Shown here: piece by piece, positions 1-55,141 of the stretch
Layout of the letters: every line of letters starts with the position of its first letter
How positions within the stretch are numbered: position 1 is the stretch's first letter
IMG/VR virus record: IMGVR_UViG_3300010413_000041
Span: 1 to 55,141 of that record
Length of the DNA: 55,141 nucleotides
Source of the DNA: a virus
Reading direction: 5' to 3' (one strand)
The notes under the pieces: generated by a model
Seen by the model: only the letters and a program-made list of their open reading frames with translations
Database searches by the model: none
What the model was told of the DNA's origin: nothing
Program-made: the position numbers and the translations under genes

Positions 1-405
1 ACATTGCAACTGCACCGGACAATATCCCAATAGTTCCAACGTCTCTCTTCTCTCCTCTTCCCCGATATGCCACAACACATCTTTATAATCCTGCTGGGTA
101 CTGACCGTTATAGCCAGATCCCACCCATCCTCAATCATCTCAAACCCTGCGGAGAGATCCCCTCGTACTCTCGTATCCGCATCCATATATAAAGTCCTAG
201 TGAATGGGCTCACTTTATCTAAATTCACCTTCGCCCATCTCCCTCCCCCATCGATCCTTGCCATATCTATAAACTCAACCCCCAAGATCCCATCAATCCT
301 GACATCTCCTATCAATACCACAGGCAAACTCGGATGATATCTCCGCAGAGATGCTATCGACATCTCTGCCTCTCTTCTAGCACGATCCCCATAGGCGATA
401 TACAC
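1..405. repeat. Terminal redundancy, left copy
   Basis: This stretch matches 54752-55141. The first roughly 147 bases and the last roughly 125 are identical or nearly so. In between there are several substitutions and a 15-base segment present only in this copy. Both copies lie inside one glycosyltransferase gene, so the window closes on itself. Because the copies are not identical, two alleles in the sequenced population are more likely than a physical terminal repeat. Confidence 0.85.
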
Positions 406-426
406 AACCCCGTTATGGTCTTGCAT
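1..426 (-). CDS. GT-A family glycosyltransferase, N-terminal part (allele with GDLSA)
   Basis: This is the 5' part of a nucleotide-sugar-dependent transferase that runs off the left edge. The rest of the gene is at 54533-54751 once the map is closed. The ATG at 426 overlaps the end of the upstream gene by 14 bases and gives MQDHNGVV before the shared VYIAYGD start. The DADTRV segment is a typical GT-A DxD metal and nucleotide-sugar site. It is followed by GDLSA, which the right-hand copy lacks but which has a counterpart (GDLSF) in the related domain of the gene at 52649-54316. That suggests this allele is the intact one. It probably adds a sugar within the virion-linked modification island; acceptor unknown. 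Confidence 0.8.
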   Translation of the reverse strand, partial: MQDHNGVVYIAYGDRARREAEMSIASLRRYHPSLPVVLIGDVRIDGILGVEFIDMARIDGGGRWAKVNLDKVSPFTRTLYMDADTRVRGDLSAGFEMIEDGWDLAITVSTQQDYKDVLWHIGEEERRETLELLGYCPVQLQC

Positions 427-1063
427 CCCCTGACACCCATGTCATTGGCAACGCCAATATCAACGGCTTGACCATATATAAAGCGACCAAAAACGCCAAC
501 CTCTTATGCATCCCCTCATCGATCTTCCCCCTCCATATGGCTATAAGATCCCTTGTCGCTGGCACATCCCGGCAAAACATCAACCTTGTGTCATACTGTA
601 ATACTCTGAGATCCCTGAGCACTTCCTTGGCTTTTAGCCGATCTTCCACCGTACCACAACTCAACGCCAGTTGGTCATAATCATATAACGGAACAGCGAT
701 ATCCCATCGATCCAAGAAGGACAACCCAACCAAAAAAAGCTCCCTTCTCACAGAGAGCGACATGTCCCATATAATATTTTGCTTGAATGCGATTTGCGGT
801 TCTCCTTCAATAATCCCAGACCACACCATTAAAGGCTCAACCACCTTCTTAGCTATCCCCCCAGATCCTAATACAACCAACCCCGCATCAGGACTTATAA
901 AATCTTTATATTTGTTGATGTTCGGTATCTCTGCTCCCCCCGTTGATAACCACAGGGAGGCTAAGTTCTTCGATACCTTCACCCAATCACCGGGATACTT
1001 GGTTACATTCTTGCCATTCTCTTCAACATACTGGACAGTTAGTAACCTGACCCAAACTGCCAT
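413..1063 (-). CDS. Conserved-looking unknown protein following the head genes
   Basis: I do not recognise a named family for this 216-residue protein. The first 45 residues look like a small beta domain seen at the start of various phage head-region proteins (pattern with PGDWVKV and a Gly-Ala-Glu-Ile-Pro end). The C-terminal half is well-structured mixed alpha/beta sequence with CGTVEDR, DLRV and YDTRLMF segments. It sits directly after the capsid and decoration genes and just before a glycosyltransferase, with which it overlaps by 14 bases, so it may link virion assembly to glycosylation. A GGAG Shine-Dalgarno lies upstream of the ATG. Function is inferred from position only. Confidence 0.75.
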   Translation of the reverse strand: MAVWVRLLTVQYVEENGKNVTKYPGDWVKVSKNLASLWLSTGGAEIPNINKYKDFISPDAGLVVLGSGGIAKKVVEPLMVWSGIIEGEPQIAFKQNIIWDMSLSVRRELFLVGLSFLDRWDIAVPLYDYDQLALSCGTVEDRLKAKEVLRDLRVLQYDTRLMFCRDVPATRDLIAIWRGKIDEGMHKRLAFLVALYMVKPLILALPMTWVSGDARP

Positions 1064-1093
1064 AATCTAACTCCACTCCCAGATATAAGCTGC

Positions 1094-1135
1094 AGGGGAA
1101 GAGTGGTAACCGGGAGATTAAACCCCTCTTCCCCT
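1094..1135 (-). other. 10-bp stem with 22-base loop between head genes
   Basis: AGGGGAAGAG (1094-1103) pairs perfectly with CTCTTCCCCT (1126-1135). In the transcribed minus strand no T-run follows, so it does not look like an intrinsic terminator. An mRNA stability or processing element between the decoration-type gene and the next gene is possible. Confidence 0.5.
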
Positions 1136-1176
1136 TTAACTGGAGGCTATACCACCAACAGATCAGCAATAATCAA

Positions 1177-1620
1177 CTAATCAACAATCTCCGACCAGTT
1201 GGTAGTGGGAACGGGTGCGTAACGGGGTTCGATCCCATAAAGTACAGCACTAAACTCTACGGCGTTGGTCGCAACAACCGCCTCAAAATAAACATAATCA
1301 AACCCACCTGACACATCGAGTTCTTCTGTTCGAAGTTCGATGCATACAATCTCGTTCCCATCCCCTCCAGCTTGTGTAAGCTGGGTGATTGCCTTCCCGG
1401 TAATAGCCTTGGTAGTCGTGCCAGCCGCATCGTCTGATTGCTTTATCGATGCATCAAACGTCGCCCCTGCCGCCATATCTCCAACATCTACCACCAACAC
1501 AGCCCGGTGATAATTCTCCAAACTTACCTTCGTGCCGGATACCGTTCCTGCTGCCTGACTGTCTGCGTGAAAACTGTCAAGGGGATAGCAAACCTCTGAA
1601 AATCGTTTTGTGAATGCCAT
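1177..1620 (-). CDS. Putative head decoration / minor capsid protein
   Basis: A 147-residue, beta-rich protein immediately downstream of the major capsid gene, the usual place for decoration or stabilisation proteins. The start MAFTKRF is chosen because AAGGAG lies nine bases upstream; an ATG two codons earlier is too close and longer starts have no ribosome site. Thr/Ala/Gly-rich strands (FDASIKQSDDAAG) and a C-terminal FSAVLYGIEPRYAP segment suggest an all-beta fold. It is an obvious candidate to be the abundant surface protein modified by the nearby glycosyltransferases, but that is inference. Confidence 0.65.
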   Translation of the reverse strand: MAFTKRFSEVCYPLDSFHADSQAAGTVSGTKVSLENYHRAVLVVDVGDMAAGATFDASIKQSDDAAGTTTKAITGKAITQLTQAGGDGNEIVCIELRTEELDVSGGFDYVYFEAVVATNAVEFSAVLYGIEPRYAPVPTTNWSEIVD

Positions 1621-1639
1621 TATCATCAACTCCTTGGAA

Positions 1640-1669
1640 GGGGAGCGCAATTTATTAACCGCACTCCCC
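1640..1669 (-). other. Stem-loop between major capsid gene and next gene
   Basis: GGGGAG (1640-1645) pairs with CTCCCC (1664-1669), with a CG/CG pair inside and an AT-rich loop. In the minus transcript it follows the capsid stop and precedes the Shine-Dalgarno of the decoration-type gene. No T-run follows, so an mRNA stabiliser or attenuator is more likely than a full terminator. Confidence 0.4.
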
Positions 1670-1697
1670 ACCCATAAATTTTATATTCCACTAAATC

Positions 1698-3014
1698 TTA
1701 CGTACTCTTGGCACCAAGAATAACGAATGGCGACACCTGAGTAGTACCATCCTGATAAGTCAGGGGAGCACTTAACCAAGGTTGACCATCCACCCGGTGA
1801 ACAACACGCCAAGAGGTCTTATCATAGCGCCACAAATCGTACTGGGTACTCTCGACTGTGGTTGCCTGCCGATCTCCAATCAGATAATATTTCCAATCTG
1901 CCAAGATCGCATCACCCGCAGTTCCGATCCTCGGGTTCTTCTCCGAGAATGTGACCGGATATCCCAGAAGAGTTGCAGGACCACCGCTGATCGCAGATCC
2001 CCAGATATAAGATGGATTGCCCGCAGGACCTTGTAACTGCAGAAGGGAGCTCAAAGCCGACTGAGTTAGCGTCCACGATCCCGTACCAGAAGGTAAGAAT
2101 GCCTCAACCATATCGCACAGATCCCCATAACCAATCAGGTTCTTTGCAGCCCGATTTACAGTTATGGTTGCCCCGGCGTTGATGACACCCAAGGGTTGAC
2201 CAACCCCAGATCCATTAATGAAGGCGTAATCTTCCATCCACGATACGCCACCCGCAAATCCTAGCGGACCTGACAGGAAATCTCCCAGAGATATAGCCGC
2301 ATCATCCACCAACTCATCACTCGCAGTTGTGTAACCGATCAGCTTATGAGCCGTTAATACAACTTCACGGAATGAGGCATCACTAACCGTCTTCTCGGTC
2401 GCCTCCTCCGCCCAGTAAAACAAAAGCCCACCAAACCAATGTGGCACTCCTGCGGTCGTTCCGGTTTGATCTAATACCGGAAGTGAGATCTGCCTTCGGC
2501 GCATACGGATAACCGTTGCACCCCTGCTCCTCACAATAGAGTTATTGGCGATAACTCCCTGTAATTCAGCCATCTGCTCCAAGGGAACCAAAAAGCCACC
2601 CGAAGCACCAGTACCCTCGGTCATGACTTTCGTCTCTAACTCTGACATCCCATCCTTAGGCTCTTCCTTAAAGTAAACCAACCGGGGATCAGTTTTCCGG
2701 AATGATCCATCTTTGTGGTTGGCACGCCACGCAGAATATAGGAAATCCGACCAATCCGCAAACTTCTTCTTCCCTCTCTGCTCCGGTTCTCCGTCAACTT
2801 CCTCAGATCTCTCGGCACCATGCTTAGCCAGGATATCATCGAAGCTATCCGAGATCTCCTGTAACTGAGCCGCCTGCAACTTCAACGCTCGCCCCTCTTC
2901 CATCAACCCTTCAACCCTACCCTTATCCTCAACCGTAGAATTGGGGTCTAACAGGAGAGCCCGAGCCTCAGCAAATTTAGCCTTTGCCTCATCAAGCTTT
3001 GCTTGGTAATTCAT
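1698..3014 (-). CDS. Major capsid protein, HK97 fold
   Basis: A 438-residue phage major capsid protein. Residues 1 to about 105 form a charged, helical delta/scaffold-like domain (repeated Ala/Glu/Lys). The body starts near VMTEGTGASGGFLVPLE, the conserved entry into the HK97 fold and a plausible region for the maturation cut. The VPHWFGGLLFYWAEEAT and SGVGQPLGVINAG segments are typical of the family. The ATG overlaps the stop of the prohead protease gene by four bases (ATGA), the standard protease-then-capsid order. Length fits HK97-like capsid proteins that carry their own scaffold. Confidence 0.96.
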   Translation of the reverse strand: MNYQAKLDEAKAKFAEARALLLDPNSTVEDKGRVEGLMEEGRALKLQAAQLQEISDSFDDILAKHGAERSEEVDGEPEQRGKKKFADWSDFLYSAWRANHKDGSFRKTDPRLVYFKEEPKDGMSELETKVMTEGTGASGGFLVPLEQMAELQGVIANNSIVRSRGATVIRMRRRQISLPVLDQTGTTAGVPHWFGGLLFYWAEEATEKTVSDASFREVVLTAHKLIGYTTASDELVDDAAISLGDFLSGPLGFAGGVSWMEDYAFINGSGVGQPLGVINAGATITVNRAAKNLIGYGDLCDMVEAFLPSGTGSWTLTQSALSSLLQLQGPAGNPSYIWGSAISGGPATLLGYPVTFSEKNPRIGTAGDAILADWKYYLIGDRQATTVESTQYDLWRYDKTSWRVVHRVDGQPWLSAPLTYQDGTTQVSPFVILGAKST

Positions 3015-4318
3015 GTCAATTCCTCCAAAATATCTAAATCCATCAATTCATTATCAATAACGTTCAACAGTTCTTCTTCGAAGGTGGGTGGTTGGTCATT
3101 CTCAGCCTCCGTCCCGACCTCTTCATGCTCCCCTGTTTCTGTCTCTTCTTCGCTACCATCGGTTTCGGAGAGATCCCCCACTTCTTCCACCTCTTCCACC
3201 TCAATAGCACCGATATCAATATTAGCAATATTCTCAGGAATAGTCAAGCATAATTCTGCCAATCGCTCATCCATCTCTGAAATAAACTTATACTTCTCTT
3301 CCTCTTCGATCCCCTTGACCAACTCCTTAACAGATGTCTGGATATATCCGACCAACCCAGAATACAGCCGATCAGCAAAGCGATCCTTGACCTCTTCCCC
3401 CCCATCTTCCCCCTTCTCGAAAGGACTTGTCAAGGTATCATCGTCAAACTCCCTCCTCATCCGAGCATAATAGGAGTTTACCTTCCCCTTGATTGCCTCC
3501 TTATCGCCCGGGGGAATATCCGCAGCATCCACCCCCCTTCCGCCCGCTACAGCGAAGATCCCTCGTGGGATTGCATATAACGTTCCATCAATCACATCCG
3601 CAAAAGGCAATTTATAGGCACCAAAATTATCAACATTATCAGGGTCATAATAGAAAAAACCGGAGCGATACTTCGAGTTCGGCACATCTTCCGCACCCGC
3701 CCAATCTCTCATCCTGCGGACTGCCGATGTGGCATCCCATGGGCGATCTCTTGGCGCAAGAGGTAATGAAGTTGATCCCGATACCGCCTTGGCAGACAAC
3801 GTCATTGTCGCAGGGTTCATTCCCCAGATAACAGGACCATACTCCCATAATCGGAGCGTTCTGAGGTGGCGAATATCTTGGATAGTCTTCCCATCTTCCT
3901 CACTCCTCTCATAATCAAAATCAAGAGCATCATAACCAATCGACCATTCATCTACCGCCCCTGCCTTGATCCTCTTGAATGCTCCCAGACCTTCAGGAGT
4001 ATCTAACAGGAATTGGGTTTTAGCCCACAAAGCCCCATCTGCATCCGGATACTTATCCAAGATCTCCGCAGGGAGTTCACCTCGGGATATCTCCCTCATC
4101 TGCACAGGTTTACCAACAACCCTCAACACACTATCGTAATTGTGGTTATCAAGCACTCTAATCTTCCCACCCCTCTCGCTGATTGTCTTGGTGAACGCTC
4201 CGCTGTGGATGACATCCCCACCCATATCAACGTTGCCCATAACCGCAATAATATGCTCAACTATTCCAGTCTCATTATCAGCCTTCAAATATATCGAAGG
4301 CACTGTTTTCTTCTCCAT
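3011..4318 (-). CDS. HK97-family prohead serine protease with extended acidic C-terminus
   Basis: Residues 1 to about 185 are a U35/HK97-type prohead protease. There is a catalytic His in LDNHN (about residue 59), a Ser in DEWSIGY (about 126) and the VIWGMNPATM stretch typical of the end of the domain. Residues about 205-300 hold a second conserved phage domain (KLPFADVIDGTLYAIPRG to a Tyr-Tyr-Ala-Arg-Met helix). The last roughly 100 residues are strongly acidic and coiled-coil-like, which could act as internal scaffold. AGAGGAGAGG lies before the ATG. It processes the capsid protein encoded directly downstream. Confidence 0.93.
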   Translation of the reverse strand: MEKKTVPSIYLKADNETGIVEHIIAVMGNVDMGGDVIHSGAFTKTISERGGKIRVLDNHNYDSVLRVVGKPVQMREISRGELPAEILDKYPDADGALWAKTQFLLDTPEGLGAFKRIKAGAVDEWSIGYDALDFDYERSEEDGKTIQDIRHLRTLRLWEYGPVIWGMNPATMTLSAKAVSGSTSLPLAPRDRPWDATSAVRRMRDWAGAEDVPNSKYRSGFFYYDPDNVDNFGAYKLPFADVIDGTLYAIPRGIFAVAGGRGVDAADIPPGDKEAIKGKVNSYYARMRREFDDDTLTSPFEKGEDGGEEVKDRFADRLYSGLVGYIQTSVKELVKGIEEEEKYKFISEMDERLAELCLTIPENIANIDIGAIEVEEVEEVGDLSETDGSEEETETGEHEEVGTEAENDQPPTFEEELLNVIDNELMDLDILEELT

Positions 4319-4422
4319 AATTCACCTCTCCTCTTGAGTATAGCAATATCCATCACATTCCGCAACCGCATCCAATCTTCTCCCTGCGTTGTCAGGAACG
4401 ACGCTAAGCGATTTAAATCCAT
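4285..4422 (-). CDS. Possible 45-residue protein overlapping the protease start
   Basis: The 106-base gap between the protease gene and the upstream gene contains an open frame starting MDLNRLASFL and running past the protease start before stopping. The gap is otherwise unexplained and the upstream stop lies only two bases before its ATG. The ribosome site is weak and no family is recognised. It could equally be leader sequence for the protease. Confidence 0.3.
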   Translation of the reverse strand: MDLNRLASFLTTQGEDWMRLRNVMDIAILKRRGELWRRKQCLRYI

Positions 4423-4424
4423 CT

Positions 4425-4715
4425 TCATATATCATATGTCTTCCTCTTCCCGTTACCGCTCTTCCTGCCCTTCTCAAACAACCTCAGCGATATCATTCCT
4501 CTCCCGTGTACCTTCTCCCCAATCTCATTCAATAAACCGAGATCTCCCCCGATCTCACAAATAAAGTTCCCTGCCAATCTCCACAGAGCACCCACATAAC
4601 CACACCTTCTTATCAATATATCCCGGTCTAACACATAATCGCTCCCCAATATCGATCTCGCAATATCCTCTGCCCTATCGACCTCGGACAGCACTTGATC
4701 TATCGGTATTCTCAT
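4425..4715 (-). CDS. Unknown 96-residue protein in head operon
   Basis: A mostly helical protein with a basic C-terminal tail (GRKSGNGKRK). The ATG overlaps the stop of the upstream gene in an ATGA, so translation is coupled. It lies between MuF and the prohead protease, where phages often carry small accessory genes. No family recognised. Confidence 0.65.
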   Translation of the reverse strand: MRIPIDQVLSEVDRAEDIARSILGSDYVLDRDILIRRCGYVGALWRLAGNFICEIGGDLGLLNEIGEKVHGRGMISLRLFEKGRKSGNGKRKTYDI

Positions 4716-4939
4716 AGTCGCCTTCCCTTCACTTCCGTAGGACCAACTCTATCCCCCACCCGTACCAGATAATAATTATCACTAGCCCCACCAATGGCTA
4801 TATCAACTCTCCCCCCACACAATTCGCAAATCAATACCCTTATCCCTCTACCATCACTATAACTCCCCCACCTGTGAGCACATCTCCCCCCGATCCCTTC
4901 TGTCGTAACATTCAACTGGATATCTAGTTCTCTTGGCAT
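4712..4939 (-). CDS. Small zinc-ribbon-like protein
   Basis: A 75-residue protein with a CAHRW segment followed by CELCGG, a possible zinc ligand set. A GGAAGAAGG ribosome site precedes the ATG. Function unknown; one of many small cysteine-pair proteins in this genome. Confidence 0.6.
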   Translation of the reverse strand: MPRELDIQLNVTTEGIGGRCAHRWGSYSDGRGIRVLICELCGGRVDIAIGGASDNYYLVRVGDRVGPTEVKGRRL

Positions 4940-4980
4940 AACCTTCTTCCAACCTACATTGTCCTAATTATGCACCTAAA

Positions 4981-5187
4981 TTAATCTTCTGACAATGGTT
5001 GTATCTCTTCTTCATAATAGCCTACCCTCTCACCATTCTCATATAAAGCGACATCTCCGGTTATCTTCCCCAACTCTATATTTAACATAAAATCAACATC
5101 ACTCCGGGAGATCCCCAACTGACGCTGGCATACCAAGTAAACCCGCTCCATATCACCATCCAATGCATCTACTATCTCTTTAATCAT
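4981..5187 (-). CDS. Unknown small acidic protein
   Basis: A 68-residue, mostly helical acidic protein. The start at 5187 forms an ATGA overlap with the MuF stop; an ATG three codons upstream (5196) is the alternative. No family recognised; it is in the head operon. Confidence 0.6.
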   Translation of the reverse strand: MIKEIVDALDGDMERVYLVCQRQLGISRSDVDFMLNIELGKITGDVALYENGERVGYYEEEIQPLSED

Positions 5188-6857
5188 TCTGTCCATCCTA
5201 ACTTCGCAAATAGATTATCTATTGCATCCATTATCTTAGCAAAGTCCTCATCTGACCAATATACCGAGTTCCCATAAATCTTATCCGATCTCACCAATGC
5301 AAGCTCCCCCAATAACACAGCATCATTGCTCTTCATGGCAACCCATTGACTGTAAGCCCTAGCCCACAGTTCATGCGATTGCAGACAGTATTGAGCATAC
5401 TCTGGAGAAGGATATACCGTCTTGGTCAAACCACCAATCTCCATTGATGTCTCAAACCTATGTGGTACTCTATATTGAAGGAATAATGTCTTATAAGCCT
5501 CCGTCTCCCTGATAGTTTCCATAACTTCCTTCATGTCCAGATAGTCATATATCCTTGACGCAAACATATCTTCATATCTCATAAACTCCCCCTTCCCGAT
5601 CCCAGAGAGATCCAAGAAGTGACCAGTTTCGTGCGCCGAAGTCAAGCCGGGGTGGTCAGATCCCTTGGAGAGCTTTATATTCAACGGTCTAAGTCTCTGC
5701 TCCCCCTTCACTTCAAAAAAGTCACACCCTAACTCCCCATGCCATCCAACATCCTTAGGAACACTATAGGCAGGAATTTGCGGTAGTTCTATCTCCCCTG
5801 TTCCATGTAACTCATCAATAATATCCAACGTCCTCTGGTAATTCTCCTGCATAAATCTGCTATCTTCAACCGATATCGCCTCACTAACCCTCTTCCCTCC
5901 CGGCTGTGGTGCTCTGACAATATCTATGGGATCGGGAGCTCTAAAGGGTTCGGGTTCGGGCTCAACTTCCTCCCCACCAACAACCTCCTTCGGGAAGAAA
6001 GGCGCAGTCGTACATCTGCAATTGCAAAAGTTCTTTGGAGATCCCGCAGGGTCATGCGGATACATCAACTCTTCCCCCATCACTATAAATGGCTGATCTA
6101 TCGGAATAGGACCAATGCTCCCCCCTTCCTTGTACTCAGATCCTGCCGTCATGTGTTCCGGTCTTGCCCGATCATCATATGTCGCCAACCACTCCTTCCA
6201 CCCCACTCCCCACATCTTATGGATCTCATGAGATCCAGCATTAGCCGCCCTCAATGTCTCGGTTCTGGCTATATTCTCAGTCCTGTGTCTGGGTAATCTC
6301 TCTTCATACCATGCCCACTCATCTGGATCTAACGTCTCTCCCTGATATGCCCTAAACATTGATGTCAAATAATTCTGAGTTTCGGATAACGTCTTACCAC
6401 TCCTCTTCACACCCGCCAATAACCTTCTTATATCATTGTTCGTGGTATCACATATCGGCTGAGCAAATCTCAGGGTGTACTTATTAAACCAATCCCTTGC
6501 TTGCAGGTTCTGGACATCAAACCTAAACCCAAACTCTGCCAGATCCTTAGCCATCTCCTCCCCCCTGCGGATGACCAACTTTGTGATCATTGGCTGAAAC
6601 TCCCTGCGCCATTGTTCCCATGCCTCCCTGTCAAAATACTGTTGAGCCATCGACCGGATGTAATCATAATCAGGACTAGCCTTCTCCCTGAGCGACTTAT
6701 CTTTAGCCTTCTTCAATATAGCCAACATTGCCCGAAGATCATTGTCAAATGCCCTATCCGCAGCCTTCACGAAATCATCAACAAACTCATTGGCTATATC
6801 ATCGTTCTTCTTAGCATATGCCCGTTTTTGCTCAGGGGTTAGGCGCCCCTCTAGTCT
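5184..6857 (-). CDS. MuF-like minor head protein with HExxH metallopeptidase-like C-terminus, likely made by -1 frameshift from the portal gene
   Basis: Numbered from the GTG at 6770 (528 residues). Residues about 100-260 are the phage Mu gpF-like domain, with RTETLRAANAG, DDRARPEH and a CNCRC motif near 249-253. After a Pro/Glu linker, residues about 300-528 form a separate domain with HETGH at 380-384 and a downstream SHELWARAY (Glu about 467). This is the arrangement of a zinc metallopeptidase with a third Glu ligand. No ribosome site precedes the GTG. The frame stays open upstream to 6857 and reads sensible protein (TPEQKRAYAKK), beginning at the slippery run that ends the portal gene. 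I therefore infer a portal-MuF fusion product of about 1077 residues. The minor head part likely acts inside or at the base of the capsid; the peptidase-like part may be injected or act on host wall or proteins. Confidence 0.85.
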   Translation of the reverse strand, partial: RLEGRLTPEQKRAYAKKNDDIANEFVDDFVKAADRAFDNDLRAMLAILKKAKDKSLREKASPDYDYIRSMAQQYFDREAWEQWRREFQPMITKLVIRRGEEMAKDLAEFGFRFDVQNLQARDWFNKYTLRFAQPICDTTNNDIRRLLAGVKRSGKTLSETQNYLTSMFRAYQGETLDPDEWAWYEERLPRHRTENIARTETLRAANAGSHEIHKMWGVGWKEWLATYDDRARPEHMTAGSEYKEGGSIGPIPIDQPFIVMGEELMYPHDPAGSPKNFCNCRCTTAPFFPKEVVGGEEVEPEPEPFRAPDPIDIVRAPQPGGKRVSEAISVEDSRFMQENYQRTLDIIDELHGTGEIELPQIPAYSVPKDVGWHGELGCDFFEVKGEQRLRPLNIKLSKGSDHPGLTSAHETGHFLDLSGIGKGEFMRYEDMFASRIYDYLDMKEVMETIRETEAYKTLFLQYRVPHRFETSMEIGGLTKTVYPSPEYAQYCLQSHELWARAYSQWVAMKSNDAVLLGELALVRSDKIYGNSVYWSDEDFAKIMDAIDNLFAKLGWTE

Positions 6858-6885
6858 TTTTTTCGATCTTCCCCACCCTCCAAGA
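6834..6885 (-). promoter_or_regulatory. Probable -1 programmed frameshift signal at the end of the portal gene
   Basis: In the minus strand the portal frame ends CGA AAA AAA GAC TAG. The seven A's (6857-6863) form the slippery heptamer A_AAA_AAA. Ten to twenty bases upstream is GGAGGGTGGGG, a Shine-Dalgarno-like stretch. Six bases downstream AGGGG pairs with CCCCT around a 7-base loop. These are the three parts of the dnaX-type signal. A -1 slip enters the open MuF frame directly. Confidence 0.75.
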
Positions 6886-8416
6886 TCCCATCTATCAACC
6901 CAGATGTACCCGATATCCCTTCTTGGGATATATCAGGATAACTCCAATTCCCGTACTCATCTCCTTTACCTTCCTGCCACCACCCCTTCCCCAGATCTTC
7001 GCTCTCTTCCTCTGCCTCAGGCTCAGGAACACCCTCATCCGCTCCCCCTGCCTCATCCGTACTCTCCTCCATATCTCCTTCTTCCACCTCGCCATCCTCA
7101 GTTCCATCACCCGCCTTCCCCATCGGCACTAGTGTTGAGATCATGTAGATAGTATCCCCATCCGGAAGATCCCCGATATCTAAATTCAATAAACTCGCAG
7201 CTCTGTGCTTTGGCACTCCATAGGATACCAACTGGGTAAAAGCAACAACCATCTCTGGTTTGTTTACCTGTAACGCTGGCACATCTGAGAAGTCGAACGC
7301 AACCCACTCCTTCCCATCTCGATCCTGCAAATAATACTTGTAATCATCCTCAAATAATAAGATCTCCGGTATCTGGACATCCTCCCAGAATGCTCGCCTT
7401 GCATGCTCCCAATTCTCATACGTTGATCTCTTCAACCCGATCCTTGTTCCTATCAATATCGGAGGAACGCCCAAAGGACCTAGTATGCGGCTCTCGTTGC
7501 GCTCATCCTGCGTCTCAAACCCCATCTCATCAAACCCCATCCCAATCCTCTCATAACTTCCACCCCGATCTAATACCCCGACCTCATCCCAATTCTCATA
7601 GCCTCCATAAGTCTCAGCCCACCTTCTCTTAATCTCATCCACAACCTCATCCTTCATAGCCGTTTCAAACCGTAAGATCCCCGGCACTATTGCTCCCCTC
7701 TCAAAAAACAATTTTATAAAATTGGTCACCATATTATCCACATCCGCAGACCTCGACATAGGAGCGACCGGAGATAACCCATAACCAAACCCATCCAACT
7801 CATCCCCGGGGTTCGGTAACTTCACATGGCTTACATCCTGCGCCAACATCGGGATACCATCCCTCGCCTGTTTACCCTCGGGAACATATAAATATCCCCG
7901 GATATCCCTTGACGCGTCCCTTCCCGGCACTATAAAAGTCCTGTCGGGTCTGAGTGCGTACATGGCTACCGGAAGACCACCCCCCCTCGGTCTCTGATAA
8001 TACGTGTATGCGTTCCCGTCCAGATTGAAGTATACGGTCTGCAATATCTGAAATTCACGCCAACTCGTAGAAGGGTTCGGGCGAGCTACCAACTGTGATA
8101 GTGGTCTATCCGGAGATAATGGCTCAGGATTATCCACATCCCCAGAATAAGCCCTCAACTTGACCAACCCTGCCGATCTTGCCTTATACATGATCGCAGA
8201 ATATATCAGGGAGTTTGCATCAAACCCCTCTTCAACATAACTGTCATAATTGACAATATGCCATTGTGGCGTACCCTCCCTGTAATCAGGATACAACATT
8301 GGGAATTGCTTACCCTCGATCCCAGATCCCCAATATTGCGACCTAACCGGAGATCTCCCAGACCGGAAGTAATCAATCGCCATCTTCAATCTCGTCATAA
8401 ATGTAGGTTTTCTCAT
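6851..8416 (-). CDS. Portal protein, HK97/lambda-type family
   Basis: A 521-residue phage portal protein that forms the dodecameric DNA entry ring at one capsid vertex. Typical segments are SLIYSAIMYKARSA, the GNAYTYYQR strand, the long crown/clip region with GPLGVPPILIG, and the closing PEMVVAFTQLVSYGVPKHRAASLL helix region. The last roughly 90 residues are an acidic Glu/Gly-rich tail, which would be the linker in a frameshifted portal-MuF product. The ATG overlaps the large terminase stop (ATGA). Family length is usually 400-520. Confidence 0.95.
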   Translation of the reverse strand: MRKPTFMTRLKMAIDYFRSGRSPVRSQYWGSGIEGKQFPMLYPDYREGTPQWHIVNYDSYVEEGFDANSLIYSAIMYKARSAGLVKLRAYSGDVDNPEPLSPDRPLSQLVARPNPSTSWREFQILQTVYFNLDGNAYTYYQRPRGGGLPVAMYALRPDRTFIVPGRDASRDIRGYLYVPEGKQARDGIPMLAQDVSHVKLPNPGDELDGFGYGLSPVAPMSRSADVDNMVTNFIKLFFERGAIVPGILRFETAMKDEVVDEIKRRWAETYGGYENWDEVGVLDRGGSYERIGMGFDEMGFETQDERNESRILGPLGVPPILIGTRIGLKRSTYENWEHARRAFWEDVQIPEILLFEDDYKYYLQDRDGKEWVAFDFSDVPALQVNKPEMVVAFTQLVSYGVPKHRAASLLNLDIGDLPDGDTIYMISTLVPMGKAGDGTEDGEVEEGDMEESTDEAGGADEGVPEPEAEEESEDLGKGWWQEGKGDEYGNWSYPDISQEGISGTSGLIDGILEGGEDRKKD

Positions 8417-9798
8417 CTAAAATACACTCCTGCAACCCTCGAATTATAAGCCAAAGCACCCGCAGCGATACTATCTGGGAGGTGTCCAGACCCATAAATA
8501 TCATCCACACTCGCCAATCTATGCTCATTCTCCATAAATTCAATATAGGGGCTCTCGATCTCCCCCCTCTCGATCCCCGCTATGTACTGAGATAACAGGT
8601 CGGATCTCCTTCTTCCCACCATCACTACGGGTTCAATGCCGGGGGATTGCAAATAACCATCCACGACATCCCCCAAACCCGTTCCATCATGTGATCCCGA
8701 TCCCCCATATCTCGCCACCCTCTTATCCAACTCTCCCACCATGACATCCCAAGGCATCCTCCCCATTCTCTTGAACGCCACCAACCTTATCGGATTTACA
8801 TCCACTCGAAAAGTGATAATAACTGTCCAGTCCTGCTTGCGAGCCCAATCCGCACCATGAGCATAATCCGCACCTTCCTCCGGTTCCTCGATCTCAATAT
8901 ACTCATTATTAGCCCCAACAAACTCCCCCAACCCTCTTCGGAACATCTTGCCAACCGCCCGACCATCGATCGCCCTGCTCTCTGGGGAGGGGTCTTGCAA
9001 TTCATACTCATTCAACCACATAGCCTTGGTTACTTCTGTTCTCTTCCTAGCAACCTCTTCCTTATCCAACCATCCTACCGGATCTGCCGAGGTTTCACGA
9101 TAACACCATTGGTATACCCCCCACCCCAATCCCTTGGCTCTCTTCAACACCTCAGTCATTGTTCCCGCAGCGTATTGGTGCGTTGATGACATAACCGTCT
9201 GGGAGCGGATATCCCCCTTCCCCATCGTCTGCCCCTGCGCCGCCTCCAAGATCCTTAAATCCATCTCGTCTATCTCATCCATTCTCAATCTCTGAGGGTG
9301 CGGACCTCTCACAGATGACATGGATGCCATCAAAGCCCGGATATTACAACCCCAACCTAATCTCGTCTCCCTCTTTATCGGGTCAGACGCCAATAAAAAC
9401 CTCGGAGCGTTGTCATAATTCCAAAATTCCTGCATGTAGGAGTGAACCCTCTCAGATTGCAAACCTGAGCCACCAAGTATGTTTACATCTGCCTTCAGTG
9501 TAACAGCTTCGGTTAAACCTAATAAAGCCAACAGATAACTCTTCCCCCCAAACCCTCGGGATGCCTTCCACACCGATACCGGATCTATCGCAAAATAAGC
9601 ATCCGAGAATGCACGCCACGGTGATACATGCCCCTCGCACACCTGTATATCCGGTATCCTGACACCCCAAGAGAGCCAGACAAACTCCCGGAGATCCTCT
9701 TCACTCTTAATCGGGAGCGAAAATCGATGCATCCTCGGTTCTGACAGAACACCAACATTAACTGCCGTGTTCGATAATGCTGATAAACCCAGACCCAT
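8413..9798 (-). CDS. terL: Terminase large subunit
   Basis: A 461-residue DNA-packaging motor. The ATPase domain has a variant Walker A (KASRGFGGKSY, 78-88), a Walker B (RLRMDEID, about 170-177) and a coupling Ser/Thr segment (SSTHQYAAGT). The C-terminal RNase H-like nuclease shows GADWARKQDWT, HDGTGLGD and HLPDSIAAGALA, the usual acidic metal ligands. The start at 9798 is chosen for its AAGGGAG ribosome site and overlaps the small subunit by 41 bases. Confidence 0.95.
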   Translation of the reverse strand: MGLGLSALSNTAVNVGVLSEPRMHRFSLPIKSEEDLREFVWLSWGVRIPDIQVCEGHVSPWRAFSDAYFAIDPVSVWKASRGFGGKSYLLALLGLTEAVTLKADVNILGGSGLQSERVHSYMQEFWNYDNAPRFLLASDPIKRETRLGWGCNIRALMASMSSVRGPHPQRLRMDEIDEMDLRILEAAQGQTMGKGDIRSQTVMSSTHQYAAGTMTEVLKRAKGLGWGVYQWCYRETSADPVGWLDKEEVARKRTEVTKAMWLNEYELQDPSPESRAIDGRAVGKMFRRGLGEFVGANNEYIEIEEPEEGADYAHGADWARKQDWTVIITFRVDVNPIRLVAFKRMGRMPWDVMVGELDKRVARYGGSGSHDGTGLGDVVDGYLQSPGIEPVVMVGRRRSDLLSQYIAGIERGEIESPYIEFMENEHRLASVDDIYGSGHLPDSIAAGALAYNSRVAGVYFR

Positions 9799-10291
9799 AT
9801 AACCGCTCTCCCTTGGAAGTCATATCAAACTTTGTCTCCGCATCCAACCCCAATATCTTCGTCCTCTTCTCGATGCACCATTGCACCCCTGCAAGATATC
9901 TCGGGTCGCCATCTCTACCGACCATCGTGGTTCTCCCCTTGGATATCAACCCATTATTCCCTTCTTCCAATCCACCACCCTTCTCAATAACCTCTTGCAT
10001 CTGAGTTTCGGTTGGTTGTTTCGATCTCTCCCATGCATCCCAATAGGTTCTCTCTAATTTATCGATCTTAGCCAACTCAATACTCTTCTTCTCATCGAAG
10101 TTCGAGATTGCATCCTGCATCCATTCCTTCTGCAACTGCTTGATGTCTCTACTAACAGTCGCAGGGGATATATTCAACACCTCCGCAATCTCCGATTGTA
10201 GACGCCCTTGAAGGTAGAGATCCGCAATTATTTTGCGATCCCGAGCCAACTGACCGTTTGACCTCCTCTTGCCCTTGTGTTTTTGCACCAT
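9758..10291 (-). CDS. terS: Terminase small subunit
   Basis: A 177-residue DNA-recognition subunit of the packaging terminase. Residues about 13-55 form a helix-turn-helix (LYLQGRLQSEIAEVLNISPATVSRDI). A long helical oligomerisation segment follows, then a C-terminal tail probably contacting TerL. It lies directly upstream of terL with a 41-base overlap. Its promoter region carries a 22-base palindrome, so the packaging operon may be under its own repressor or activator. Confidence 0.9.
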   Translation of the reverse strand: MVQKHKGKRRSNGQLARDRKIIADLYLQGRLQSEIAEVLNISPATVSRDIKQLQKEWMQDAISNFDEKKSIELAKIDKLERTYWDAWERSKQPTETQMQEVIEKGGGLEEGNNGLISKGRTTMVGRDGDPRYLAGVQWCIEKRTKILGLDAETKFDMTSKGERLYGSGFISIIEHGS

Positions 10292-10311
10292 ACTTTCACC
10301 TAAGCATTCAT

Positions 10312-10333
10312 TATAGGGTATCCATACCCTATA
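10312..10333 (-). promoter_or_regulatory. 22-base palindrome over a -10-like box upstream of terS
   Basis: TATAGGGTAT, CC, ATACCCTATA is a perfect inverted repeat with 10-base arms. In the minus strand its end overlaps a TATAAT (10310-10315). A protein bound here would cover the -10 region 20-40 bases before the terS start. No good -35 is visible. Sixteen bases of it (ATAGGGTATGGATACC) recur in the gap at 49921-49938. Confidence 0.6.
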
Positions 10334-10458
10334 AACACCTTATATTCTTATATCTACACGCAACAATTTATCTTCAAATAACGTACCAGTAATCACCATA
10401 TGATCCAATTCAGTTCAGATTATCTCAATTATAGTGCAATCTGCTCCATAATTGACCT

Positions 10459-11226
10459 TTAACACCCCTTGATAGGGATGGAAACATTGCTGTTCAAAAT
10501 GTTTTTTCCAGTTGCCGCCTTCCCACCCACAGTGCCGCCAATTCCTCTAAACACCGATCTTCCCCATTTATTAGCCATATAATCTGCGCCATTTAACTCC
10601 CAATCCAATGTCCTAATAACACTAAGCCCCCCTCTCTGTTTCTCCGCTGGTCTTCGGTAATGATACTTGTTTACCCTGAAAGTTCGGTGATATTTAGCAA
10701 TATTTTGTAACCAAAAATCATAGTCTTCCTTCCCGCCCGTATTCTCGTCATACCTCAATACCGGATTAAGATGACCACCAAAAGGACCTAAAATTGGAGC
10801 GAGTAGAGCAAACGGGGTCATAGTCCTATAAAACATACAATCAGTAGCTTGGTTGATGCCCCAGAGATGCACGCCGAGTTGATCTGCCATCTCGAAATAA
10901 TGGACAAAAAACAACTTCAAAAAACCTTCGTCACACCAAAAATGGTCACCCCTCTCCCAATAGCCGATCCCCGATATATCATCGTCTAGCATCAATATCC
11001 ATGGAGTTTCAGCATGGTTCAATATGGCGTTAGCCTTCTTCTGGAGAGTTCCATCTTCATCGTCTGGAATGGTTACAACTCTTCCCGGATAATGTTTTTC
11101 GTACTCATCCTTCTGTTTTTCTGGAACCCAGATCTCAGCAAAGGGGACTGTATTTGCCGTCAATACATTCCCAGCCCTTCCATATGACCTTATAGCGACC
11201 GTAATCCTCTCATCTATCCTATCCAT
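10459..11226 (-). CDS. TET-associated-type glycosyltransferase (TAGT-like)
   Basis: A 255-residue GT-A fold glycosyltransferase of the kind named TET-associated glycosyltransferase, which in phages attaches sugar to modified DNA bases. Supporting motifs are SYGRA near the N-terminus, ILMLDDDI (DDD at 81-83, metal and nucleotide-sugar site), GINQATDCMFYR, GGKEDYDFWLQ (Glu167, Asp168, Asp170) and the late RGGLS. It follows a ParB-like gene, a combination known from phage DNA-modification loci. No TET/JBP oxygenase or other base-hydroxylating enzyme is visible here, so the acceptor could instead be protein. Overlaps the small zinc gene upstream by 8 bases. Confidence 0.75.
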   Translation of the reverse strand: MDRIDERITVAIRSYGRAGNVLTANTVPFAEIWVPEKQKDEYEKHYPGRVVTIPDDEDGTLQKKANAILNHAETPWILMLDDDISGIGYWERGDHFWCDEGFLKLFFVHYFEMADQLGVHLWGINQATDCMFYRTMTPFALLAPILGPFGGHLNPVLRYDENTGGKEDYDFWLQNIAKYHRTFRVNKYHYRRPAEKQRGGLSVIRTLDWELNGADYMANKWGRSVFRGIGGTVGGKAATGKNILNSNVSIPIKGC

Positions 11227-11353
11227 TATCCATCCTCAATCTCAACTGTCTCATCTTCCCACACCGATCGCAGACCATAACCCATTTATTAGCCCTGCGG
11301 ATTAAATGCTGTCTCCAATTATGCCCAAACAATAAACACCGGAAGGACACCAT
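11219..11353 (-). CDS. 44-residue zinc-finger protein, DUF1660-like
   Basis: A tiny gene linked by an ATGA to the ParB-like gene and overlapping the next gene by 8 bases. The pattern CLLFGHNWRQ followed by CDRCGK matches the small phage proteins of the DUF1660 type (Cys, Gly-His-x-Trp, then Cys-x-x-Cys-Gly-Lys). Probably binds one zinc; function unknown. Confidence 0.7.
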   Translation of the reverse strand: MVSFRCLLFGHNWRQHLIRRANKWVMVCDRCGKMRQLRLRMDNG

Positions 11354-12039
11354 CACTCTTCCTCCTCTTGATCCAATCTGCCATCTACCAACAACTTCCC
11401 GTTTAGTACCCTTCCCATCCCCTTCTGTTTGAGAGTTTTCGTGCCAACTTGGGCAGTCAATACCGTCTCAACTCCAAACTTCTCACATGCCACCAACCAG
11501 TCAAACTCATTCTCAAAATAAAAAACCAAATAGTCCTGCCTCTCATATAACTCAGGACTTATCTTGATCTCCGGTTCGTCAGTAACCCCCGCCTCAACTC
11601 CTGATGTCTTAGCATGCTTTTTTAGCATGTCCATAATCGGCTTAGATTGAGTTTTTACCTTATCCATCAACTCTCGTAACTTCAATTTATCAACCCCAGC
11701 GAGCCCGGTAGACATATCGAAAACCGCCAACGCCAACGCCTCTTCTTCTTCCGTCAAGTCCACATAATCAACCGGAACGGGGGTATCATCTCCCTTCCTG
11801 AGAGCCAGCGTTGCTCTAAGATGACCATTGACCACAACCCCAGTGTTTTTATTGATTGTCACCCCATCTATCCATCCAATATCATTCAAACTATCAGCAA
11901 CAACTTCCTGTTGGAACCTCGGATGTATACGATAATTCGCAGGGTTCGCCAATAACTCGCTAGCCGGGATGACATCATGCCCAACTATTCTGTTCTCCCA
12001 ATCTGGATCTCCAACGCCCGGTAATTTACCGTCTATCAT
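11353..12039 (-). CDS. ParB/Srx-like nuclease-domain protein
   Basis: A 228-residue protein. Residues 20-100 are a ParB N-terminal-like domain with IPASELLANPANYRIHP and the NGHLRATLAL motif (71-80), the phosphate-binding GHxR box of the ParB/sulfiredoxin superfamily. The remaining residues are mixed alpha/beta and unrecognised. Phage ParB-like proteins often sit beside DNA-modifying enzymes, and here a TAGT-like glycosyltransferase follows. AAGGAG precedes the ATG. Could act as CTPase/clamp, nuclease or kinase; the motif alone does not decide. Confidence 0.75.
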   Translation of the reverse strand: MIDGKLPGVGDPDWENRIVGHDVIPASELLANPANYRIHPRFQQEVVADSLNDIGWIDGVTINKNTGVVVNGHLRATLALRKGDDTPVPVDYVDLTEEEEALALAVFDMSTGLAGVDKLKLRELMDKVKTQSKPIMDMLKKHAKTSGVEAGVTDEPEIKISPELYERQDYLVFYFENEFDWLVACEKFGVETVLTAQVGTKTLKQKGMGRVLNGKLLVDGRLDQEEEE

Positions 12040-12058
12040 TTATTATCTCCTTCTCCCA

Positions 12059-12364
12059 TCAAGTAGTGGTATTCAACTCTTCAACATCAAAATAATCTTC
12101 CCCTCCGGTCTTCCCCGTACCCTCGGAAAACCATCGATAATAGTGCCTTCCCTCTTGAGTTACCTCGATGTCCATATAATAAGATCCCACAGCCGTTTTC
12201 TTCACTTCGACATCAACCCCATATTGGAATACGTGAAGCCCCCCGCTGGGTAACCTCCGATAACTACAAAATACACTCGTTGGGTCAGTAGCAACCCCAT
12301 CCTTATCTGTGAAGTCGCCATAAACCCGGACAATATCTCCAATATCATAAACGTTCGCTGCCAT
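12059..12364 (-). CDS. Small beta-sandwich structural-type protein
   Basis: A 101-residue protein resembling Ig-like accessory domains found near phage structural genes (YDIGDIVRVYGDFTDKDG, later YYMDIEVTQEG and a YYRWFSEGTG strand). The start MAANVYD is chosen because GAGG lies ten bases upstream, whereas the ATG three codons earlier leaves no spacing. It follows the 912-residue repeat protein and may be attached to the same particle part. Confidence 0.6.
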   Translation of the reverse strand: MAANVYDIGDIVRVYGDFTDKDGVATDPTSVFCSYRRLPSGGLHVFQYGVDVEVKKTAVGSYYMDIEVTQEGRHYYRWFSEGTGKTGGEDYFDVEELNTTT

Positions 12365-12365
12365 A

Positions 12366-15104
12366 TCAATCATTCCTCAATCTGACATTATTTGCGGCAT
12401 TATCCCGCAGGGTGACAATCGTCAAAACCTCATTATTCAACACGACATTATATAACGCATAATCCCCGATATCCACATAGCCGGGGGATACCAACGCAGG
12501 AGCATCTACACTCAACTGCCGACCATTCAACACTACCAAAGCCAGACCCAACAAAGTTATCACAGATCCCACAGTCACATTGGATTGCAACCCTGCTATT
12601 GCGATCCCCCCCAGACCCAAATTAATGGTCGCATGACTGTAGACAACCAACTGTTGCCCGGTCGCTGATAAACTCCCCATCCCCATCGGTAGTGCGATCC
12701 CCCCCGGCGTTACAACCAACTGCCTTCCCGATGCGAGAAGAGATCCCAAACCAAGATCCAAACTGCGAGCCCCCGGGATGACATCCAACTGTAATCCACC
12801 CATCCCCAGAGATGCATAACCCAGATCTATCAATAAAACCGCACCAACAGAGAGCCTCAACCCAGAGATTGTTTGTGAAGCTACCCCTAACTCCACGCCT
12901 ACAGCCCCGGGAACAACACTAAGCGACTTTCCGGATGCTACTATACTTCCATACCCTAAATCGAGCGAAAATGCCCCAGGAACAATTGTGAGAGTTTGAC
13001 CGGAGATAGTTAGTGATCCATACCCCAGACCAACCCCAATCCCACCCGGTACAACATCCAATTGCAACCCTGATGCAGATAATTGACCATAACCCAAAAA
13101 CACCTCGGTTATCGCACCTATTGTTATCGGTTGCCCATCAATCGATAATCCCCCATAATTCAGACCAACTCCCACAGCTCCCGGCACCAACAATGCTTGC
13201 AATCCGGAAATGGACAATCCACCCAGACCCAACCCAATCCTCGTCTCCCTGTTTACAACCAACTGCCTACCGGATATGGATAGTGATCCCTGACCTAATA
13301 AGATCTCCGTTATAGCACCTACCGATAATTGCAACCCATTGATGCTAACCCCCCCATACCCCAACTCTACCGCAACCGCACCGACCACAACCGCAGCCTG
13401 TAACCCGCTAGCCGAGATCCCCCCGTAACCAAGTTCGATCGCCATCGATCCCGGAACAACATCTAATTGTTGACCAATAGAAGAGATCCCCCCATAACCT
13501 AACCCGATCCCGATTGCACCGGGAATAATAGATGATTGTTGACCATCAACCGATACTGCCCCATAACCAAGATTAATGTTGGTAGGCGCAATCCCCAGAT
13601 TATCAGCCTCAAAATCATCCCCATATGTATTAAGATTGTTCCACCCGGCAACTCCTGCATACCCAGCCGTTGTGATCCTATCTCCGGAGCTGTCATTATA
13701 TGTGCCGTTTGTACCGATGTCTGTGATTAATGACCCATTCCTGTAACAGGTCAATGATACTGTGGCACCTGTGCCAACTACAGCCAGCTTGAGCACATCC
13801 CCTCCCGATATTGTGCCTCCTGTTACACTATCCAATGTGCTCCAAGATCCAGCAACCACTCTCCCCAGATATATATCTGCAGTATCAGCATAAAGCGCAT
13901 AATATGTCGCAGCCCCACTCTGGCACCTCACCGCAGGACCAATGAACCCTCCCCCTGTCACAGCATCCAGCTTTAATTGAGCAAAATAATCCGCACTATC
14001 TGGTGCGACATCCGCTCTCACACAACTCTCGTTATTTGCGGCATTGCCCTTAACTACATTATCCCCAGAATTATCTACCACATAAATATTGGAATTAACA
14101 GCAACCCAGACACCCTGCCCACCTAATACCGCTGAAGCTGTATATGCCTCAAAATCATCCGAGTACGGCCACGGAACACCCGCATCTACACTCAACTGTT
14201 GCCCGGTAATTGACACAGCCCCAGAATTAAGATCTGTTCCCACTGCACCCGGGATGACATCTGACTGCAACCCTGTGACAGCAAGAGATCCCAACCCTAA
14301 ATCAACACTTGTGGTCGGAGGAGGGGCGCTGATATCAGCCTGTAGTCCGGTTACACTCGCAGATCCAACCCCCAATCCCACAGACACAGCACCGGGAACA
14401 ACATCCAATTGTTGACCTGTCGCAGACACAGCCCCATAACCAAGATTTACATTGATTGGAGCCGCACCCTTATCTACCGTTATCTGCGGTCTTTGGTTAT
14501 AGGCATTTAATGCGCCTCCCCCAGACTTCCGCAACTCGATCAGGATAACCTTTGCATCCGCCACATCCGCATCAATGAGGTAATAGCAAAATTCACATTC
14601 TGTGTACTGACCATTCATCTGTACGCCAGTTTCCACAGCCCCATCGTCATCCCATCTACCCGTTGTAAATGAGCCAGCATAACCTAATCTTGCTGTGGTG
14701 GCATCCTCATCCGTACACGTCCACCCAGAATTAAATGATCCAATCGATCTCACTATGCTGGAGGATGTTGTTACATGAAAATACGCTCCCCCATCATATG
14801 ACGCCCAGATCTCGAAATATTGAGTTTCCGTTTTATTCCCGGTCGTCTCTTCAACCACAACCCTGATACGTTTTCGATTATCCGTGCCAGTCTGTTGGGA
14901 TACAGGAGAATTATTGCCAGCTCCTTCCAGAGTACCAGAATTGGCGGCACCATCGTCGCTCACAAACCGATATGCTTGCTGGGCATAGCTATTCGATCCC
15001 CCACCGGATATAGGCGCAATCACCCTCCCCGTTTCTACGTTATACCACCATGAGCCAATCAGTATCCATCCGCTCTTGTGGGAACTTATTATCTTATCTC
15101 TCAT
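12366..15104 (-). CDS. Large beta-repeat protein with internal lectin-like domain, putative adhesin
   Basis: A 912-residue protein. After an N-terminal domain of about 210 residues come four repeats of 22-25 residues, then a concanavalin/LamG-like domain (from DDFEAYTASAVLGGQGVW to about YGDDFEADN), then sixteen more repeats. The consensus is hydrophobic-x-LGYGxxSxxGxQLxVxPGAxx, the regular turn-strand pattern of a beta solenoid or rod. The C-terminal roughly 45 residues differ and may be the attachment or chaperone end. No signal peptide. Start chosen at the ATG coupled by ATGA to the upstream gene; a TTG five codons earlier has no ribosome site. Probably a virion surface fibre or host-binding protein; not recognised as a named family. 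Confidence 0.75.
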   Translation of the reverse strand: MRDKIISSHKSGWILIGSWWYNVETGRVIAPISGGGSNSYAQQAYRFVSDDGAANSGTLEGAGNNSPVSQQTGTDNRKRIRVVVEETTGNKTETQYFEIWASYDGGAYFHVTTSSSIVRSIGSFNSGWTCTDEDATTARLGYAGSFTTGRWDDDGAVETGVQMNGQYTECEFCYYLIDADVADAKVILIELRKSGGGALNAYNQRPQITVDKGAAPINVNLGYGAVSATGQQLDVVPGAVSVGLGVGSASVTGLQADISAPPPTTSVDLGLGSLAVTGLQSDVIPGAVGTDLNSGAVSITGQQLSVDAGVPWPYSDDFEAYTASAVLGGQGVWVAVNSNIYVVDNSGDNVVKGNAANNESCVRADVAPDSADYFAQLKLDAVTGGGFIGPAVRCQSGAATYYALYADTADIYLGRVVAGSWSTLDSVTGGTISGGDVLKLAVVGTGATVSLTCYRNGSLITDIGTNGTYNDSSGDRITTAGYAGVAGWNNLNTYGDDFEADNLGIAPTNINLGYGAVSVDGQQSSIIPGAIGIGLGYGGISSIGQQLDVVPGSMAIELGYGGISASGLQAAVVVGAVAVELGYGGVSINGLQLSVGAITEILLGQGSLSISGRQLVVNRETRIGLGLGGLSISGLQALLVPGAVGVGLNYGGLSIDGQPITIGAITEVFLGYGQLSASGLQLDVVPGGIGVGLGYGSLTISGQTLTIVPGAFSLDLGYGSIVASGKSLSVVPGAVGVELGVASQTISGLRLSVGAVLLIDLGYASLGMGGLQLDVIPGARSLDLGLGSLLASGRQLVVTPGGIALPMGMGSLSATGQQLVVYSHATINLGLGGIAIAGLQSNVTVGSVITLLGLALVVLNGRQLSVDAPALVSPGYVDIGDYALYNVVLNNEVLTIVTLRDNAANNVRLRND

Positions 15105-15520
15105 CTCTTCTCCCACCAAGCAAATCCGGACTTCCTGCCAACTTGGAGATCATCCAACACCCTCCTGCTGATCTCCTCATACTCATTATCACCGATCCAA
15201 GATCCAACCAACACCTTCTTTAGCCCGATCTCACGCATATAAGTCTGGTATCCAGCATAATCACAACAACGCCATTTTGCGATCCCATCCCTGACATCCC
15301 AGATAAAATAATCACTCCCAGACAGAGCAACCCAGACATGCTTGGGGTCTTCCTGCGCTATAAACTGCACTCCCACTACCGGAGCCTCAGCAACCCCAAC
15401 CCCATCTTCCCCTGTGTATATCGATCCATCCGCATAATAGATGCACCACCTCATACTATCTATCCCCCAGACAACACAACCGGGAATGCAAATATCCCCC
15501 AATGCATTCCCAGTATTCAT
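15101..15520 (-). CDS. Unknown 139-residue protein upstream of the repeat protein
   Basis: A Trp/Cys/Tyr-rich protein (MRWCIYYADGS, WRCCDYAGYQ) with an alpha/beta look. The first half resembles short beta repeats (VWVALSGSDYFIWDV). Translation is coupled to the large repeat protein by an ATGA overlap, so it may be a partner or chaperone of that protein. No family recognised. Confidence 0.6.
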   Translation of the reverse strand: MNTGNALGDICIPGCVVWGIDSMRWCIYYADGSIYTGEDGVGVAEAPVVGVQFIAQEDPKHVWVALSGSDYFIWDVRDGIAKWRCCDYAGYQTYMREIGLKKVLVGSWIGDNEYEEISRRVLDDLQVGRKSGFAWWEKR

Positions 15521-15559
15521 TTTGGATTTTAGGGAAGGACATTATCCCATCCCTCCCAA

Positions 15560-15997
15560 TTAACTTACCTGTAAGATCCCACCAGCATTAAAGTTCAGAC
15601 TGTAATCACCACCATTGCTATCTGTCTCAATAACAAAATGCACACACAGAGGCTTAGCCACCGGAGTTGTGATTGTGTCATCATAAATTATCGCATTATC
15701 AATCACCGCAGTCGCCAGACTGCTCCAAGTGACATTCCCCGCATCCCATTTTGCATAATCCCCTGTGTCATTCTGAGTAACAGTCAGCCCGGTTAGCGTT
15801 TCTCCTCCTGCGCTGTACCCGGCGGTTGGGGAGATCTCCTGCGCAGACACATTGGCATAACCATTATTCCCATCCGGAGAGAAGGAATAACCTGCCCCCA
15901 ATAGCATGATCTTAAATGTGTCTCCACTACAATCTATCGCTCCCAATAAAATCTGTTCTTTAAAATGGTTGTAAATTGATGCATCACCTTCAGCCAT
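15560..15997 (-). CDS. Phage structural-type protein (tail/fibre-associated)
   Basis: A 145-residue beta-rich protein of a pattern common in phage structural regions: an N-terminal IYNHFKEQILLGAIDCSGDTFKIML, a GYSAGGETLTG strand pair, DAGNVTWSSL, a hydrophobic core strand AVIDNAIIYDD, and a terminal NFNAGGILQVS. The family is usually annotated as a virion or tail-associated protein of unclear role. It lies with other structural-type genes between the sulfotransferase and the large repeat protein. Confidence 0.65.
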   Translation of the reverse strand: MAEGDASIYNHFKEQILLGAIDCSGDTFKIMLLGAGYSFSPDGNNGYANVSAQEISPTAGYSAGGETLTGLTVTQNDTGDYAKWDAGNVTWSSLATAVIDNAIIYDDTITTPVAKPLCVHFVIETDSNGGDYSLNFNAGGILQVS

Positions 15998-16018
15998 ATT
16001 AACACCTTCCTTATCTAA

Positions 16019-16303
16019 TTATCTTGGCACGATCCCCTTTATTTTAGCAGGTTTTAAACCGATTGCAATAGCCTCGGGTTTCTCCAACCCCTTATCATCC
16101 CATCTGCGCTTTTTCAGTTCGGCACCAATCCTCTCTTGTTGCTCTTTATACCGATCTATAACGCCATGAGGGTCGCCCTGCTCCCTGACAAACCGGATCG
16201 TAGCTTTAACTAACTTCATTCTAAATATCAACTCATTTAGCCCCATCTCTGCCAGTTCCTTCTTCTTAGGACCTTCTTGCTCTATTCCAATCTCATCACT
16301 CAT
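16019..16303 (-). CDS. Helical protein, unknown
   Basis: A 94-residue charged coiled-coil-like protein (ELAEMGLNELIFRMKLVKATIRFV, then RYKEQQERIGAELKKRR). The start MSDEIG has AGAGGA six bases upstream; the longer start overlaps the sulfotransferase gene without a site. A chaperone or scaffold role would fit, but nothing decides this. Confidence 0.6.
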   Translation of the reverse strand: MSDEIGIEQEGPKKKELAEMGLNELIFRMKLVKATIRFVREQGDPHGVIDRYKEQQERIGAELKKRRWDDKGLEKPEAIAIGLKPAKIKGIVPR

Positions 16304-16313
16304 AGTTATTCCT

Positions 16314-17189
16314 CTACCATCTGTTATCTTCTTCATAACCCAATATTATAAGCCAATCATCAGCCAACTTCTTAAAGATCTTCTTGTGTTGATCAGTAAA
16401 CTCCTCCTTCCAGCTCCCCACCTTCCCCCTGCGGAAACTGGATGATAAGTCAGTTCTCCCCATAATATCAACCGCATAATTGAAAGCATTATGGATGTTG
16501 CTCGTCAATAACATCTTAATCCCCGGCTCATCCTTAAGAGATCTATTGAGCACAAAATCAATTATCCCACTTGCAACCCCCTCCCTGTCTCCTATCATAT
16601 CTTCATACCTGACCGGATAAACCCAATCATTAAACACCCACTCGGCATATAACTCCCATCTCTCTATTATGCCAGCATACTTCCCAAGTCCGGTTATAAC
16701 CTTCTCGATCCTGTCTTCATGAGATCCCAGATCCATAAACTCAGCCTTCCCCGGATGCTTATATAAATTGTCATCGGGGTTCTCGATGTGGTAAACCTGT
16801 GACACCACCACATCCCGAAGATCCCGGTAGACGAATATCACCGCAGTTCCCATCTCTCGCAGAGCACTATCAATCTCAGGCTTATAACCAAGATGACCAT
16901 TCATCCACGTTCCCGGAGGTTGAGCCTTGATTATCCCTACCGTATAATCGACATCCACCCAATCCGTACTCCAACTATTATCATGGAACGTTCCCACCCA
17001 ATGTTGTGGGGTCTGTCTCTCGGCTAGATGCGAAGTGACCAATATAGCCAGATGAGTACCGCTCTTGGGAAATGAGTTTATCAATATCCGAGGGGTAATG
17101 GCAACGGGTTCTATCGCTCCCCCGTACATCTCCCTTACATTATCCATAAACTTCTTTGCCCCCGGTGAGATCCCATCTTTATCATTCAT
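16314..17189 (-). CDS. PAPS-dependent sulfotransferase
   Basis: A 291-residue sulfotransferase, transferring sulfate from PAPS to a hydroxyl or amine. The 5'-phosphosulfate loop is INSFPKSGTHL (39-45 core). The 3'-phosphate site is VYRDLRDVVVS (Arg122 and Ser130). The C-terminal RRGKVGSWKEEFT (253-264) is the conserved PAPS-binding RxGxxGxWK motif. All key motifs are present, so it is probably active. It lies in a late operon with phosphoesterase and structural-type genes. Acceptor unknown: a virion glycan or a host surface glycan. A second, divergent sulfotransferase is at 51859-52662. PAPS would come from the host. Confidence 0.92.
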   Translation of the reverse strand: MNDKDGISPGAKKFMDNVREMYGGAIEPVAITPRILINSFPKSGTHLAILVTSHLAERQTPQHWVGTFHDNSWSTDWVDVDYTVGIIKAQPPGTWMNGHLGYKPEIDSALREMGTAVIFVYRDLRDVVVSQVYHIENPDDNLYKHPGKAEFMDLGSHEDRIEKVITGLGKYAGIIERWELYAEWVFNDWVYPVRYEDMIGDREGVASGIIDFVLNRSLKDEPGIKMLLTSNIHNAFNYAVDIMGRTDLSSSFRRGKVGSWKEEFTDQHKKIFKKLADDWLIILGYEEDNRW

Positions 17190-17496
17190 CTTCCCTCCCC
17201 ATAGTCCTGTTCCGTAAATTCCATTGTTTGATTATGTCTTCTTTGCCCTTCCCCGGACATAACTTGTAAACCACCACATTCCTGTGGTTCACGATCTCAC
17301 TTCTCTTTGTCATGATCCCCTTGTGAACCATCGATGTCAAGAAATGGTAAAGTTTATTGCGATCCAACCCATATTGCTCAACCATCATTGGCACAGTTAC
17401 TTCGTTCTCCTCGAGCTTATATGGTTTCATTAACTCATACAACTCATTAGCAAGATCCATATCTGTTATCCCATCAACATCTATCTTCTCTTCCAT
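17182..17496 (-). CDS. Winged-helix DNA-binding protein
   Basis: A 104-residue protein with a winged-helix pattern: helix ITDMDLANELYELMKP, then VPMMVEQYGLDRNKLYHFLTSMVHKGI as the recognition pair and RSEIVNHRNVVVYKL as the wing. Start MEEKIDV has GAGGG five bases upstream; it overlaps the phosphoesterase gene by 16 bases. May be a late transcription regulator. An obvious untested partner would be the palindromic ATAGGGTAT sites near 10.3 and 49.9 kb. Confidence 0.65.
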   Translation of the reverse strand: MEEKIDVDGITDMDLANELYELMKPYKLEENEVTVPMMVEQYGLDRNKLYHFLTSMVHKGIMTKRSEIVNHRNVVVYKLCPGKGKEDIIKQWNLRNRTMGREDE

Positions 17497-18308
17497 ATCT
17501 TCCCTCGGACTGCCCAATATCGGAATAACTCCCACTTATACTCCCCACCTTCACACAGGACCACCACACTCCCAAACTGAGGTCTTTTGTTGACCGCTCC
17601 CCTATTCATTAAATATGCCGGCGCATTCTGCCACGCAGGAGTAAAGATAACCCGTACTGGGTGGTTTCTCCCACTATCGGCAAACCTGTGCATGTGAGAT
17701 CTAATCACCAAATCAGGGTAAGGCTCTCCCCATTCGTTATAATCGGACATAGTCTCATATGCCAATCTCAATGCAGCGTTCGGACCTGTCCACGGAAGAG
17801 ATCCCATGGATGTGTAATGCGAAATATCAAACTTCACTCCCCCAAACTCCGCTCTCAATTGCCACCATGAATATGTTTTATCTTTACCATTCTTTACCGC
17901 CCCCAGATCCTTTGCAATCTCTTCCTCAGCCCATCCACTCCCCCCCGTATGATAATCCGTTCCCCTGATAACAAACAAGTCACCATCTATATGTTTTCTC
18001 AATACAGGCTCAATTAACTCCACCGCATTTGTGATCGCATCTGTCGGATTTATTGACAAATATTGCGATCCATTCTTGCCGGGGTAAAGGTCTACCAGAT
18101 CCCCATTAATTGCCATCGACCTCCTGTATCCTTTAGTATATGCCTCGATGTCATCCCAGTTCTTCTCCCACGCCTTCAGTAGAAATCTCCTGCTATCATT
18201 CAACCCAACTTCTTCTCCGTCATCTCTCTTATACTTTGGTGGGGATAATCCCTTGGAATGATTAACATGTAAATCCGATACTATTATTATCGCCTCTTTA
18301 TCCTTCAT
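17481..18308 (-). CDS. Calcineurin-like metallophosphoesterase
   Basis: A 275-residue phosphoesterase with the binuclear-metal motifs in order: SDLHVNH (11-17), INGDLVD, RGTDYH, and late SHMHR. The substrate is not evident; members hydrolyse nucleic acid ends, nucleotides or phosphoproteins. The ATG overlaps the stop of the coiled-coil membrane gene (TAATG). Its position in the lysis-proximal late operon is not typical for DNA repair partners. Confidence 0.85.
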   Translation of the reverse strand: MKDKEAIIIVSDLHVNHSKGLSPPKYKRDDGEEVGLNDSRRFLLKAWEKNWDDIEAYTKGYRRSMAINGDLVDLYPGKNGSQYLSINPTDAITNAVELIEPVLRKHIDGDLFVIRGTDYHTGGSGWAEEEIAKDLGAVKNGKDKTYSWWQLRAEFGGVKFDISHYTSMGSLPWTGPNAALRLAYETMSDYNEWGEPYPDLVIRSHMHRFADSGRNHPVRVIFTPAWQNAPAYLMNRGAVNKRPQFGSVVVLCEGGEYKWELFRYWAVRGKIWKRR

Positions 18309-18700
18309 TATGTTGCTCTCCCTGCCAACTTTGCGATCCTGTTCCTCAATATCTCTACCTCCCCCTCCAAATCGGCAATTCTCTTATCCCTGTTCTCTAT
18401 CCCCTCTCTTAACAGCTTGATTGTTACTTCGTCTTCCTCTGCCTTATCTTCGAGATCTTTAATCCTCTTGGTGAGTTTTTCTATCTCTGCCCCCTGCCGA
18501 TCTATCTTCACTCTCAAACTATCACAAACCTGTGACCACGCCTTGCCTATCACCTCAGCGGCTTGAGCCTCAAGGACCTCAGCATTGGCATCCCTCGATC
18601 TCCTATTCAGCCACAGATTAATAAGAGTAGATAACGCACCTATCGCAGTAATGAGAGCCGCACCCCCTATCAATAGTTCCTTGATCTCTGTAGTGTCCAT
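18308..18700 (-). CDS. Single-span membrane protein with long coiled coil, lysis region
   Basis: A 130-residue protein. An N-terminal transmembrane helix (IGGALITAIGALSTLINLWL region) is followed by about 90 residues of heptad coiled coil (RQGAEIEKLTKRIKDLEDKA, then further Glu/Lys/Leu heptads). Start MDTTEIK has AGAGGGG upstream; longer starts run into the holin gene. The neighbour upstream is a holin, so a lysis accessory role (spanin-like or holin regulator) is plausible. If the host has one membrane, a spanin is unlikely. Confidence 0.65.
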   Translation of the reverse strand: MDTTEIKELLIGGAALITAIGALSTLINLWLNRRSRDANAEVLEAQAAEVIGKAWSQVCDSLRVKIDRQGAEIEKLTKRIKDLEDKAEEDEVTIKLLREGIENRDKRIADLEGEVEILRNRIAKLAGRAT

Positions 18701-18725
18701 CGATAACACCCCTCTTCTCTGGGGA

Positions 18726-19115
18726 TTATCCGTAAGGACTGTCCTCGCCCGTAGGCGGTAAACTCTCCCTTCCCAGATCCGGAACAACACCTAACTTCTG
18801 CAAATGTCCTAATATGCTCGCCACAACTGACAAAAACAATATCCCATAAACCGTGTAAGCAAAACCGGACTGAATGTTGGCTATGGCTAAATACTCCGTT
18901 GGGAGCAACCCTAACACCTCTACCGATAACCAACCAATCACCTTGGGAGCATAAGACGCCAAGAAATCAGCCAACTTCTCCCATTTAAATGTCTTATCCA
19001 CTATCGCAACCGTAACCCCAAGGATAAGATCCAATAAAATAACAATCCCCAAAGCCATCGCTAGGGGTGCCAAGTGTTGAGCAAACTGCTCTAATACTTC
19101 AACTGTTATAAACAT
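18726..19115 (-). CDS. Putative holin
   Basis: A 129-residue membrane protein. There is one strong transmembrane helix near 18-40 (MALGIVILLDLILGVTVAIV), an amphipathic middle, and another hydrophobic segment near 83-105 (YTVYGILFLSVVASILG), with a Pro-rich polar C-terminus. Length and topology fit phage holins that permeabilise the membrane at lysis. AAAGGAAGG lies before the ATG and a promoter-like sequence 25-50 bases upstream. No adjacent endolysin; the wall hydrolase is at 37.2-38.3 kb. Confidence 0.7.
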   Translation of the reverse strand: MFITVEVLEQFAQHLAPLAMALGIVILLDLILGVTVAIVDKTFKWEKLADFLASYAPKVIGWLSVEVLGLLPTEYLAIANIQSGFAYTVYGILFLSVVASILGHLQKLGVVPDLGRESLPPTGEDSPYG

Positions 19116-19137
19116 CTAAACCTTCCTTTACATGAAT

Positions 19138-19167
19138 ATCATATCTGAGCGATGCCAATGCACACAA
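19138..19167 (-). promoter_or_regulatory. Candidate sigma70 promoter for the lysis/late operon
   Basis: In the minus strand TTGTGT (19162-19167), 18 bases, TATGAT (19138-19143), about 20 bases before the holin Shine-Dalgarno. A second -10-like TATACT is at 19170-19175. This 99-base gap is AT-rich and holds no gene. Confidence 0.45.
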
Positions 19168-19214
19168 AAAGTATAGCATAAATCCCCCTCTTTGCCACTA
19201 TCTAAATCGCCAGA

Positions 19215-19418
19215 TTAACCATGCATTAAAGATACGGTTATAACTATAAACATCCCGATCCCCAGACCCTGCGAGATCCCCAGAATATATCCGACCCAAA
19301 GGGGAATATCTAAATAGTGGAATGATATCAACCCAAAAACAACCACAAACCAAATCAGCATCATTCCCAAGATCCTTCTGCTCCCCCTTATCAACGTTGC
19401 CATCTTCTCTTCACTCAT
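19215..19418 (-). CDS. Two-span small membrane protein
   Basis: A 67-residue protein with two hydrophobic helices (MLIWFVVVFGLISFHYL and YILGISQGLGIGMFIVITVSL) separated by a short turn, and a basic N-terminus. AAGGAG lies before the ATG. Could be a second holin or antiholin given the neighbouring holin, or an unrelated small membrane protein. Confidence 0.65.
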   Translation of the reverse strand: MSEEKMATLIRGSRRILGMMLIWFVVVFGLISFHYLDIPLWVGYILGISQGLGIGMFIVITVSLMHG

Positions 19419-19433
19419 TTATAAACTCCTTAG

Positions 19434-19454
19434 TGAGGCGGTCAGGATTGGCTA
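19434..19454. repeat. Left 21-base boundary repeat of a foreign-looking insert
   Basis: TGAGGCGGTCAGGATTGGCTA here and TGAGGCGGTGCGGATTAGCCA at 19808-19828 agree at 17 of 21 bases in direct orientation. They bracket the structured RNA and the 65-residue gene, as boundary or target repeats would. Confidence 0.5.
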
Positions 19455-19554
19455 CCTGAGGAGGGATACACCCATGCTCGGTTAGGTGCGAAGCCCATTG
19501 AGACTATCCTTATCTAGCGCACAAGGATGCGTGACCCGTCACGCCGCCGCCTCA
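19434..19554 (-). ncRNA. Highly structured 121-base element, putative non-coding RNA
   Basis: The segment folds into a closed multi-branch structure. The outer stem is TGAGGCGG (19434-19441) with CCGCCTCA (19547-19554). Inside are a long hairpin (GGCT/AGCC, ACCT/AGGT, GAG/CTC, GGG/CCC around loop 19466-19470), a hairpin ATCCTT/AAGGAT (19506-19511 with 19523-19528) and a tight hairpin GCGTGA/TCACGC (19529-19544). No open frame crosses it. Strand cannot be fixed from pairing; minus is assumed from the neighbours. It is not a tRNA. Confidence 0.6.
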
Positions 19555-19562
19555 TATTTTAT

Positions 19563-19760
19563 TTATGCTTCCTGTTCATATCTAAGATGACTCTCTGTCA
19601 TTTGCACTTCTGTAACCTCGTCAAATGTTATCGTGAAAGTATCAGCATGGTCGACACTTACATTGTTTACTAATATTTCTTGTTTGAAATACTTCTCGTT
19701 TAGCCAGTCTTGGCAAATTGTTTTCATTTGTGCTTTATTTACTACAAGCGTTTTGCTCAT
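19563..19760 (-). CDS. Unknown 65-residue protein with foreign codon use
   Basis: A small mixed alpha/beta protein with no recognised family. A clear AAGGAG lies eight bases before the ATG, so it is probably expressed. Codon choice and base composition differ from all neighbours: AT-rich, AAA/AAC-type codons, and no GATC in the gene, whereas the genome is rich in GATC. With the adjacent folded RNA and flanking repeats this looks like a recently acquired small element. Confidence 0.65.
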   Translation of the reverse strand: MSKTLVVNKAQMKTICQDWLNEKYFKQEILVNNVSVDHADTFTITFDEVTEVQMTESHLRYEQEA

Positions 19761-19807
19761 GTTTGTTTCTCCTTGTAAATAAAAGTTATTAAATTAGGGA
19801 AAATAAA

Positions 19808-19828
19808 TGAGGCGGTGCGGATTAGCCA
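19808..19828. repeat. Right 21-base boundary repeat
   Basis: Direct, imperfect copy (17 of 21) of 19434-19454; see that entry. It lies just after the stop of the next upstream gene. Confidence 0.5.
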
Positions 19829-20035
19829 TTATAGCCACCTCTCGATCATATCTGCTACAACCATACCGATTGTATAAGATAACACCAAAAACAACGCAAT
19901 CCCAAGGAACAAGCCAATCTGAGTTACTTGATCTATCCCGGTTCTGTTCTCCACAAACCAAGTAATCCGATCCAATAACCCACACGCTACCACTAATGCA
20001 ATCAAGATCCCGGCACCTATTATGATCTCTATCAT
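19829..20035 (-). CDS. Two-span small membrane protein
   Basis: A 68-residue protein: hydrophobic helix IIIGAGILIALVVACGLL, a short polar stretch, and a second helix LFLGIALFLVLSYTIGMVV. The start overlaps the upstream stop as ATGA with an AGGGGGG site just before it. Unknown role; it is the last gene of the early operon before the foreign insert. Confidence 0.6.
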   Translation of the reverse strand: MIEIIIGAGILIALVVACGLLDRITWFVENRTGIDQVTQIGLFLGIALFLVLSYTIGMVVADMIERWL

Positions 20036-20271
20036 CTCCCCCCCTTCTCGATCCTGCCCCGGGGATGATATTCGCATTGTTTACCCCGACCATAAAACCT
20101 TCCGCAGCGTTCACAATATCCAAGATCTCTCAAACTGACACCCGGAAGCACTATTATAGTAACATCCCCCTCCTTCACGCCATACAACGGCGATAACGCC
20201 CAATCGACATCCCCACTCGTGAGAGTAGCTAAAGCCGTCAATACAGCACCCAACATATCATCACTACTCAT
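20032..20271 (-). CDS. Small zinc-ribbon protein
   Basis: A 79-residue protein with a C-terminal CERCGRFYGRGKQCEYH, a four-ligand zinc site. The N-terminal half is helical. AGGAG lies before the ATG and it is coupled to the next gene by ATGA. Function unknown. Confidence 0.6.
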   Translation of the reverse strand: MSSDDMLGAVLTALATLTSGDVDWALSPLYGVKEGDVTIIVLPGVSLRDLGYCERCGRFYGRGKQCEYHPRGRIEKGGR

Positions 20272-20304
20272 GGTGTATCTCCTATTAACTCGACTTATTT
20301 ATGC

Positions 20305-20820
20305 CTAACTCTTCTCGTCTTCACTCCCACCAAGTAACCTGTGCGCCTTCCTGATAAACTCGATGTTCTTATGTCTGTTCCCGATAATCAAGAGATCTTC
20401 TACATGATCCATAACCCATCGCTCTTCTGTGGGATATCCGTAAATATTGGCATAATATCCCGCAACGTAAGGCTTAATCCAATCTGAATGCTTAAACATC
20501 CACATTTGTTCTATCTTGATCTTCCCTTGGATTATCAGGTGGCAGACCTGACACAAAGCAACTAAATTCCACCACTCAATATTCGATTTATTGTTATCCA
20601 AGTGGTGAACCGTCAGCACTCTCTGTCTCTGTCTCCCATCCCCACCCTTGGCAAATTCAGCATGTTTTGACCTGTCACACCGACTGTCGCAGGGCATTGG
20701 TATACCAACAAACTCCCCCTTATGCCCACACCTGACGCAACGCCACCCGGCACGATCCTTGACCTTCTCCGAGATAACATCCCAATTATCTGGATATGTA
20801 CCCTTAAACTTTAATCGCAT
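20305..20820 (-). CDS. HNH endonuclease
   Basis: A 171-residue HNH nuclease. A structural zinc site is formed by CVRC (28-31) and CQVC (90-93). The catalytic LTVHHLDNNKSNIEWWNL stretch supplies His72/His73 and Asn80. The C-terminal roughly 70 residues are helical and unrecognised. May be a free-standing homing-type nuclease, or work in recombination or packaging. Overlaps the upstream gene by 17 bases. Confidence 0.88.
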   Translation of the reverse strand: MRLKFKGTYPDNWDVISEKVKDRAGWRCVRCGHKGEFVGIPMPCDSRCDRSKHAEFAKGGDGRQRQRVLTVHHLDNNKSNIEWWNLVALCQVCHLIIQGKIKIEQMWMFKHSDWIKPYVAGYYANIYGYPTEERWVMDHVEDLLIIGNRHKNIEFIRKAHRLLGGSEDEKS

Positions 20821-21127
20821 ATCGATATCCCTTAGCCTTCTTTATGTTCACTACGCCGATTTTTGTCATGGCATTATAGGTAAGCAAATAATCAATCTCA
20901 TCCCTGACATGGGAGTAATATCCGTAATCTTCGAGCAATTCAAACTCAATCGCTATATAAGCATAACTCGTGCCACTCAGGTTCTCCGGTTCAAGCTTGT
21001 AATCTCTTCTTGCAATAACTACTGCCATGTTTTCATTGAACTTCCAATGTAAATTAATAAGCACTCTCGCCCCCAGATCCTTAGCAAGCCTCTCTGCCAG
21101 TTCGGTATATTCAAACTCCTTCCGCAT
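20804..21127 (-). CDS. Unknown 107-residue protein
   Basis: An alpha/beta protein starting MRKEFEYTELAERLAKDLGARV. The first 25 residues resemble those of the protein at 32266-32499 (helix plus KKMARDLGTDIFI), hinting at a shared small fold. The start is set where the coding pattern begins; the longer frame overlaps the upstream gene. Confidence 0.55.
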   Translation of the reverse strand: MRKEFEYTELAERLAKDLGARVLINLHWKFNENMAVVIARRDYKLEPENLSGTSYAYIAIEFELLEDYGYYSHVRDEIDYLLTYNAMTKIGVVNIKKAKGYRYAIKV

Positions 21128-21347
21128 CTTCCACCCCCGATTTGCGATCATCAACCACAGCCTCAACCGCCCACCTCTCCCAACCCAGATAGGAAGATTT
21201 ATATCTGTATACTTTCTTCGGTTCTGGTTGGTGGAACTTCTCAACAAGTGACCTAACCACATCCTCCAACTCCATATCTCCCGTAAACTCATATCTCATC
21301 TTAGGGAGTAAAAGGATGTTCGATGTCTCTATTATGCTGATATCCAT
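21111..21347 (-). CDS. Unknown 78-residue protein
   Basis: A beta-rich N-terminus, then a helix (LEDVVRSLVEKF) and a charged C-terminus. Overlaps the next gene by 17 bases. No family recognised. Confidence 0.55.
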   Translation of the reverse strand: MDISIIETSNILLLPKMRYEFTGDMELEDVVRSLVEKFHQPEPKKVYRYKSSYLGWERWAVEAVVDDRKSGVEDAEGV

Positions 21348-21359
21348 TATTTTTGCTCC

Positions 21360-21602
21360 TTATATCAATTCCATCTGTTGATCCTTATTATTCTTCGATA
21401 TCTTCGCCTTATTAACCACCCTGTCATCAACCAAGATATCACACCAAGGGCGATTGTACTTCGCCCAATCCACAGCCTCTTCAACCTCACTCCACAACAT
21501 TAATTCATTATATTTGTTATAAAACGTCTCCCTTCCCTGCACCAAATAATACCCTTCCCCCTTCTCATGCCATCTCACATAAACCGGATCTGTTATGCTC
21601 AT
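21360..21602 (-). CDS. Unknown 80-residue protein
   Basis: Contains WHEKGEGYYLVQGRETFYNKY and a basic C-terminus. The ATG overlaps the nuclease stop (ATGA), so the start MSITDP is preferred. Function unknown. Confidence 0.55.
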   Translation of the reverse strand: MSITDPVYVRWHEKGEGYYLVQGRETFYNKYNELMLWSEVEEAVDWAKYNRPWCDILVDDRVVNKAKISKNNKDQQMELI

Positions 21603-21952
21603 TTTATCTCTACCTCCCACCTATCCCCAGATCCCACAGCCATAACCCAGACAAACCAAGGATGTTTGTCGGTCACCGCATTAAACTTGATCCTCCCTTC
21701 CTTATACCCTCTTGCCCTTCTTGAGCCCTTGATCTCCACAAAAACAACTCTACCATCAAGGAGGATATGCATAAAATCCGGTTTATACCTTCCCCCCTCG
21801 AGATAAAAGCTCACAGGCTCATATAACCTCCGATATGTCTTCTCCCCCAACTCATCCTCAAGCACCATATCACCAAATATAGCCCAATCACGCTCGGACT
21901 TCGATCTATATTCATCTTCTGCGGAGGGTAGGTCCACTCTAGCGATAACCAT
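21599..21952 (-). CDS. PD-(D/E)XK nuclease, DUF1064-like
   Basis: A 117-residue putative nuclease. RYKPDFMHIL (Asp59), VVFVEIKG (Glu73-x-Lys75) and an upstream Glu45 form the PD-(D/E)XK active site, arranged as in phage DUF1064 / Holliday-junction-resolvase-like proteins. Start chosen for GGAGG eight bases upstream. Probably acts in recombination or debranching of replicating phage DNA. Confidence 0.75.
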   Translation of the reverse strand: MVIARVDLPSAEDEYRSKSERDWAIFGDMVLEDELGEKTYRRLYEPVSFYLEGGRYKPDFMHILLDGRVVFVEIKGSRRARGYKEGRIKFNAVTDKHPWFVWVMAVGSGDRWEVEIK

Positions 21953-21953
21953 A

Positions 21954-22163
21954 TTATTTGCCTCCATTGTCATCAATTCTAATAACAATCTTGATCTCTT
22001 CAAACCCAATCATCCTGACTGTCTCATATAAAATCTTTGCCCGTTCATATGGCATTGGATAGGATATTAACTCGACCTCAACCCTACAATCATTCTCATA
22101 TAAAACATTCAAGCTATATCCCGATATCTGGAATGAGCCATTTAATTCAACCAATCTCTCCAT
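21954..22163 (-). CDS. Unknown 69-residue protein
   Basis: A small alpha/beta protein with a long middle helix (YERAKILYETVRMIG). Its 3' end supplies the ribosome site of the nuclease gene. No family recognised. Confidence 0.55.
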   Translation of the reverse strand: MERLVELNGSFQISGYSLNVLYENDCRVEVELISYPMPYERAKILYETVRMIGFEEIKIVIRIDDNGGK

Positions 22164-22174
22164 TGTTTATCTCC

Positions 22175-22495
22175 TCAATAATCATAACTGCCGAGATCTT
22201 CTGTATCATTCTCCCAATAATCATCCTCAAGCTCTGGGTGATCTATCCCCGGAGATCCATCGTCATCAACCCATTTATCCTTATAATCCATCACAGCATT
22301 ATCAATCTCCGAGATCCCATTGTGGTATTCTGGATTGCGAATTGTCCATACTTTGCGACCTTCGTCATAATCCCGATCGTAATGGGGAATTGTCTCCTTT
22401 ATCAACAACAAATCATCCCAGAAGTCATCCCCAAACAACCTCAACTCCACATATAAACTATCTTCTTTATATACATCAATAACATCAATCGCCAT
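22175..22495 (-). CDS. Acidic protein, HARP-like segment
   Basis: A 106-residue acidic protein. The middle (DLLLIKETIPHYDRDYDEGRKVWTI region) has the 'interval then Tyr-Asp-Arg...Lys-x-Trp' pattern of HARP-type DNA-binding repeats found beside helicases. The C-terminus is Asp/Glu-rich. This is weak family evidence. Confidence 0.5.
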   Translation of the reverse strand: MAIDVIDVYKEDSLYVELRLFGDDFWDDLLLIKETIPHYDRDYDEGRKVWTIRNPEYHNGISEIDNAVMDYKDKWVDDDGSPGIDHPELEDDYWENDTEDLGSYDY

Positions 22496-22505
22496 TATCT
22501 GCCTC

Positions 22506-22709
22506 CTAACTCATTATGTCATCCATCTCAGTTATAAAATCGTTCACTAAATTAAAGATCTTATTAAAATGCTCCTTCTCATTATCATCAATGGAGTTCC
22601 ACAACTCCAACCACCCATCCAAACTCCCCCTTATTTTGCACCACTCAAATCTTCTCCTGACCTCCAACATTCTCATAAAATAATATTGACCATCCGTTGG
22701 TATTCCCAT
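22506..22709 (-). CDS. Unknown helical 67-residue protein
   Basis: Predicted all-helical, with an amphipathic C-terminal helix (FNKIFNLVNDFITEM). No family recognised; it sits in a row of small early genes. Confidence 0.5.
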   Translation of the reverse strand: MGIPTDGQYYFMRMLEVRRRFEWCKIRGSLDGWLELWNSIDDNEKEHFNKIFNLVNDFITEMDDIMS

Positions 22710-22722
22710 GCTAAGCCTCCAA

Positions 22723-22938
22723 TTATCTCCCGTTCTTCCTAATCATCAATATCGTGCAGACATCACACCCCAGATGAGCCCCATTTGTTTTCGTGAAGAT
22801 AATATATGCGATCCTGCCGATCTTTACCCGTTTTCCACAGATACAGCACCTGCGCTCCGGTATACTCCCTAATAACTCCTTCGTCACCTTGAAGCTGTCA
22901 CTAACATTCCTGACATCAATGTCAAAATTCCTAGTCAT
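22723..22938 (-). CDS. Small zinc-binding protein
   Basis: A 71-residue protein with CCICGK near residue 31 and CDVC near 58, a plausible single zinc site. Function unknown. Confidence 0.55.
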   Translation of the reverse strand: MTRNFDIDVRNVSDSFKVTKELLGSIPERRCCICGKRVKIGRIAYIIFTKTNGAHLGCDVCTILMIRKNGR

Positions 22939-22952
22939 AACCCTTCTCCTTA

Positions 22953-23720
22953 TTATAGAAAACAGTAACCACTATCACAAACATCCGTTGTGTCAAATAG
23001 CTCAGGTTGGATATAACCCTCATCCTCTGGGATTTTCACAGCATCGGGGAGGGGAATGCGTGAAGAATGCACAAATAACGGGGATGGAGGGCATATATCC
23101 CTGACATAATTATCTATTGCCACAGCTTGTTCCCAATCCCTTCCTTCTTCCCTCTTCATATATTCCCAAGCAACATTGGAGTGATAAGGACAAAATGTGC
23201 ATGATGACTTCCCGGGAACCGGAAGATTGTTTTGCTTGAGCCACCATAAACAATCCCTCCGGTGCATCTTGAGTTCCAATAAAGGGAAGCGATTATGTAT
23301 GTATTTAGCCCCACTCGTCTTCGCACGGAACACCTCATCATATGTAATCCCTATCCATACCTCAACACCCTCCCCATCCCTAAACTTATTCCACCATCTT
23401 CGCATGGGTTTGATCTTCCAGTTTGGAGTACATTGGCGGAATAATTGCGCCCTAACCCCTTTGTTGAACGTGAAGAATGGAGGGAAGGTCTTACCCCATT
23501 TATTAATTATTTTGTGATCCTCTCTAATCGCAACCACCTTAACTCCCCGATCTTCCAACCAAGGCGTCCATTGTTTGGCAAACTCATAGGTATAACTCAT
23601 CTCCCATGTAGTATCACTGTGAACCGCATAATCCACAGGCTCAATCTCCCCCAAAGCAACCATCGCAGCCATTGTCCAGCTCTGGACACCCCAACCCAAA
23701 CTTATAACCTTTATAGTCAT
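22953..23720 (-). CDS. PP-loop ATPase, phage PAPS-reductase-like
   Basis: A 255-residue adenine-nucleotide alpha-hydrolase. The N-terminal SLGWGVQSWTMAAM replaces the classic SGGKDS PP-loop with the form common in phage 'PAPS reductase-like' proteins. HSDTTWEM and, near residue 185, CTFCPYHSN complete the family picture; the cysteines could hold zinc or iron-sulfur. Phage members are suspected in nucleotide or DNA modification rather than sulfate assimilation. Overlaps the radical SAM gene by ATGA, so the two probably act together. Confidence 0.75.
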   Translation of the reverse strand: MTIKVISLGWGVQSWTMAAMVALGEIEPVDYAVHSDTTWEMSYTYEFAKQWTPWLEDRGVKVVAIREDHKIINKWGKTFPPFFTFNKGVRAQLFRQCTPNWKIKPMRRWWNKFRDGEGVEVWIGITYDEVFRAKTSGAKYIHNRFPLLELKMHRRDCLWWLKQNNLPVPGKSSCTFCPYHSNVAWEYMKREEGRDWEQAVAIDNYVRDICPPSPLFVHSSRIPLPDAVKIPEDEGYIQPELFDTTDVCDSGYCFL

Positions 23721-24535
23721 CCCATCTCTCTTCTAGTCAACATCGGTCTTGAGTAAATCCTAGCCAACTTCTTCCAATCGTCCGAGTATTTTATGAGCTT
23801 ATCTGGTGGCTGATATAGCTGGGCAAACGGCATGCACCCGATCTCCCAGACCGCCCTAAGCCTTCTCTCTGCATCCCAGATCTTCTCCCCCCCATAACCT
23901 ATAAGCACATAGCACGATAATTGCTCTCGTGTTAGATGACCCAATTTATTCACCGCATCTTCAAGAGATCCAAGAGATCCCCTAGTATCAGCCGCCATAT
24001 ATAACCTCTTCAATCTTATGCTCTTGATCTGCTCTACAAACCAATCATCAACCAATCTCTTATCAACACCTCCCCTAAACTCAATCTGTTGATCCTGCCC
24101 CCTCAACATCTCGAACACATCCGCTTGATGTTCCCGAGGAGTGGCTAGAAAGTTGTTATCTTGGATGACATTCCCCGGCTTGACATCCAACAACCTCAAC
24201 TCTCCCTCTCGGTCGGGTACCAGACACCAAATACATTTATAAGGACATCCCCTGCTGGTAAAAGTGATCCCATCCTTGACATAAAACCCCGGCTCAAAAT
24301 CTCCCGGAGGTTGAGCATCGATCGCAGGACCACCTATCCTCACATCTTCATAATACTTATCCCACGCCTCGCATAATCTATATCCCTCGCTGATATCCCA
24401 TGTGAAAGTCACAGACACATGCACAGCATCAGCCTCCGGAAGGAATAACTGAGGGTCACCGATATAAATAAGATCCCCTCTCGGCGTATATGATGTCCTT
24501 CTCGGAAATACTCTTATCACCTTCTTCCCATCCAT
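23717..24535 (-). CDS. Radical SAM enzyme
   Basis: A 272-residue protein with the iron-sulfur motif CPYKCIWC (Cys-x3-Cys-x2-Cys) near residue 100, followed by FRGGVDKRLVDD and YMAADTRGSL segments that build the partial TIM barrel and bind S-adenosylmethionine. Start MDGKKV has GGAG upstream. The substrate is unknown; pairing with the PP-loop enzyme suggests a two-step modification, possibly of nucleotide or DNA base. Confidence 0.85.
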   Translation of the reverse strand: MDGKKVIRVFPRRTSYTPRGDLIYIGDPQLFLPEADAVHVSVTFTWDISEGYRLCEAWDKYYEDVRIGGPAIDAQPPGDFEPGFYVKDGITFTSRGCPYKCIWCLVPDREGELRLLDVKPGNVIQDNNFLATPREHQADVFEMLRGQDQQIEFRGGVDKRLVDDWFVEQIKSIRLKRLYMAADTRGSLGSLEDAVNKLGHLTREQLSCYVLIGYGGEKIWDAERRLRAVWEIGCMPFAQLYQPPDKLIKYSDDWKKLARIYSRPMLTRREMG

Positions 24536-24536
24536 A

Positions 24537-25565
24537 TCAACTCCAATATTCCCGGAACGTATCATTTATATCTTTACTCCCCTCTGCCCTCTCTAACTCC
24601 AACTCATCCAACTTATTGTATGCAGGGTCAAAATAAACCCAGAAGGCTTTGTTATCAGCACCCATCTTCTGCTTTAACACACTAACAAGCATCTGACAGC
24701 TACCCTCAACAACCATCGATCCAAACTGCTCCCCTTCCTTCTTATAATGGCGGGGTCTAACCACACTCATAACCTTATCAGACGACTGCTCAATATTCGA
24801 TGTCCATTGTCCATCGTCCATGCTGGGGATCTGTACTGCCTTCTCATCTACCGATCTCTTGGCTTGCACACCGACCACAAAAGGACAACTGAAAGCGAGA
24901 GCACCATCCTTCAACCGATCTAAATTATCTGACACCCCGATAACCTTGCTCTCCACATCCCCTTCAAACGGTATCCTCTGGAGATAATCTATAAACACCA
25001 TATCGATTGTAAATCTCTGGTTATCCCACTCCTCAATCGCCATCAATGCCATAGCCAAGGCGGAAGCGGTGATCTTCGGTCTCTTCTTCCTGCGCTCCAT
25101 ACTGTGACCAATAAACCACAGAGGCATATCAGTTCGAGCAACCCCGGCTAAATCGATCTTCCCAATCTGCTCATCTGACAACTTCCCCCTAGCCATATCT
25201 GATATGGAGATGGATTGCTCCGCTGCCACATGGAAGGCGTGAAGTTCCTCAATATGCTGTTCATAGGTCACATAAACAACAACCCTATCCAATTCTCCCA
25301 TCCTGACCAACTCCCTAGCACGATGCCTCGCCCATCTCATCATAAACCCTGTTTTTCCGTTCCCCGGTCTTCCAATTATGGATAACATCTCCCCAGACAA
25401 CATTGGCAAAAAATACTCATCAATCGATCCAACCCCAACAGGAACAGCAAGCTCCTTATTATCCCTGCGCCATCTGATATATCGAGCCCCAATCGCACCA
25501 ATATCCGAGGGAGTATATACAATATCCCGAGCATCTTTAGCATCCTTTACTTCATTGTATGGCAT
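24537..25565 (-). CDS. DnaB/RecA-like replicative helicase
   Basis: A 342-residue helicase. Walker A is IGRPGNGKTGF (65-75), a Walker B MVFIDYLQRI follows, and a glutamine or arginine sensor region near VGVQAKRSVDEK. It lacks the N-terminal domain of cellular DnaB, as several phage helicases do. Start MPYNEVKD follows the upstream stop immediately. Acts at the phage fork with the DnaD-like protein (loader) and primase encoded just upstream. Confidence 0.88.
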   Translation of the reverse strand: MPYNEVKDAKDARDIVYTPSDIGAIGARYIRWRRDNKELAVPVGVGSIDEYFLPMLSGEMLSIIGRPGNGKTGFMMRWARHRARELVRMGELDRVVVYVTYEQHIEELHAFHVAAEQSISISDMARGKLSDEQIGKIDLAGVARTDMPLWFIGHSMERRKKRPKITASALAMALMAIEEWDNQRFTIDMVFIDYLQRIPFEGDVESKVIGVSDNLDRLKDGALAFSCPFVVGVQAKRSVDEKAVQIPSMDDGQWTSNIEQSSDKVMSVVRPRHYKKEGEQFGSMVVEGSCQMLVSVLKQKMGADNKAFWVYFDPAYNKLDELELERAEGSKDINDTFREYWS

Positions 25566-25566
25566 A

Positions 25567-26370
25567 TCACACCCCATCCGGGATAGGTCGATTGTCCTTC
25601 TGCCCTCTTGCTCCCCCCACTTTCTGTTGATCCTTCCAAGCCATAAAATCATCCAAACACTTCTGGTAGTTATCATCATTCCGGAGGAAGTATTCGAGTG
25701 TGAACCAACTCTCGACCTGCAGGGTTACGCTCTTGCTAGCCCTAGCGAGAGCAATGCGCCAAGTCTCCTGAAAATGCTTGGAGGACCATCTGGTAGCGGC
25801 TTTTTTCCTGAGTGATTTATTGTCCTTCCTCGGTTGAGGTTTACTGGGGAATAAACTCCCCCACTCATCCAATATCTCTTCATATGGATGCCAGACCTTC
25901 TCCCCCACATCTTCCACATCCTCTTCCTCCCCTTCCGCATACCCTATCAATACCCTATCTATACCTTGTCCACCCTCCCCGATAATCCCAACATCCAAAT
26001 CATCCCCGTAATATTCGAGATAAGCCGTTTTGAGATCCCCATCAGGAATGGATGATATCTCATTCAGTATCCTAATCCTGACAGTATCAGATCTCGTAGC
26101 ATGATAACGCCGAAGGTTCTTAACCCATATAATCCCATCCTCATAATATACCTTCCTATCTTTAGCAAATCTCTTTAGTGCGTCCTCAATGTAGGCTCTC
26201 CTTATCCCTGTCTCGAATACAATCACGCTTATGGAGATCTCGTAAATCCCTGATAAAGTGGACATATCGTTGGTAATGAAATATATAAATATCAACTTCT
26301 CCGTGGGCGTGAGATCTATAAACCACGGATCCTTCCAGATGCTACAATGTATCTGCCTAAAATTAGCCAT
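25567..26370 (-). CDS. DnaD-like replication protein / helicase loader
   Basis: A 267-residue protein. Residues 1-110 are a winged-helix domain as in DnaD-like phage proteins (FRQIHCSIWKDPWFIDLTPTEKLIFIYF, then KRFAKDRKVYYEDGIIWVKN). After an acidic linker the C-terminal roughly 80 residues (RWSSKHFQETWRIALARAS, then WFTLEYFLRNDDNYQKCLDD) match the end of phage replication proteins that contact the helicase. Fits initiator or loader by family and position between primase and helicase. Confidence 0.8.
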   Translation of the reverse strand: MANFRQIHCSIWKDPWFIDLTPTEKLIFIYFITNDMSTLSGIYEISISVIVFETGIRRAYIEDALKRFAKDRKVYYEDGIIWVKNLRRYHATRSDTVRIRILNEISSIPDGDLKTAYLEYYGDDLDVGIIGEGGQGIDRVLIGYAEGEEEDVEDVGEKVWHPYEEILDEWGSLFPSKPQPRKDNKSLRKKAATRWSSKHFQETWRIALARASKSVTLQVESWFTLEYFLRNDDNYQKCLDDFMAWKDQQKVGGARGQKDNRPIPDGV

Positions 26371-26373
26371 CTA

Positions 26374-27429
26374 TCACCTCGCCATTCTCATCAATCTCTT
26401 GATCCCTTCCCCAGACAACGCACCCGCTAAAATCGCATCGTCTATCTTCATGGGGATATGGATAATCCTGACCCTCGATCTCCCCAATAGGTTAGCTGCT
26501 CTATCGACCGGACTTATAGACTTCTCATCCTTCCCATAGTAAGCATCGGGGTCTAAACACAGATATATCGGCTCATGATCCCGGAAGATCCCAAATATCC
26601 TCTCCTCCGGTTCGACCGCTGGCAACCCTGCTATCTGCAACCTGTCACTATCCAATGTCAAGCACGTCACCATCGATTTAATCTCCCCCTCCAACAACAA
26701 CAAAGGACCTTTATCGATCTCAGGGATGCAGATAAACGGTGACGCAGGGATACCGCACTTCTCTTGTCTGTACCTTGATCCATCCGGAGGCTCATCAATC
26801 AACCTGTGTTTCACATTGACAACATCCCACCCATAATCTCTCACAGGGATAACAAGTGAAGGGGAGTGCCAGTATACTTCCCACCTCCCATCAACCTTCT
26901 TCGATAACTGATAATCCGGACAATACCCCAACTGCCAGAAGTTCACCCAATCTATATTCACCCCCCGATCTTCCCAGATCCTAGCACTCGCCTCATCTAA
27001 CATATCATGATACTTAACCCATGCTTGAGCCCTTCTTAGCTCATCGAGTGCTATTTTTGCATCCTCGATCTTCTTCGATAACTCCTCTTCGACCTTCTTC
27101 GCCCGATCCTCCGCCATCCTTCGAGCCAATTCCGGAGAAGGCATTGGCGGCAACTCCCCATTGTTCAAATATCTGAGTGCATCCACAAACTCTTCCTTAT
27201 GCCACTCCTTCCGCCAATCGAAAATATCACCATGCCTCCCACACCTTCCAAAGCATCTGTACCTCTTCCTATCAACCTTGAAGGACGGAGTATCCTCATT
27301 GTGATCAGGAAACGGACAACACCAAATATAGTCTTCCCCAGACACCCCCATCGGAGCTCCAATATCCCTGACAACTAAATCACGGAGATCAGTAGTCTGT
27401 TTGATCCTGTCCACCACATAGTCATCCAT
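26374..27429 (-). CDS. DnaG-type primase
   Basis: A 351-residue primase. The N-terminal zinc domain has CPFPDH and CFGRC (Cys38, His42, Cys59, Cys63). The middle is helical. The C-terminal Toprim region contains LLLLEGEIKSM (catalytic Glu) and YLCLDPDAY (DxD). Start MDDYVVD overlaps the upstream stop by 8 bases. Makes RNA primers for phage replication together with the helicase two genes downstream. Confidence 0.9.
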   Translation of the reverse strand: MDDYVVDRIKQTTDLRDLVVRDIGAPMGVSGEDYIWCCPFPDHNEDTPSFKVDRKRYRCFGRCGRHGDIFDWRKEWHKEEFVDALRYLNNGELPPMPSPELARRMAEDRAKKVEEELSKKIEDAKIALDELRRAQAWVKYHDMLDEASARIWEDRGVNIDWVNFWQLGYCPDYQLSKKVDGRWEVYWHSPSLVIPVRDYGWDVVNVKHRLIDEPPDGSRYRQEKCGIPASPFICIPEIDKGPLLLLEGEIKSMVTCLTLDSDRLQIAGLPAVEPEERIFGIFRDHEPIYLCLDPDAYYGKDEKSISPVDRAANLLGRSRVRIIHIPMKIDDAILAGALSGEGIKRLMRMAR

Positions 27430-27973
27430 AATTAACCTCAACTTCAAAACAGATAACCCAGACCCAAGGATTAGTCTCCCACCCAAACCCCTTCTCTTTG
27501 TAAATCTCATCCCATAACTCAATAAATCGCCATCGGGGATCATTGGTTGGGGCATTGGTTTTCTTATAGACAAATCTTCTCAATCCCTCTGCCCACATAT
27601 TAACCAAATTAATATCCTGCAACCTCTCTACCAAAATCTCGGTTATCAATAAATTAAGCCTTGACCATTCCCGCCTCATAAATAGCGGAGATCTCCAATC
27701 ACACTCCAAGATCCCTTCACTATTGGCACGGTATATCACCTTCCCATCTTCCCCCAGACCAAACCCCTCCCTCACCCATAAAATATCCCCCTCAACCCCA
27801 TAAGGACAGGTTATCAATTCATTGCTCTTAAATATATCAACCCAACCATCCCTCCTCCTGTCTATCCTTGTATAGGTCTGCACCTTCAACGGTCGCCTAG
27901 TCTCCCTCTTCCTGCCATCCAATAAAGCCTTAACCATCTCCGAGCTAAATATGATTGGTCGTTCTTTGCTCAT
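27422..27973 (-). CDS. ASCH-like phage protein
   Basis: A 183-residue protein beginning MSKERPIIFSSEMVKALLDG with an RKRETRRP follow-up, the signature of a widespread phage/prophage family with an ASCH/PUA-like fold. GDILWVREGFG and the late NPWVWVICFEVE strands support this. ASCH domains usually bind RNA, so a role with primers or translation is possible. GAGGAAGAAG lies before the ATG. Confidence 0.75.
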   Translation of the reverse strand: MSKERPIIFSSEMVKALLDGRKRETRRPLKVQTYTRIDRRRDGWVDIFKSNELITCPYGVEGDILWVREGFGLGEDGKVIYRANSEGILECDWRSPLFMRREWSRLNLLITEILVERLQDINLVNMWAEGLRRFVYKKTNAPTNDPRWRFIELWDEIYKEKGFGWETNPWVWVICFEVEVNYG

Positions 27974-28160
27974 TCTTCTTCCTCTCTTCTGCACCAACTA
28001 AAATCGAATGGATAAATGGGAGATAAACTAACTTATAAAATCGGTATATGTTTTTCCAATCCTCAGCACTCAATAGATTGAAATAGTGGCTTTGACATAT
28101 TTGCCAGTTCTTGGGGATGCAACCTTCCCCAATGTTACTTCCACATACTCTACACTTCAT
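27945..28160 (-). CDS. Small zinc-finger-like protein
   Basis: A 71-residue protein opening MKCRVCGSNIGEGC with a later CQSHYF, a likely zinc site. The C-terminal end overlaps the next gene by 29 bases. Similar short Cys-rich phage proteins mark wrong-number metal sites and remain uncharacterised. Confidence 0.55.
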   Translation of the reverse strand: MKCRVCGSNIGEGCIPKNWQICQSHYFNLLSAEDWKNIYRFYKLVYLPFIHSILVGAEERKKNEQRTTNHI

Positions 28161-28452
28161 TCTTGCAATCCTCCCAATGTTTCATAAAACAACGCCCGCA
28201 GTAACATCCTCCGCACCGCTCACATTCCCAATAGCTCCGATCCATTATCTGTTCCCCGCACTTCCCACAGAACACCATGCAAGGACCACCGGACAGAATA
28301 CACAGGAAAACAAACCCGATAAAGGAGAATATTACAAACGTCACCCCGGCAGATCCCGGATTTATAAAATAGGTGATCCCCCCAAACACACCTCCGACCA
28401 ATAATCCCCCTGCTACCAAACTCAACACCTTTATGCTCATGTCGTCCTTCAT
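28150..28452 (-). CDS. Membrane protein with cytoplasmic zinc ribbon
   Basis: A 100-residue protein with two hydrophobic helices (LVAGGLLVGGVFGGITYFI, then VTFVIFSFIGFVFLCIL). A Cys-rich C-terminus follows (CGKCGEQ, CERCGGCYCGRC, plus His), likely two zinc sites. AAGGGAG lies before the ATG. A membrane-anchored regulator or host-takeover protein is possible; function unknown. Confidence 0.65.
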   Translation of the reverse strand: MKDDMSIKVLSLVAGGLLVGGVFGGITYFINPGSAGVTFVIFSFIGFVFLCILSGGPCMVFCGKCGEQIMDRSYWECERCGGCYCGRCFMKHWEDCKNEV

Positions 28453-28474
28453 GTCTACTCCCTTCTAATAAATA

Positions 28475-28498
28475 GGTCGGGGATGTAACTCCCCGACC
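28475..28498 (-). terminator. Weak terminator-like hairpin
   Basis: GGTCGGGGA pairs with TCCCCGACC (9 bp, 6-base loop), between two early genes. The minus strand continues TATTTATTAG, an interrupted U-tract, so termination would be partial. Confidence 0.45.
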
Positions 28499-28504
28499 CA
28501 TAAC

Positions 28505-28900
28505 CTAAACGCCAACAATCCTGCATCCCGGATTGCCAACCTTCTTCATTGCCAAGATCTCGGGATGAGCAACCGCATAACCATCTAAAGCACCATTATC
28601 CCAACTTGTCCTCCCCTGCACATAAACCGCCTTCAACCGCTCACCGTTGATTGTCTCCCCCTTCATAACCACCGCATCCTTAATCTTCTGCTCTAATGCC
28701 TCCTTCTTCTTTATCAATCCTGACACCTCCGTCGCCCGTTCCTCTTCGAGATCCCTTATCTTCTCGGCGATATCAACTGGCACTATATCTTCAAATAGCA
28801 TATCGTAATGACTATTGACCAATTCTATGCGATCCCCCAGAGCAACCAAATCGTCCATCATGCTGATTATCTGCTGGGTAAAGTTCATCTGTTCTTCCAT
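28505..28900 (-). CDS. Conserved coiled-coil phage protein
   Basis: A 131-residue protein: a charged helical half (IRDLEEERATEVSGLIKKKEAL), then a compact C-terminal domain (VQGRTSWDNGALDGYAVAHP, with VGNPGCRI) that recurs in early regions of diverse phages. Exact role unknown; often near recombination or nuclease genes. Confidence 0.65.
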   Translation of the reverse strand: MEEQMNFTQQIISMMDDLVALGDRIELVNSHYDMLFEDIVPVDIAEKIRDLEEERATEVSGLIKKKEALEQKIKDAVVMKGETINGERLKAVYVQGRTSWDNGALDGYAVAHPEILAMKKVGNPGCRIVGV

Positions 28901-28916
28901 TATGTATTCTCCTCGA

Positions 28917-29543
28917 TTAAAGTTTTATGATCTTGTCCAGTAACAGTCGTCGCCAACTCTTATTGGTGACAGGGTATTGAGCATCAATATTCGATAGCAA
29001 ATCCAATGTATTCTCTTCCTTATTCGCCTCAGCTAACTCTTCCTCCCTCGCTCGGCTCAAATTATCTCTGTATCTCTTATACCACTCGTTCCATTCCTCC
29101 GCTCTGATTTTAGCCTGAGCCAGCGCAGGGGATAGCTGCATAAAATACTTCCTCCCATAACTCTCATAGCTATACATGGGCTCTCCCCAATCATCCCCAT
29201 AAACACCCGGAACACAGAAGGGGGTATTGGGATGCAATTGCCATTCCCCCGACTTCTTATCCAAATTGTACATAACCATAATAGGGGCATACCCTTCAAC
29301 CCTAATCTCCCCCGTATTGACCCAAGGTTGGGGCGGTCTATCCTGACCATTAAAGGTGTGATACTCGTGTAAGATCTCAGGAATGTTCGCCTCGAAGCAC
29401 TCCCTAATCCTTCTCCAAGTATCGGCAACATCTACCGCCGATTTATACTGCCGATCCAACCTCTCCAACTCTTCTTCAAGCTCCCTCATTCTCAGAGCGA
29501 TCTTCCCCACTTCTGCAATCTCATTAATTCTGTAAATCGACAT
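28917..29543 (-). CDS. Unknown 208-residue early protein
   Basis: An N-terminal coiled coil (MRELEEELERLDRQYKSAV), a central beta-rich part with many Trp/Tyr/Pro, and a C-terminal helical part (ARAEEWNEWYKRYRD-like). No family recognised. Its leader carries a strong hairpin (29579-29615). Confidence 0.6.
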   Translation of the reverse strand: MSIYRINEIAEVGKIALRMRELEEELERLDRQYKSAVDVADTWRRIRECFEANIPEILHEYHTFNGQDRPPQPWVNTGEIRVEGYAPIMVMYNLDKKSGEWQLHPNTPFCVPGVYGDDWGEPMYSYESYGRKYFMQLSPALAQAKIRAEEWNEWYKRYRDNLSRAREEELAEANKEENTLDLLSNIDAQYPVTNKSWRRLLLDKIIKL

Positions 29544-29578
29544 CTCAAATCTCCCGGATTTTATCTAGTCTCTTATTC

Positions 29579-29615
29579 GGTCTGGGGAGCGGGGGATCTT
29601 CCGCTCCCACAGACC
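29579..29615 (-). promoter_or_regulatory. Strong 14-bp leader hairpin
   Basis: GGTCTG-GGGAGCGG pairs with CCGCTCCC-(A)-CAGACC around an 8-base loop: 14 pairs with one bulged A. It lies in a 199-base gap, 36 bases before the next gene. No U-tract follows, so an mRNA stabiliser, attenuator or protein-binding leader is likelier than a terminator. The rest of the gap has no gene that I can support. Confidence 0.55.
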
Positions 29616-29742
29616 ATAAACCATCCCACACCCCCGAAGGAGGGCGGGAGCATGGGCTCACACCATGACCAACACTATACTTCTGCAATCTTCCATATCT
29701 TCTCCCTCGATTATATCAAATCTAACATTATCGTACATCTAA

Positions 29743-30798
29743 CTAAATCCCTAGCCCACTCTGGAAATATGTCGTTTTGACCTTCTCCCAAGCCTTCTGA
29801 GCATCATTTGCACATTCCTTTACCAACTTGTGAGCATCCTCCTTCGAGATCCCCAAAGCATCCGTATTATCATAATAAGTTCGATAATCCCCAAATGCTA
29901 CTGGACTTCTCATCTCGTCCATCTGCCTCTCGGACGGCACTAACTCTCCCTCAACCTTGCCGGGGTGATCTTCCTGAGCAACAACCTCACCATCAACCCC
30001 AACCACATCCTCTTCCTCATCCTCCCCATAATCGACCTCAACCCCATCAACATCAATATCCGAGGGGAGTAACAGATTGGATTTAGCCTCCGGAAGAGTG
30101 TTCTGCTCAATCTCATCAAGCTTTAAACTGACCCATCTAGGATCTGCCTCAATAGATAACATGTACTTGGCTAATCTCTTGTACTCCCCCTCTTTAATGG
30201 GTACTGAGATCATCTTAGGTCGCCTCTTCAACACCAATGGCAACCCGGAGATCCTACCACCATTCAACATTGCAATCGCCCGTAATTGATCGGATATGTT
30301 CGCAATATCATGCCTTGAAGTGGTCATCAATACCAGACACGCAGCCCTACGGAGTTCGGGGATAATAACCCTCATTCTCCCGGCGGGTTTACAAACAATA
30401 TCCTGCCCCTTATAGTCCTTCCCAACACTCATCCCCTCACTATACGGGATGTAGGGCTCTCCGTTCAATACCTTGACGCCTCCCCCATCGGTATCAACCC
30501 AATAAAGGAACCGCTCACCATCACTCCGAGCAATTAACCTCCCGGCTGTGTACCCCTCCAAATAAGCATCCCATTGACGCTCAATATCATCGAAGGGGAG
30601 TATGATGTTGATCTCCCTTGGCTGATCCCCATAAACTTCCCTAAACTTCTCAGCCGCCTCTTCTTCCCCTTCGCTAAATTCGACCCGGAAATAGGTCAAA
30701 TCTTTGCCCGGGGCTTTTTCGGTCTTCGGAGATCCCTTGCGAATAGCACCGATCTCCGGAAATTTTAAACCCCTATCAGTCAAACCCTTTATAGCCAT
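29743..30798 (-). CDS. Recombination-directionality-factor-like protein (Gp3-like)
   Basis: A 351-residue protein resembling the family named after phage phiC31/phiBT1 Gp3. The opening MAIKGLTDRGLKFPEIGAIRKG leads into a DLTYFRVEF strand and NIILPFDDIERQWDAYLEGYTAGRLIARSDG. In serine-integrase phages Gp3 switches integration to excision. No integrase is visible here, so it may have another role in replication or recombination. The C-terminal half is acidic. Confidence 0.65.
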   Translation of the reverse strand: MAIKGLTDRGLKFPEIGAIRKGSPKTEKAPGKDLTYFRVEFSEGEEEAAEKFREVYGDQPREINIILPFDDIERQWDAYLEGYTAGRLIARSDGERFLYWVDTDGGGVKVLNGEPYIPYSEGMSVGKDYKGQDIVCKPAGRMRVIIPELRRAACLVLMTTSRHDIANISDQLRAIAMLNGGRISGLPLVLKRRPKMISVPIKEGEYKRLAKYMLSIEADPRWVSLKLDEIEQNTLPEAKSNLLLPSDIDVDGVEVDYGEDEEEDVVGVDGEVVAQEDHPGKVEGELVPSERQMDEMRSPVAFGDYRTYYDNTDALGISKEDAHKLVKECANDAQKAWEKVKTTYFQSGLGI

Positions 30799-30816
30799 TT
30801 TATGCCTCCAATTTAT

Positions 30817-31260
30817 CTAATAACCAAGATCTTCCAATAATTCGTCCGGTGACTTCCCAGACCTCTCAGCATCGATAATGCCGAGATCTTCAAGCACCCC
30901 TCGGACTTCCATAGCCTCATCCTCTGAAACGGAGCGCTTATACTCAACAAACTTCTTAGTCACTATTCCTTTAGTATCTTCTCCACACCTCCAACATCTA
31001 ATTTTACAAATCCGCTCTTTACCGGGGATATATTCAATCCGCAGATCTCCCCAACATTGGGAGCAAAGATAATGCATAACAGCTCTTTGCCCCATGACAT
31101 CCGTCATAATCAACCCATCCTCTTCCTGCTGGCTCTCAGCATTAAAAGGGGAATAATGCACCCCATCAATAACCACCACCCCTTCCAGATATCCTTGATC
31201 CTTCCCAACTTCCCGGTACTCAACCCCATCGATAATTATTTGTCTAAACATCCCTTCCAT
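30817..31260 (-). CDS. Zinc-ribbon protein, early region
   Basis: A 147-residue protein with CSQC and CWRCG near residues 70-90, spaced like a zinc ribbon, then a helical acidic C-terminus. Start MEGMFRQI has AGGAG seven bases upstream. May bind nucleic acid or a host polymerase, by family analogy only. Confidence 0.6.
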   Translation of the reverse strand: MEGMFRQIIIDGVEYREVGKDQGYLEGVVVIDGVHYSPFNAESQQEEDGLIMTDVMGQRAVMHYLCSQCWGDLRIEYIPGKERICKIRCWRCGEDTKGIVTKKFVEYKRSVSEDEAMEVRGVLEDLGIIDAERSGKSPDELLEDLGY

Positions 31261-31270
31261 ATCTGCTCTC

Positions 31271-31570
31271 CTATGCAATCTCTACACTAAACAACCGCTT
31301 GATGTTATCCACCCTGATTGTCTGACCAAACCAACCGTAAATTTTATCCATCCCCAACATCAATTCGCCAGTCTCAGCATCCTCAATCATTATCTCGAGC
31401 CCGAAGTCGTGGAGAATGCCCCCATCGGTTATCTTAAATACCAAGATCCCCGACCCAAAGTCAGGACCATTATCCAAGATCTTCTCCTTAAACTCCTTGG
31501 TCACCGATCGCCCCGGCTGTGATGTGTACTCAATCTTCTTATCCTTCTTCTTATTCTTCTTCTTAGCCAT
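31271..31570 (-). CDS. Unknown basic 99-residue protein
   Basis: A Lys-rich N-terminus (AKKKNKKKDKK) followed by a beta-rich domain. The basic tail suggests nucleic-acid contact. No family recognised. Confidence 0.55.
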   Translation of the reverse strand: MAKKKNKKKDKKIEYTSQPGRSVTKEFKEKILDNGPDFGSGILVFKITDGGILHDFGLEIMIEDAETGELMLGMDKIYGWFGQTIRVDNIKRLFSVEIA

Positions 31571-31783
31571 CTAATGCACTCCATTCATTTTGTAATCTAA
31601 AGGACCATCTAACTCTCGCCATCGATATCTCATCTCTTCTTCGAGCTCCGCAGAACGCTCAACCCAATAATCACAACAACATATATCACCATCACCTAAT
31701 TTATGCTGGCAACCGGGAGAATGCTCGCTGAGTGGATGCAGACAATCTGGGCAATCAACTTCACTCTCAATATCTAATACCAT
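31571..31783 (-). CDS. Small Cys/His-rich metal-binding protein
   Basis: A 70-residue protein with CPDCLHPLSEHSPGCQH and CCCDYW, an arrangement typical of small phage/host proteins that bind zinc. Start MVLDIE has GGAAGGAG upstream. Role unknown. Confidence 0.6.
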   Translation of the reverse strand: MVLDIESEVDCPDCLHPLSEHSPGCQHKLGDGDICCCDYWVERSAELEEEMRYRWRELDGPLDYKMNGVH

Positions 31784-31787
31784 TGTC

Positions 31788-32069
31788 CTACTCCTTCCCA
31801 CCATGAGTGTTCCCTACAATCAACACATCTGGATCTTCAAGATCATCTTTGCGATCCCCGACGTATACCCAACTCATCCTCACAGGAGGTTGACCGCCAC
31901 CTTGGATCTCCTTCCCCTTCAAGAAATCGTACCACTCCCTAATTATGATCCTCAGCGAAGCACTAAACCCACGATCCCCCAGACCCAACGCAGATTGCAG
32001 CTCCTTCACGATCTTATATTCATTCTCATTCAATACAACGTTCCTTATAACCTTCTTATCTTCTGCCAT
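31788..32069 (-). CDS. Ribbon-helix-helix-like DNA-binding protein
   Basis: A 93-residue protein. The N-terminus has a short beta strand and two helices (NVVLNENEYKIVKELQSALGL, then SASLRIIIREWYDFLKG), the usual Arc/MetJ layout. It may bind an operator as a dimer. A plausible early repressor; target unknown. Confidence 0.6.
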   Translation of the reverse strand: MAEDKKVIRNVVLNENEYKIVKELQSALGLGDRGFSASLRIIIREWYDFLKGKEIQGGGQPPVRMSWVYVGDRKDDLEDPDVLIVGNTHGGKE

Positions 32070-32273
32070 TTATCCTCTCCAAAATAAATCCTCTTCTCTG
32101 ATGCTTATCTCAACATATCTAATCTCGTAAGTATCCGATCCAAATATCGCCTTCGTTCCTCCAACATTAATCACACTAACATTCTCAATAGGCTCTCCCT
32201 TCTCATTGACAAGTTCATATATTCTCAACCCTAAACTAAACATCTCCGTTGGGCGCAAATGTATACTAGCCAT
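32070..32273 (-). CDS. Unknown 67-residue protein
   Basis: A small beta-rich protein (MASIHLRPTEMFSLG start, with GGGAG upstream). No family recognised. Overlaps the next upstream gene by 8 bases. Confidence 0.5.
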   Translation of the reverse strand: MASIHLRPTEMFSLGLRIYELVNEKGEPIENVSVINVGGTKAIFGSDTYEIRYVEISIREEDLFWRG

Positions 32274-32499
32274 CAACGCTCCCATCCTGCTCAACTACAA
32301 TATCCGGATCTCTGGTAAACCCAGACGCCCAAGCGAAATCGCTGGCATAAAGCTCAAAATACTCCGATACTCCACGATAATCCATCTCCTCATCCCTGAC
32401 CTTATAAATAAATATGTCAGTTCCGAGATCCCGAGCCATCTTCTTAGCCAACTTGATCGCCTTCTTCTCCGTAATAGTGACCTTATACGTGTCTTCCAT
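32266..32499 (-). CDS. Unknown 77-residue protein
   Basis: Shares an AxxxAKKMARDLGTDIF pattern with the protein at 20804-21127, suggesting a duplicated small fold. The start MEDTYKV lies in the overlap with the upstream gene. Function unknown. Confidence 0.5.
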   Translation of the reverse strand: MEDTYKVTITEKKAIKLAKKMARDLGTDIFIYKVRDEEMDYRGVSEYFELYASDFAWASGFTRDPDIVVEQDGSVDG

Positions 32500-32818
32500 C
32501 TTCCACCTTCTCCAATAAAACATCAATCAATCTCTTCGAGAGTGCTATCTCATCCCTCAACTCCTTAATCGTATCCTTCAAAACCTGACATACAAATTCC
32601 AGATCTTCTCGGCTATGCTTCTCGGTAAGGTACATTCCATGCCAAGTCTCGCAACTCTCTTTATAATATCGGTCTTGTTCCCTGTGATATTTTGCAGACA
32701 TCTTCCAAACCGCACAAACCTTCTTCGATCGCTCCAACTCTTCATAATATTGGTTCGCATACCTTCTCCAATTCATAGCAACCGCACACCAGTTCCAAAC
32801 ATCTCCGATCTCAGCCAT
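32483..32818 (-). CDS. Helical 111-residue protein
   Basis: Almost entirely helical, Trp/Tyr/Lys-rich with heptad-like spacing, ending in RLIDVLLEKVEDG. The start MAEIGDVW is coupled to the upstream stop. Unknown function. Confidence 0.5.
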   Translation of the reverse strand: MAEIGDVWNWCAVAMNWRRYANQYYEELERSKKVCAVWKMSAKYHREQDRYYKESCETWHGMYLTEKHSREDLEFVCQVLKDTIKELRDEIALSKRLIDVLLEKVEDGRHV

Positions 32819-33014
32819 TATCAACCTCCTGTGCCTCAGTATAAGATCCCGGACAAACAACCTTAACTACTCTCGGTTCTCCCAGACGGTCAAACCCCTT
32901 TATCACCTTGAAATAATGCATCCACGGCACCAACGCCGATCCATCCCCACCCTTGGGAATAATCCCGGCGTACTCTTTGTGACATATCGAGCATCTTACT
33001 CTTGATCTCTTCAT
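32811..33014 (-). CDS. Small zinc-finger protein
   Basis: A 67-residue protein starting MKRSRVRCSICHKEY with a single later CPG, suggesting one zinc site. The ATG is coupled (ATGA) to the next upstream gene at 33011-33184. Function unknown. Confidence 0.6.
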   Translation of the reverse strand: MKRSRVRCSICHKEYAGIIPKGGDGSALVPWMHYFKVIKGFDRLGEPRVVKVVCPGSYTEAQEVDNG

Positions 33015-33184
33015 AGCCACTTCTCCTCTAAGGTATCATAGGGAGGGTGTTGACCTTCATAGTGCCAACTCTCTGGATAACTCTCCTCATCCCCCTTCTC
33101 AGCACTATCACAATAACAGGTGAGCCACCCTCCGTAGTCAATAACCTCACTCTCACAGTTCAAACAGAACAACACAGATCCCAT
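33011..33184 (-). CDS. 57-residue zinc-ribbon protein
   Basis: A small gene between two others: ATG at 33184 with a textbook TAGGAGG seven bases upstream, and a stop that overlaps the next start as ATGA. The protein has CLNC and, 13 residues later, CYC, then an acidic Pro/Tyr-rich tail (HYEGQHPPYDT). It is probably real because it fills an otherwise empty gap with correct signals. Confidence 0.7.
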   Translation of the reverse strand: MGSVLFCLNCESEVIDYGGWLTCYCDSAEKGDEESYPESWHYEGQHPPYDTLEEKWL

Positions 33185-33192
33185 CTATCCTC

Positions 33193-33513
33193 CTAATACT
33201 CGCTAGCCAATAGAAAAGTCGTAACCGATCTATCACATTCTGTCAGCACATACAATCTCTCCACGATCCCCCCAATCTTGATCTCGTATACTGACAAAAT
33301 CCTAAACCCATGCTCCAAGGAGAAATCGTTTTCTTTTGCATCGTGCTTATCCACATCCCCCCAATCCCCTCTCAAATGCCGTTCGAGATAAGGAGCAAGA
33401 TCCAACCCCTTATCACGGAGGGATAAAGCGCCTTGAGTTGCTACCACCGTTCCCGGTGAGAATTTTGCACCATGAATAAATAACCACTTCTTGAGTGCAC
33501 TATCGTAAGCCAT
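33193..33513 (-). CDS. Widespread conserved protein of unknown function
   Basis: A 106-residue protein with a strongly conserved-looking core: ALSLRDKGLDLAPYLERHL, GDWGDVDKHDAKEN, GFRILSVYEI and TECDRSVTTFLLASEY. Similar proteins occur in phages, plasmids and many bacteria without a settled function. Overlaps its upstream neighbour by 14 bases. Confidence 0.65.
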   Translation of the reverse strand: MAYDSALKKWLFIHGAKFSPGTVVATQGALSLRDKGLDLAPYLERHLRGDWGDVDKHDAKENDFSLEHGFRILSVYEIKIGGIVERLYVLTECDRSVTTFLLASEY

Positions 33514-33745
33514 GATAACCCTCCTGCAAATAATCCCTTCCCCTCACTCCCTTAATGATATCTTCTACCAGATTAAACCCGAGGGGTTTTTCCATCCTTA
33601 TTAGCGGGTTCTCTGTATCGATGTCTAGGACCTGCGCCACCCCGATAAACATATGATTACAACTCTTCATATATACATCAATTTGCAGATCCTTAGCATT
33701 ATAGTCAAACTTGGTATAGATAATCTCATATGGTTTATCACTCAT
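33500..33745 (-). CDS. Unknown 81-residue protein
   Basis: A mixed alpha/beta protein (KSCNHMFIGVAQVLDID core). No family recognised. Overlaps the conserved protein that follows. Confidence 0.5.
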   Translation of the reverse strand: MSDKPYEIIYTKFDYNAKDLQIDVYMKSCNHMFIGVAQVLDIDTENPLIRMEKPLGFNLVEDIIKGVRGRDYLQEGYHGLR

Positions 33746-33765
33746 CTTATCTGCTCCTTCCTCTT

Positions 33766-34017
33766 CTAGTGCCAGTACGGATAATCAATCCCATTCTGTG
33801 GGTCATCTAACCTTCTCTTGACCTCTTCCCGGATGACTTGCAGATAATTGACATATTGCCTGTCACCTGAAAAGTCACCGCTCCGCAAAGCCTTCAACAC
33901 AACCCACTTGTCCTTCTCTACACTATACCCCTCAAGGTACTTCCCGAAGTGCGGAATATATCTAACCCTCAACTTCCAACTAGGGTGTACTCCATAAATC
34001 ACATTCAATCCGTCCAT
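33766..34017 (-). CDS. Unknown 83-residue protein
   Basis: Beta strands then a C-terminal helix (VNYLQVIREEVKRRLDD). No family recognised. Confidence 0.5.
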   Translation of the reverse strand: MDGLNVIYGVHPSWKLRVRYIPHFGKYLEGYSVEKDKWVVLKALRSGDFSGDRQYVNYLQVIREEVKRRLDDPQNGIDYPYWH

Positions 34018-34028
34018 CTTATCAACTC

Positions 34029-34268
34029 CTATTCTCTATCCTTCCTGATTTTATTAATATCTCTCCCAGACAGGAGAGCAACAACCTTCCCGGTGATCCT
34101 GTCTATGATCGCAAAATCGCTCCTCTGGTAAGGAACTAAATCGTACTTCTCATGCATCACAAACCCCCCAACCGCACCGATCTTCGACATGTGATCCTTC
34201 CCGTACTTCCTAAAGGTGGAGATCCCCCCCAATCTCCCTGCCTCACTCTTCGACATCTTCTTAGCCAT
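34029..34268 (-). CDS. Basic Gly/Lys-rich protein
   Basis: A 79-residue protein whose first half (MAKKMSKSEAGRLGGISTFRK and DHMSKIGAVGG) resembles short basic KGG-type segments of stress or DNA-associated proteins. Start coupled to the upstream stop (TAATG). May bind nucleic acid; untested. Confidence 0.55.
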   Translation of the reverse strand: MAKKMSKSEAGRLGGISTFRKYGKDHMSKIGAVGGFVMHEKYDLVPYQRSDFAIIDRITGKVVALLSGRDINKIRKDRE

Positions 34269-34828
34269 TATTCCACCCATCCTTCCCCTCTGCACCGGAA
34301 GCAAGTGTAACCAGTATGTTTCCACTCATCACGCCCACCCATCCCCCCACACCGAGGGCAAATCTTCTTCCCCATCTTCTTGATGTTATTCACCTTCTCC
34401 CTAAATTCCTGCCCCTTCCTCATCTCCCTTATCCAATAGGGTAGGCGATAATGCTGATAGCTTGGGTTCCCCATATGATAACCAACCGCATCCCTGACCA
34501 AACTATCGGAATATAACCAATCTCCCAACTTATCAACTGCCTTATACACAGCCTCCACATTGTATGCCCTATCTACGGCAAACATCAACGCAGGGGAGAT
34601 CTTCTCGATCTCTTCATATGCCTTCCTATCATTGATGTCTAATACGATCTTCCGTAACCGATCTATGATCTCGTCCGCCTGTTCACTCAATAACACCGGA
34701 TCTTCTCCCAAGTAATCAGAAGGAACACCCAGACCACCACAAACCCCACATTCCCAGACTAAACCAAATAAGTCCTCGTGGGGGATAATCTCTTTACCTT
34801 TGCACCTATAGCAACTTAGTTCAGTCAT
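34268..34828 (-). CDS. Double zinc-finger protein, DnaJ-like clusters
   Basis: A 186-residue protein with two cysteine clusters around a helical middle: an N-terminal CYRCKGKE and CGVCGGLG, and a C-terminal CPRCGGMGG and CFRCRGEG. The CxxCxGxG style resembles DnaJ-type zinc fingers. Start MTELSCYRC is chosen because longer forms overlap the upstream gene. Could be a chaperone-like or regulatory adaptor. Confidence 0.65.
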   Translation of the reverse strand: MTELSCYRCKGKEIIPHEDLFGLVWECGVCGGLGVPSDYLGEDPVLLSEQADEIIDRLRKIVLDINDRKAYEEIEKISPALMFAVDRAYNVEAVYKAVDKLGDWLYSDSLVRDAVGYHMGNPSYQHYRLPYWIREMRKGQEFREKVNNIKKMGKKICPRCGGMGGRDEWKHTGYTCFRCRGEGWVE

Positions 34829-34838
34829 GATCCCTCTC

Positions 34839-35126
34839 CTACATGTAACCCCTGACCGTATAACCACATCGGGTGCATCCATAAACAAAGCTCCCGTTCT
34901 CTGCGTTCCCATCGCAATAATCCATCCGGTGACCAACCAAGGAACAAACCACAACATCCTTAAACTCCCAGATGACAATGGCGATCGCCTTCATTCTGAC
35001 CAACCACGCAGGGATATTCCGCTCATAGTGATATCGATATAAACACCCCTCTGCATGGGCTATATAATCAATCCCTTCCTTGCCTAAATTGGTCTTCAAA
35101 TAATCGATTATCAAACTGCTATCCAT
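34839..35126 (-). CDS. Unknown protein with CxxC near C-terminus
   Basis: A 95-residue protein: a helical first half, a hydrophobic strand pair, then CSLVGHRMDYC and CTRCGYT, likely one zinc. AAGGAG lies nine bases before the ATG. Confidence 0.55.
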   Translation of the reverse strand: MDSSLIIDYLKTNLGKEGIDYIAHAEGCLYRYHYERNIPAWLVRMKAIAIVIWEFKDVVVCSLVGHRMDYCDGNAENGSFVYGCTRCGYTVRGYM

Positions 35127-35145
35127 CAACTTATCTCCTTATAGC

Positions 35146-35182
35146 AAAAAAAAATTATTAGGGGTGCGGATGACCACACCCC
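35146..35182 (-). terminator. Intrinsic terminator within the early region
   Basis: In the minus strand GGGGTG-10-base loop-CACCCC (35161-35182) is followed by TAATAATTTTTTTTT (nine T's). It lies between two early genes and would cut early transcripts. Confidence 0.7.
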
Positions 35183-35193
35183 AGACCAATAAC

Positions 35194-35586
35194 CTACCAC
35201 TCCTCATCTCTAAAATCATGGGTCAAATCCGAGATTATCTGCTCACGGTTCTCAAACCTCGATCCATCATAGTGAGCCCTCTCTACAAACCCACCATCAA
35301 TAGCACTCTTCCAAAAATAAACTTCCCCATCAACTCCCTTCAACTCGATTATATAAGCCGGGGGATGTTCCCACCAATTAGGATTGGAAACACTCAAAAC
35401 ATGACCTTCCTTGCAGATCCCACTACAAACTATCCTGACAAAATCCCCAACACTAAGCCGGGGGAACACCATCTCAAACTCAAACTCTTTATCGTCACCC
35501 TGATAACCACAACTGAGGCAATCTGACATCCCACCCCAGCGGACCACCGGAACAATCTTTGTCGAACGGCACTTAGGACAATACAT
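35194..35586 (-). CDS. Zinc-ribbon protein, 130 residues
   Basis: Starts MYCPKCRSTKIVPV with a second CLSCGYQGDD, a classic N-terminal zinc ribbon. Then comes a beta domain with VGDFVRIVCSG and HVLSVSN, resembling a small beta barrel. Possibly a transcription-related adaptor. Function unknown. Confidence 0.6.
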   Translation of the reverse strand: MYCPKCRSTKIVPVVRWGGMSDCLSCGYQGDDKEFEFEMVFPRLSVGDFVRIVCSGICKEGHVLSVSNPNWWEHPPAYIIELKGVDGEVYFWKSAIDGGFVERAHYDGSRFENREQIISDLTHDFRDEEW

Positions 35587-35601
35587 GATATCTCTCCTTA
35601 T

Positions 35602-35859
35602 CTAAGTCTTGACAACTATAACGGGCGCCTCATCGATCTTCCTACAAGGAAACGCCCACTTGACCAACCCAATAACATCCTCTAAATCAATCCTGCTCCC
35701 ACACCATCCCCATCCCCAATAGGGAGATCCCTCATACTGGAAGGCGTGATGCAGGATAATCCCAGACCTTCTTTGCTCCCGTATGATGACACATTGACCA
35801 TCCTTCTCTAAATCATCCGGTAGCCTTCTAGTCAACTGTCGCACCTTCTTCTTATTCAT
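35602..35859 (-). CDS. Unknown 85-residue protein
   Basis: Trp/Gly-rich centre (SPYWGWGWCGSR) with a basic N-terminus. The start MNKKKV is preferred over an ATG three codons upstream. No family recognised. Confidence 0.5.
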   Translation of the reverse strand: MNKKKVRQLTRRLPDDLEKDGQCVIIREQRRSGIILHHAFQYEGSPYWGWGWCGSRIDLEDVIGLVKWAFPCRKIDEAPVIVVKT

Positions 35860-35877
35860 AAGTTCCAATCTCCTTAT

Positions 35878-36099
35878 CTAAGCCCAAACCGTCCAATGTC
35901 TCTCGGCACCGGACTTCTCCAAATAACTCAACAGATCTTCAACCTTCCCCTCAGAATAAACACCATACGGGAACTTGGGGAGAATTAATGACCATTGACA
36001 CATCTTCTCCCCATCCTCTTCCCAGACCTTATCCAAAGTAACCACCCCCTCTCCATGTTCCCGATCCTTGACCGCCCACTTCCTATCTTCGATCTTCAT
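35878..36099 (-). CDS. Unknown 73-residue protein
   Basis: A small protein, start MKIEDRKW coupled to the upstream stop (TAATG). No family recognised. Confidence 0.5.
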   Translation of the reverse strand: MKIEDRKWAVKDREHGEGVVTLDKVWEEDGEKMCQWSLILPKFPYGVYSEGKVEDLLSYLEKSGAERHWTVWA

Positions 36100-36347
36100 T
36101 AGTTCCAATCTCCAAATACATTGTGAGCAACCACCTGATTAGGACATCCATTCAAACACTCAAACTCAATCTCCCCATCGGTGATCTCGTCCGCAGATCT
36201 CTTCCAAACTGAGATATCCACACTCTTATCAACCCCAGAGAACACAAACTCATCTATAAACTCCTGAGTTCCCTGATAACTGATAACCCGGACTGCCCCC
36301 TGACAGTCCGGACATTGACCTTCAAACAAACTAAATATCTCACTCAT
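36099..36347 (-). CDS. Small zinc-binding protein
   Basis: An 82-residue protein with CPDCQG near residue 12 and CLNGC near 64, a likely metal site. Function unknown. Confidence 0.55.
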   Translation of the reverse strand: MSEIFSLFEGQCPDCQGAVRVISYQGTQEFIDEFVFSGVDKSVDISVWKRSADEITDGEIEFECLNGCPNQVVAHNVFGDWN

Positions 36348-36348
36348 C

Positions 36349-36723
36349 TTATACTCTCCCTACGAAAACTGCACTAGCATTCCCCTTCGGATCAGGAATA
36401 ACGGTGACCTTATATTTGCGGTCGTAACCCAACTTATAAATCCTCTTCAAACTCGAGGGGGCGACATTCTTATACTCAAAATCCTCAAACCTCCCACTAA
36501 ACTCATACTGCACCCATCTGCAAACTCTGACCTCATTGTCATAGCCCAGATAAACACAAACACTCCAAACCCTCTTGGACATCAACTTCCCATCCCCCTT
36601 CTCCTTATAAAATTCTCTCACACATTTAGCCGAGCAAAAGGGCAACTCCTCCCCCTTCCCATAAACATAATTGTTGAAACTATCAACCTCTCCCCCACAT
36701 TCTCTACACTTGATCCCATTCAT
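36349..36723 (-). CDS. Cys-rich protein, MYM/FCS-like finger
   Basis: A 124-residue protein. CRECGG and a PFCSAKCVREFY segment make an FCS/MYM-like zinc finger. The C-terminal domain is beta-rich and basic. Could bind nucleic acid or protein; no clear family. Confidence 0.55.
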   Translation of the reverse strand: MNGIKCRECGGEVDSFNNYVYGKGEELPFCSAKCVREFYKEKGDGKLMSKRVWSVCVYLGYDNEVRVCRWVQYEFSGRFEDFEYKNVAPSSLKRIYKLGYDRKYKVTVIPDPKGNASAVFVGRV

Positions 36724-36746
36724 TCTATATCTCCTTATAATCCAAC

Positions 36747-37073
36747 TTAGAAATCAAACCAATTCGGCAGGCGGCGAAATTCACCAACCCACCACTCACG
36801 GATACTCTCTTCCATATAACCCTCATCTGGGTAAGCTTGAGATAATAATTTATAGAGAAGATTTTTGTTATAAATTGACATCCGAGCAACCCCAGATTGC
36901 AGGAACAAATAAAGGTTGTTCAGTTCGACATAAGCCAAATCTGAAGCAACCCTATTCCTGCGGATCTCATCTTGCCGATCCCATTGCTCCCAAATCTCAC
37001 TCCTGACTTCACACTCTCTAACTGACATTCCGGACCTCCTACGATCCCAAAATACAACCTTCCCGATTGCCAT
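36747..37073 (-). CDS. First gene of the early operon, unknown
   Basis: A 108-residue, highly charged, mostly helical protein (VRSEIWEQWDRQDEIRRN). A GGGGGGAGA ribosome site lies just before the ATG and the early promoter about 20 bases further up. A host-takeover role is usual for genes in this position, but nothing in the sequence shows it. Confidence 0.6.
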   Translation of the reverse strand: MAIGKVVFWDRRRSGMSVRECEVRSEIWEQWDRQDEIRRNRVASDLAYVELNNLYLFLQSGVARMSIYNKNLLYKLLSQAYPDEGYMEESIREWWVGEFRRLPNWFDF

Positions 37074-37091
37074 TTATCTCCCCCCGCCCTA

Positions 37092-37120
37092 AATATACCT
37101 GATAATACAATACAGTACAA
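37092..37120 (-). promoter_or_regulatory. Early sigma70-like promoter
   Basis: Minus strand: TTGTAC (37115-37120), 17 bases, TATATT (37092-37097), ending about 20 bases before the first early gene. A second -35-like TTGACG is at 37131-37136. The 166-base gap also carries the terminator of the late region and no gene. Confidence 0.6.
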
Positions 37121-37188
37121 TAGTTTTGCTCGTCAAAAATAGCAAACTCTAATCTTGCTCTAATCTTTGGACATTGGATTTTTAAAGC

Positions 37189-37222
37189 AAAACACCACCC
37201 AGACCGTAATGGGTGGTGTTTT
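37189..37222. terminator. Bidirectional intrinsic terminator
   Basis: AAAACACCACCCA pairs with TGGGTGGTGTTTT around an 8-base loop, with a T-run on the plus side and AAAACC/TTTT ends on both sides. It closes the late operon after the wall hydrolase gene and shields it from the early promoter. Confidence 0.85.
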
Positions 37223-37240
37223 TAATCGGCTTACGATCCC

Positions 37241-38269
37241 TTATATCTTCTTGATGTAATCCCCATGCACCCAGACCTTATCCCCGATCTCTACCAATAA
37301 CCAATCCCCCGACTTGTCCTTGATTATCACCTTCACTCCCTCCCTGAGTGTCATGGCTAAATTCCTGTTATCAGCATAATAGACAGGAGATGTCCGAGCA
37401 TTCAAGGCATAAACATCGACCAACCCAATCTCATCCTCAGGCTCAGGAGGCTCAGGCTCAGGGGGCTCTGGCTCAGGAGGAACCGTTCCCCCATCCCATT
37501 GGTGCGTCGCAATCTCATTCCACATCTCCCCATCCTTATAACTCTCTGCATGCTCCCAACTCCAATAGTTCACACCCGGCAACTCCAACACCTTGGCGAT
37601 ATTATCAAACTCGTGAAGATCCTGCACAGTCGCAACCCAGACCGGATCATATTTGCTCCCCCTCCAATATGCAGATCCCGCAGGAATTATCGGAAGAGAT
37701 CTCAAATTACGCAACTCAATCACACTCTTGGTCAACTGCTCCCCCGGATTGTGGCTCATCTCCCAATATACCTGTGGCATATGGAAATCACTATACTTCA
37801 AAAACGCAGACCAACAAAACTCAGGATGTAATGAGGGATAACGGAATGATGACAACCCAATCGGGATATCCGGTAAACTCCCCCTCAATGTCACCATCAA
37901 TATCTCTGCCTCCCTATCCATCCCCCTCTTCTTGTATTCTGCCTCAGCATCAACCACCAACCCATCCGGATCGTGCACCCTGACCATATCTATAACCTTC
38001 TGCGCCTCATACTTGGATTGTGATCTCCCCAACCGATCTCTTCCATAAGTATAAAACCAAAACCACACCCGGATATCAGCCCTCTTTAGCGACCTGACCG
38101 CAGGACCTAAATACTGCTCCCAGAAGTAAGCCACCCCATCACAGCATTTAATCACAACATAATCCAACCCCGCCTCAACCGCCATATCTGCCAAAGCCTC
38201 GGGGTCTCCCCCGGCACAGTTAGGTAGGTTCCAAATAAAATATCCCTTCCCTGTCGGATATTTGTTCAT
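37241..38269 (-). CDS. Endolysin/wall hydrolase with SH3b domain
   Basis: A 342-residue enzyme. Residues 1 to about 245 look like a glycoside-hydrolase TIM barrel (KGYFIWNLPNC start, LDYVVIKCCDG, VWFWFYTYG, acidic VDAEAEYKK, HMPQVYWEMSH, VNYWSWEHAESYK), as in GH25-type lysozymes. A repeated Pro-Glu-Pro linker follows, then an SH3b-like domain (VYALNARTSPVY to WVHGDYIKKI) for wall binding. No signal peptide, so export via the holin or a virion role is possible. It lies at the end of the tail operon, not beside the holin. Confidence 0.8.
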   Translation of the reverse strand: MNKYPTGKGYFIWNLPNCAGGDPEALADMAVEAGLDYVVIKCCDGVAYFWEQYLGPAVRSLKRADIRVWFWFYTYGRDRLGRSQSKYEAQKVIDMVRVHDPDGLVVDAEAEYKKRGMDREAEILMVTLRGSLPDIPIGLSSFRYPSLHPEFCWSAFLKYSDFHMPQVYWEMSHNPGEQLTKSVIELRNLRSLPIIPAGSAYWRGSKYDPVWVATVQDLHEFDNIAKVLELPGVNYWSWEHAESYKDGEMWNEIATHQWDGGTVPPEPEPPEPEPPEPEDEIGLVDVYALNARTSPVYYADNRNLAMTLREGVKVIIKDKSGDWLLVEIGDKVWVHGDYIKKI

Positions 38270-38281
38270 TAGTACACTCTC

Positions 38282-38869
38282 CTATCTCTTGACCTCTATA
38301 CAGTTCAAAGTCCCAAACTCGCATGTCGAGCAATAACCGCAAACTGTCTTAAATGTGCGATCCCCAACCCATTTGTAAACTTCCCCTTCAAGATAATCGG
38401 GAGGAAGCACCGTTGGGGGAGGATACTCCGGAGGGGGGTAAGTTCCATGCCAATATTCTTCCGTGCACCAATATGTGCCTTCCAAGATCTTCTGAGCCTT
38501 CAACACCAACAACGTGCCATCCCACTCGATCCTATCCACCTGTACTTCATAGCAAAAACCGGGTTTCATTCCAAGCACTTCTACCCCATCCCCAACAACC
38601 TCAGCCCTTCCAACATAAATCCAATCATAACCACCCTCGGCATATATCAAGGTTGGAGTGGGGGTTGGAACAGGTGTTGGAGGCTCAATAGTCGCAGTCG
38701 GCTTTTTAGTGGGCGTCAATGTCGCAGTTGGCTCAACTGTCGGATATCCCCCAGATCCAAACACTATTGGCATAAACAACTTATTCTCCACGACTGCCCC
38801 CGCTAACGCCCTTGCCCCTGTAAATCCAATCACAATCAATACTGCATAAACTGCCAATCTCTTGATCAT
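38282..38869 (-). CDS. Secreted/anchored Thr-Pro-rich protein
   Basis: A protein of about 195 residues. An N-terminal hydrophobic signal or anchor helix (VYAVLIVIGFTGARALAGA) leads into an LFMPIVFGSGG segment, then a 30-residue Thr/Pro linker (TATLTPTKKPTATIEPPTP). A beta-rich C-terminus follows with several cysteines, including CGYCSTC. The MPIV-plus-TP-linker style is typical of Chloroflexota secreted proteins. The start is uncertain among three adjacent ATGs; the third has the best spacing to TAGGAG. Confidence 0.65.
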   Translation of the reverse strand: MIKRLAVYAVLIVIGFTGARALAGAVVENKLFMPIVFGSGGYPTVEPTATLTPTKKPTATIEPPTPVPTPTPTLIYAEGGYDWIYVGRAEVVGDGVEVLGMKPGFCYEVQVDRIEWDGTLLVLKAQKILEGTYWCTEEYWHGTYPPPEYPPPTVLPPDYLEGEVYKWVGDRTFKTVCGYCSTCEFGTLNCIEVKR

Positions 38870-38879
38870 CATCATTCTC

Positions 38880-39491
38880 CTAATAGCTATATGATTTCTG
38901 TATTCTAAAAAATATATTCATTGCATCCGGTCCAGCATCCTCTGTAGTAGAAGAATTGTAAAATTCTAGCAAAACAGTATCATCTGCATCAGGTCCAGTT
39001 GCTCCTAACGCAAAGTTGTTGTACCAGGTAGTATTATTGGTTGCTACTATTTCTCCTGTTTGTCTGTCTACATATCCACCAGAATGTCTTCTGAATTGTC
39101 CAATGAATTCAGCATAATAAGTGTTTCCAATCCAATCACCACCAGATACATGCCCCCAGCAACCAAATGCACCTGTAAGATATGAGCTGAAATAATCTAA
39201 TCGGATACCAGTATCAATTGTATGCCATTCCGCTGCTGCTGCTGCTTGGTGACAATCTATACCAGACAGCATCATTTCAACCATCCAATAATATCCATTA
39301 CCCCAATCTCTAATTATTTTACCTGTGTAAATTGTAGCTGGCTTATAATGGCTCACTACACCATCCACAATTATGTCACCACCAACCTCCAGCTCACTGT
39401 GGTATTTGGTCTCTGCCCTCTCCAGAGCTCTCACTCTTGCTTGGAGATCAGCGATAACTTTAGCCATCTGGGTAATCTCTTTATCACTCAT
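38880..39491 (-). CDS. Tail fibre/receptor-binding-type protein
   Basis: A 203-residue protein. Residues 1-45 are a trimerising coiled coil (MAKVIADLQARVRALERAE), followed by VGGDIIVDGVVSHY and a beta-rich, Trp/Tyr/Gly-heavy C-terminal domain typical of fibre tips. Base composition of 38880-39440 differs from the genome (no GATC, different codons), consistent with recent exchange of the tip. Start coupled by ATGA. Confidence 0.7.
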   Translation of the reverse strand: MSDKEITQMAKVIADLQARVRALERAETKYHSELEVGGDIIVDGVVSHYKPATIYTGKIIRDWGNGYYWMVEMMLSGIDCHQAAAAAEWHTIDTGIRLDYFSSYLTGAFGCWGHVSGGDWIGNTYYAEFIGQFRRHSGGYVDRQTGEIVATNNTTWYNNFALGATGPDADDTVLLEFYNSSTTEDAGPDAMNIFFRIQKSYSY

Positions 39492-40573
39492 ACTTCCACC
39501 ATCTCAACATCCAATGTCTCAACCCCATCTTGATCTAAGGACAACACTACTGCATTAATCTTCTTCGTGTCACTCGATCCCGTATCCGGATTTATAACTG
39601 TTACCAGATCTCCGAGATAATAATGTTTGTAATAAGCACTACTCGGGATCTGTAAAACAGTATACTCCAAAGTCTCTTTTGCCATTGTCTCATCCAACCG
39701 TTGATCCCCAATATCCTGCAACCCTGCCGTTGTCTCAGATCCGCTCCCATTTATAAACACCTCTTTATCGTTGCTCGCAGAATAATTCGTGCCAGTCCTT
39801 ATCTCAACTTCTCTATCTCCCTCTTCTCCCTGACCACCCACCAAACAAACGGTAGCCTCATCATTGGCATCTTTAATATACCGGAACACTCCCAGATTGC
39901 CCAACTGTCTGGAAAATTTTACGGTCGCCGTCCTGTCCGTTCCCAACTGCCCGGAATAAAACCTAAACTCCCACGCTTGATCTCCGGTCTTCACTAAATC
40001 GAAATCTCCCCCGGCAACTTTGGCAAGATCCTTCAACGTCTCCAATAGATTGTCATAAGCACAATACCAATCCAAACTGTTCCCCCCCGCACTGTCCGAT
40101 TGCACCGATATCCCGGTTATCGTGCCAGTTCTCAACCTTCCATTCCCCGTAGTTGCGCTACTCCCGGCATTATAACTAACAAGAGTTTTCATTATTGTTT
40201 CAGCCGCCTCACTCGTGAACGCAGATCTATCGGCTGTGTTGGCATACCACGCAACAATTCTCCACCGGAGCATGTCCATAAAACCGGGAACACCCATTAA
40301 CAATATCCCTTCTTCTTCATACTCGAGTTCCGTATATGAATACAATCCCCCAAAATGCCTGTACCAATCTATATCATTCTCTATATCCCTTCTCCACAAC
40401 TCAACTTGGCATAATTGATTTAAATAAGATCTTGCAGGGTGATCAGCATCTAACGTGACCTCCATATATCCCGGCTCATTGACCGCAATTCTGCAAGATA
40501 ACTCATTAAAATCCGTGACGGTTGCCTGTAAAACCCCTGCCGCCGTTTTTATGTCCAGCTTATAAGATCCCAT
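39488..40573 (-). CDS. Gp37-like siphovirus tail protein
   Basis: A 361-residue baseplate-hub protein resembling the ReqiPepy6 Gp37-like family: VNEPGYMEVTLDADHP, a long beta/alpha core with ETLKDLAKVAGGDFDLVK, VCLVGGQGEEGDRE, LGDLVTVINPD, and a C-terminal LSLDQDGVETLDVEMVE. It forms part of the tail tip that holds fibres. Start ATG chosen for GGAG five bases upstream; GTG and TTG lie just before it. Confidence 0.8.
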   Translation of the reverse strand: MGSYKLDIKTAAGVLQATVTDFNELSCRIAVNEPGYMEVTLDADHPARSYLNQLCQVELWRRDIENDIDWYRHFGGLYSYTELEYEEEGILLMGVPGFMDMLRWRIVAWYANTADRSAFTSEAAETIMKTLVSYNAGSSATTGNGRLRTGTITGISVQSDSAGGNSLDWYCAYDNLLETLKDLAKVAGGDFDLVKTGDQAWEFRFYSGQLGTDRTATVKFSRQLGNLGVFRYIKDANDEATVCLVGGQGEEGDREVEIRTGTNYSASNDKEVFINGSGSETTAGLQDIGDQRLDETMAKETLEYTVLQIPSSAYYKHYYLGDLVTVINPDTGSSDTKKINAVVLSLDQDGVETLDVEMVEV

Positions 40574-40585
40574 CAACACTCCACA

Positions 40586-41926
40586 TTAACTATCTGCCGT
40601 GTACCTGACCAAAAATCCATGGAAATAACAAAATGTGCCAATTGTATCCAAGGCATCCCCACCCTGCCTTGATGTGTGCAACCCAACTATATCTCCCTTA
40701 GCGGAAGACGAAAATGTCATTGTATGCCCATTCTTTAATATCCCTGATGTGAATGCGACTGTGCTTGTTCCCCAAGATTGCCCATTCGTGCTAAATGTCT
40801 CTCCAACCGCAGGAGACGCAGCCTGCATGGTTAATCTCATATTGCCTGTCGCTCCTGCATCCCAGATAATATCTACTTCCAAACCTGACGCAAAATCTTC
40901 TGGAACAACAAATACACCATTAAAATTCGTTGTTACCCCATCCGGTGCCTCACACCCTCTATATAAATTAGAGTTGCCATCGTCTGTGTGACTGAAAACC
41001 ATAAACTGCCTAGTGCGATTAGCAATCTTAGCCGCAGTGATCCCACCATCCTTCACTCTAACTTGATCGGAGCTAATCTCGACTGTACTGTTATCCACAT
41101 TCACAGCCAGCGCAGATCCCCCACCACCTGTTAAACCATTCCCGGCAACTGCCGTGTTGATCTTCGCAGACGTAACCCCTGCATCCTTTATCCTCACTTG
41201 ATCGGAGCTTATCTCTATGGTGCTATTATCGGGATTTACCGCTAACGCAGATCCCCCACCACCTGTTAAACCATTCCCGGCGACCGCAGTATTTATCTTC
41301 GCAGACGTAACCCCTGCATCCTTTATCCTGACAATATCTGTATTTATCTCTAAGGTCGAGTTGTCCACATTCACAGCTAACGCCGATCCATCCCCTCCTG
41401 TCAAACCATTCCCGGCTATGCTGGCATCCAACCTATCCTCATCGATCATGGTGGCAAAATGACAATACCCTCTAGCATCCACAACAGTTATCACCCCTCC
41501 GGTTGTGATAGTCAAATTTGCTAAGGGTATCTCCCACGTGACACCTGCGCTCTGCGTCAATGCTGGATAAGCCGAGATCCCATCTGCGGATGATATCAAA
41601 GCTATCCTGACAGTTTGAGCACTATCGGACAACTGCAAAACAACTCTATGCCCGGTCGTTCCAACAACCGGAGTGGAAACAGCGACATTAACACTCGCTG
41701 TGTTCCAATAGAAATATCCATAAACCAAAGCTGCGCCCGTGTTCACAGCCAAAGGAGAACTTGTACCTGTGACCTCCAACCCATTATCTACTAACTTCAA
41801 CACTCCTTCATTGGCTGGGTCACCACCTACCAGATACCGGAATAACCTAGTTGTCTCAGCCTCTGTATAAGCCGCAGTACCATCCCCAGATGTTGGAGCC
41901 GCCCATAACATACTCTTCTCAGTCAT
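40586..41926 (-). CDS. Tail tip/fibre protein with three 45-residue repeats
   Basis: A 446-residue protein. Residues about 1-165 are a beta-rich N-terminal attachment region. Then come three 45-residue repeats (AGNGLTGGGGSALAV..., ending VKDGGITAAKI), spacing a shaft. The C-terminal domain resembles a host-binding or decoration domain (DDGNSNLYRGCEAPDG, then TRQGGDALDTIG-like). It belongs to the distal tail between Dit and Gp37-like proteins. Confidence 0.7.
   Translation of the reverse strand: MTEKSMLWAAPTSGDGTAAYTEAETTRLFRYLVGGDPANEGVLKLVDNGLEVTGTSSPLAVNTGAALVYGYFYWNTASVNVAVSTPVVGTTGHRVVLQLSDSAQTVRIALISSADGISAYPALTQSAGVTWEIPLANLTITTGGVITVVDARGYCHFATMIDEDRLDASIAGNGLTGGDGSALAVNVDNSTLEINTDIVRIKDAGVTSAKINTAVAGNGLTGGGGSALAVNPDNSTIEISSDQVRIKDAGVTSAKINTAVAGNGLTGGGGSALAVNVDNSTVEISSDQVRVKDGGITAAKIANRTRQFMVFSHTDDGNSNLYRGCEAPDGVTTNFNGVFVVPEDFASGLEVDIIWDAGATGNMRLTMQAASPAVGETFSTNGQSWGTSTVAFTSGILKNGHTMTFSSSAKGDIVGLHTSRQGGDALDTIGTFCYFHGFLVRYTADS
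41020..41423. repeat. Three ~135-base repeats inside the tail tip gene
   Basis: Consecutive near-identical units encoding AGNGLTGG(G/D)GSALAVN plus about 30 further residues. The best-conserved blocks are the CCACCACCTGTTAAACCATT and GTAACCCCTGCATCCTTTAT stretches. Expansion or contraction of the fibre shaft by recombination is likely. Confidence 0.8.
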
Positions 41927-41936
41927 ATCTTCACTC

Positions 41937-42827
41937 CTAAATGCCTATGTATCTCACATAATAACTTATAAATAAATCCGTCTCATCAGTCGCCCCAGAG
42001 CAAACCAAATGGATATCATTCACACCACCCGGAGCGTCAGGATGAGCCGCTAAATGCCATGTTGACAAATCGCTGTCGTCGGTGAGAGTTGCTATCTTGT
42101 TAGCTCCATTCTTATCAACCACAGTCTTATATCCATATCGGCAATCGATATCATAATAATCAGATGACGCTATAGTCGTGCCAGTAAAATCGAGCACATC
42201 TCCGGTCGTTATATTGGTCAAAACCGGATCTTCCATAGGACCAACCATCCTTATCCTGTAAGGGAAACTCCTCCAAGATCCAACATAGGTTAGGGGAGTT
42301 ACTTGATCTATATCACTAGCCCCAATCTCCCAAGGTATCTCCCAAGGTATCTCCCAAGGACTTCCCCCACCACCTATTCCAGAATTAAATAACACCGCAT
42401 CGGGGTCATACCATGATGGATCAGGACAAACAAAGGAAATCCCCCCCTTCTGGTTGTAAACAAATCGATCCTCGGATGATAATGTGAAATCAGCCTGATA
42501 ATGACAATCTATCTGGTACTGACTTCCATCGTCAAACGTATATCTCAAATTAACCGGATCATCCGCAGGGGTTAAAAATGCGAGCAAATCAGCCCTTCTC
42601 TCCAAATGGTCATCTTCCTCATCAGCAAATATATAGGTCACTAACTGGATAACCCGAGGGTCTAACCTAAATCCCCTGTCCGTTACCCCATGCTGTTGAG
42701 TACCCCTTGACGAAATCCGATGCACCGGGGACATCCCCAACCCGTCATCACCAATAACCGCATATTTAGCCCCATCGGATATGTCCAGAGTATAAACTCC
42801 CCGGATTAGTTCGATAACTGCCGCCAT
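41937..42827 (-). CDS. Distal tail protein (Dit-like)
   Basis: A 296-residue protein of the siphovirus distal-tail family: an N-terminal beta domain (YTLDISDGAKYAVIGDDG), LLAFLTPADDPVNLRY and GGISFVCPDPSWYDPD, then a galectin-like C-terminal half. A small tandem repeat in the middle reads PWEIPWEIPWEI. It connects the tail tube to the tip; the gene directly follows the tape measure. Confidence 0.82.
   Translation of the reverse strand: MAAVIELIRGVYTLDISDGAKYAVIGDDGLGMSPVHRISSRGTQQHGVTDRGFRLDPRVIQLVTYIFADEEDDHLERRADLLAFLTPADDPVNLRYTFDDGSQYQIDCHYQADFTLSSEDRFVYNQKGGISFVCPDPSWYDPDAVLFNSGIGGGGSPWEIPWEIPWEIGASDIDQVTPLTYVGSWRSFPYRIRMVGPMEDPVLTNITTGDVLDFTGTTIASSDYYDIDCRYGYKTVVDKNGANKIATLTDDSDLSTWHLAAHPDAPGGVNDIHLVCSGATDETDLFISYYVRYIGI
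42324..42359. repeat. 12-base tandem repeat inside the distal tail gene
   Basis: About three units of CAAGGTATCTCC encode the repeated PWEI in the linker between the two Dit domains. Replication slippage is the probable source. Confidence 0.75.
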
Positions 42828-42828
42828 A

Positions 42829-45800
42829 TCATCCTCTTCTCAACATCTCGACCATTCTTATATCATGCATAAGCGATCTCTCATCCTGATATCTCGAATA
42901 ATTGGCACTAAAATAATAATTGTTGTTCGTGCCTCCGGAAGATCCAATAGCCGATAAAGCCAAATCCATATCTCCTCCAACTGCTCCCAGAGATTTAAAC
43001 CACCCGATCCCAACCCCTTCTCCCAACGCCATTCCCCACCTGACACCAACCCCAGACGGAGAGCCGATCTCCAATTTTGCCTCAGCCTTAGCCAATAATT
43101 CGGTCAAAGCGAGATCAGTCATCCTTAGCATATCATCAACACTAGCCCCCAGACCCAAGGTTATCCCTTGGAACAACACCCTCGCATCAATCCCAGCATC
43201 CTTTACCGCCTTAATAAGATCCATCTGTTGTTTCAGGAAATCCAACTGCGCCATCTTTTGCTGGATATCATAAATCCGCATATAACTTTCTAATGTCAGT
43301 TGGCTAGCCTCTGCTGTATCATTCTCCAACTTGGCTCTCAATTGCTCATACTTCAATATATCCCCCTCGATCCCTTTAGCCTCAGCCCAAGATCCAAAAA
43401 ATTCCATCCAACCCAACTCAGTTCTCAACTTCTCTAAGATCCCCCCAACCCCGAGCTTGCCCGCCGCTTTGTCTCCGATCTTCAATATGCCTTGAGCATA
43501 TCTGACCATTGCAGCATCCAACCCCTCCACACCGATATTGCCAGCGATTGTCTTGGCAAATGATCCAAACTTGCTAGCAAGGTCAACAACGCCTTCAAAA
43601 TCGGTCTTCCAATCATCAAATATTCGAAGTATCGGATCCATGTCATTGACTTGATCCATAATATTCTGTAACCCATTGACAACCATCTCGGATGCACTAG
43701 CGACATCCAACAAGGCTTGCTCAAAAGGCGAAGGGGAGTGTTGCTGTAAGATCCCCAACTTCGAGGATGCGATTGCCTTGATCTTCTCCAACACCTTCCC
43801 TAGCCACGTCCAAACCTTCTGAGCAATATCACGCAGGGTTCTGAATTGAGTTACGATCGCAGACAACGCCCCATCCGTGACAGTCTGCACAACAGGACCG
43901 AAAGTATCCGAGATAAACTCAGCAATATCTTCGATAATTGGCAAGAGATCATCTTTTATCACTCCCCAGATTGTTTCCAGTACTGGTTGTAACTTCTCCC
44001 ACGCCAACTTCCCCACCTCAATAGCAATCTGCATACCGATCCCAATAATCTCAGCAATATCTTCCAACACCGGGAATAACTCATCTTGCATAAACCCCCA
44101 TACCGCCTCAAGAGCGGGTTTTAATGTGTTCTCCCAAAAGGAAGATGCCGTGTTGATAGCTGCGGGTATATTCAACTCCAACCAATCCCAGACCTGTTGG
44201 AAGATCGGAAAGATCTTGGTTGAGATAAAATCCCAGACCGTCTGTAACGCTGGTTTTAGTGTGTTCTCCCAATATCCGGAAACAGTAGTTATCGCCGCCG
44301 GGATGTTCACTTCCAACCAATCCCAGACCGCTTGCAATATCGGTACAACCTTCTCCGAGATAAACTGCCAGACCTCCGTCAAGGCAGGCACCAAAGTTCC
44401 GGTGAAGAAATTAGCCGCCCACTCTATCGCCGGGGGAATTTGCTCCAACAACCATTGGATTATCTTCCCCAACACCGGGAGGACATTCTCCGATATAAAC
44501 CCTGCAACTGTTTGAAGTGCGGGTTGGAGGACATTCAACCATAAATCACTCGCCCCTTGAAGGACAATTGGTAAAACATCCCTGAAAGTTGATATGATGC
44601 TGTCTATGGCGGGTTTTATATTCTCATTCCAAATGGTGGCAACAACATCCCTAATCCCACCCCAATTGTTCTGCCAAGCCAGGACTAAAGCTGCCACTAT
44701 CCCGATAATCGCACCTATCGCCAACACCAAAGGACCGGATATCACCCCTACAATCGATCCTATAATCGGCAGTATCGTTCCCAGAGCAGATACCAGAGAT
44801 CCAACCACCAACAAAACAGGACCAATCGCCGCAGCTATCCCCGCAAATATAACTATGATCTTCTGAGTTTCAGGACTTAATGCTGTAAACTTCTCTACCA
44901 GAGAAGATATAAAATTGACAACCTGTTGCACGACTGGCAACAATACCGATCCAAGATTTGCTGCCATATCTCCAAACTGCGCCTTCAAGATCCTCGTACT
45001 ATTGGCTAAACCATCTGATGTTCTAGAGAAATCCCCCTGAGCATTGGTTGTCTGCTCCATTATCAGAGCATAAGCCGCTTGGGTTTTTTGTGCCGGGGTA
45101 AGAGCATCGACCGTACCCGCCAAAGCCTCTTCCACCTTGGTTTGAGCCGCAGCCAGATCAGCATTAGCCAATATTGCCTCCTCACTCGAAGGACCATACC
45201 GGGCAACTACATTGTTGTACTCTTCCTGCGCTTGTGAGGCTTTGACCTGTAATGCCGCCAACTCTGCCGTGTTCACCTCGACATCCACCAACCCCAACTC
45301 CATAGCCTTGGCGGCGATTGTTGCTTGGTTCAGGTTCACCCCGAGGGCTCGCAACGGTTCAACTTCCCCGACCAACCCCGCTCTCAACTTATCCAACACC
45401 TCATCCGGTGACATATTATTAAATGACGCCAGATCCGCAGCTAACCCCAACAACCCCACAGACATATCGGCGGCAACATCAGGACCAATCTCCATTGCTG
45501 TAAACAGGTTGCCATAAGTTCCCGCCGCCTCTAATGCGGATTGTTCTGTCATTCCCAGACTTTTGGCAGATGTCTTCGCATAATCAGTGATAACACTTGC
45601 CGAGTCATCAAAAACAACCATGACCTTGTTATAACTCTCCTCAAGGTCACTCGCCGCATTGATCGCAACTGCACCGAGAGCAACAACGGGAGCTGTCACT
45701 CCTGCCGTCATGGCAACTCCCGCCTTCTGCAATCCCTTCCCTAAACTTTTGAGCTTTTTGCCGACCGCATCCAACCCTTTGGATGTCTTGTCAGCAAATG

Positions 45801-45831
45801 TCATCTCTACGGATAAGGTGTAATCTGCCAT
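42829..45831 (-). CDS. Tape measure protein
   Basis: A 1000-residue tail length-determining protein. A helical N-terminal region (MADYTLSVEMTFADKTSKGLD, then VGKKLKSLGKGLQKAG) leads to the conserved hydrophobic SLGMTEQSALEAAGTYGNLF-type block. Two strongly hydrophobic membrane-like segments follow (IVIFAGIAAAIGPVLLVVGS and VLAIGAIIGIVAALVLAW), then a series of roughly 50-residue helical repeats around WDWLE and ENTLKPALQTVW. Start MADYTLS follows the tail chaperone stop with GGAAGAAG upstream. Confidence 0.93.
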   Translation of the reverse strand: MADYTLSVEMTFADKTSKGLDAVGKKLKSLGKGLQKAGVAMTAGVTAPVVALGAVAINAASDLEESYNKVMVVFDDSASVITDYAKTSAKSLGMTEQSALEAAGTYGNLFTAMEIGPDVAADMSVGLLGLAADLASFNNMSPDEVLDKLRAGLVGEVEPLRALGVNLNQATIAAKAMELGLVDVEVNTAELAALQVKASQAQEEYNNVVARYGPSSEEAILANADLAAAQTKVEEALAGTVDALTPAQKTQAAYALIMEQTTNAQGDFSRTSDGLANSTRILKAQFGDMAANLGSVLLPVVQQVVNFISSLVEKFTALSPETQKIIVIFAGIAAAIGPVLLVVGSLVSALGTILPIIGSIVGVISGPLVLAIGAIIGIVAALVLAWQNNWGGIRDVVATIWNENIKPAIDSIISTFRDVLPIVLQGASDLWLNVLQPALQTVAGFISENVLPVLGKIIQWLLEQIPPAIEWAANFFTGTLVPALTEVWQFISEKVVPILQAVWDWLEVNIPAAITTVSGYWENTLKPALQTVWDFISTKIFPIFQQVWDWLELNIPAAINTASSFWENTLKPALEAVWGFMQDELFPVLEDIAEIIGIGMQIAIEVGKLAWEKLQPVLETIWGVIKDDLLPIIEDIAEFISDTFGPVVQTVTDGALSAIVTQFRTLRDIAQKVWTWLGKVLEKIKAIASSKLGILQQHSPSPFEQALLDVASASEMVVNGLQNIMDQVNDMDPILRIFDDWKTDFEGVVDLASKFGSFAKTIAGNIGVEGLDAAMVRYAQGILKIGDKAAGKLGVGGILEKLRTELGWMEFFGSWAEAKGIEGDILKYEQLRAKLENDTAEASQLTLESYMRIYDIQQKMAQLDFLKQQMDLIKAVKDAGIDARVLFQGITLGLGASVDDMLRMTDLALTELLAKAEAKLEIGSPSGVGVRWGMALGEGVGIGWFKSLGAVGGDMDLALSAIGSSGGTNNNYYFSANYSRYQDERSLMHDIRMVEMLRRG

Positions 45832-45832
45832 A

Positions 45833-46063
45833 TCACTTCTTCCTAGCCTTCTTGCTGGCAAACTTCATTTTGTGATCATGTACCTTATTCTCAATCGATA
45901 TCACCTGTAAATGATCCAATATCTGCTCCCACGGAATATCAGCCAGCTCATTCGGTGTGCAATGGTATATATCCCTGCACAATACCAGTTCTAAATATTC
46001 AATTGGAGGAGCCCCGGAATGAGTGTGTAAATACTTTACCAACCTCTCATTCAGGCTTGCTCT
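45833..46063 (-). CDS. Tail assembly chaperone extension (gpT-like), made by -1 frameshift
   Basis: This frame has no proper start; the earliest usable codon is a TTG. Read from the slippery run it gives RASLNERLVKYLHTHSGAPP and then the helical T-type domain ending KKARKK. As in lambda G/GT, it is expected only as a fusion to the preceding chaperone. It lies between that gene and the tape measure, the invariant place for this system. Confidence 0.85.
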   Translation of the reverse strand, partial: RASLNERLVKYLHTHSGAPPIEYLELVLCRDIYHCTPNELADIPWEQILDHLQVISIENKVHDHKMKFASKKARKK

Positions 46064-46398
46064 TTTTTTTCCTCTTCCTTTGAAACTCTGGTAATGTTTA
46101 TCAAACCCAGAAGGTAATCAAGCTCCTCGATTGGCAAACCCTTTAACACTCCTTCCCCCTCCGAGGGGATAGGCAAGGGTTCGTCATCGTCATCAACCCA
46201 ATTCCATTCCAATATCAATCTCTGTAACAGCTCAAAACCCTGTTCTGCCGTGAAGTTCTGAGATAATGTCACACCATCTTCAGCGAAGAGATCTTGTGCA
46301 TGAGCATAGGTCATCGCACTTATAACTACAAATGATCCCTCTCCCTGAATATCATCTGTCTTGATCCTTCTTCGGGATTTATACCTTCGACTTGGCAT
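46051..46398 (-). CDS. Tail assembly chaperone (gpG-like)
   Basis: A 115-residue acidic, helical protein upstream of the tape measure gene. It binds the tape measure during tail assembly, by analogy with lambda gpG. It ends EEEKKEQA on a GAA AAA AAA GAG run, from which ribosomes can slip -1 into the T-like frame. Basic N-terminus (PSRRYKSRRR). Confidence 0.85.
   Translation of the reverse strand: MPSRRYKSRRRIKTDDIQGEGSFVVISAMTYAHAQDLFAEDGVTLSQNFTAEQGFELLQRLILEWNWVDDDDEPLPIPSEGEGVLKGLPIEELDYLLGLINITRVSKEEEKKEQA
46063..46070 (-). promoter_or_regulatory. -1 frameshift slippery run in the tail chaperone gene
   Basis: Eight A's in the minus strand; frame 0 reads GAA AAA AAA GAG, so A_AAA_AAA allows a -1 slip into AGA GCA AGC CTG. 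An AAGGAAGAGG stretch lies immediately upstream and may act as a stimulating Shine-Dalgarno. The stop of the G-like frame is about 9 bases downstream. Confidence 0.85.
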
Positions 46399-46438
46399 AT
46401 CTTGTCCTCTCTATTCTGTTGATCCCCATCAATCCGGT

Positions 46439-46888
46439 TTAGGTTGACAGGGTTGTATGGGTAACCTCACCATCGGGTAGAAGCTCAGCGGATACCATCA
46501 TTGGATCCCCTTCCCCGGCGGTTGCCGTGAAGGCTAAATTGGCAAGCTTTGCCTCCATTGTATAATGGTCGCTCCCAACATTCTTGTTCGGAAGATATAT
46601 CGAAATAGTCCTGTTCCCCGGAGCATGAGCAAAAAACCATTGCTTTAACAGGTCAAATCCCTCATCCGTCTGGGTTGTGTAAACAACTTGCAGGGTAAAT
46701 GAAGCATCCTTCCCACACTCGGTTCGTCTCTTCCATCTGTTCCCAAAAACAGTATATTCCCCCATCTCATTATCAAAATTAATATCCACCTCATTGGTGC
46801 TCCCAGATATATCAACGGGAGTTCCAGCATCGTCATCGAGCCACACGCTGGCATCACAAGCATTAATTGCGGTAGTAGTTTCAGCCAT
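46439..46888 (-). CDS. Major tail tube protein
   Basis: A 149-residue beta-sandwich protein, upstream of the chaperones, with typical tail-tube features: VDISGSTNEVDINFDNEMGEYTVFG start, FTLQVVYTTQTDEG, WFFAHAPGNRTISIYLP and a C-terminal FTATAGEGDPMMVSAELLPDG. It polymerises into the tail tube. Confidence 0.85.
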   Translation of the reverse strand: MAETTTAINACDASVWLDDDAGTPVDISGSTNEVDINFDNEMGEYTVFGNRWKRRTECGKDASFTLQVVYTTQTDEGFDLLKQWFFAHAPGNRTISIYLPNKNVGSDHYTMEAKLANLAFTATAGEGDPMMVSAELLPDGEVTHTTLST

Positions 46889-46933
46889 TTTAATCTCTCC
46901 TATAAGATGACCATCTTAATTTATTGTCTAACA

Positions 46934-47269
46934 TCAACCCTTCTTCTCAGGAATTGTAAGCCAATCTATTAACTCCTGTTTCCACCTATCTATCCTCTCA
47001 TCACTCGATCTAAACACTCTCCTTAATTCGGTATTGTCTGCCTCTATAAATTGGTCGGCAGTTTCTATCCCCAATGGCTCAACTCTATTTGCCCTGACCT
47101 TCCATCCGGGCACCTCAACCAAAGGGGGTGCTGATATTATAGCCAACGCTCCCATGTTTCGCAATATCTCTCGGTTAGCATCGGGGAGATCCCCATCACA
47201 AATTATACTGCCCTTCGGAATTATGCGATCCCCCTTGGATAAACTCTTCAATACCCTATCAATAGCCAT
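46934..47269 (-). CDS. Unknown tail-region protein
   Basis: A 111-residue protein. The N-terminal IPKGSIICDGDLPD and VPGWKVR segments look like a small beta domain; the C-terminus is helical and charged. It lies between the tail terminator and the tube gene, so it is probably a tail or neck accessory. No family recognised. Confidence 0.6.
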   Translation of the reverse strand: MAIDRVLKSLSKGDRIIPKGSIICDGDLPDANREILRNMGALAIISAPPLVEVPGWKVRANRVEPLGIETADQFIEADNTELRRVFRSSDERIDRWKQELIDWLTIPEKKG

Positions 47270-47270
47270 A

Positions 47271-47720
47271 TCAATATATCCTTACTCGCAAATAAAATCT
47301 CGCCCCAACATAATTATTGTTCCCATAAACAAACTCAACCCGATCCCAATTCCAAGAAAAGCTCTTGATTGCCTCAGATCCAAAATATGGTTTCTTATCC
47401 TGCGCCTCGATTATAGCCGATATCTCATCGATCCCATCAACTAATCTCTCCATATCTTCTCCTATGTGAGATCTCGGTTGAGCATAATAATCCATATGGA
47501 TAACAAGTCTGGTTTGTCTCTGCTGGGCACCAAAGGTTGATCTATCCGCAGTCCCGGTAGGGTCTTGCTCCCCATGCTGGACATAAATCTGCAACATGGG
47601 ATAATCGGTGATACTCTCCTTAATCTCACTATGTTTCAATACCTCTTCAAGATAATCACTCTCGGCAAACGTATCCTTCAAATCCCCTAATATACCTGAA
47701 ATCAATTGTCTAGTTCCCAT
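47271..47720 (-). CDS. Tail terminator/neck protein
   Basis: A 149-residue protein with the order and style of siphovirus tail terminators: a helical start (QLISGILGDLKDTFAESDYL), a central MLQIYVQHGEQDPTG and TRLVIHMDYYAQPRSHIGE, and a C-terminal FVYGNNNYVGARFYLRVRIY strand pair. It caps the tail tube at the neck. Confidence 0.7.
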   Translation of the reverse strand: MGTRQLISGILGDLKDTFAESDYLEEVLKHSEIKESITDYPMLQIYVQHGEQDPTGTADRSTFGAQQRQTRLVIHMDYYAQPRSHIGEDMERLVDGIDEISAIIEAQDKKPYFGSEAIKSFSWNWDRVEFVYGNNNYVGARFYLRVRIY

Positions 47721-47723
47721 CCA

Positions 47724-48218
47724 TCACCTCTTATTCACCACATCTCCCGCAGCCTTCTTGAATAAATCGTGGATAGTCTGTCTCTTCTTCTCAATAGCAT
47801 TCCGGATGTACTTCTTCCCTATTGTTCCCTTCCTTGCTATCGATATCGCTACCAGATAAGCGGATGTATGATGCCTCTCAGCCCATAATGTCAACGCCGA
47901 GATCGGAGGAAAGTGTTTTCGGCAGTCATACTCAACATGGGGAGCATACTCCAACTTGCTCCCAACAATCCCTATAACCACATCTCCTCTAGTGGTGACC
48001 TCAGGTGTAATGGAAGATCTCAAATCTCCCCTATCAACCCCCCCAACCTGCTTGTTTTGCCAAGATACCAGATTATTTTTAGCCTCACCTTCAACCTCGA
48101 GGGTTGATTGCCTCATCGCATCCAGTACGGGTTGTCCATGGAGATCCCTAATCATCTGGTTTATCTTCTCTTGCAACTCGATCTCCCCTTGAACTTTATA
48201 ATCCACCATCTCAGTCAT
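47724..48218 (-). CDS. HK97 gp10-like neck protein
   Basis: A 164-residue protein matching the HK97 gp10-like family: VLDAMRQSTLEVEGEAKNN helix, LRSSITPEV, IVGSKLEYAPHVEY and a C-terminal helix (RNAIEKKRQTIHDLFKKAA). It functions in head completion or head-tail joining. Confidence 0.85.
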   Translation of the reverse strand: MTEMVDYKVQGEIELQEKINQMIRDLHGQPVLDAMRQSTLEVEGEAKNNLVSWQNKQVGGVDRGDLRSSITPEVTTRGDVVIGIVGSKLEYAPHVEYDCRKHFPPISALTLWAERHHTSAYLVAISIARKGTIGKKYIRNAIEKKRQTIHDLFKKAAGDVVNKR

Positions 48219-48926
48219 TTATAACCTTCTCCCTATCGCTGGCTTAATTAGCCTTGATCCTTCCAGCATCAACTTTATATCCATGTTCTCCCTCTGGTAC
48301 AACATCCTCCCCATCTCCACAGAAGCGAGGGTGTCTGCCCATGCACCCTCCCCCTGCTTAAAAAACCTCGATGTCAATGCTATACAAGCCTCCTTCACTT
48401 GGGTTGGTACTTCTTCACTATACCCCCATCTCGCAGTAACCCTCACTGTTGGCATCCCCCGGGAGATCCCGGTTGTAGGTCTAAATCCACCCCTTGTTGT
48501 AAACTCCCCGGAAGTGAACAACCCATAAGCCCCACTCGGATCTATTAACAATAATGTGAAGGGGAGAATATTAAAATCAGGATAATTCGGATCCCCAGCG
48601 CAAACCACATAATCCCCATCCCCTGCAAACTGAGAAGTAGGAGATGTCCAGACCGTGAATGTACTCATGGTCGGATTAGCCTTGACCGCAACTTCAGTCA
48701 CCTCAACACACTCATCTATCCTCTGATAGGGATAACCACTCCCGGCATAATACTTCGCAGAAGCACTTGTGTCAGCTATAAATCCGTTTGGTCGATTACA
48801 AAGCCCATCAATAACCTCGGACGCCGCAGAGATCAGGAGTTTTAAATTGACATCCGATCCCGGACCATCCTTCCCACTCTTCCCAATCTGAGCCCTTAAC
48901 TCATCTGGACTACAATATTCAGCCAT
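48219..48926 (-). CDS. Head-tail connector protein (gp6-like)
   Basis: A 235-residue connector or adaptor: an N-terminal helical part (CSPDELRAQIGKSG, then LKLLISAASEVIDGLCNRP), a beta middle (YYAGSGYPYQRIDEC, WTSPTSQFAGDGDYVV) and a C-terminal helix with ALTSRFFKQGEGAWADTLAS. It sits directly below the portal and is the first clear structural gene after the modification island. Confidence 0.85.
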   Translation of the reverse strand: MAEYCSPDELRAQIGKSGKDGPGSDVNLKLLISAASEVIDGLCNRPNGFIADTSASAKYYAGSGYPYQRIDECVEVTEVAVKANPTMSTFTVWTSPTSQFAGDGDYVVCAGDPNYPDFNILPFTLLLIDPSGAYGLFTSGEFTTRGGFRPTTGISRGMPTVRVTARWGYSEEVPTQVKEACIALTSRFFKQGEGAWADTLASVEMGRMLYQRENMDIKLMLEGSRLIKPAIGRRL

Positions 48927-48929
48927 CTC

Positions 48930-49826
48930 TTATCTCCTAGCCCAATCCGTAACCAAAAACCTCATCAAAATTGTTCGTAACTGTTGAGATCTCACTCGCC
49001 AATTCATTTTATCCTTTACTAAACTATATCCTGCATCGGCGTACAACTCCCAAGATCCCAGATCCATCAACCCATCAATTATCTCAAATAATTTAGCATA
49101 CTCAATATTATAAGTCAAATAATGCACCCCTGCTACTGCAGGTTCGTCGGGTATTGCCGGCGGAGGGGATGACACAACACAAGTTCTGCACCCCATGGCA
49201 TCATATATCCGGTGTGATCTAATCCCCAACCCTCTATTCAAATTTACGGTTATCTTCGACCTATTAAATGCCTTCGCATAATCCACCCCATATCTGTTCC
49301 CACAGGCAAATGTATATCCCCTCTTCTCACAAAATCTCTTCAATTCTCCCAATAATTCCGCTCTCTTAGGACTGTCCTTGGTTCTGCAATGAAATGACAC
49401 ATCAACATCCTTCTTCATTCCATAATCTTTAAACACCCGATCATTGACCGCATAACCAAACCGGGCAATTGGCTTATTCAATCTTCTAAACCTGCTATCT
49501 TGATCCTGTTCTATCAACAATAAATCAGCATTCTTCCCCTCCCTAACCCGATGCATATAATGGGATCTGCTCAATACACTATCCCCGATGTGATAGATAA
49601 TCGGGATAGTCTCCGAGCCCTTCCACATCCCCCAGATCTTAGCATCCTCATAAAATATCAAATCATAATCATTCCCCAACAATCCCCGGTTCAATACAAA
49701 CCCCTTATCAACGGGAATGTGATCCCAGACCATACCACTAACCGGATAACTCCACCAACCGATCATCCTGTTTTTTCCTGCTCTCGGAGAGATCCTATGC
49801 ACTAACGCAATCTTTAACAACTTCAT
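48930..49826 (-). CDS. GT-B-type glycosyltransferase
   Basis: A 298-residue transferase of the CgeB/Glyco_trans_1_2-like type. YDLIFYEDAKIWG in the N-terminal half, VDVSFHCRTKDSPKRAELL and FACGNRYGVDYAKAFNRSKITVN, then the donor-binding LGIRSHRIYDAMGCRTCVVS loop (acidic/Asp site in a GT-B fold). It is the last gene of the modification island, next to the head-tail connector gene. Probably modifies the virion; host surface glycan is the alternative. Confidence 0.8.
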   Translation of the reverse strand: MKLLKIALVHRISPRAGKNRMIGWWSYPVSGMVWDHIPVDKGFVLNRGLLGNDYDLIFYEDAKIWGMWKGSETIPIIYHIGDSVLSRSHYMHRVREGKNADLLLIEQDQDSRFRRLNKPIARFGYAVNDRVFKDYGMKKDVDVSFHCRTKDSPKRAELLGELKRFCEKRGYTFACGNRYGVDYAKAFNRSKITVNLNRGLGIRSHRIYDAMGCRTCVVSSPPPAIPDEPAVAGVHYLTYNIEYAKLFEIIDGLMDLGSWELYADAGYSLVKDKMNWRVRSQQLRTILMRFLVTDWARR

Positions 49827-49864
49827 TTTACATCCAAGATCATTATGTAGGTTTCCTCAACTTC

Positions 49865-49914
49865 TTAACTATTACTATTCCTTTAACTATTACTATTCCT
49901 TTAACTATTACTAT
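49865..49914. repeat. 2.8 copies of an 18-base direct repeat
   Basis: TTAACTATTACTATTCCT units at 49865-49882 and 49883-49900, plus 14 further bases. They lie in the 161-base gap upstream of the glycosyltransferase gene, next to ATAGGGTAT sites. Spacing near 18 suggests protein binding on different helix faces or a mutable spacer. Too short for CRISPR. Confidence 0.75.
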
Positions 49915-49920
49915 GTCATA

Positions 49921-49985
49921 TGGTATCCATACCCTATCTATACGGTATGCTCGTAAATTCATACCCTATCGATACCATGTCGATA
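49921..49985 (-). promoter_or_regulatory. Control region with ATAGGGTAT motifs
   Basis: GGTAT-CC-ATACC (49922-49933) is a small palindrome. ATACCCTAT occurs at 49929-49937 and 49961-49969, in the minus strand as two direct GATAGGGTATGRA sites. Sixteen bases (ATAGGGTATGGATACC) are shared with the palindrome upstream of terS. Probably a shared operator or late-promoter element; I cannot place a -35. Confidence 0.55.
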
Positions 49986-49987
49986 GC

Positions 49988-50683
49988 TTAGGGGATACCA
50001 TATATCTTCTCAGCATACTTCTTTGTCTTATAAAATCCGACCATACCAAACCCAAACTCATCAATAACACTCACATCAAACAACTCCTGTGGGTACTCTT
50101 CCCCCCTCAACCACCCATAAAATTCATTCACTGCATCGTAGACCGGAGCACAAGGACGCCTCTTCGCATCCGCAGGAGCGTAATCATGGAACAACATCAA
50201 CCCATTGACCTTCAACCTGTTCCAATAGGGGAGATCCCCCTTAACCCCTGCGTGATCCCCATCAACAAATATAAGATCCCACAGATCCCCCTTCGTTATA
50301 TCCAAATAATCCGTACTCTTTATCATCCTTGCCTGTACATTGGTGAAGATCCCCAATCTCTTCTTCGCAGGCTCAAATTCAGCCATTTTAGGGTTCAGAG
50401 TGGTAATTCTCCCCAATTTACACGCCTGAGCGAGTATTGACGCAGAATAACCCCACGCAGTTCCGATCTCCAATATCCGAGATCCCGGATAATTATATTG
50501 ACTGGCAAACCAGTAAAGATATAAAGCCTCATATAAATCAATCTCCCTCTTGCACCGAGGCACCACCTGTCTGGCATAATCAAGAGCATAAATCCCCTCC
50601 GGACATGCCTCACAAACAACCCTAATCAAATCTTCCTGCGGAAGATGTAAATCAATCTTAATCAACTTATTCTCATCAACCAT
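49988..50683 (-). CDS. SAM-dependent methyltransferase
   Basis: A 231-residue class I methyltransferase. Motif I is ILEIGTAWGYSASIL. The acidic strand II and DLIFVDGDHAG (motif IV) follow, with LKVNGLMLFHDYAP after, as in the O-methyltransferase Methyltransf_24 type. Overlaps the upstream fusion gene by 8 bases. Likely methylates a sugar hydroxyl made by the neighbouring transferases. Confidence 0.85.
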   Translation of the reverse strand: MVDENKLIKIDLHLPQEDLIRVVCEACPEGIYALDYARQVVPRCKREIDLYEALYLYWFASQYNYPGSRILEIGTAWGYSASILAQACKLGRITTLNPKMAEFEPAKKRLGIFTNVQARMIKSTDYLDITKGDLWDLIFVDGDHAGVKGDLPYWNRLKVNGLMLFHDYAPADAKRRPCAPVYDAVNEFYGWLRGEEYPQELFDVSVIDEFGFGMVGFYKTKKYAEKIYGIP

Positions 50684-51881
50684 TGAAGCACCAATATACA
50701 GCTCTAGGATAATTATCGTTGGTCATCCCCATGTAATTTACCGATCTAAATGTGGCTCTCAACCATCCATCATAAGCCTCTTTGGGTAAGCCCCCATGTC
50801 CTTCAAAATACACTATTCCACCACCTTCAACAACGGATAACAGAGTTGTGCTGAGTTTATCACTCACAAATCTGTACTTCTCATCTTCATAGTCGAGCAT
50901 TGACAGAGTTGTGCACTCGTCAAACAGCGAACACCCATCGGAGGACAGTTTATCAGCAACCTTCCGCATTAAATGACCAAAAACCGCCAAAAACATAACC
51001 ACATCAAATCTCCTAATCCCGGTCATCTCGAATAGATAATCCCCCAGATCTTCTCTTGTGGCATCAACCCCGAGGTAATCAATATTCCAGTTCCCCAATA
51101 GATTGGAGATCTCAAATGCTAACTCAGCCTTCTCGGGTTTATCGATCCCGACCACACGCCTAGCCCCATAACCATCAATAATCCTCGAGATCCCCCCAGT
51201 ATTACAACCAATATCAAGGACATCAAGAGCACTCCAATCCCTCTTATCTAATCCCATAAACTCCACTCTGTAATCAAGATCTCTCGCCCCATCGATCTTC
51301 ATAGCCTTGACAGGCTGATAAGCACTATCAAATATCTTCCCCTTCCTTGTCCTAATCCTCTCTGACAACCCCCTCTCATAATCCCCCAGATCTCTAAACT
51401 TAAATCCCCCCAAATCCACCAACATCCCATTCCTCCATGTCTCTTGCTCATTCTGGATTATCTCGATCCTGCGATGCACGATCCCATATCGTTCCATCAC
51501 ACTCAACACCGCTCCGGTATCCTTCTCTCGATCCCCGGGAACAACATAATCGCAGACCTGTGCAGGGTACTTGTCATTCACTCTCACTAAATCATAAACC
51601 CTTGGAGAGATCCCCACCCTCGCAAATATATTCTGCACCATTGACACCTCATCTAAATAAGCCTTCTGCCAGATCTCCTCCCCCTCCGGTATACCATCCG
51701 GATATCTTCTTGATGTCAACAACTTTAAACACAACCCTTCTCTTCCATATATCCCAAACAACAATTCATCTATCGAAGGACTGTATATAACCACACATTG
51801 GCTCGCCTCTCTGGTGGTCGGGTTCTTCTCCAATAAATCATCATAAACCCGCAGTGGTCTATATCTCTTCTTCTTCAACAC
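50676..51881 (-). CDS. Kinase-like/methyltransferase fusion
   Basis: A 401-residue two-domain protein. The N-terminal roughly 190 residues look like an aminoglycoside-phosphotransferase/protein-kinase-like lobe (QKAYLDEVSMVQNIFARVG, VCDYVVPGD, MLVDLGGFKF). The C-terminal about 200 are a class I methyltransferase (VLDIGCNTGGISRIIDGYG, VVGIDKPEK, FDVVMFLAVFGHL). Start is a GTG with GGAGG seven bases upstream, overlapping the sulfotransferase gene by 23 bases. May phosphorylate and methylate the same sugar; catalytic kinase residues are not clearly complete. Confidence 0.7.
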   Translation of the reverse strand: MLKKKRYRPLRVYDDLLEKNPTTREASQCVVIYSPSIDELLFGIYGREGLCLKLLTSRRYPDGIPEGEEIWQKAYLDEVSMVQNIFARVGISPRVYDLVRVNDKYPAQVCDYVVPGDREKDTGAVLSVMERYGIVHRRIEIIQNEQETWRNGMLVDLGGFKFRDLGDYERGLSERIRTRKGKIFDSAYQPVKAMKIDGARDLDYRVEFMGLDKRDWSALDVLDIGCNTGGISRIIDGYGARRVVGIDKPEKAELAFEISNLLGNWNIDYLGVDATREDLGDYLFEMTGIRRFDVVMFLAVFGHLMRKVADKLSSDGCSLFDECTTLSMLDYEDEKYRFVSDKLSTTLLSVVEGGGIVYFEGHGGLPKEAYDGWLRATFRSVNYMGMTNDNYPRAVYWCFNG

Positions 51882-52662
51882 GGATAGCCTCCACTCCCGG
51901 AATAAACTTCTTGTATATTGTTCCCTTTATCTCCCTCTTGACCTCTTCCCAATTCAATATCGTTTGCGCCGGGGGATAACTAACCTTCCTCATCGAAGGC
52001 GCCAACAAGGGAGCATAACCAACTTCAAGATAATCACAGATCTTCTCCCCCGTTGGAATGGGAATGCCAACAACTTCTCGCCCCTCCTCTCCCACCAAAT
52101 CTTTGTAATCAAGATATAGCACCTCATCATACTCATAAAACTTAATCAACTTCATAACCTCGATCCTGCGAGATCTCATCCTGTCACAGACCTCAACAAC
52201 CTTCTTGGGGTCTATATTGATCTTCCGGAACAACGGTCGCTCATAAAAGGCATGGGTCGGTTTGTACTGTTGATGTCTGACCACCTCACTCAACGCAGAC
52301 AATAAAATATTATCTCTCGTCAAGTGGATTATCTTGATCCCATTGTCCTTCAAATAGGGAGCAACTTCTACCAGATCAGTAAATTGAGTATGACTTATCT
52401 TACACATCGATACCTCGACCTGTGGTCGGTGTAATTCAAAGTCCAATATCTGTTCCGTACTGGCATTAAATATTTTTCTATGCCAACTGTGACCATGTAA
52501 CGGCTCATCTAAACAACAATGGATCGCATAGTGACTGTCCAGACAATGGGATAGGAATGTTCCCCCAGATCTATTGTGCGATATCACCACCGCAGACCTA
52601 ACCGCAGTCTCCAATCTCATCCCCCCGGCTTTGTATACTTTCTTCGGATCAGTTTCTATCAT
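51859..52662 (-). CDS. Second sulfotransferase-family protein
   Basis: A 267-residue divergent sulfotransferase (Stf0/Sulfotransfer-like). VVISHNRSGGTFLSHCLDSH is the PAPS 5'-phosphosulfate loop with Arg-Ser-Gly-Gly-Thr in place of Lys-Ser-Gly-Thr. IIHLTRDNILLSALSEV gives the 3'-phosphate site Arg and Ser. LYLDYKDLVG follows. It overlaps both neighbours by 14-23 bases within the modification island and probably sulfates the same glycan that the transferases build. Confidence 0.75.
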   Translation of the reverse strand: MIETDPKKVYKAGGMRLETAVRSAVVISHNRSGGTFLSHCLDSHYAIHCCLDEPLHGHSWHRKIFNASTEQILDFELHRPQVEVSMCKISHTQFTDLVEVAPYLKDNGIKIIHLTRDNILLSALSEVVRHQQYKPTHAFYERPLFRKINIDPKKVVEVCDRMRSRRIEVMKLIKFYEYDEVLYLDYKDLVGEEGREVVGIPIPTGEKICDYLEVGYAPLLAPSMRKVSYPPAQTILNWEEVKREIKGTIYKKFIPGVEAIRVEEEEI

Positions 52663-54316
52663 CGGGTCTGTTCACCTTCTCCACACGCTCCCACGCCTCA
52701 TCACTATCCGTTCTGCCATATATCAATCCTCCCCACCTTCGAGCCGTCATATTGTGATGTATAACTGCCAGATCCCCCGATGGATAGGGATATCTGTCTG
52801 AGGCATTCCATTGGTTTCCTAACACATAAACCCTCACCGGATCTTCATATAACGCCCTCAATAATGCCCCTTGATCTCTCGCAGCGTACTTGTGCCACTC
52901 ATCCAACCATCTCTCAAATAACCTCTTCGTCCTATCATTCCTTCTAAACCCAAACACGCCCCCGTTGTACTGCATCACTTCTCCCGTTCCGATCTTCCTG
53001 ATAGTTTCGTCAAACTCGGCTTTGTTATCCGGTCTAATCATGTTCCAAGCAACATGATATTTGGACATATCTTTGCAAATCAATATATCCCACCCATCCG
53101 CTAACACCTGAAACAAAAAGGAGAGATCCCCCACAGTCTCCGTATCCGCATCCATGTATAAAATATACTCCCACCCCTCGGGAACAACCTCATAAACTGA
53201 CAACTTCCCCAACCTTCCCCCTATGTCCACATCCGGAAGATGTATAAACAGATCTTCTCCCGCTCCCAACTCCCTTGTTCCTCCAAATGCGATCGGAACT
53301 TCGGGCATATAATCTTTAAATGATCTTATACAGGTCTTGGCACACTCCCTTGACGGAGATCCAAAAGCCACACAATACATTCCAGCTTTACCTTCCCACC
53401 CCCCAGAGATCCGCACCGGATATCTCTCTAACGCTCCTTCATAATCATATATCAAACTCTCTACCGCCACTCTGAAATCAGCACACCAGTTCTCTATACT
53501 ATATTCCGCTACACTCGCCCTCAACTCCTCACCATCCACGATCCCCATTTTAATATCATCACACAATAACTCGGTCTTGCTGATAAGATCTTCGAGATCC
53601 CCCATCCTGTAATGTCTTATCCCCGGTATCTCTGGAAGATCATCCATTATCCCAACCCCAGACGGTATGAGCACCGCAGTTCCACAACTCAAAGCCTCCA
53701 ACGGAGGCATTGGCACTCCCTCAACCCTGCTGGCACATAAATAAATATCGATCCCTTGGTAAAATTCAGCCATATCTTCCCATCTGCGCCACCTGTGGCT
53801 TATCGTCCACCCCCTCCCAGACGCCACCCATTTACATCTTCTCCCTATCGGACTTCTCATCAAACCATCTATCAAATCCTCCCCCTTCCTACCATCCCCG
53901 TAGGAAACGCCCGAAATCCCTATAAGTAAAACGTCATTGTCAGTAGGTTTCTTTCGGGAGAATAGAGTAGCATCAACCGGAGGGCGAGCCAGATACGTGC
54001 TCCCACTCGATTGGAGATCAGGAAGATTGAGTTTTGATGATGTAACCCTGACATCTACCGATCTCTTAGCCAGATCCCACCATCCTTCCTTCTCCTTCCT
54101 GTTGGTATCCTTGTGCGTGAAATAAGCCACCGTCTTGGTGAGATCCCACCCCGGGAACCTCTCCGCATAATCGATGTACGGAAAAAACACATTGACATCA
54201 ACATCTCTTCTCGGGTTTTCACCGATACTCCAACCCAGACCTTCAGCAAGATATCTAGCCTTCCTCGCTAATACTTGATCCCCTAATGGACTGGTGGCAA
54301 CAACATGCACTCTCAT
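52649..54316 (-). CDS. Bifunctional glycosyltransferase: GT4-like plus GT-A domain
   Basis: A 555-residue protein. Residues 1 to about 300 are a GT-B group-1-type domain, with LLIGISGVSYGDGRKGEDLI and the donor-site loop DIYLCASRVEGVPMPPLEAL, the Glu-x7-Glu of this family. Residues about 320-555 are a GT-A domain with DADTETVGDLSFLF (DxD site), QYNGGVFGFRR and AARDQGALLRALY. It is clearly related to the separate GT-A protein at 54533-55141. Start is the ATG in an ATGA overlap. It could add two sugars in turn. Confidence 0.85.
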   Translation of the reverse strand: MRVHVVATSPLGDQVLARKARYLAEGLGWSIGENPRRDVDVNVFFPYIDYAERFPGWDLTKTVAYFTHKDTNRKEKEGWWDLAKRSVDVRVTSSKLNLPDLQSSGSTYLARPPVDATLFSRKKPTDNDVLLIGISGVSYGDGRKGEDLIDGLMRSPIGRRCKWVASGRGWTISHRWRRWEDMAEFYQGIDIYLCASRVEGVPMPPLEALSCGTAVLIPSGVGIMDDLPEIPGIRHYRMGDLEDLISKTELLCDDIKMGIVDGEELRASVAEYSIENWCADFRVAVESLIYDYEGALERYPVRISGGWEGKAGMYCVAFGSPSRECAKTCIRSFKDYMPEVPIAFGGTRELGAGEDLFIHLPDVDIGGRLGKLSVYEVVPEGWEYILYMDADTETVGDLSFLFQVLADGWDILICKDMSKYHVAWNMIRPDNKAEFDETIRKIGTGEVMQYNGGVFGFRRNDRTKRLFERWLDEWHKYAARDQGALLRALYEDPVRVYVLGNQWNASDRYPYPSGDLAVIHHNMTARRWGGLIYGRTDSDEAWERVEKVNRPDDRN

Positions 54317-54540
54317 TGTATAAACCTGTTCCTCTTCCTCAACGGAGGATATCTGTTGATGTTGTTCCATACCATATCTAACCACACCAAATTCGCTAGC
54401 GGACCATAACCCTCTAAATTGGGATCTGCATTAATCATCCTGACCAACTGCTCCCTAGCATCTGCCCCAATCTCATCAAACCTGTGATCATGAGCAATCT
54501 TTATCAACTTATCTATCTTGGGATAATCGATCTCAGGCAT
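54313..54540 (-). CDS. Unknown 75-residue protein in modification island
   Basis: A helical protein, coupled by overlaps to glycosyltransferase genes on both sides (8 bases with the gene before, ATGA with the one after). No family recognised; perhaps a chaperone or acceptor-recognition subunit. Confidence 0.6.
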   Translation of the reverse strand: MPEIDYPKIDKLIKIAHDHRFDEIGADAREQLVRMINADPNLEGYGPLANLVWLDMVWNNINRYPPLRKRNRFIQ

Positions 54541-55141
54541 CTACAATCTCCTTGGCTTTGCCAAATAAATGGGATACCAACTCCCCTCCATTATACGATC
54601 TTCCCAAGATCCATATCTTGATCTTGTCACCCATCTTCCAAATAGCCCTCAAAAACGCTCCTTGGTCTTGATCCTCATACCTCGACCATTCCGCACGCCA
54701 CAAATCGAAGAGATCCAACATAGCCCCAGATCTCCCAAAATACATCACTCCACATTGCAACTGCACCGGACAATATCCCAATAGTTCCAACGTCTCTCTT
54801 CTCTCCTCTTCCCCGATATGCCACAACACATCTTTATAATCCTGCTGGGTACTGACCGTTATAGCCAGATCCCACCCATCCTCAATCATCTCAAACCCAC
54901 GTATTCTCGTATCCGCATCCAAATATAATGTTCTAGCAAATGGGCTCACTTTATCTAAATTCACCTTCGCCCACCTCCCTCCCCCATCGATCCTCGCCAT
55001 ATCTATAAACTCAACTCCCAAGATCCCATCAATCCTGACATCTCCTATCAATACCACAGGCAAACTCGGATGATATCTCCGCAGAGATGCTATCGACATC
55101 TCTGCCTCTCTTCTAGCACGATCCCCATAGGCGATATACAC
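54533..55141 (-). CDS. GT-A family glycosyltransferase (right-hand, 15-base-deleted allele, 5' end off the window)
   Basis: At least 202 residues of the same gene as at 1-426. DADTRI (DxD), then WDLAITVSTQQDYKDVLWHI, LQCGVMYFGRSGAMLDLFDLW, EDQDQGAFLRAIW and WILGRSYNGG. The sequence runs to the window edge as GTG TAT ATC. The true ATG is known only from the other end (MQDHNGVV precedes). Five residues (GDLSA) after the DxD are missing relative to 1-405 and to the related domain at 52649-54316, so this allele may be impaired. Retaining or inverting type cannot be told. Confidence 0.85.
   Translation of the reverse strand: MYIAYGDRARREAEMSIASLRRYHPSLPVVLIGDVRIDGILGVEFIDMARIDGGGRWAKVNLDKVSPFARTLYLDADTRIRGFEMIEDGWDLAITVSTQQDYKDVLWHIGEEERRETLELLGYCPVQLQCGVMYFGRSGAMLDLFDLWRAEWSRYEDQDQGAFLRAIWKMGDKIKIWILGRSYNGGELVSHLFGKAKEIVDA
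54752..55141. repeat. Terminal redundancy, right copy
   Basis: The counterpart of 1-405, 15 bases shorter. Substitutions are mostly silent (for example CTT/CTC-type third positions), with Thr/Ala, Met/Leu and Val/Ile changes near the DxD, as expected of two alleles kept under selection. Confidence 0.85.

Follow-up and report, generated by a model that had tools for sequence, protein, structure and literature searches.

The portal-MuF junction

How is a MuF protein made when its reading frame opens inside the end of the portal gene and has no good start of its own? This question is raised by the window analysed here, the whole 55,141-nucleotide stretch of virus record IMGVR_UViG_3300010413_000041. 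The first-pass annotation had proposed that a -1 frameshift with a dnaX-like signal joins the portal and MuF proteins. The features concerned are:

6851-8416, minus strand: portal protein gene, HK97/RcGTA-type, 521 aa, the zero-frame product (Pfam, PHROG and structure-profile matches)
6863-6857, minus strand: slippery run A7, read in the portal frame as CG[A AAA AAA] G
6853-6851, minus strand: portal stop codon TAG, zero frame (sequence)
5184-6857, minus strand: MuF (SPP1 gp7-like) coding sequence, 557 residues, entered by the inferred -1 shift (Pfam, PHROG, alignments)
6768-6770, minus strand: GTG within the conserved MuF domain; no other conventional start codon occurs in the upstream MuF frame
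6877-6881, minus strand: GGAGG, Shine-Dalgarno-like, 13 nt upstream of A7; possible stimulator
6834-6850, minus strand: stem-loop AGGGG-CGCCTAA-CCCCT, 5 bp, 6 nt downstream of A7 (folding); possible stimulator
5184-5633, minus strand: MuF C-terminal extension containing HETGH (5633-5619), a zincin-like motif, and matching LPD1 weakly (Pfam/PHROG, sequence)
45833-46398, minus strand: tail-assembly-chaperone G/GT pair (sequence), used as internal control

The portal protein matched Phage_portal (PF04860; Pfam, E 1e-37) and a PHROG portal family, and its family profile matched the RcGTA portal 6tba (E 1e-30), which meets the criterion for an HK97/RcGTA-type portal. The frame directly after it matched Phage_Mu_F (PF04233) with E 4e-9, above the curated cut-off, and qualifies as a member of the MuF/SPP1 gp7 family; its MuF domain carries an NCRC motif. 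In PHROG 2662, a fused family, the portal matches the first part and MuF the last part. The shift product would be a portal-MuF fusion of 1,077 aa, a length computed from the sequence. The C-terminal extension of MuF may be an injected cargo domain, a function that is inferred. This C-terminus resembles that of an Akkermansia phage head protein. Elsewhere in the window, a putative large terminase (8413-9798, minus strand), which matched nothing in Pfam, PHROG or the isolates, was assigned by its position, and glycosyltransferase-like ORFs were seen at 48930-49826 and 52649-54385 (region 48930-54385, minus strand).

The portal gene ends in GAA GAT CGA AAA AAA GAC TAG, which confirms the reported junction sequence, and AAA AAA are the final two portal codons ahead of the shift. 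The run lies in the zero-frame phase A_AAA_AAA and meets, at the overlap, the X_XXY_YYZ pattern of a slippery heptamer for -1 ribosomal frameshifting. With a G after it, this heptamer differs from the exact dnaX A_AAA_AAG. In the 55 kb, the minus strand carries only two runs of at least seven A, and both lie at -1 frameshift junctions (portal-MuF and the tail-chaperone G/GT). Under a first-order Markov model about 1.6 such runs would be expected per strand, and the probability of one falling by chance within the 81-base overlap is therefore about 0.002.

In the G/GT pair, the G-like ORF (46398-46051) has an A8 run near its end (46070-46063). The -1 frame from A8 ends at the stop codon 45835-45833, just before the start (45831) of the tape-measure gene, which was identified by PHROGs. 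The slip motif is A_AAA_AAA_G, as at the portal-MuF junction, and we take this A8 site to be at the canonical position of the phage G/GT frameshift.

Two possible stimulators flank the A7 run, both of which had been pointed out in the first-pass annotation. The Shine-Dalgarno-like GGAGG is present upstream, but is not conserved in L160 and L161, the closest relatives whose junction could be read. The AGGGG/CCCCT hairpin six bases downstream is also present, and its arms (6850-6846 and 6838-6834) can pair. When compared with dinucleotide shuffles of 50 nt it was no better (z = 0.0), and a claim that the hairpin is significant on its own was dropped. Compared with other 28-nt windows from its region, it does rank within the most stable 4%. 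The GGGG...CCCC arms are kept in L160 and L161; a coded LTP motif accounts for part of this conservation.

The MuF frame lacks a likely start codon

As had been described, the frame entered at A7 is open and has no good start before a GTG 87 bases past the run. The -1 frame stays open between 6932 and 5184, and GTG 6770 is the sole ATG, GTG or TTG in it between 6932 and 6770. Separate translation of MuF, either from this GTG or through reinitiation immediately after the portal stop at a non-standard codon, could be considered, as the GTG lies in the MuF frame and, in some relatives, MuF is a separate gene that begins with ATG. Several observations speak against it. MuF homology reaches upstream from GTG 6770 as far as the A run: KKRLEGRLTPEQKRAYAKKNDDIANEFVDDF aligns with the linker and the MuF start in relatives, which shows that the MuF frame already codes for protein ahead of the GTG, six invariant alignment columns lie there (Q12, K13, A15, D21, A24 and F31), and the PHROG 2468 match starts 20 residues ahead of the GTG. 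A start at 6770 would lose about 29 residues, several of them conserved. Because it would remove conserved protein, GTG 6770 is an unlikely MuF start. Moreover, in most relatives with A7 or A9 at the junction the MuF frame reaches the conserved domain without passing an ATG, GTG or TTG, and the recurrence of the slip run would have no reason if MuF were translated separately. We consider this explanation very unlikely.

The coding frame changes at the A run in the nearest relatives

The portals of L160 and L161 are 58% and 54% identical to that of the window. Alignment of related phages at the junction, which had been suggested as a check, showed that both share the A7 run, its phase and the -1 frame with the window. 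Neither has an ATG, GTG or TTG for MuF ahead of its conserved domain. L160 and L161 are 75% identical in nucleotide sequence over 700 bases, with zero differences from the start of A7 to +22. Upstream of the run, 55 of 113 differences fall at third positions of portal codons, whereas downstream 45 of 63 fall at third positions of MuF codons, as do all six differences between +7 and +100. The coding frame thus changes at the A run, and purifying selection acts on the portal side and the MuF side alike. Conservation of both the site and the new-frame coding in relatives, a criterion for frameshifting, is met by this pair.

Distribution of the junction among relatives

Alignment-based scans of IMG/VR yielded about 90 distinct portal loci of the family; single-protein scans of viral contigs had found no relatives. 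All close relatives are uncultured metagenome contigs. No host was identified, because a genome scan returned one MAG contig only and this duplicates a fused viral locus (L109).

Each locus was assigned by a classifier. About thirty have an in-frame portal-MuF fusion and no slip site, and in sixteen a slippery run marks a -1 split between the two. Four more are fused in frame yet have a slippery run in the linker. Nineteen were labelled separate, of which many have a start codon of their own and some are arranged differently, and the remaining loci have no detectable neighbouring MuF or reach the contig edge. Related phages with a clear MuF start and ribosome site after the portal stop would have refuted a frameshift; the nearest relatives with a readable junction lack a MuF start codon altogether, and in some more distant ones the genes are separate and MuF has a start of its own. 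The earlier remark that portal and MuF are common neighbours and that some phages encode one fused gene also held, and relatives at 43-54% portal identity encode portal-MuF in frame. None of the distant portal loci (L017-L090 and isolates) showed an A-run junction opening a long -1 frame.

A C_CCT_TTT heptamer lies in the portal-MuF linker of two loci, one with a -1 split (L185:5104) and one fused (L091:3545). L104 has a C_CCA_AAA heptamer; because ATG/GTG starts lie upstream as well, it was assigned to the separate genes. An in-frame A9 in L118 (position 4179) lies within the MuF domain, away from the junction.

The slip arrangement is therefore recurrent and not universal. Because many relatives have either a plain fusion lacking a slip site or two separate genes, a mixture of portal and fusion is not essential to the family.

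Long C-terminal extensions of MuF were seen in L104, L110, L114, L141, L222, L224 and L226. The domains found are NUDIX (L114), DUF3626 (L104) and a weak DRAT-like match (L141); the others are unassigned. Such extensions may be injected cargo, with which they are consistent (PMC5512222).

A9 junctions and fused loci of possible opposite polarity

An exact A9 with a -1 split was found in 12 representatives (L098, L106, L110, L119, L122, L128, L212, L215, L218, L222, L224 and L226); two of these, L222 and L224, are almost the same and should be counted as one. The MuF start codon is usually absent. When seven contigs of 24-100 kb were searched whole, A9 was the only run of eight or more A on either strand in six of them; the seventh had two additional A8 runs. 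On the portal tree the A9 state requires about ten changes, at least five of them forced by well-supported branches, so it has been gained or lost repeatedly.

In L174 and L182, portal and MuF are fused in frame zero, yet the linker has A_AAA_AAA_G followed by a strong hairpin. A -1 slip would here reach a stop after 10 and 5 codons, respectively, and yield the portal alone. By analogy, this is the polarity of E. coli dnaX, and either polarity would give the same pair of products. Two other fused loci were not pressed as functional mirror sites: in L095 (A9) the -1 frame runs for 35 codons, and L091 (C_CCT_TTT) has no unusual hairpin.

Two further explanations bear on these patterns. One is that a sequencing or assembly error, or a recent mutation, has broken a plain A8 portal-MuF fusion; many relatives are fused in frame, and a single added A would fuse the frames of the window. 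Against this, A7 and the -1 shift are common to two relatives at 54-58% identity, a -1 shift at A9 occurs in the 12 further representatives, purifying selection acts on either side of the shift in L160 and L161, and run length agrees among near-identical contigs from different samples. An error or recent mutation is therefore very unlikely. The other is phase variation, in which changes in DNA run length toggle the MuF fusion within a population. Homopolymer runs are typical contingency loci, and the fused and split states are scattered over the portal tree. However, near-identical contigs recovered from different samples show exact A9 and A7 lengths that do not vary, and the split at A runs is always -1, never +1. 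Phase variation has very little support.

Proposed ribosomal slippage at A7 and probable transcriptional slippage at A9

A programmed -1 frameshift is thus the reading we retain for the window, and we regard it as very likely, in the absence of expression, ribosome-profiling or virion data. The proposed -1 joining of portal and MuF held in so far as comparison shows homology that spans the junction, a change of frame, recurrence of the site and the absence of starts. Slippage itself, its efficiency, the machine that slips and a stoichiometric purpose are all inferred, including the fixed portal:fusion ratio suggested earlier.

The shift could also arise by transcriptional slippage, if RNA polymerase added an A (A7 to A8) and so produced a fused mRNA. 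In support, relatives have an exact A9 at the junction, mostly without stable hairpins, which is the known Thermus dnaX pattern (PMC5009743, PMC3711429). However, A7 is short for efficient polymerase slippage and does not meet the run length of n > 7 quoted for An (PMC3711429), and the A7 sites have the ribosomal phase and a downstream hairpin. For the window we therefore consider transcriptional slippage unlikely.

The phase needed for ribosomal slippage, A_AAA_AAA, is common to all five A7 sites. In a post hoc analysis, their downstream hairpins, taken jointly, were more stable than is usual at their loci (combined p about 3e-7), whereas the A9 sites are mostly without stable hairpins (A7 versus A9, Mann-Whitney p 0.007, also post hoc). 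The hairpin test window was chosen after the sites had been seen, and L160 and L161 are related, so the p values are indicative only. The 12 A9 split representatives meet the run-length criterion for transcriptional slippage, a run of about nine A/T with no structure required. The A9 run does contain an in-phase A_AAA_AAA, and ribosomal slippage remains possible there.

In the ribosomal model for the window, most ribosomes would end at the TAG 6853-6851 and release the 521-aa portal. Some would slip back by one base, with tRNA-Lys pairing on A_AAA_AAA, and produce the 1,077-aa portal-MuF. The slip would be helped by the downstream hairpin and perhaps by the upstream GGAGG. Built into the portal ring, the fusion would place MuF, with its cargo-like C-terminal domain, inside the head on only some of the subunits. 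In the A9 relatives, RNA polymerase slippage adding one A would probably lead to the same two products. By analogy with dnaX, we think it likely that the A7 sites act by ribosomal -1 frameshifting and the A9 sites, probably, by polymerase slippage, both giving mixed pools of portal and portal-MuF. A bolder reading, to be taken as one joint claim, is that portal-MuF recoding evolved repeatedly, by ribosomal (A7, C_CCT_TTT) or polymerase (A9) slippage and in both polarities, to give a mixed portal ring with a set fraction of MuF and cargo. Towards this we lean only slightly.

Discussion

The closest mechanistic precedent is dnaX tau/gamma, in which E. coli uses ribosomal slippage on A_AAA_AAG and Thermus transcriptional slippage on A9 (PMC5009743, PMC3711429). 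There too, A-run slip sites give a short and a long product from one start, the ribosomal type has a hairpin and Shine-Dalgarno-like stimulators, homologous genes use two alternative mechanisms and both polarities are reported. In contrast, dnaX is a polymerase gene and not a phage structural junction. The portal-MuF shift would usually make the long product, and its slip sites have been gained or lost repeatedly within one family. The phage tail-chaperone G/GT frameshift (Xu et al. 2004, cited in PMC6316719) is similar in that a -1 shift near the 3′ end of a structural gene adds a C-terminal domain, and the G/GT pair of the window itself has A_AAA_AAA_G. It differs in concerning a tail chaperone and in being strongly conserved among tailed phages, whereas the portal-MuF slip concerns the head portal and is scattered.

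Among head proteins, SPP1 gp7 (MuF) is bound to the portal inside the head at low copy, one to two per capsid (PMC5576092, PMC6316719). This resembles the arrangement inferred here, but gp6 and gp7 of SPP1 are encoded by separate genes and bind non-covalently. Constitutive portal-MuF fusions are found in Microbacterium EA/EB phages (PMC7302621), Geobacillus GBK2 and Bacillus Silence. They hold the two domains in one order in one polypeptide; as the gene is continuous, MuF would be on every portal subunit.

No report of portal-MuF recoding was found in the open-access literature searched. For Brevibacillus phage Emery, 58.9 and 82.5 kDa forms of a gp7-like protein were predicted to arise by slippage (PMC4168068). 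The record (KC595516; L228:3171-5350) annotates gp4/gp5 as a -1 joined CDS, with a 520-aa short product after the terminase gene. On our reading of this record, the short product is likely a T4-like portal and the predicted -1 extension a MuF domain, with T_TTT_TTA as the slip site. As in the window, a -1 shift would add a MuF-like domain to a product that we read as a portal, but the portal family is different, and the authors named a gp7-like head morphogenesis protein and described no portal (PMC4168068). Emery probably represents an independent, unrecognised case of portal-MuF recoding in an isolated phage, predicted and untested.

Standard gene callers are likely to start such MuF genes too late or to miss the fusion. 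Recurrence and the apparent use of two mechanisms are what raise the interest of the portal-MuF slip. It would be a second dnaX-like example, in which homologous genes apparently use slippage of the ribosome or of the polymerase to one end. The A7, A9, fused and separate states form a natural series for testing covalent attachment of MuF. We infer that, if only a fraction of portal chains were extended into the fusion, the copies of MuF on the 12-subunit ring would be limited; by our own arithmetic, a shift of about 8-17% would give one to two MuF per ring.
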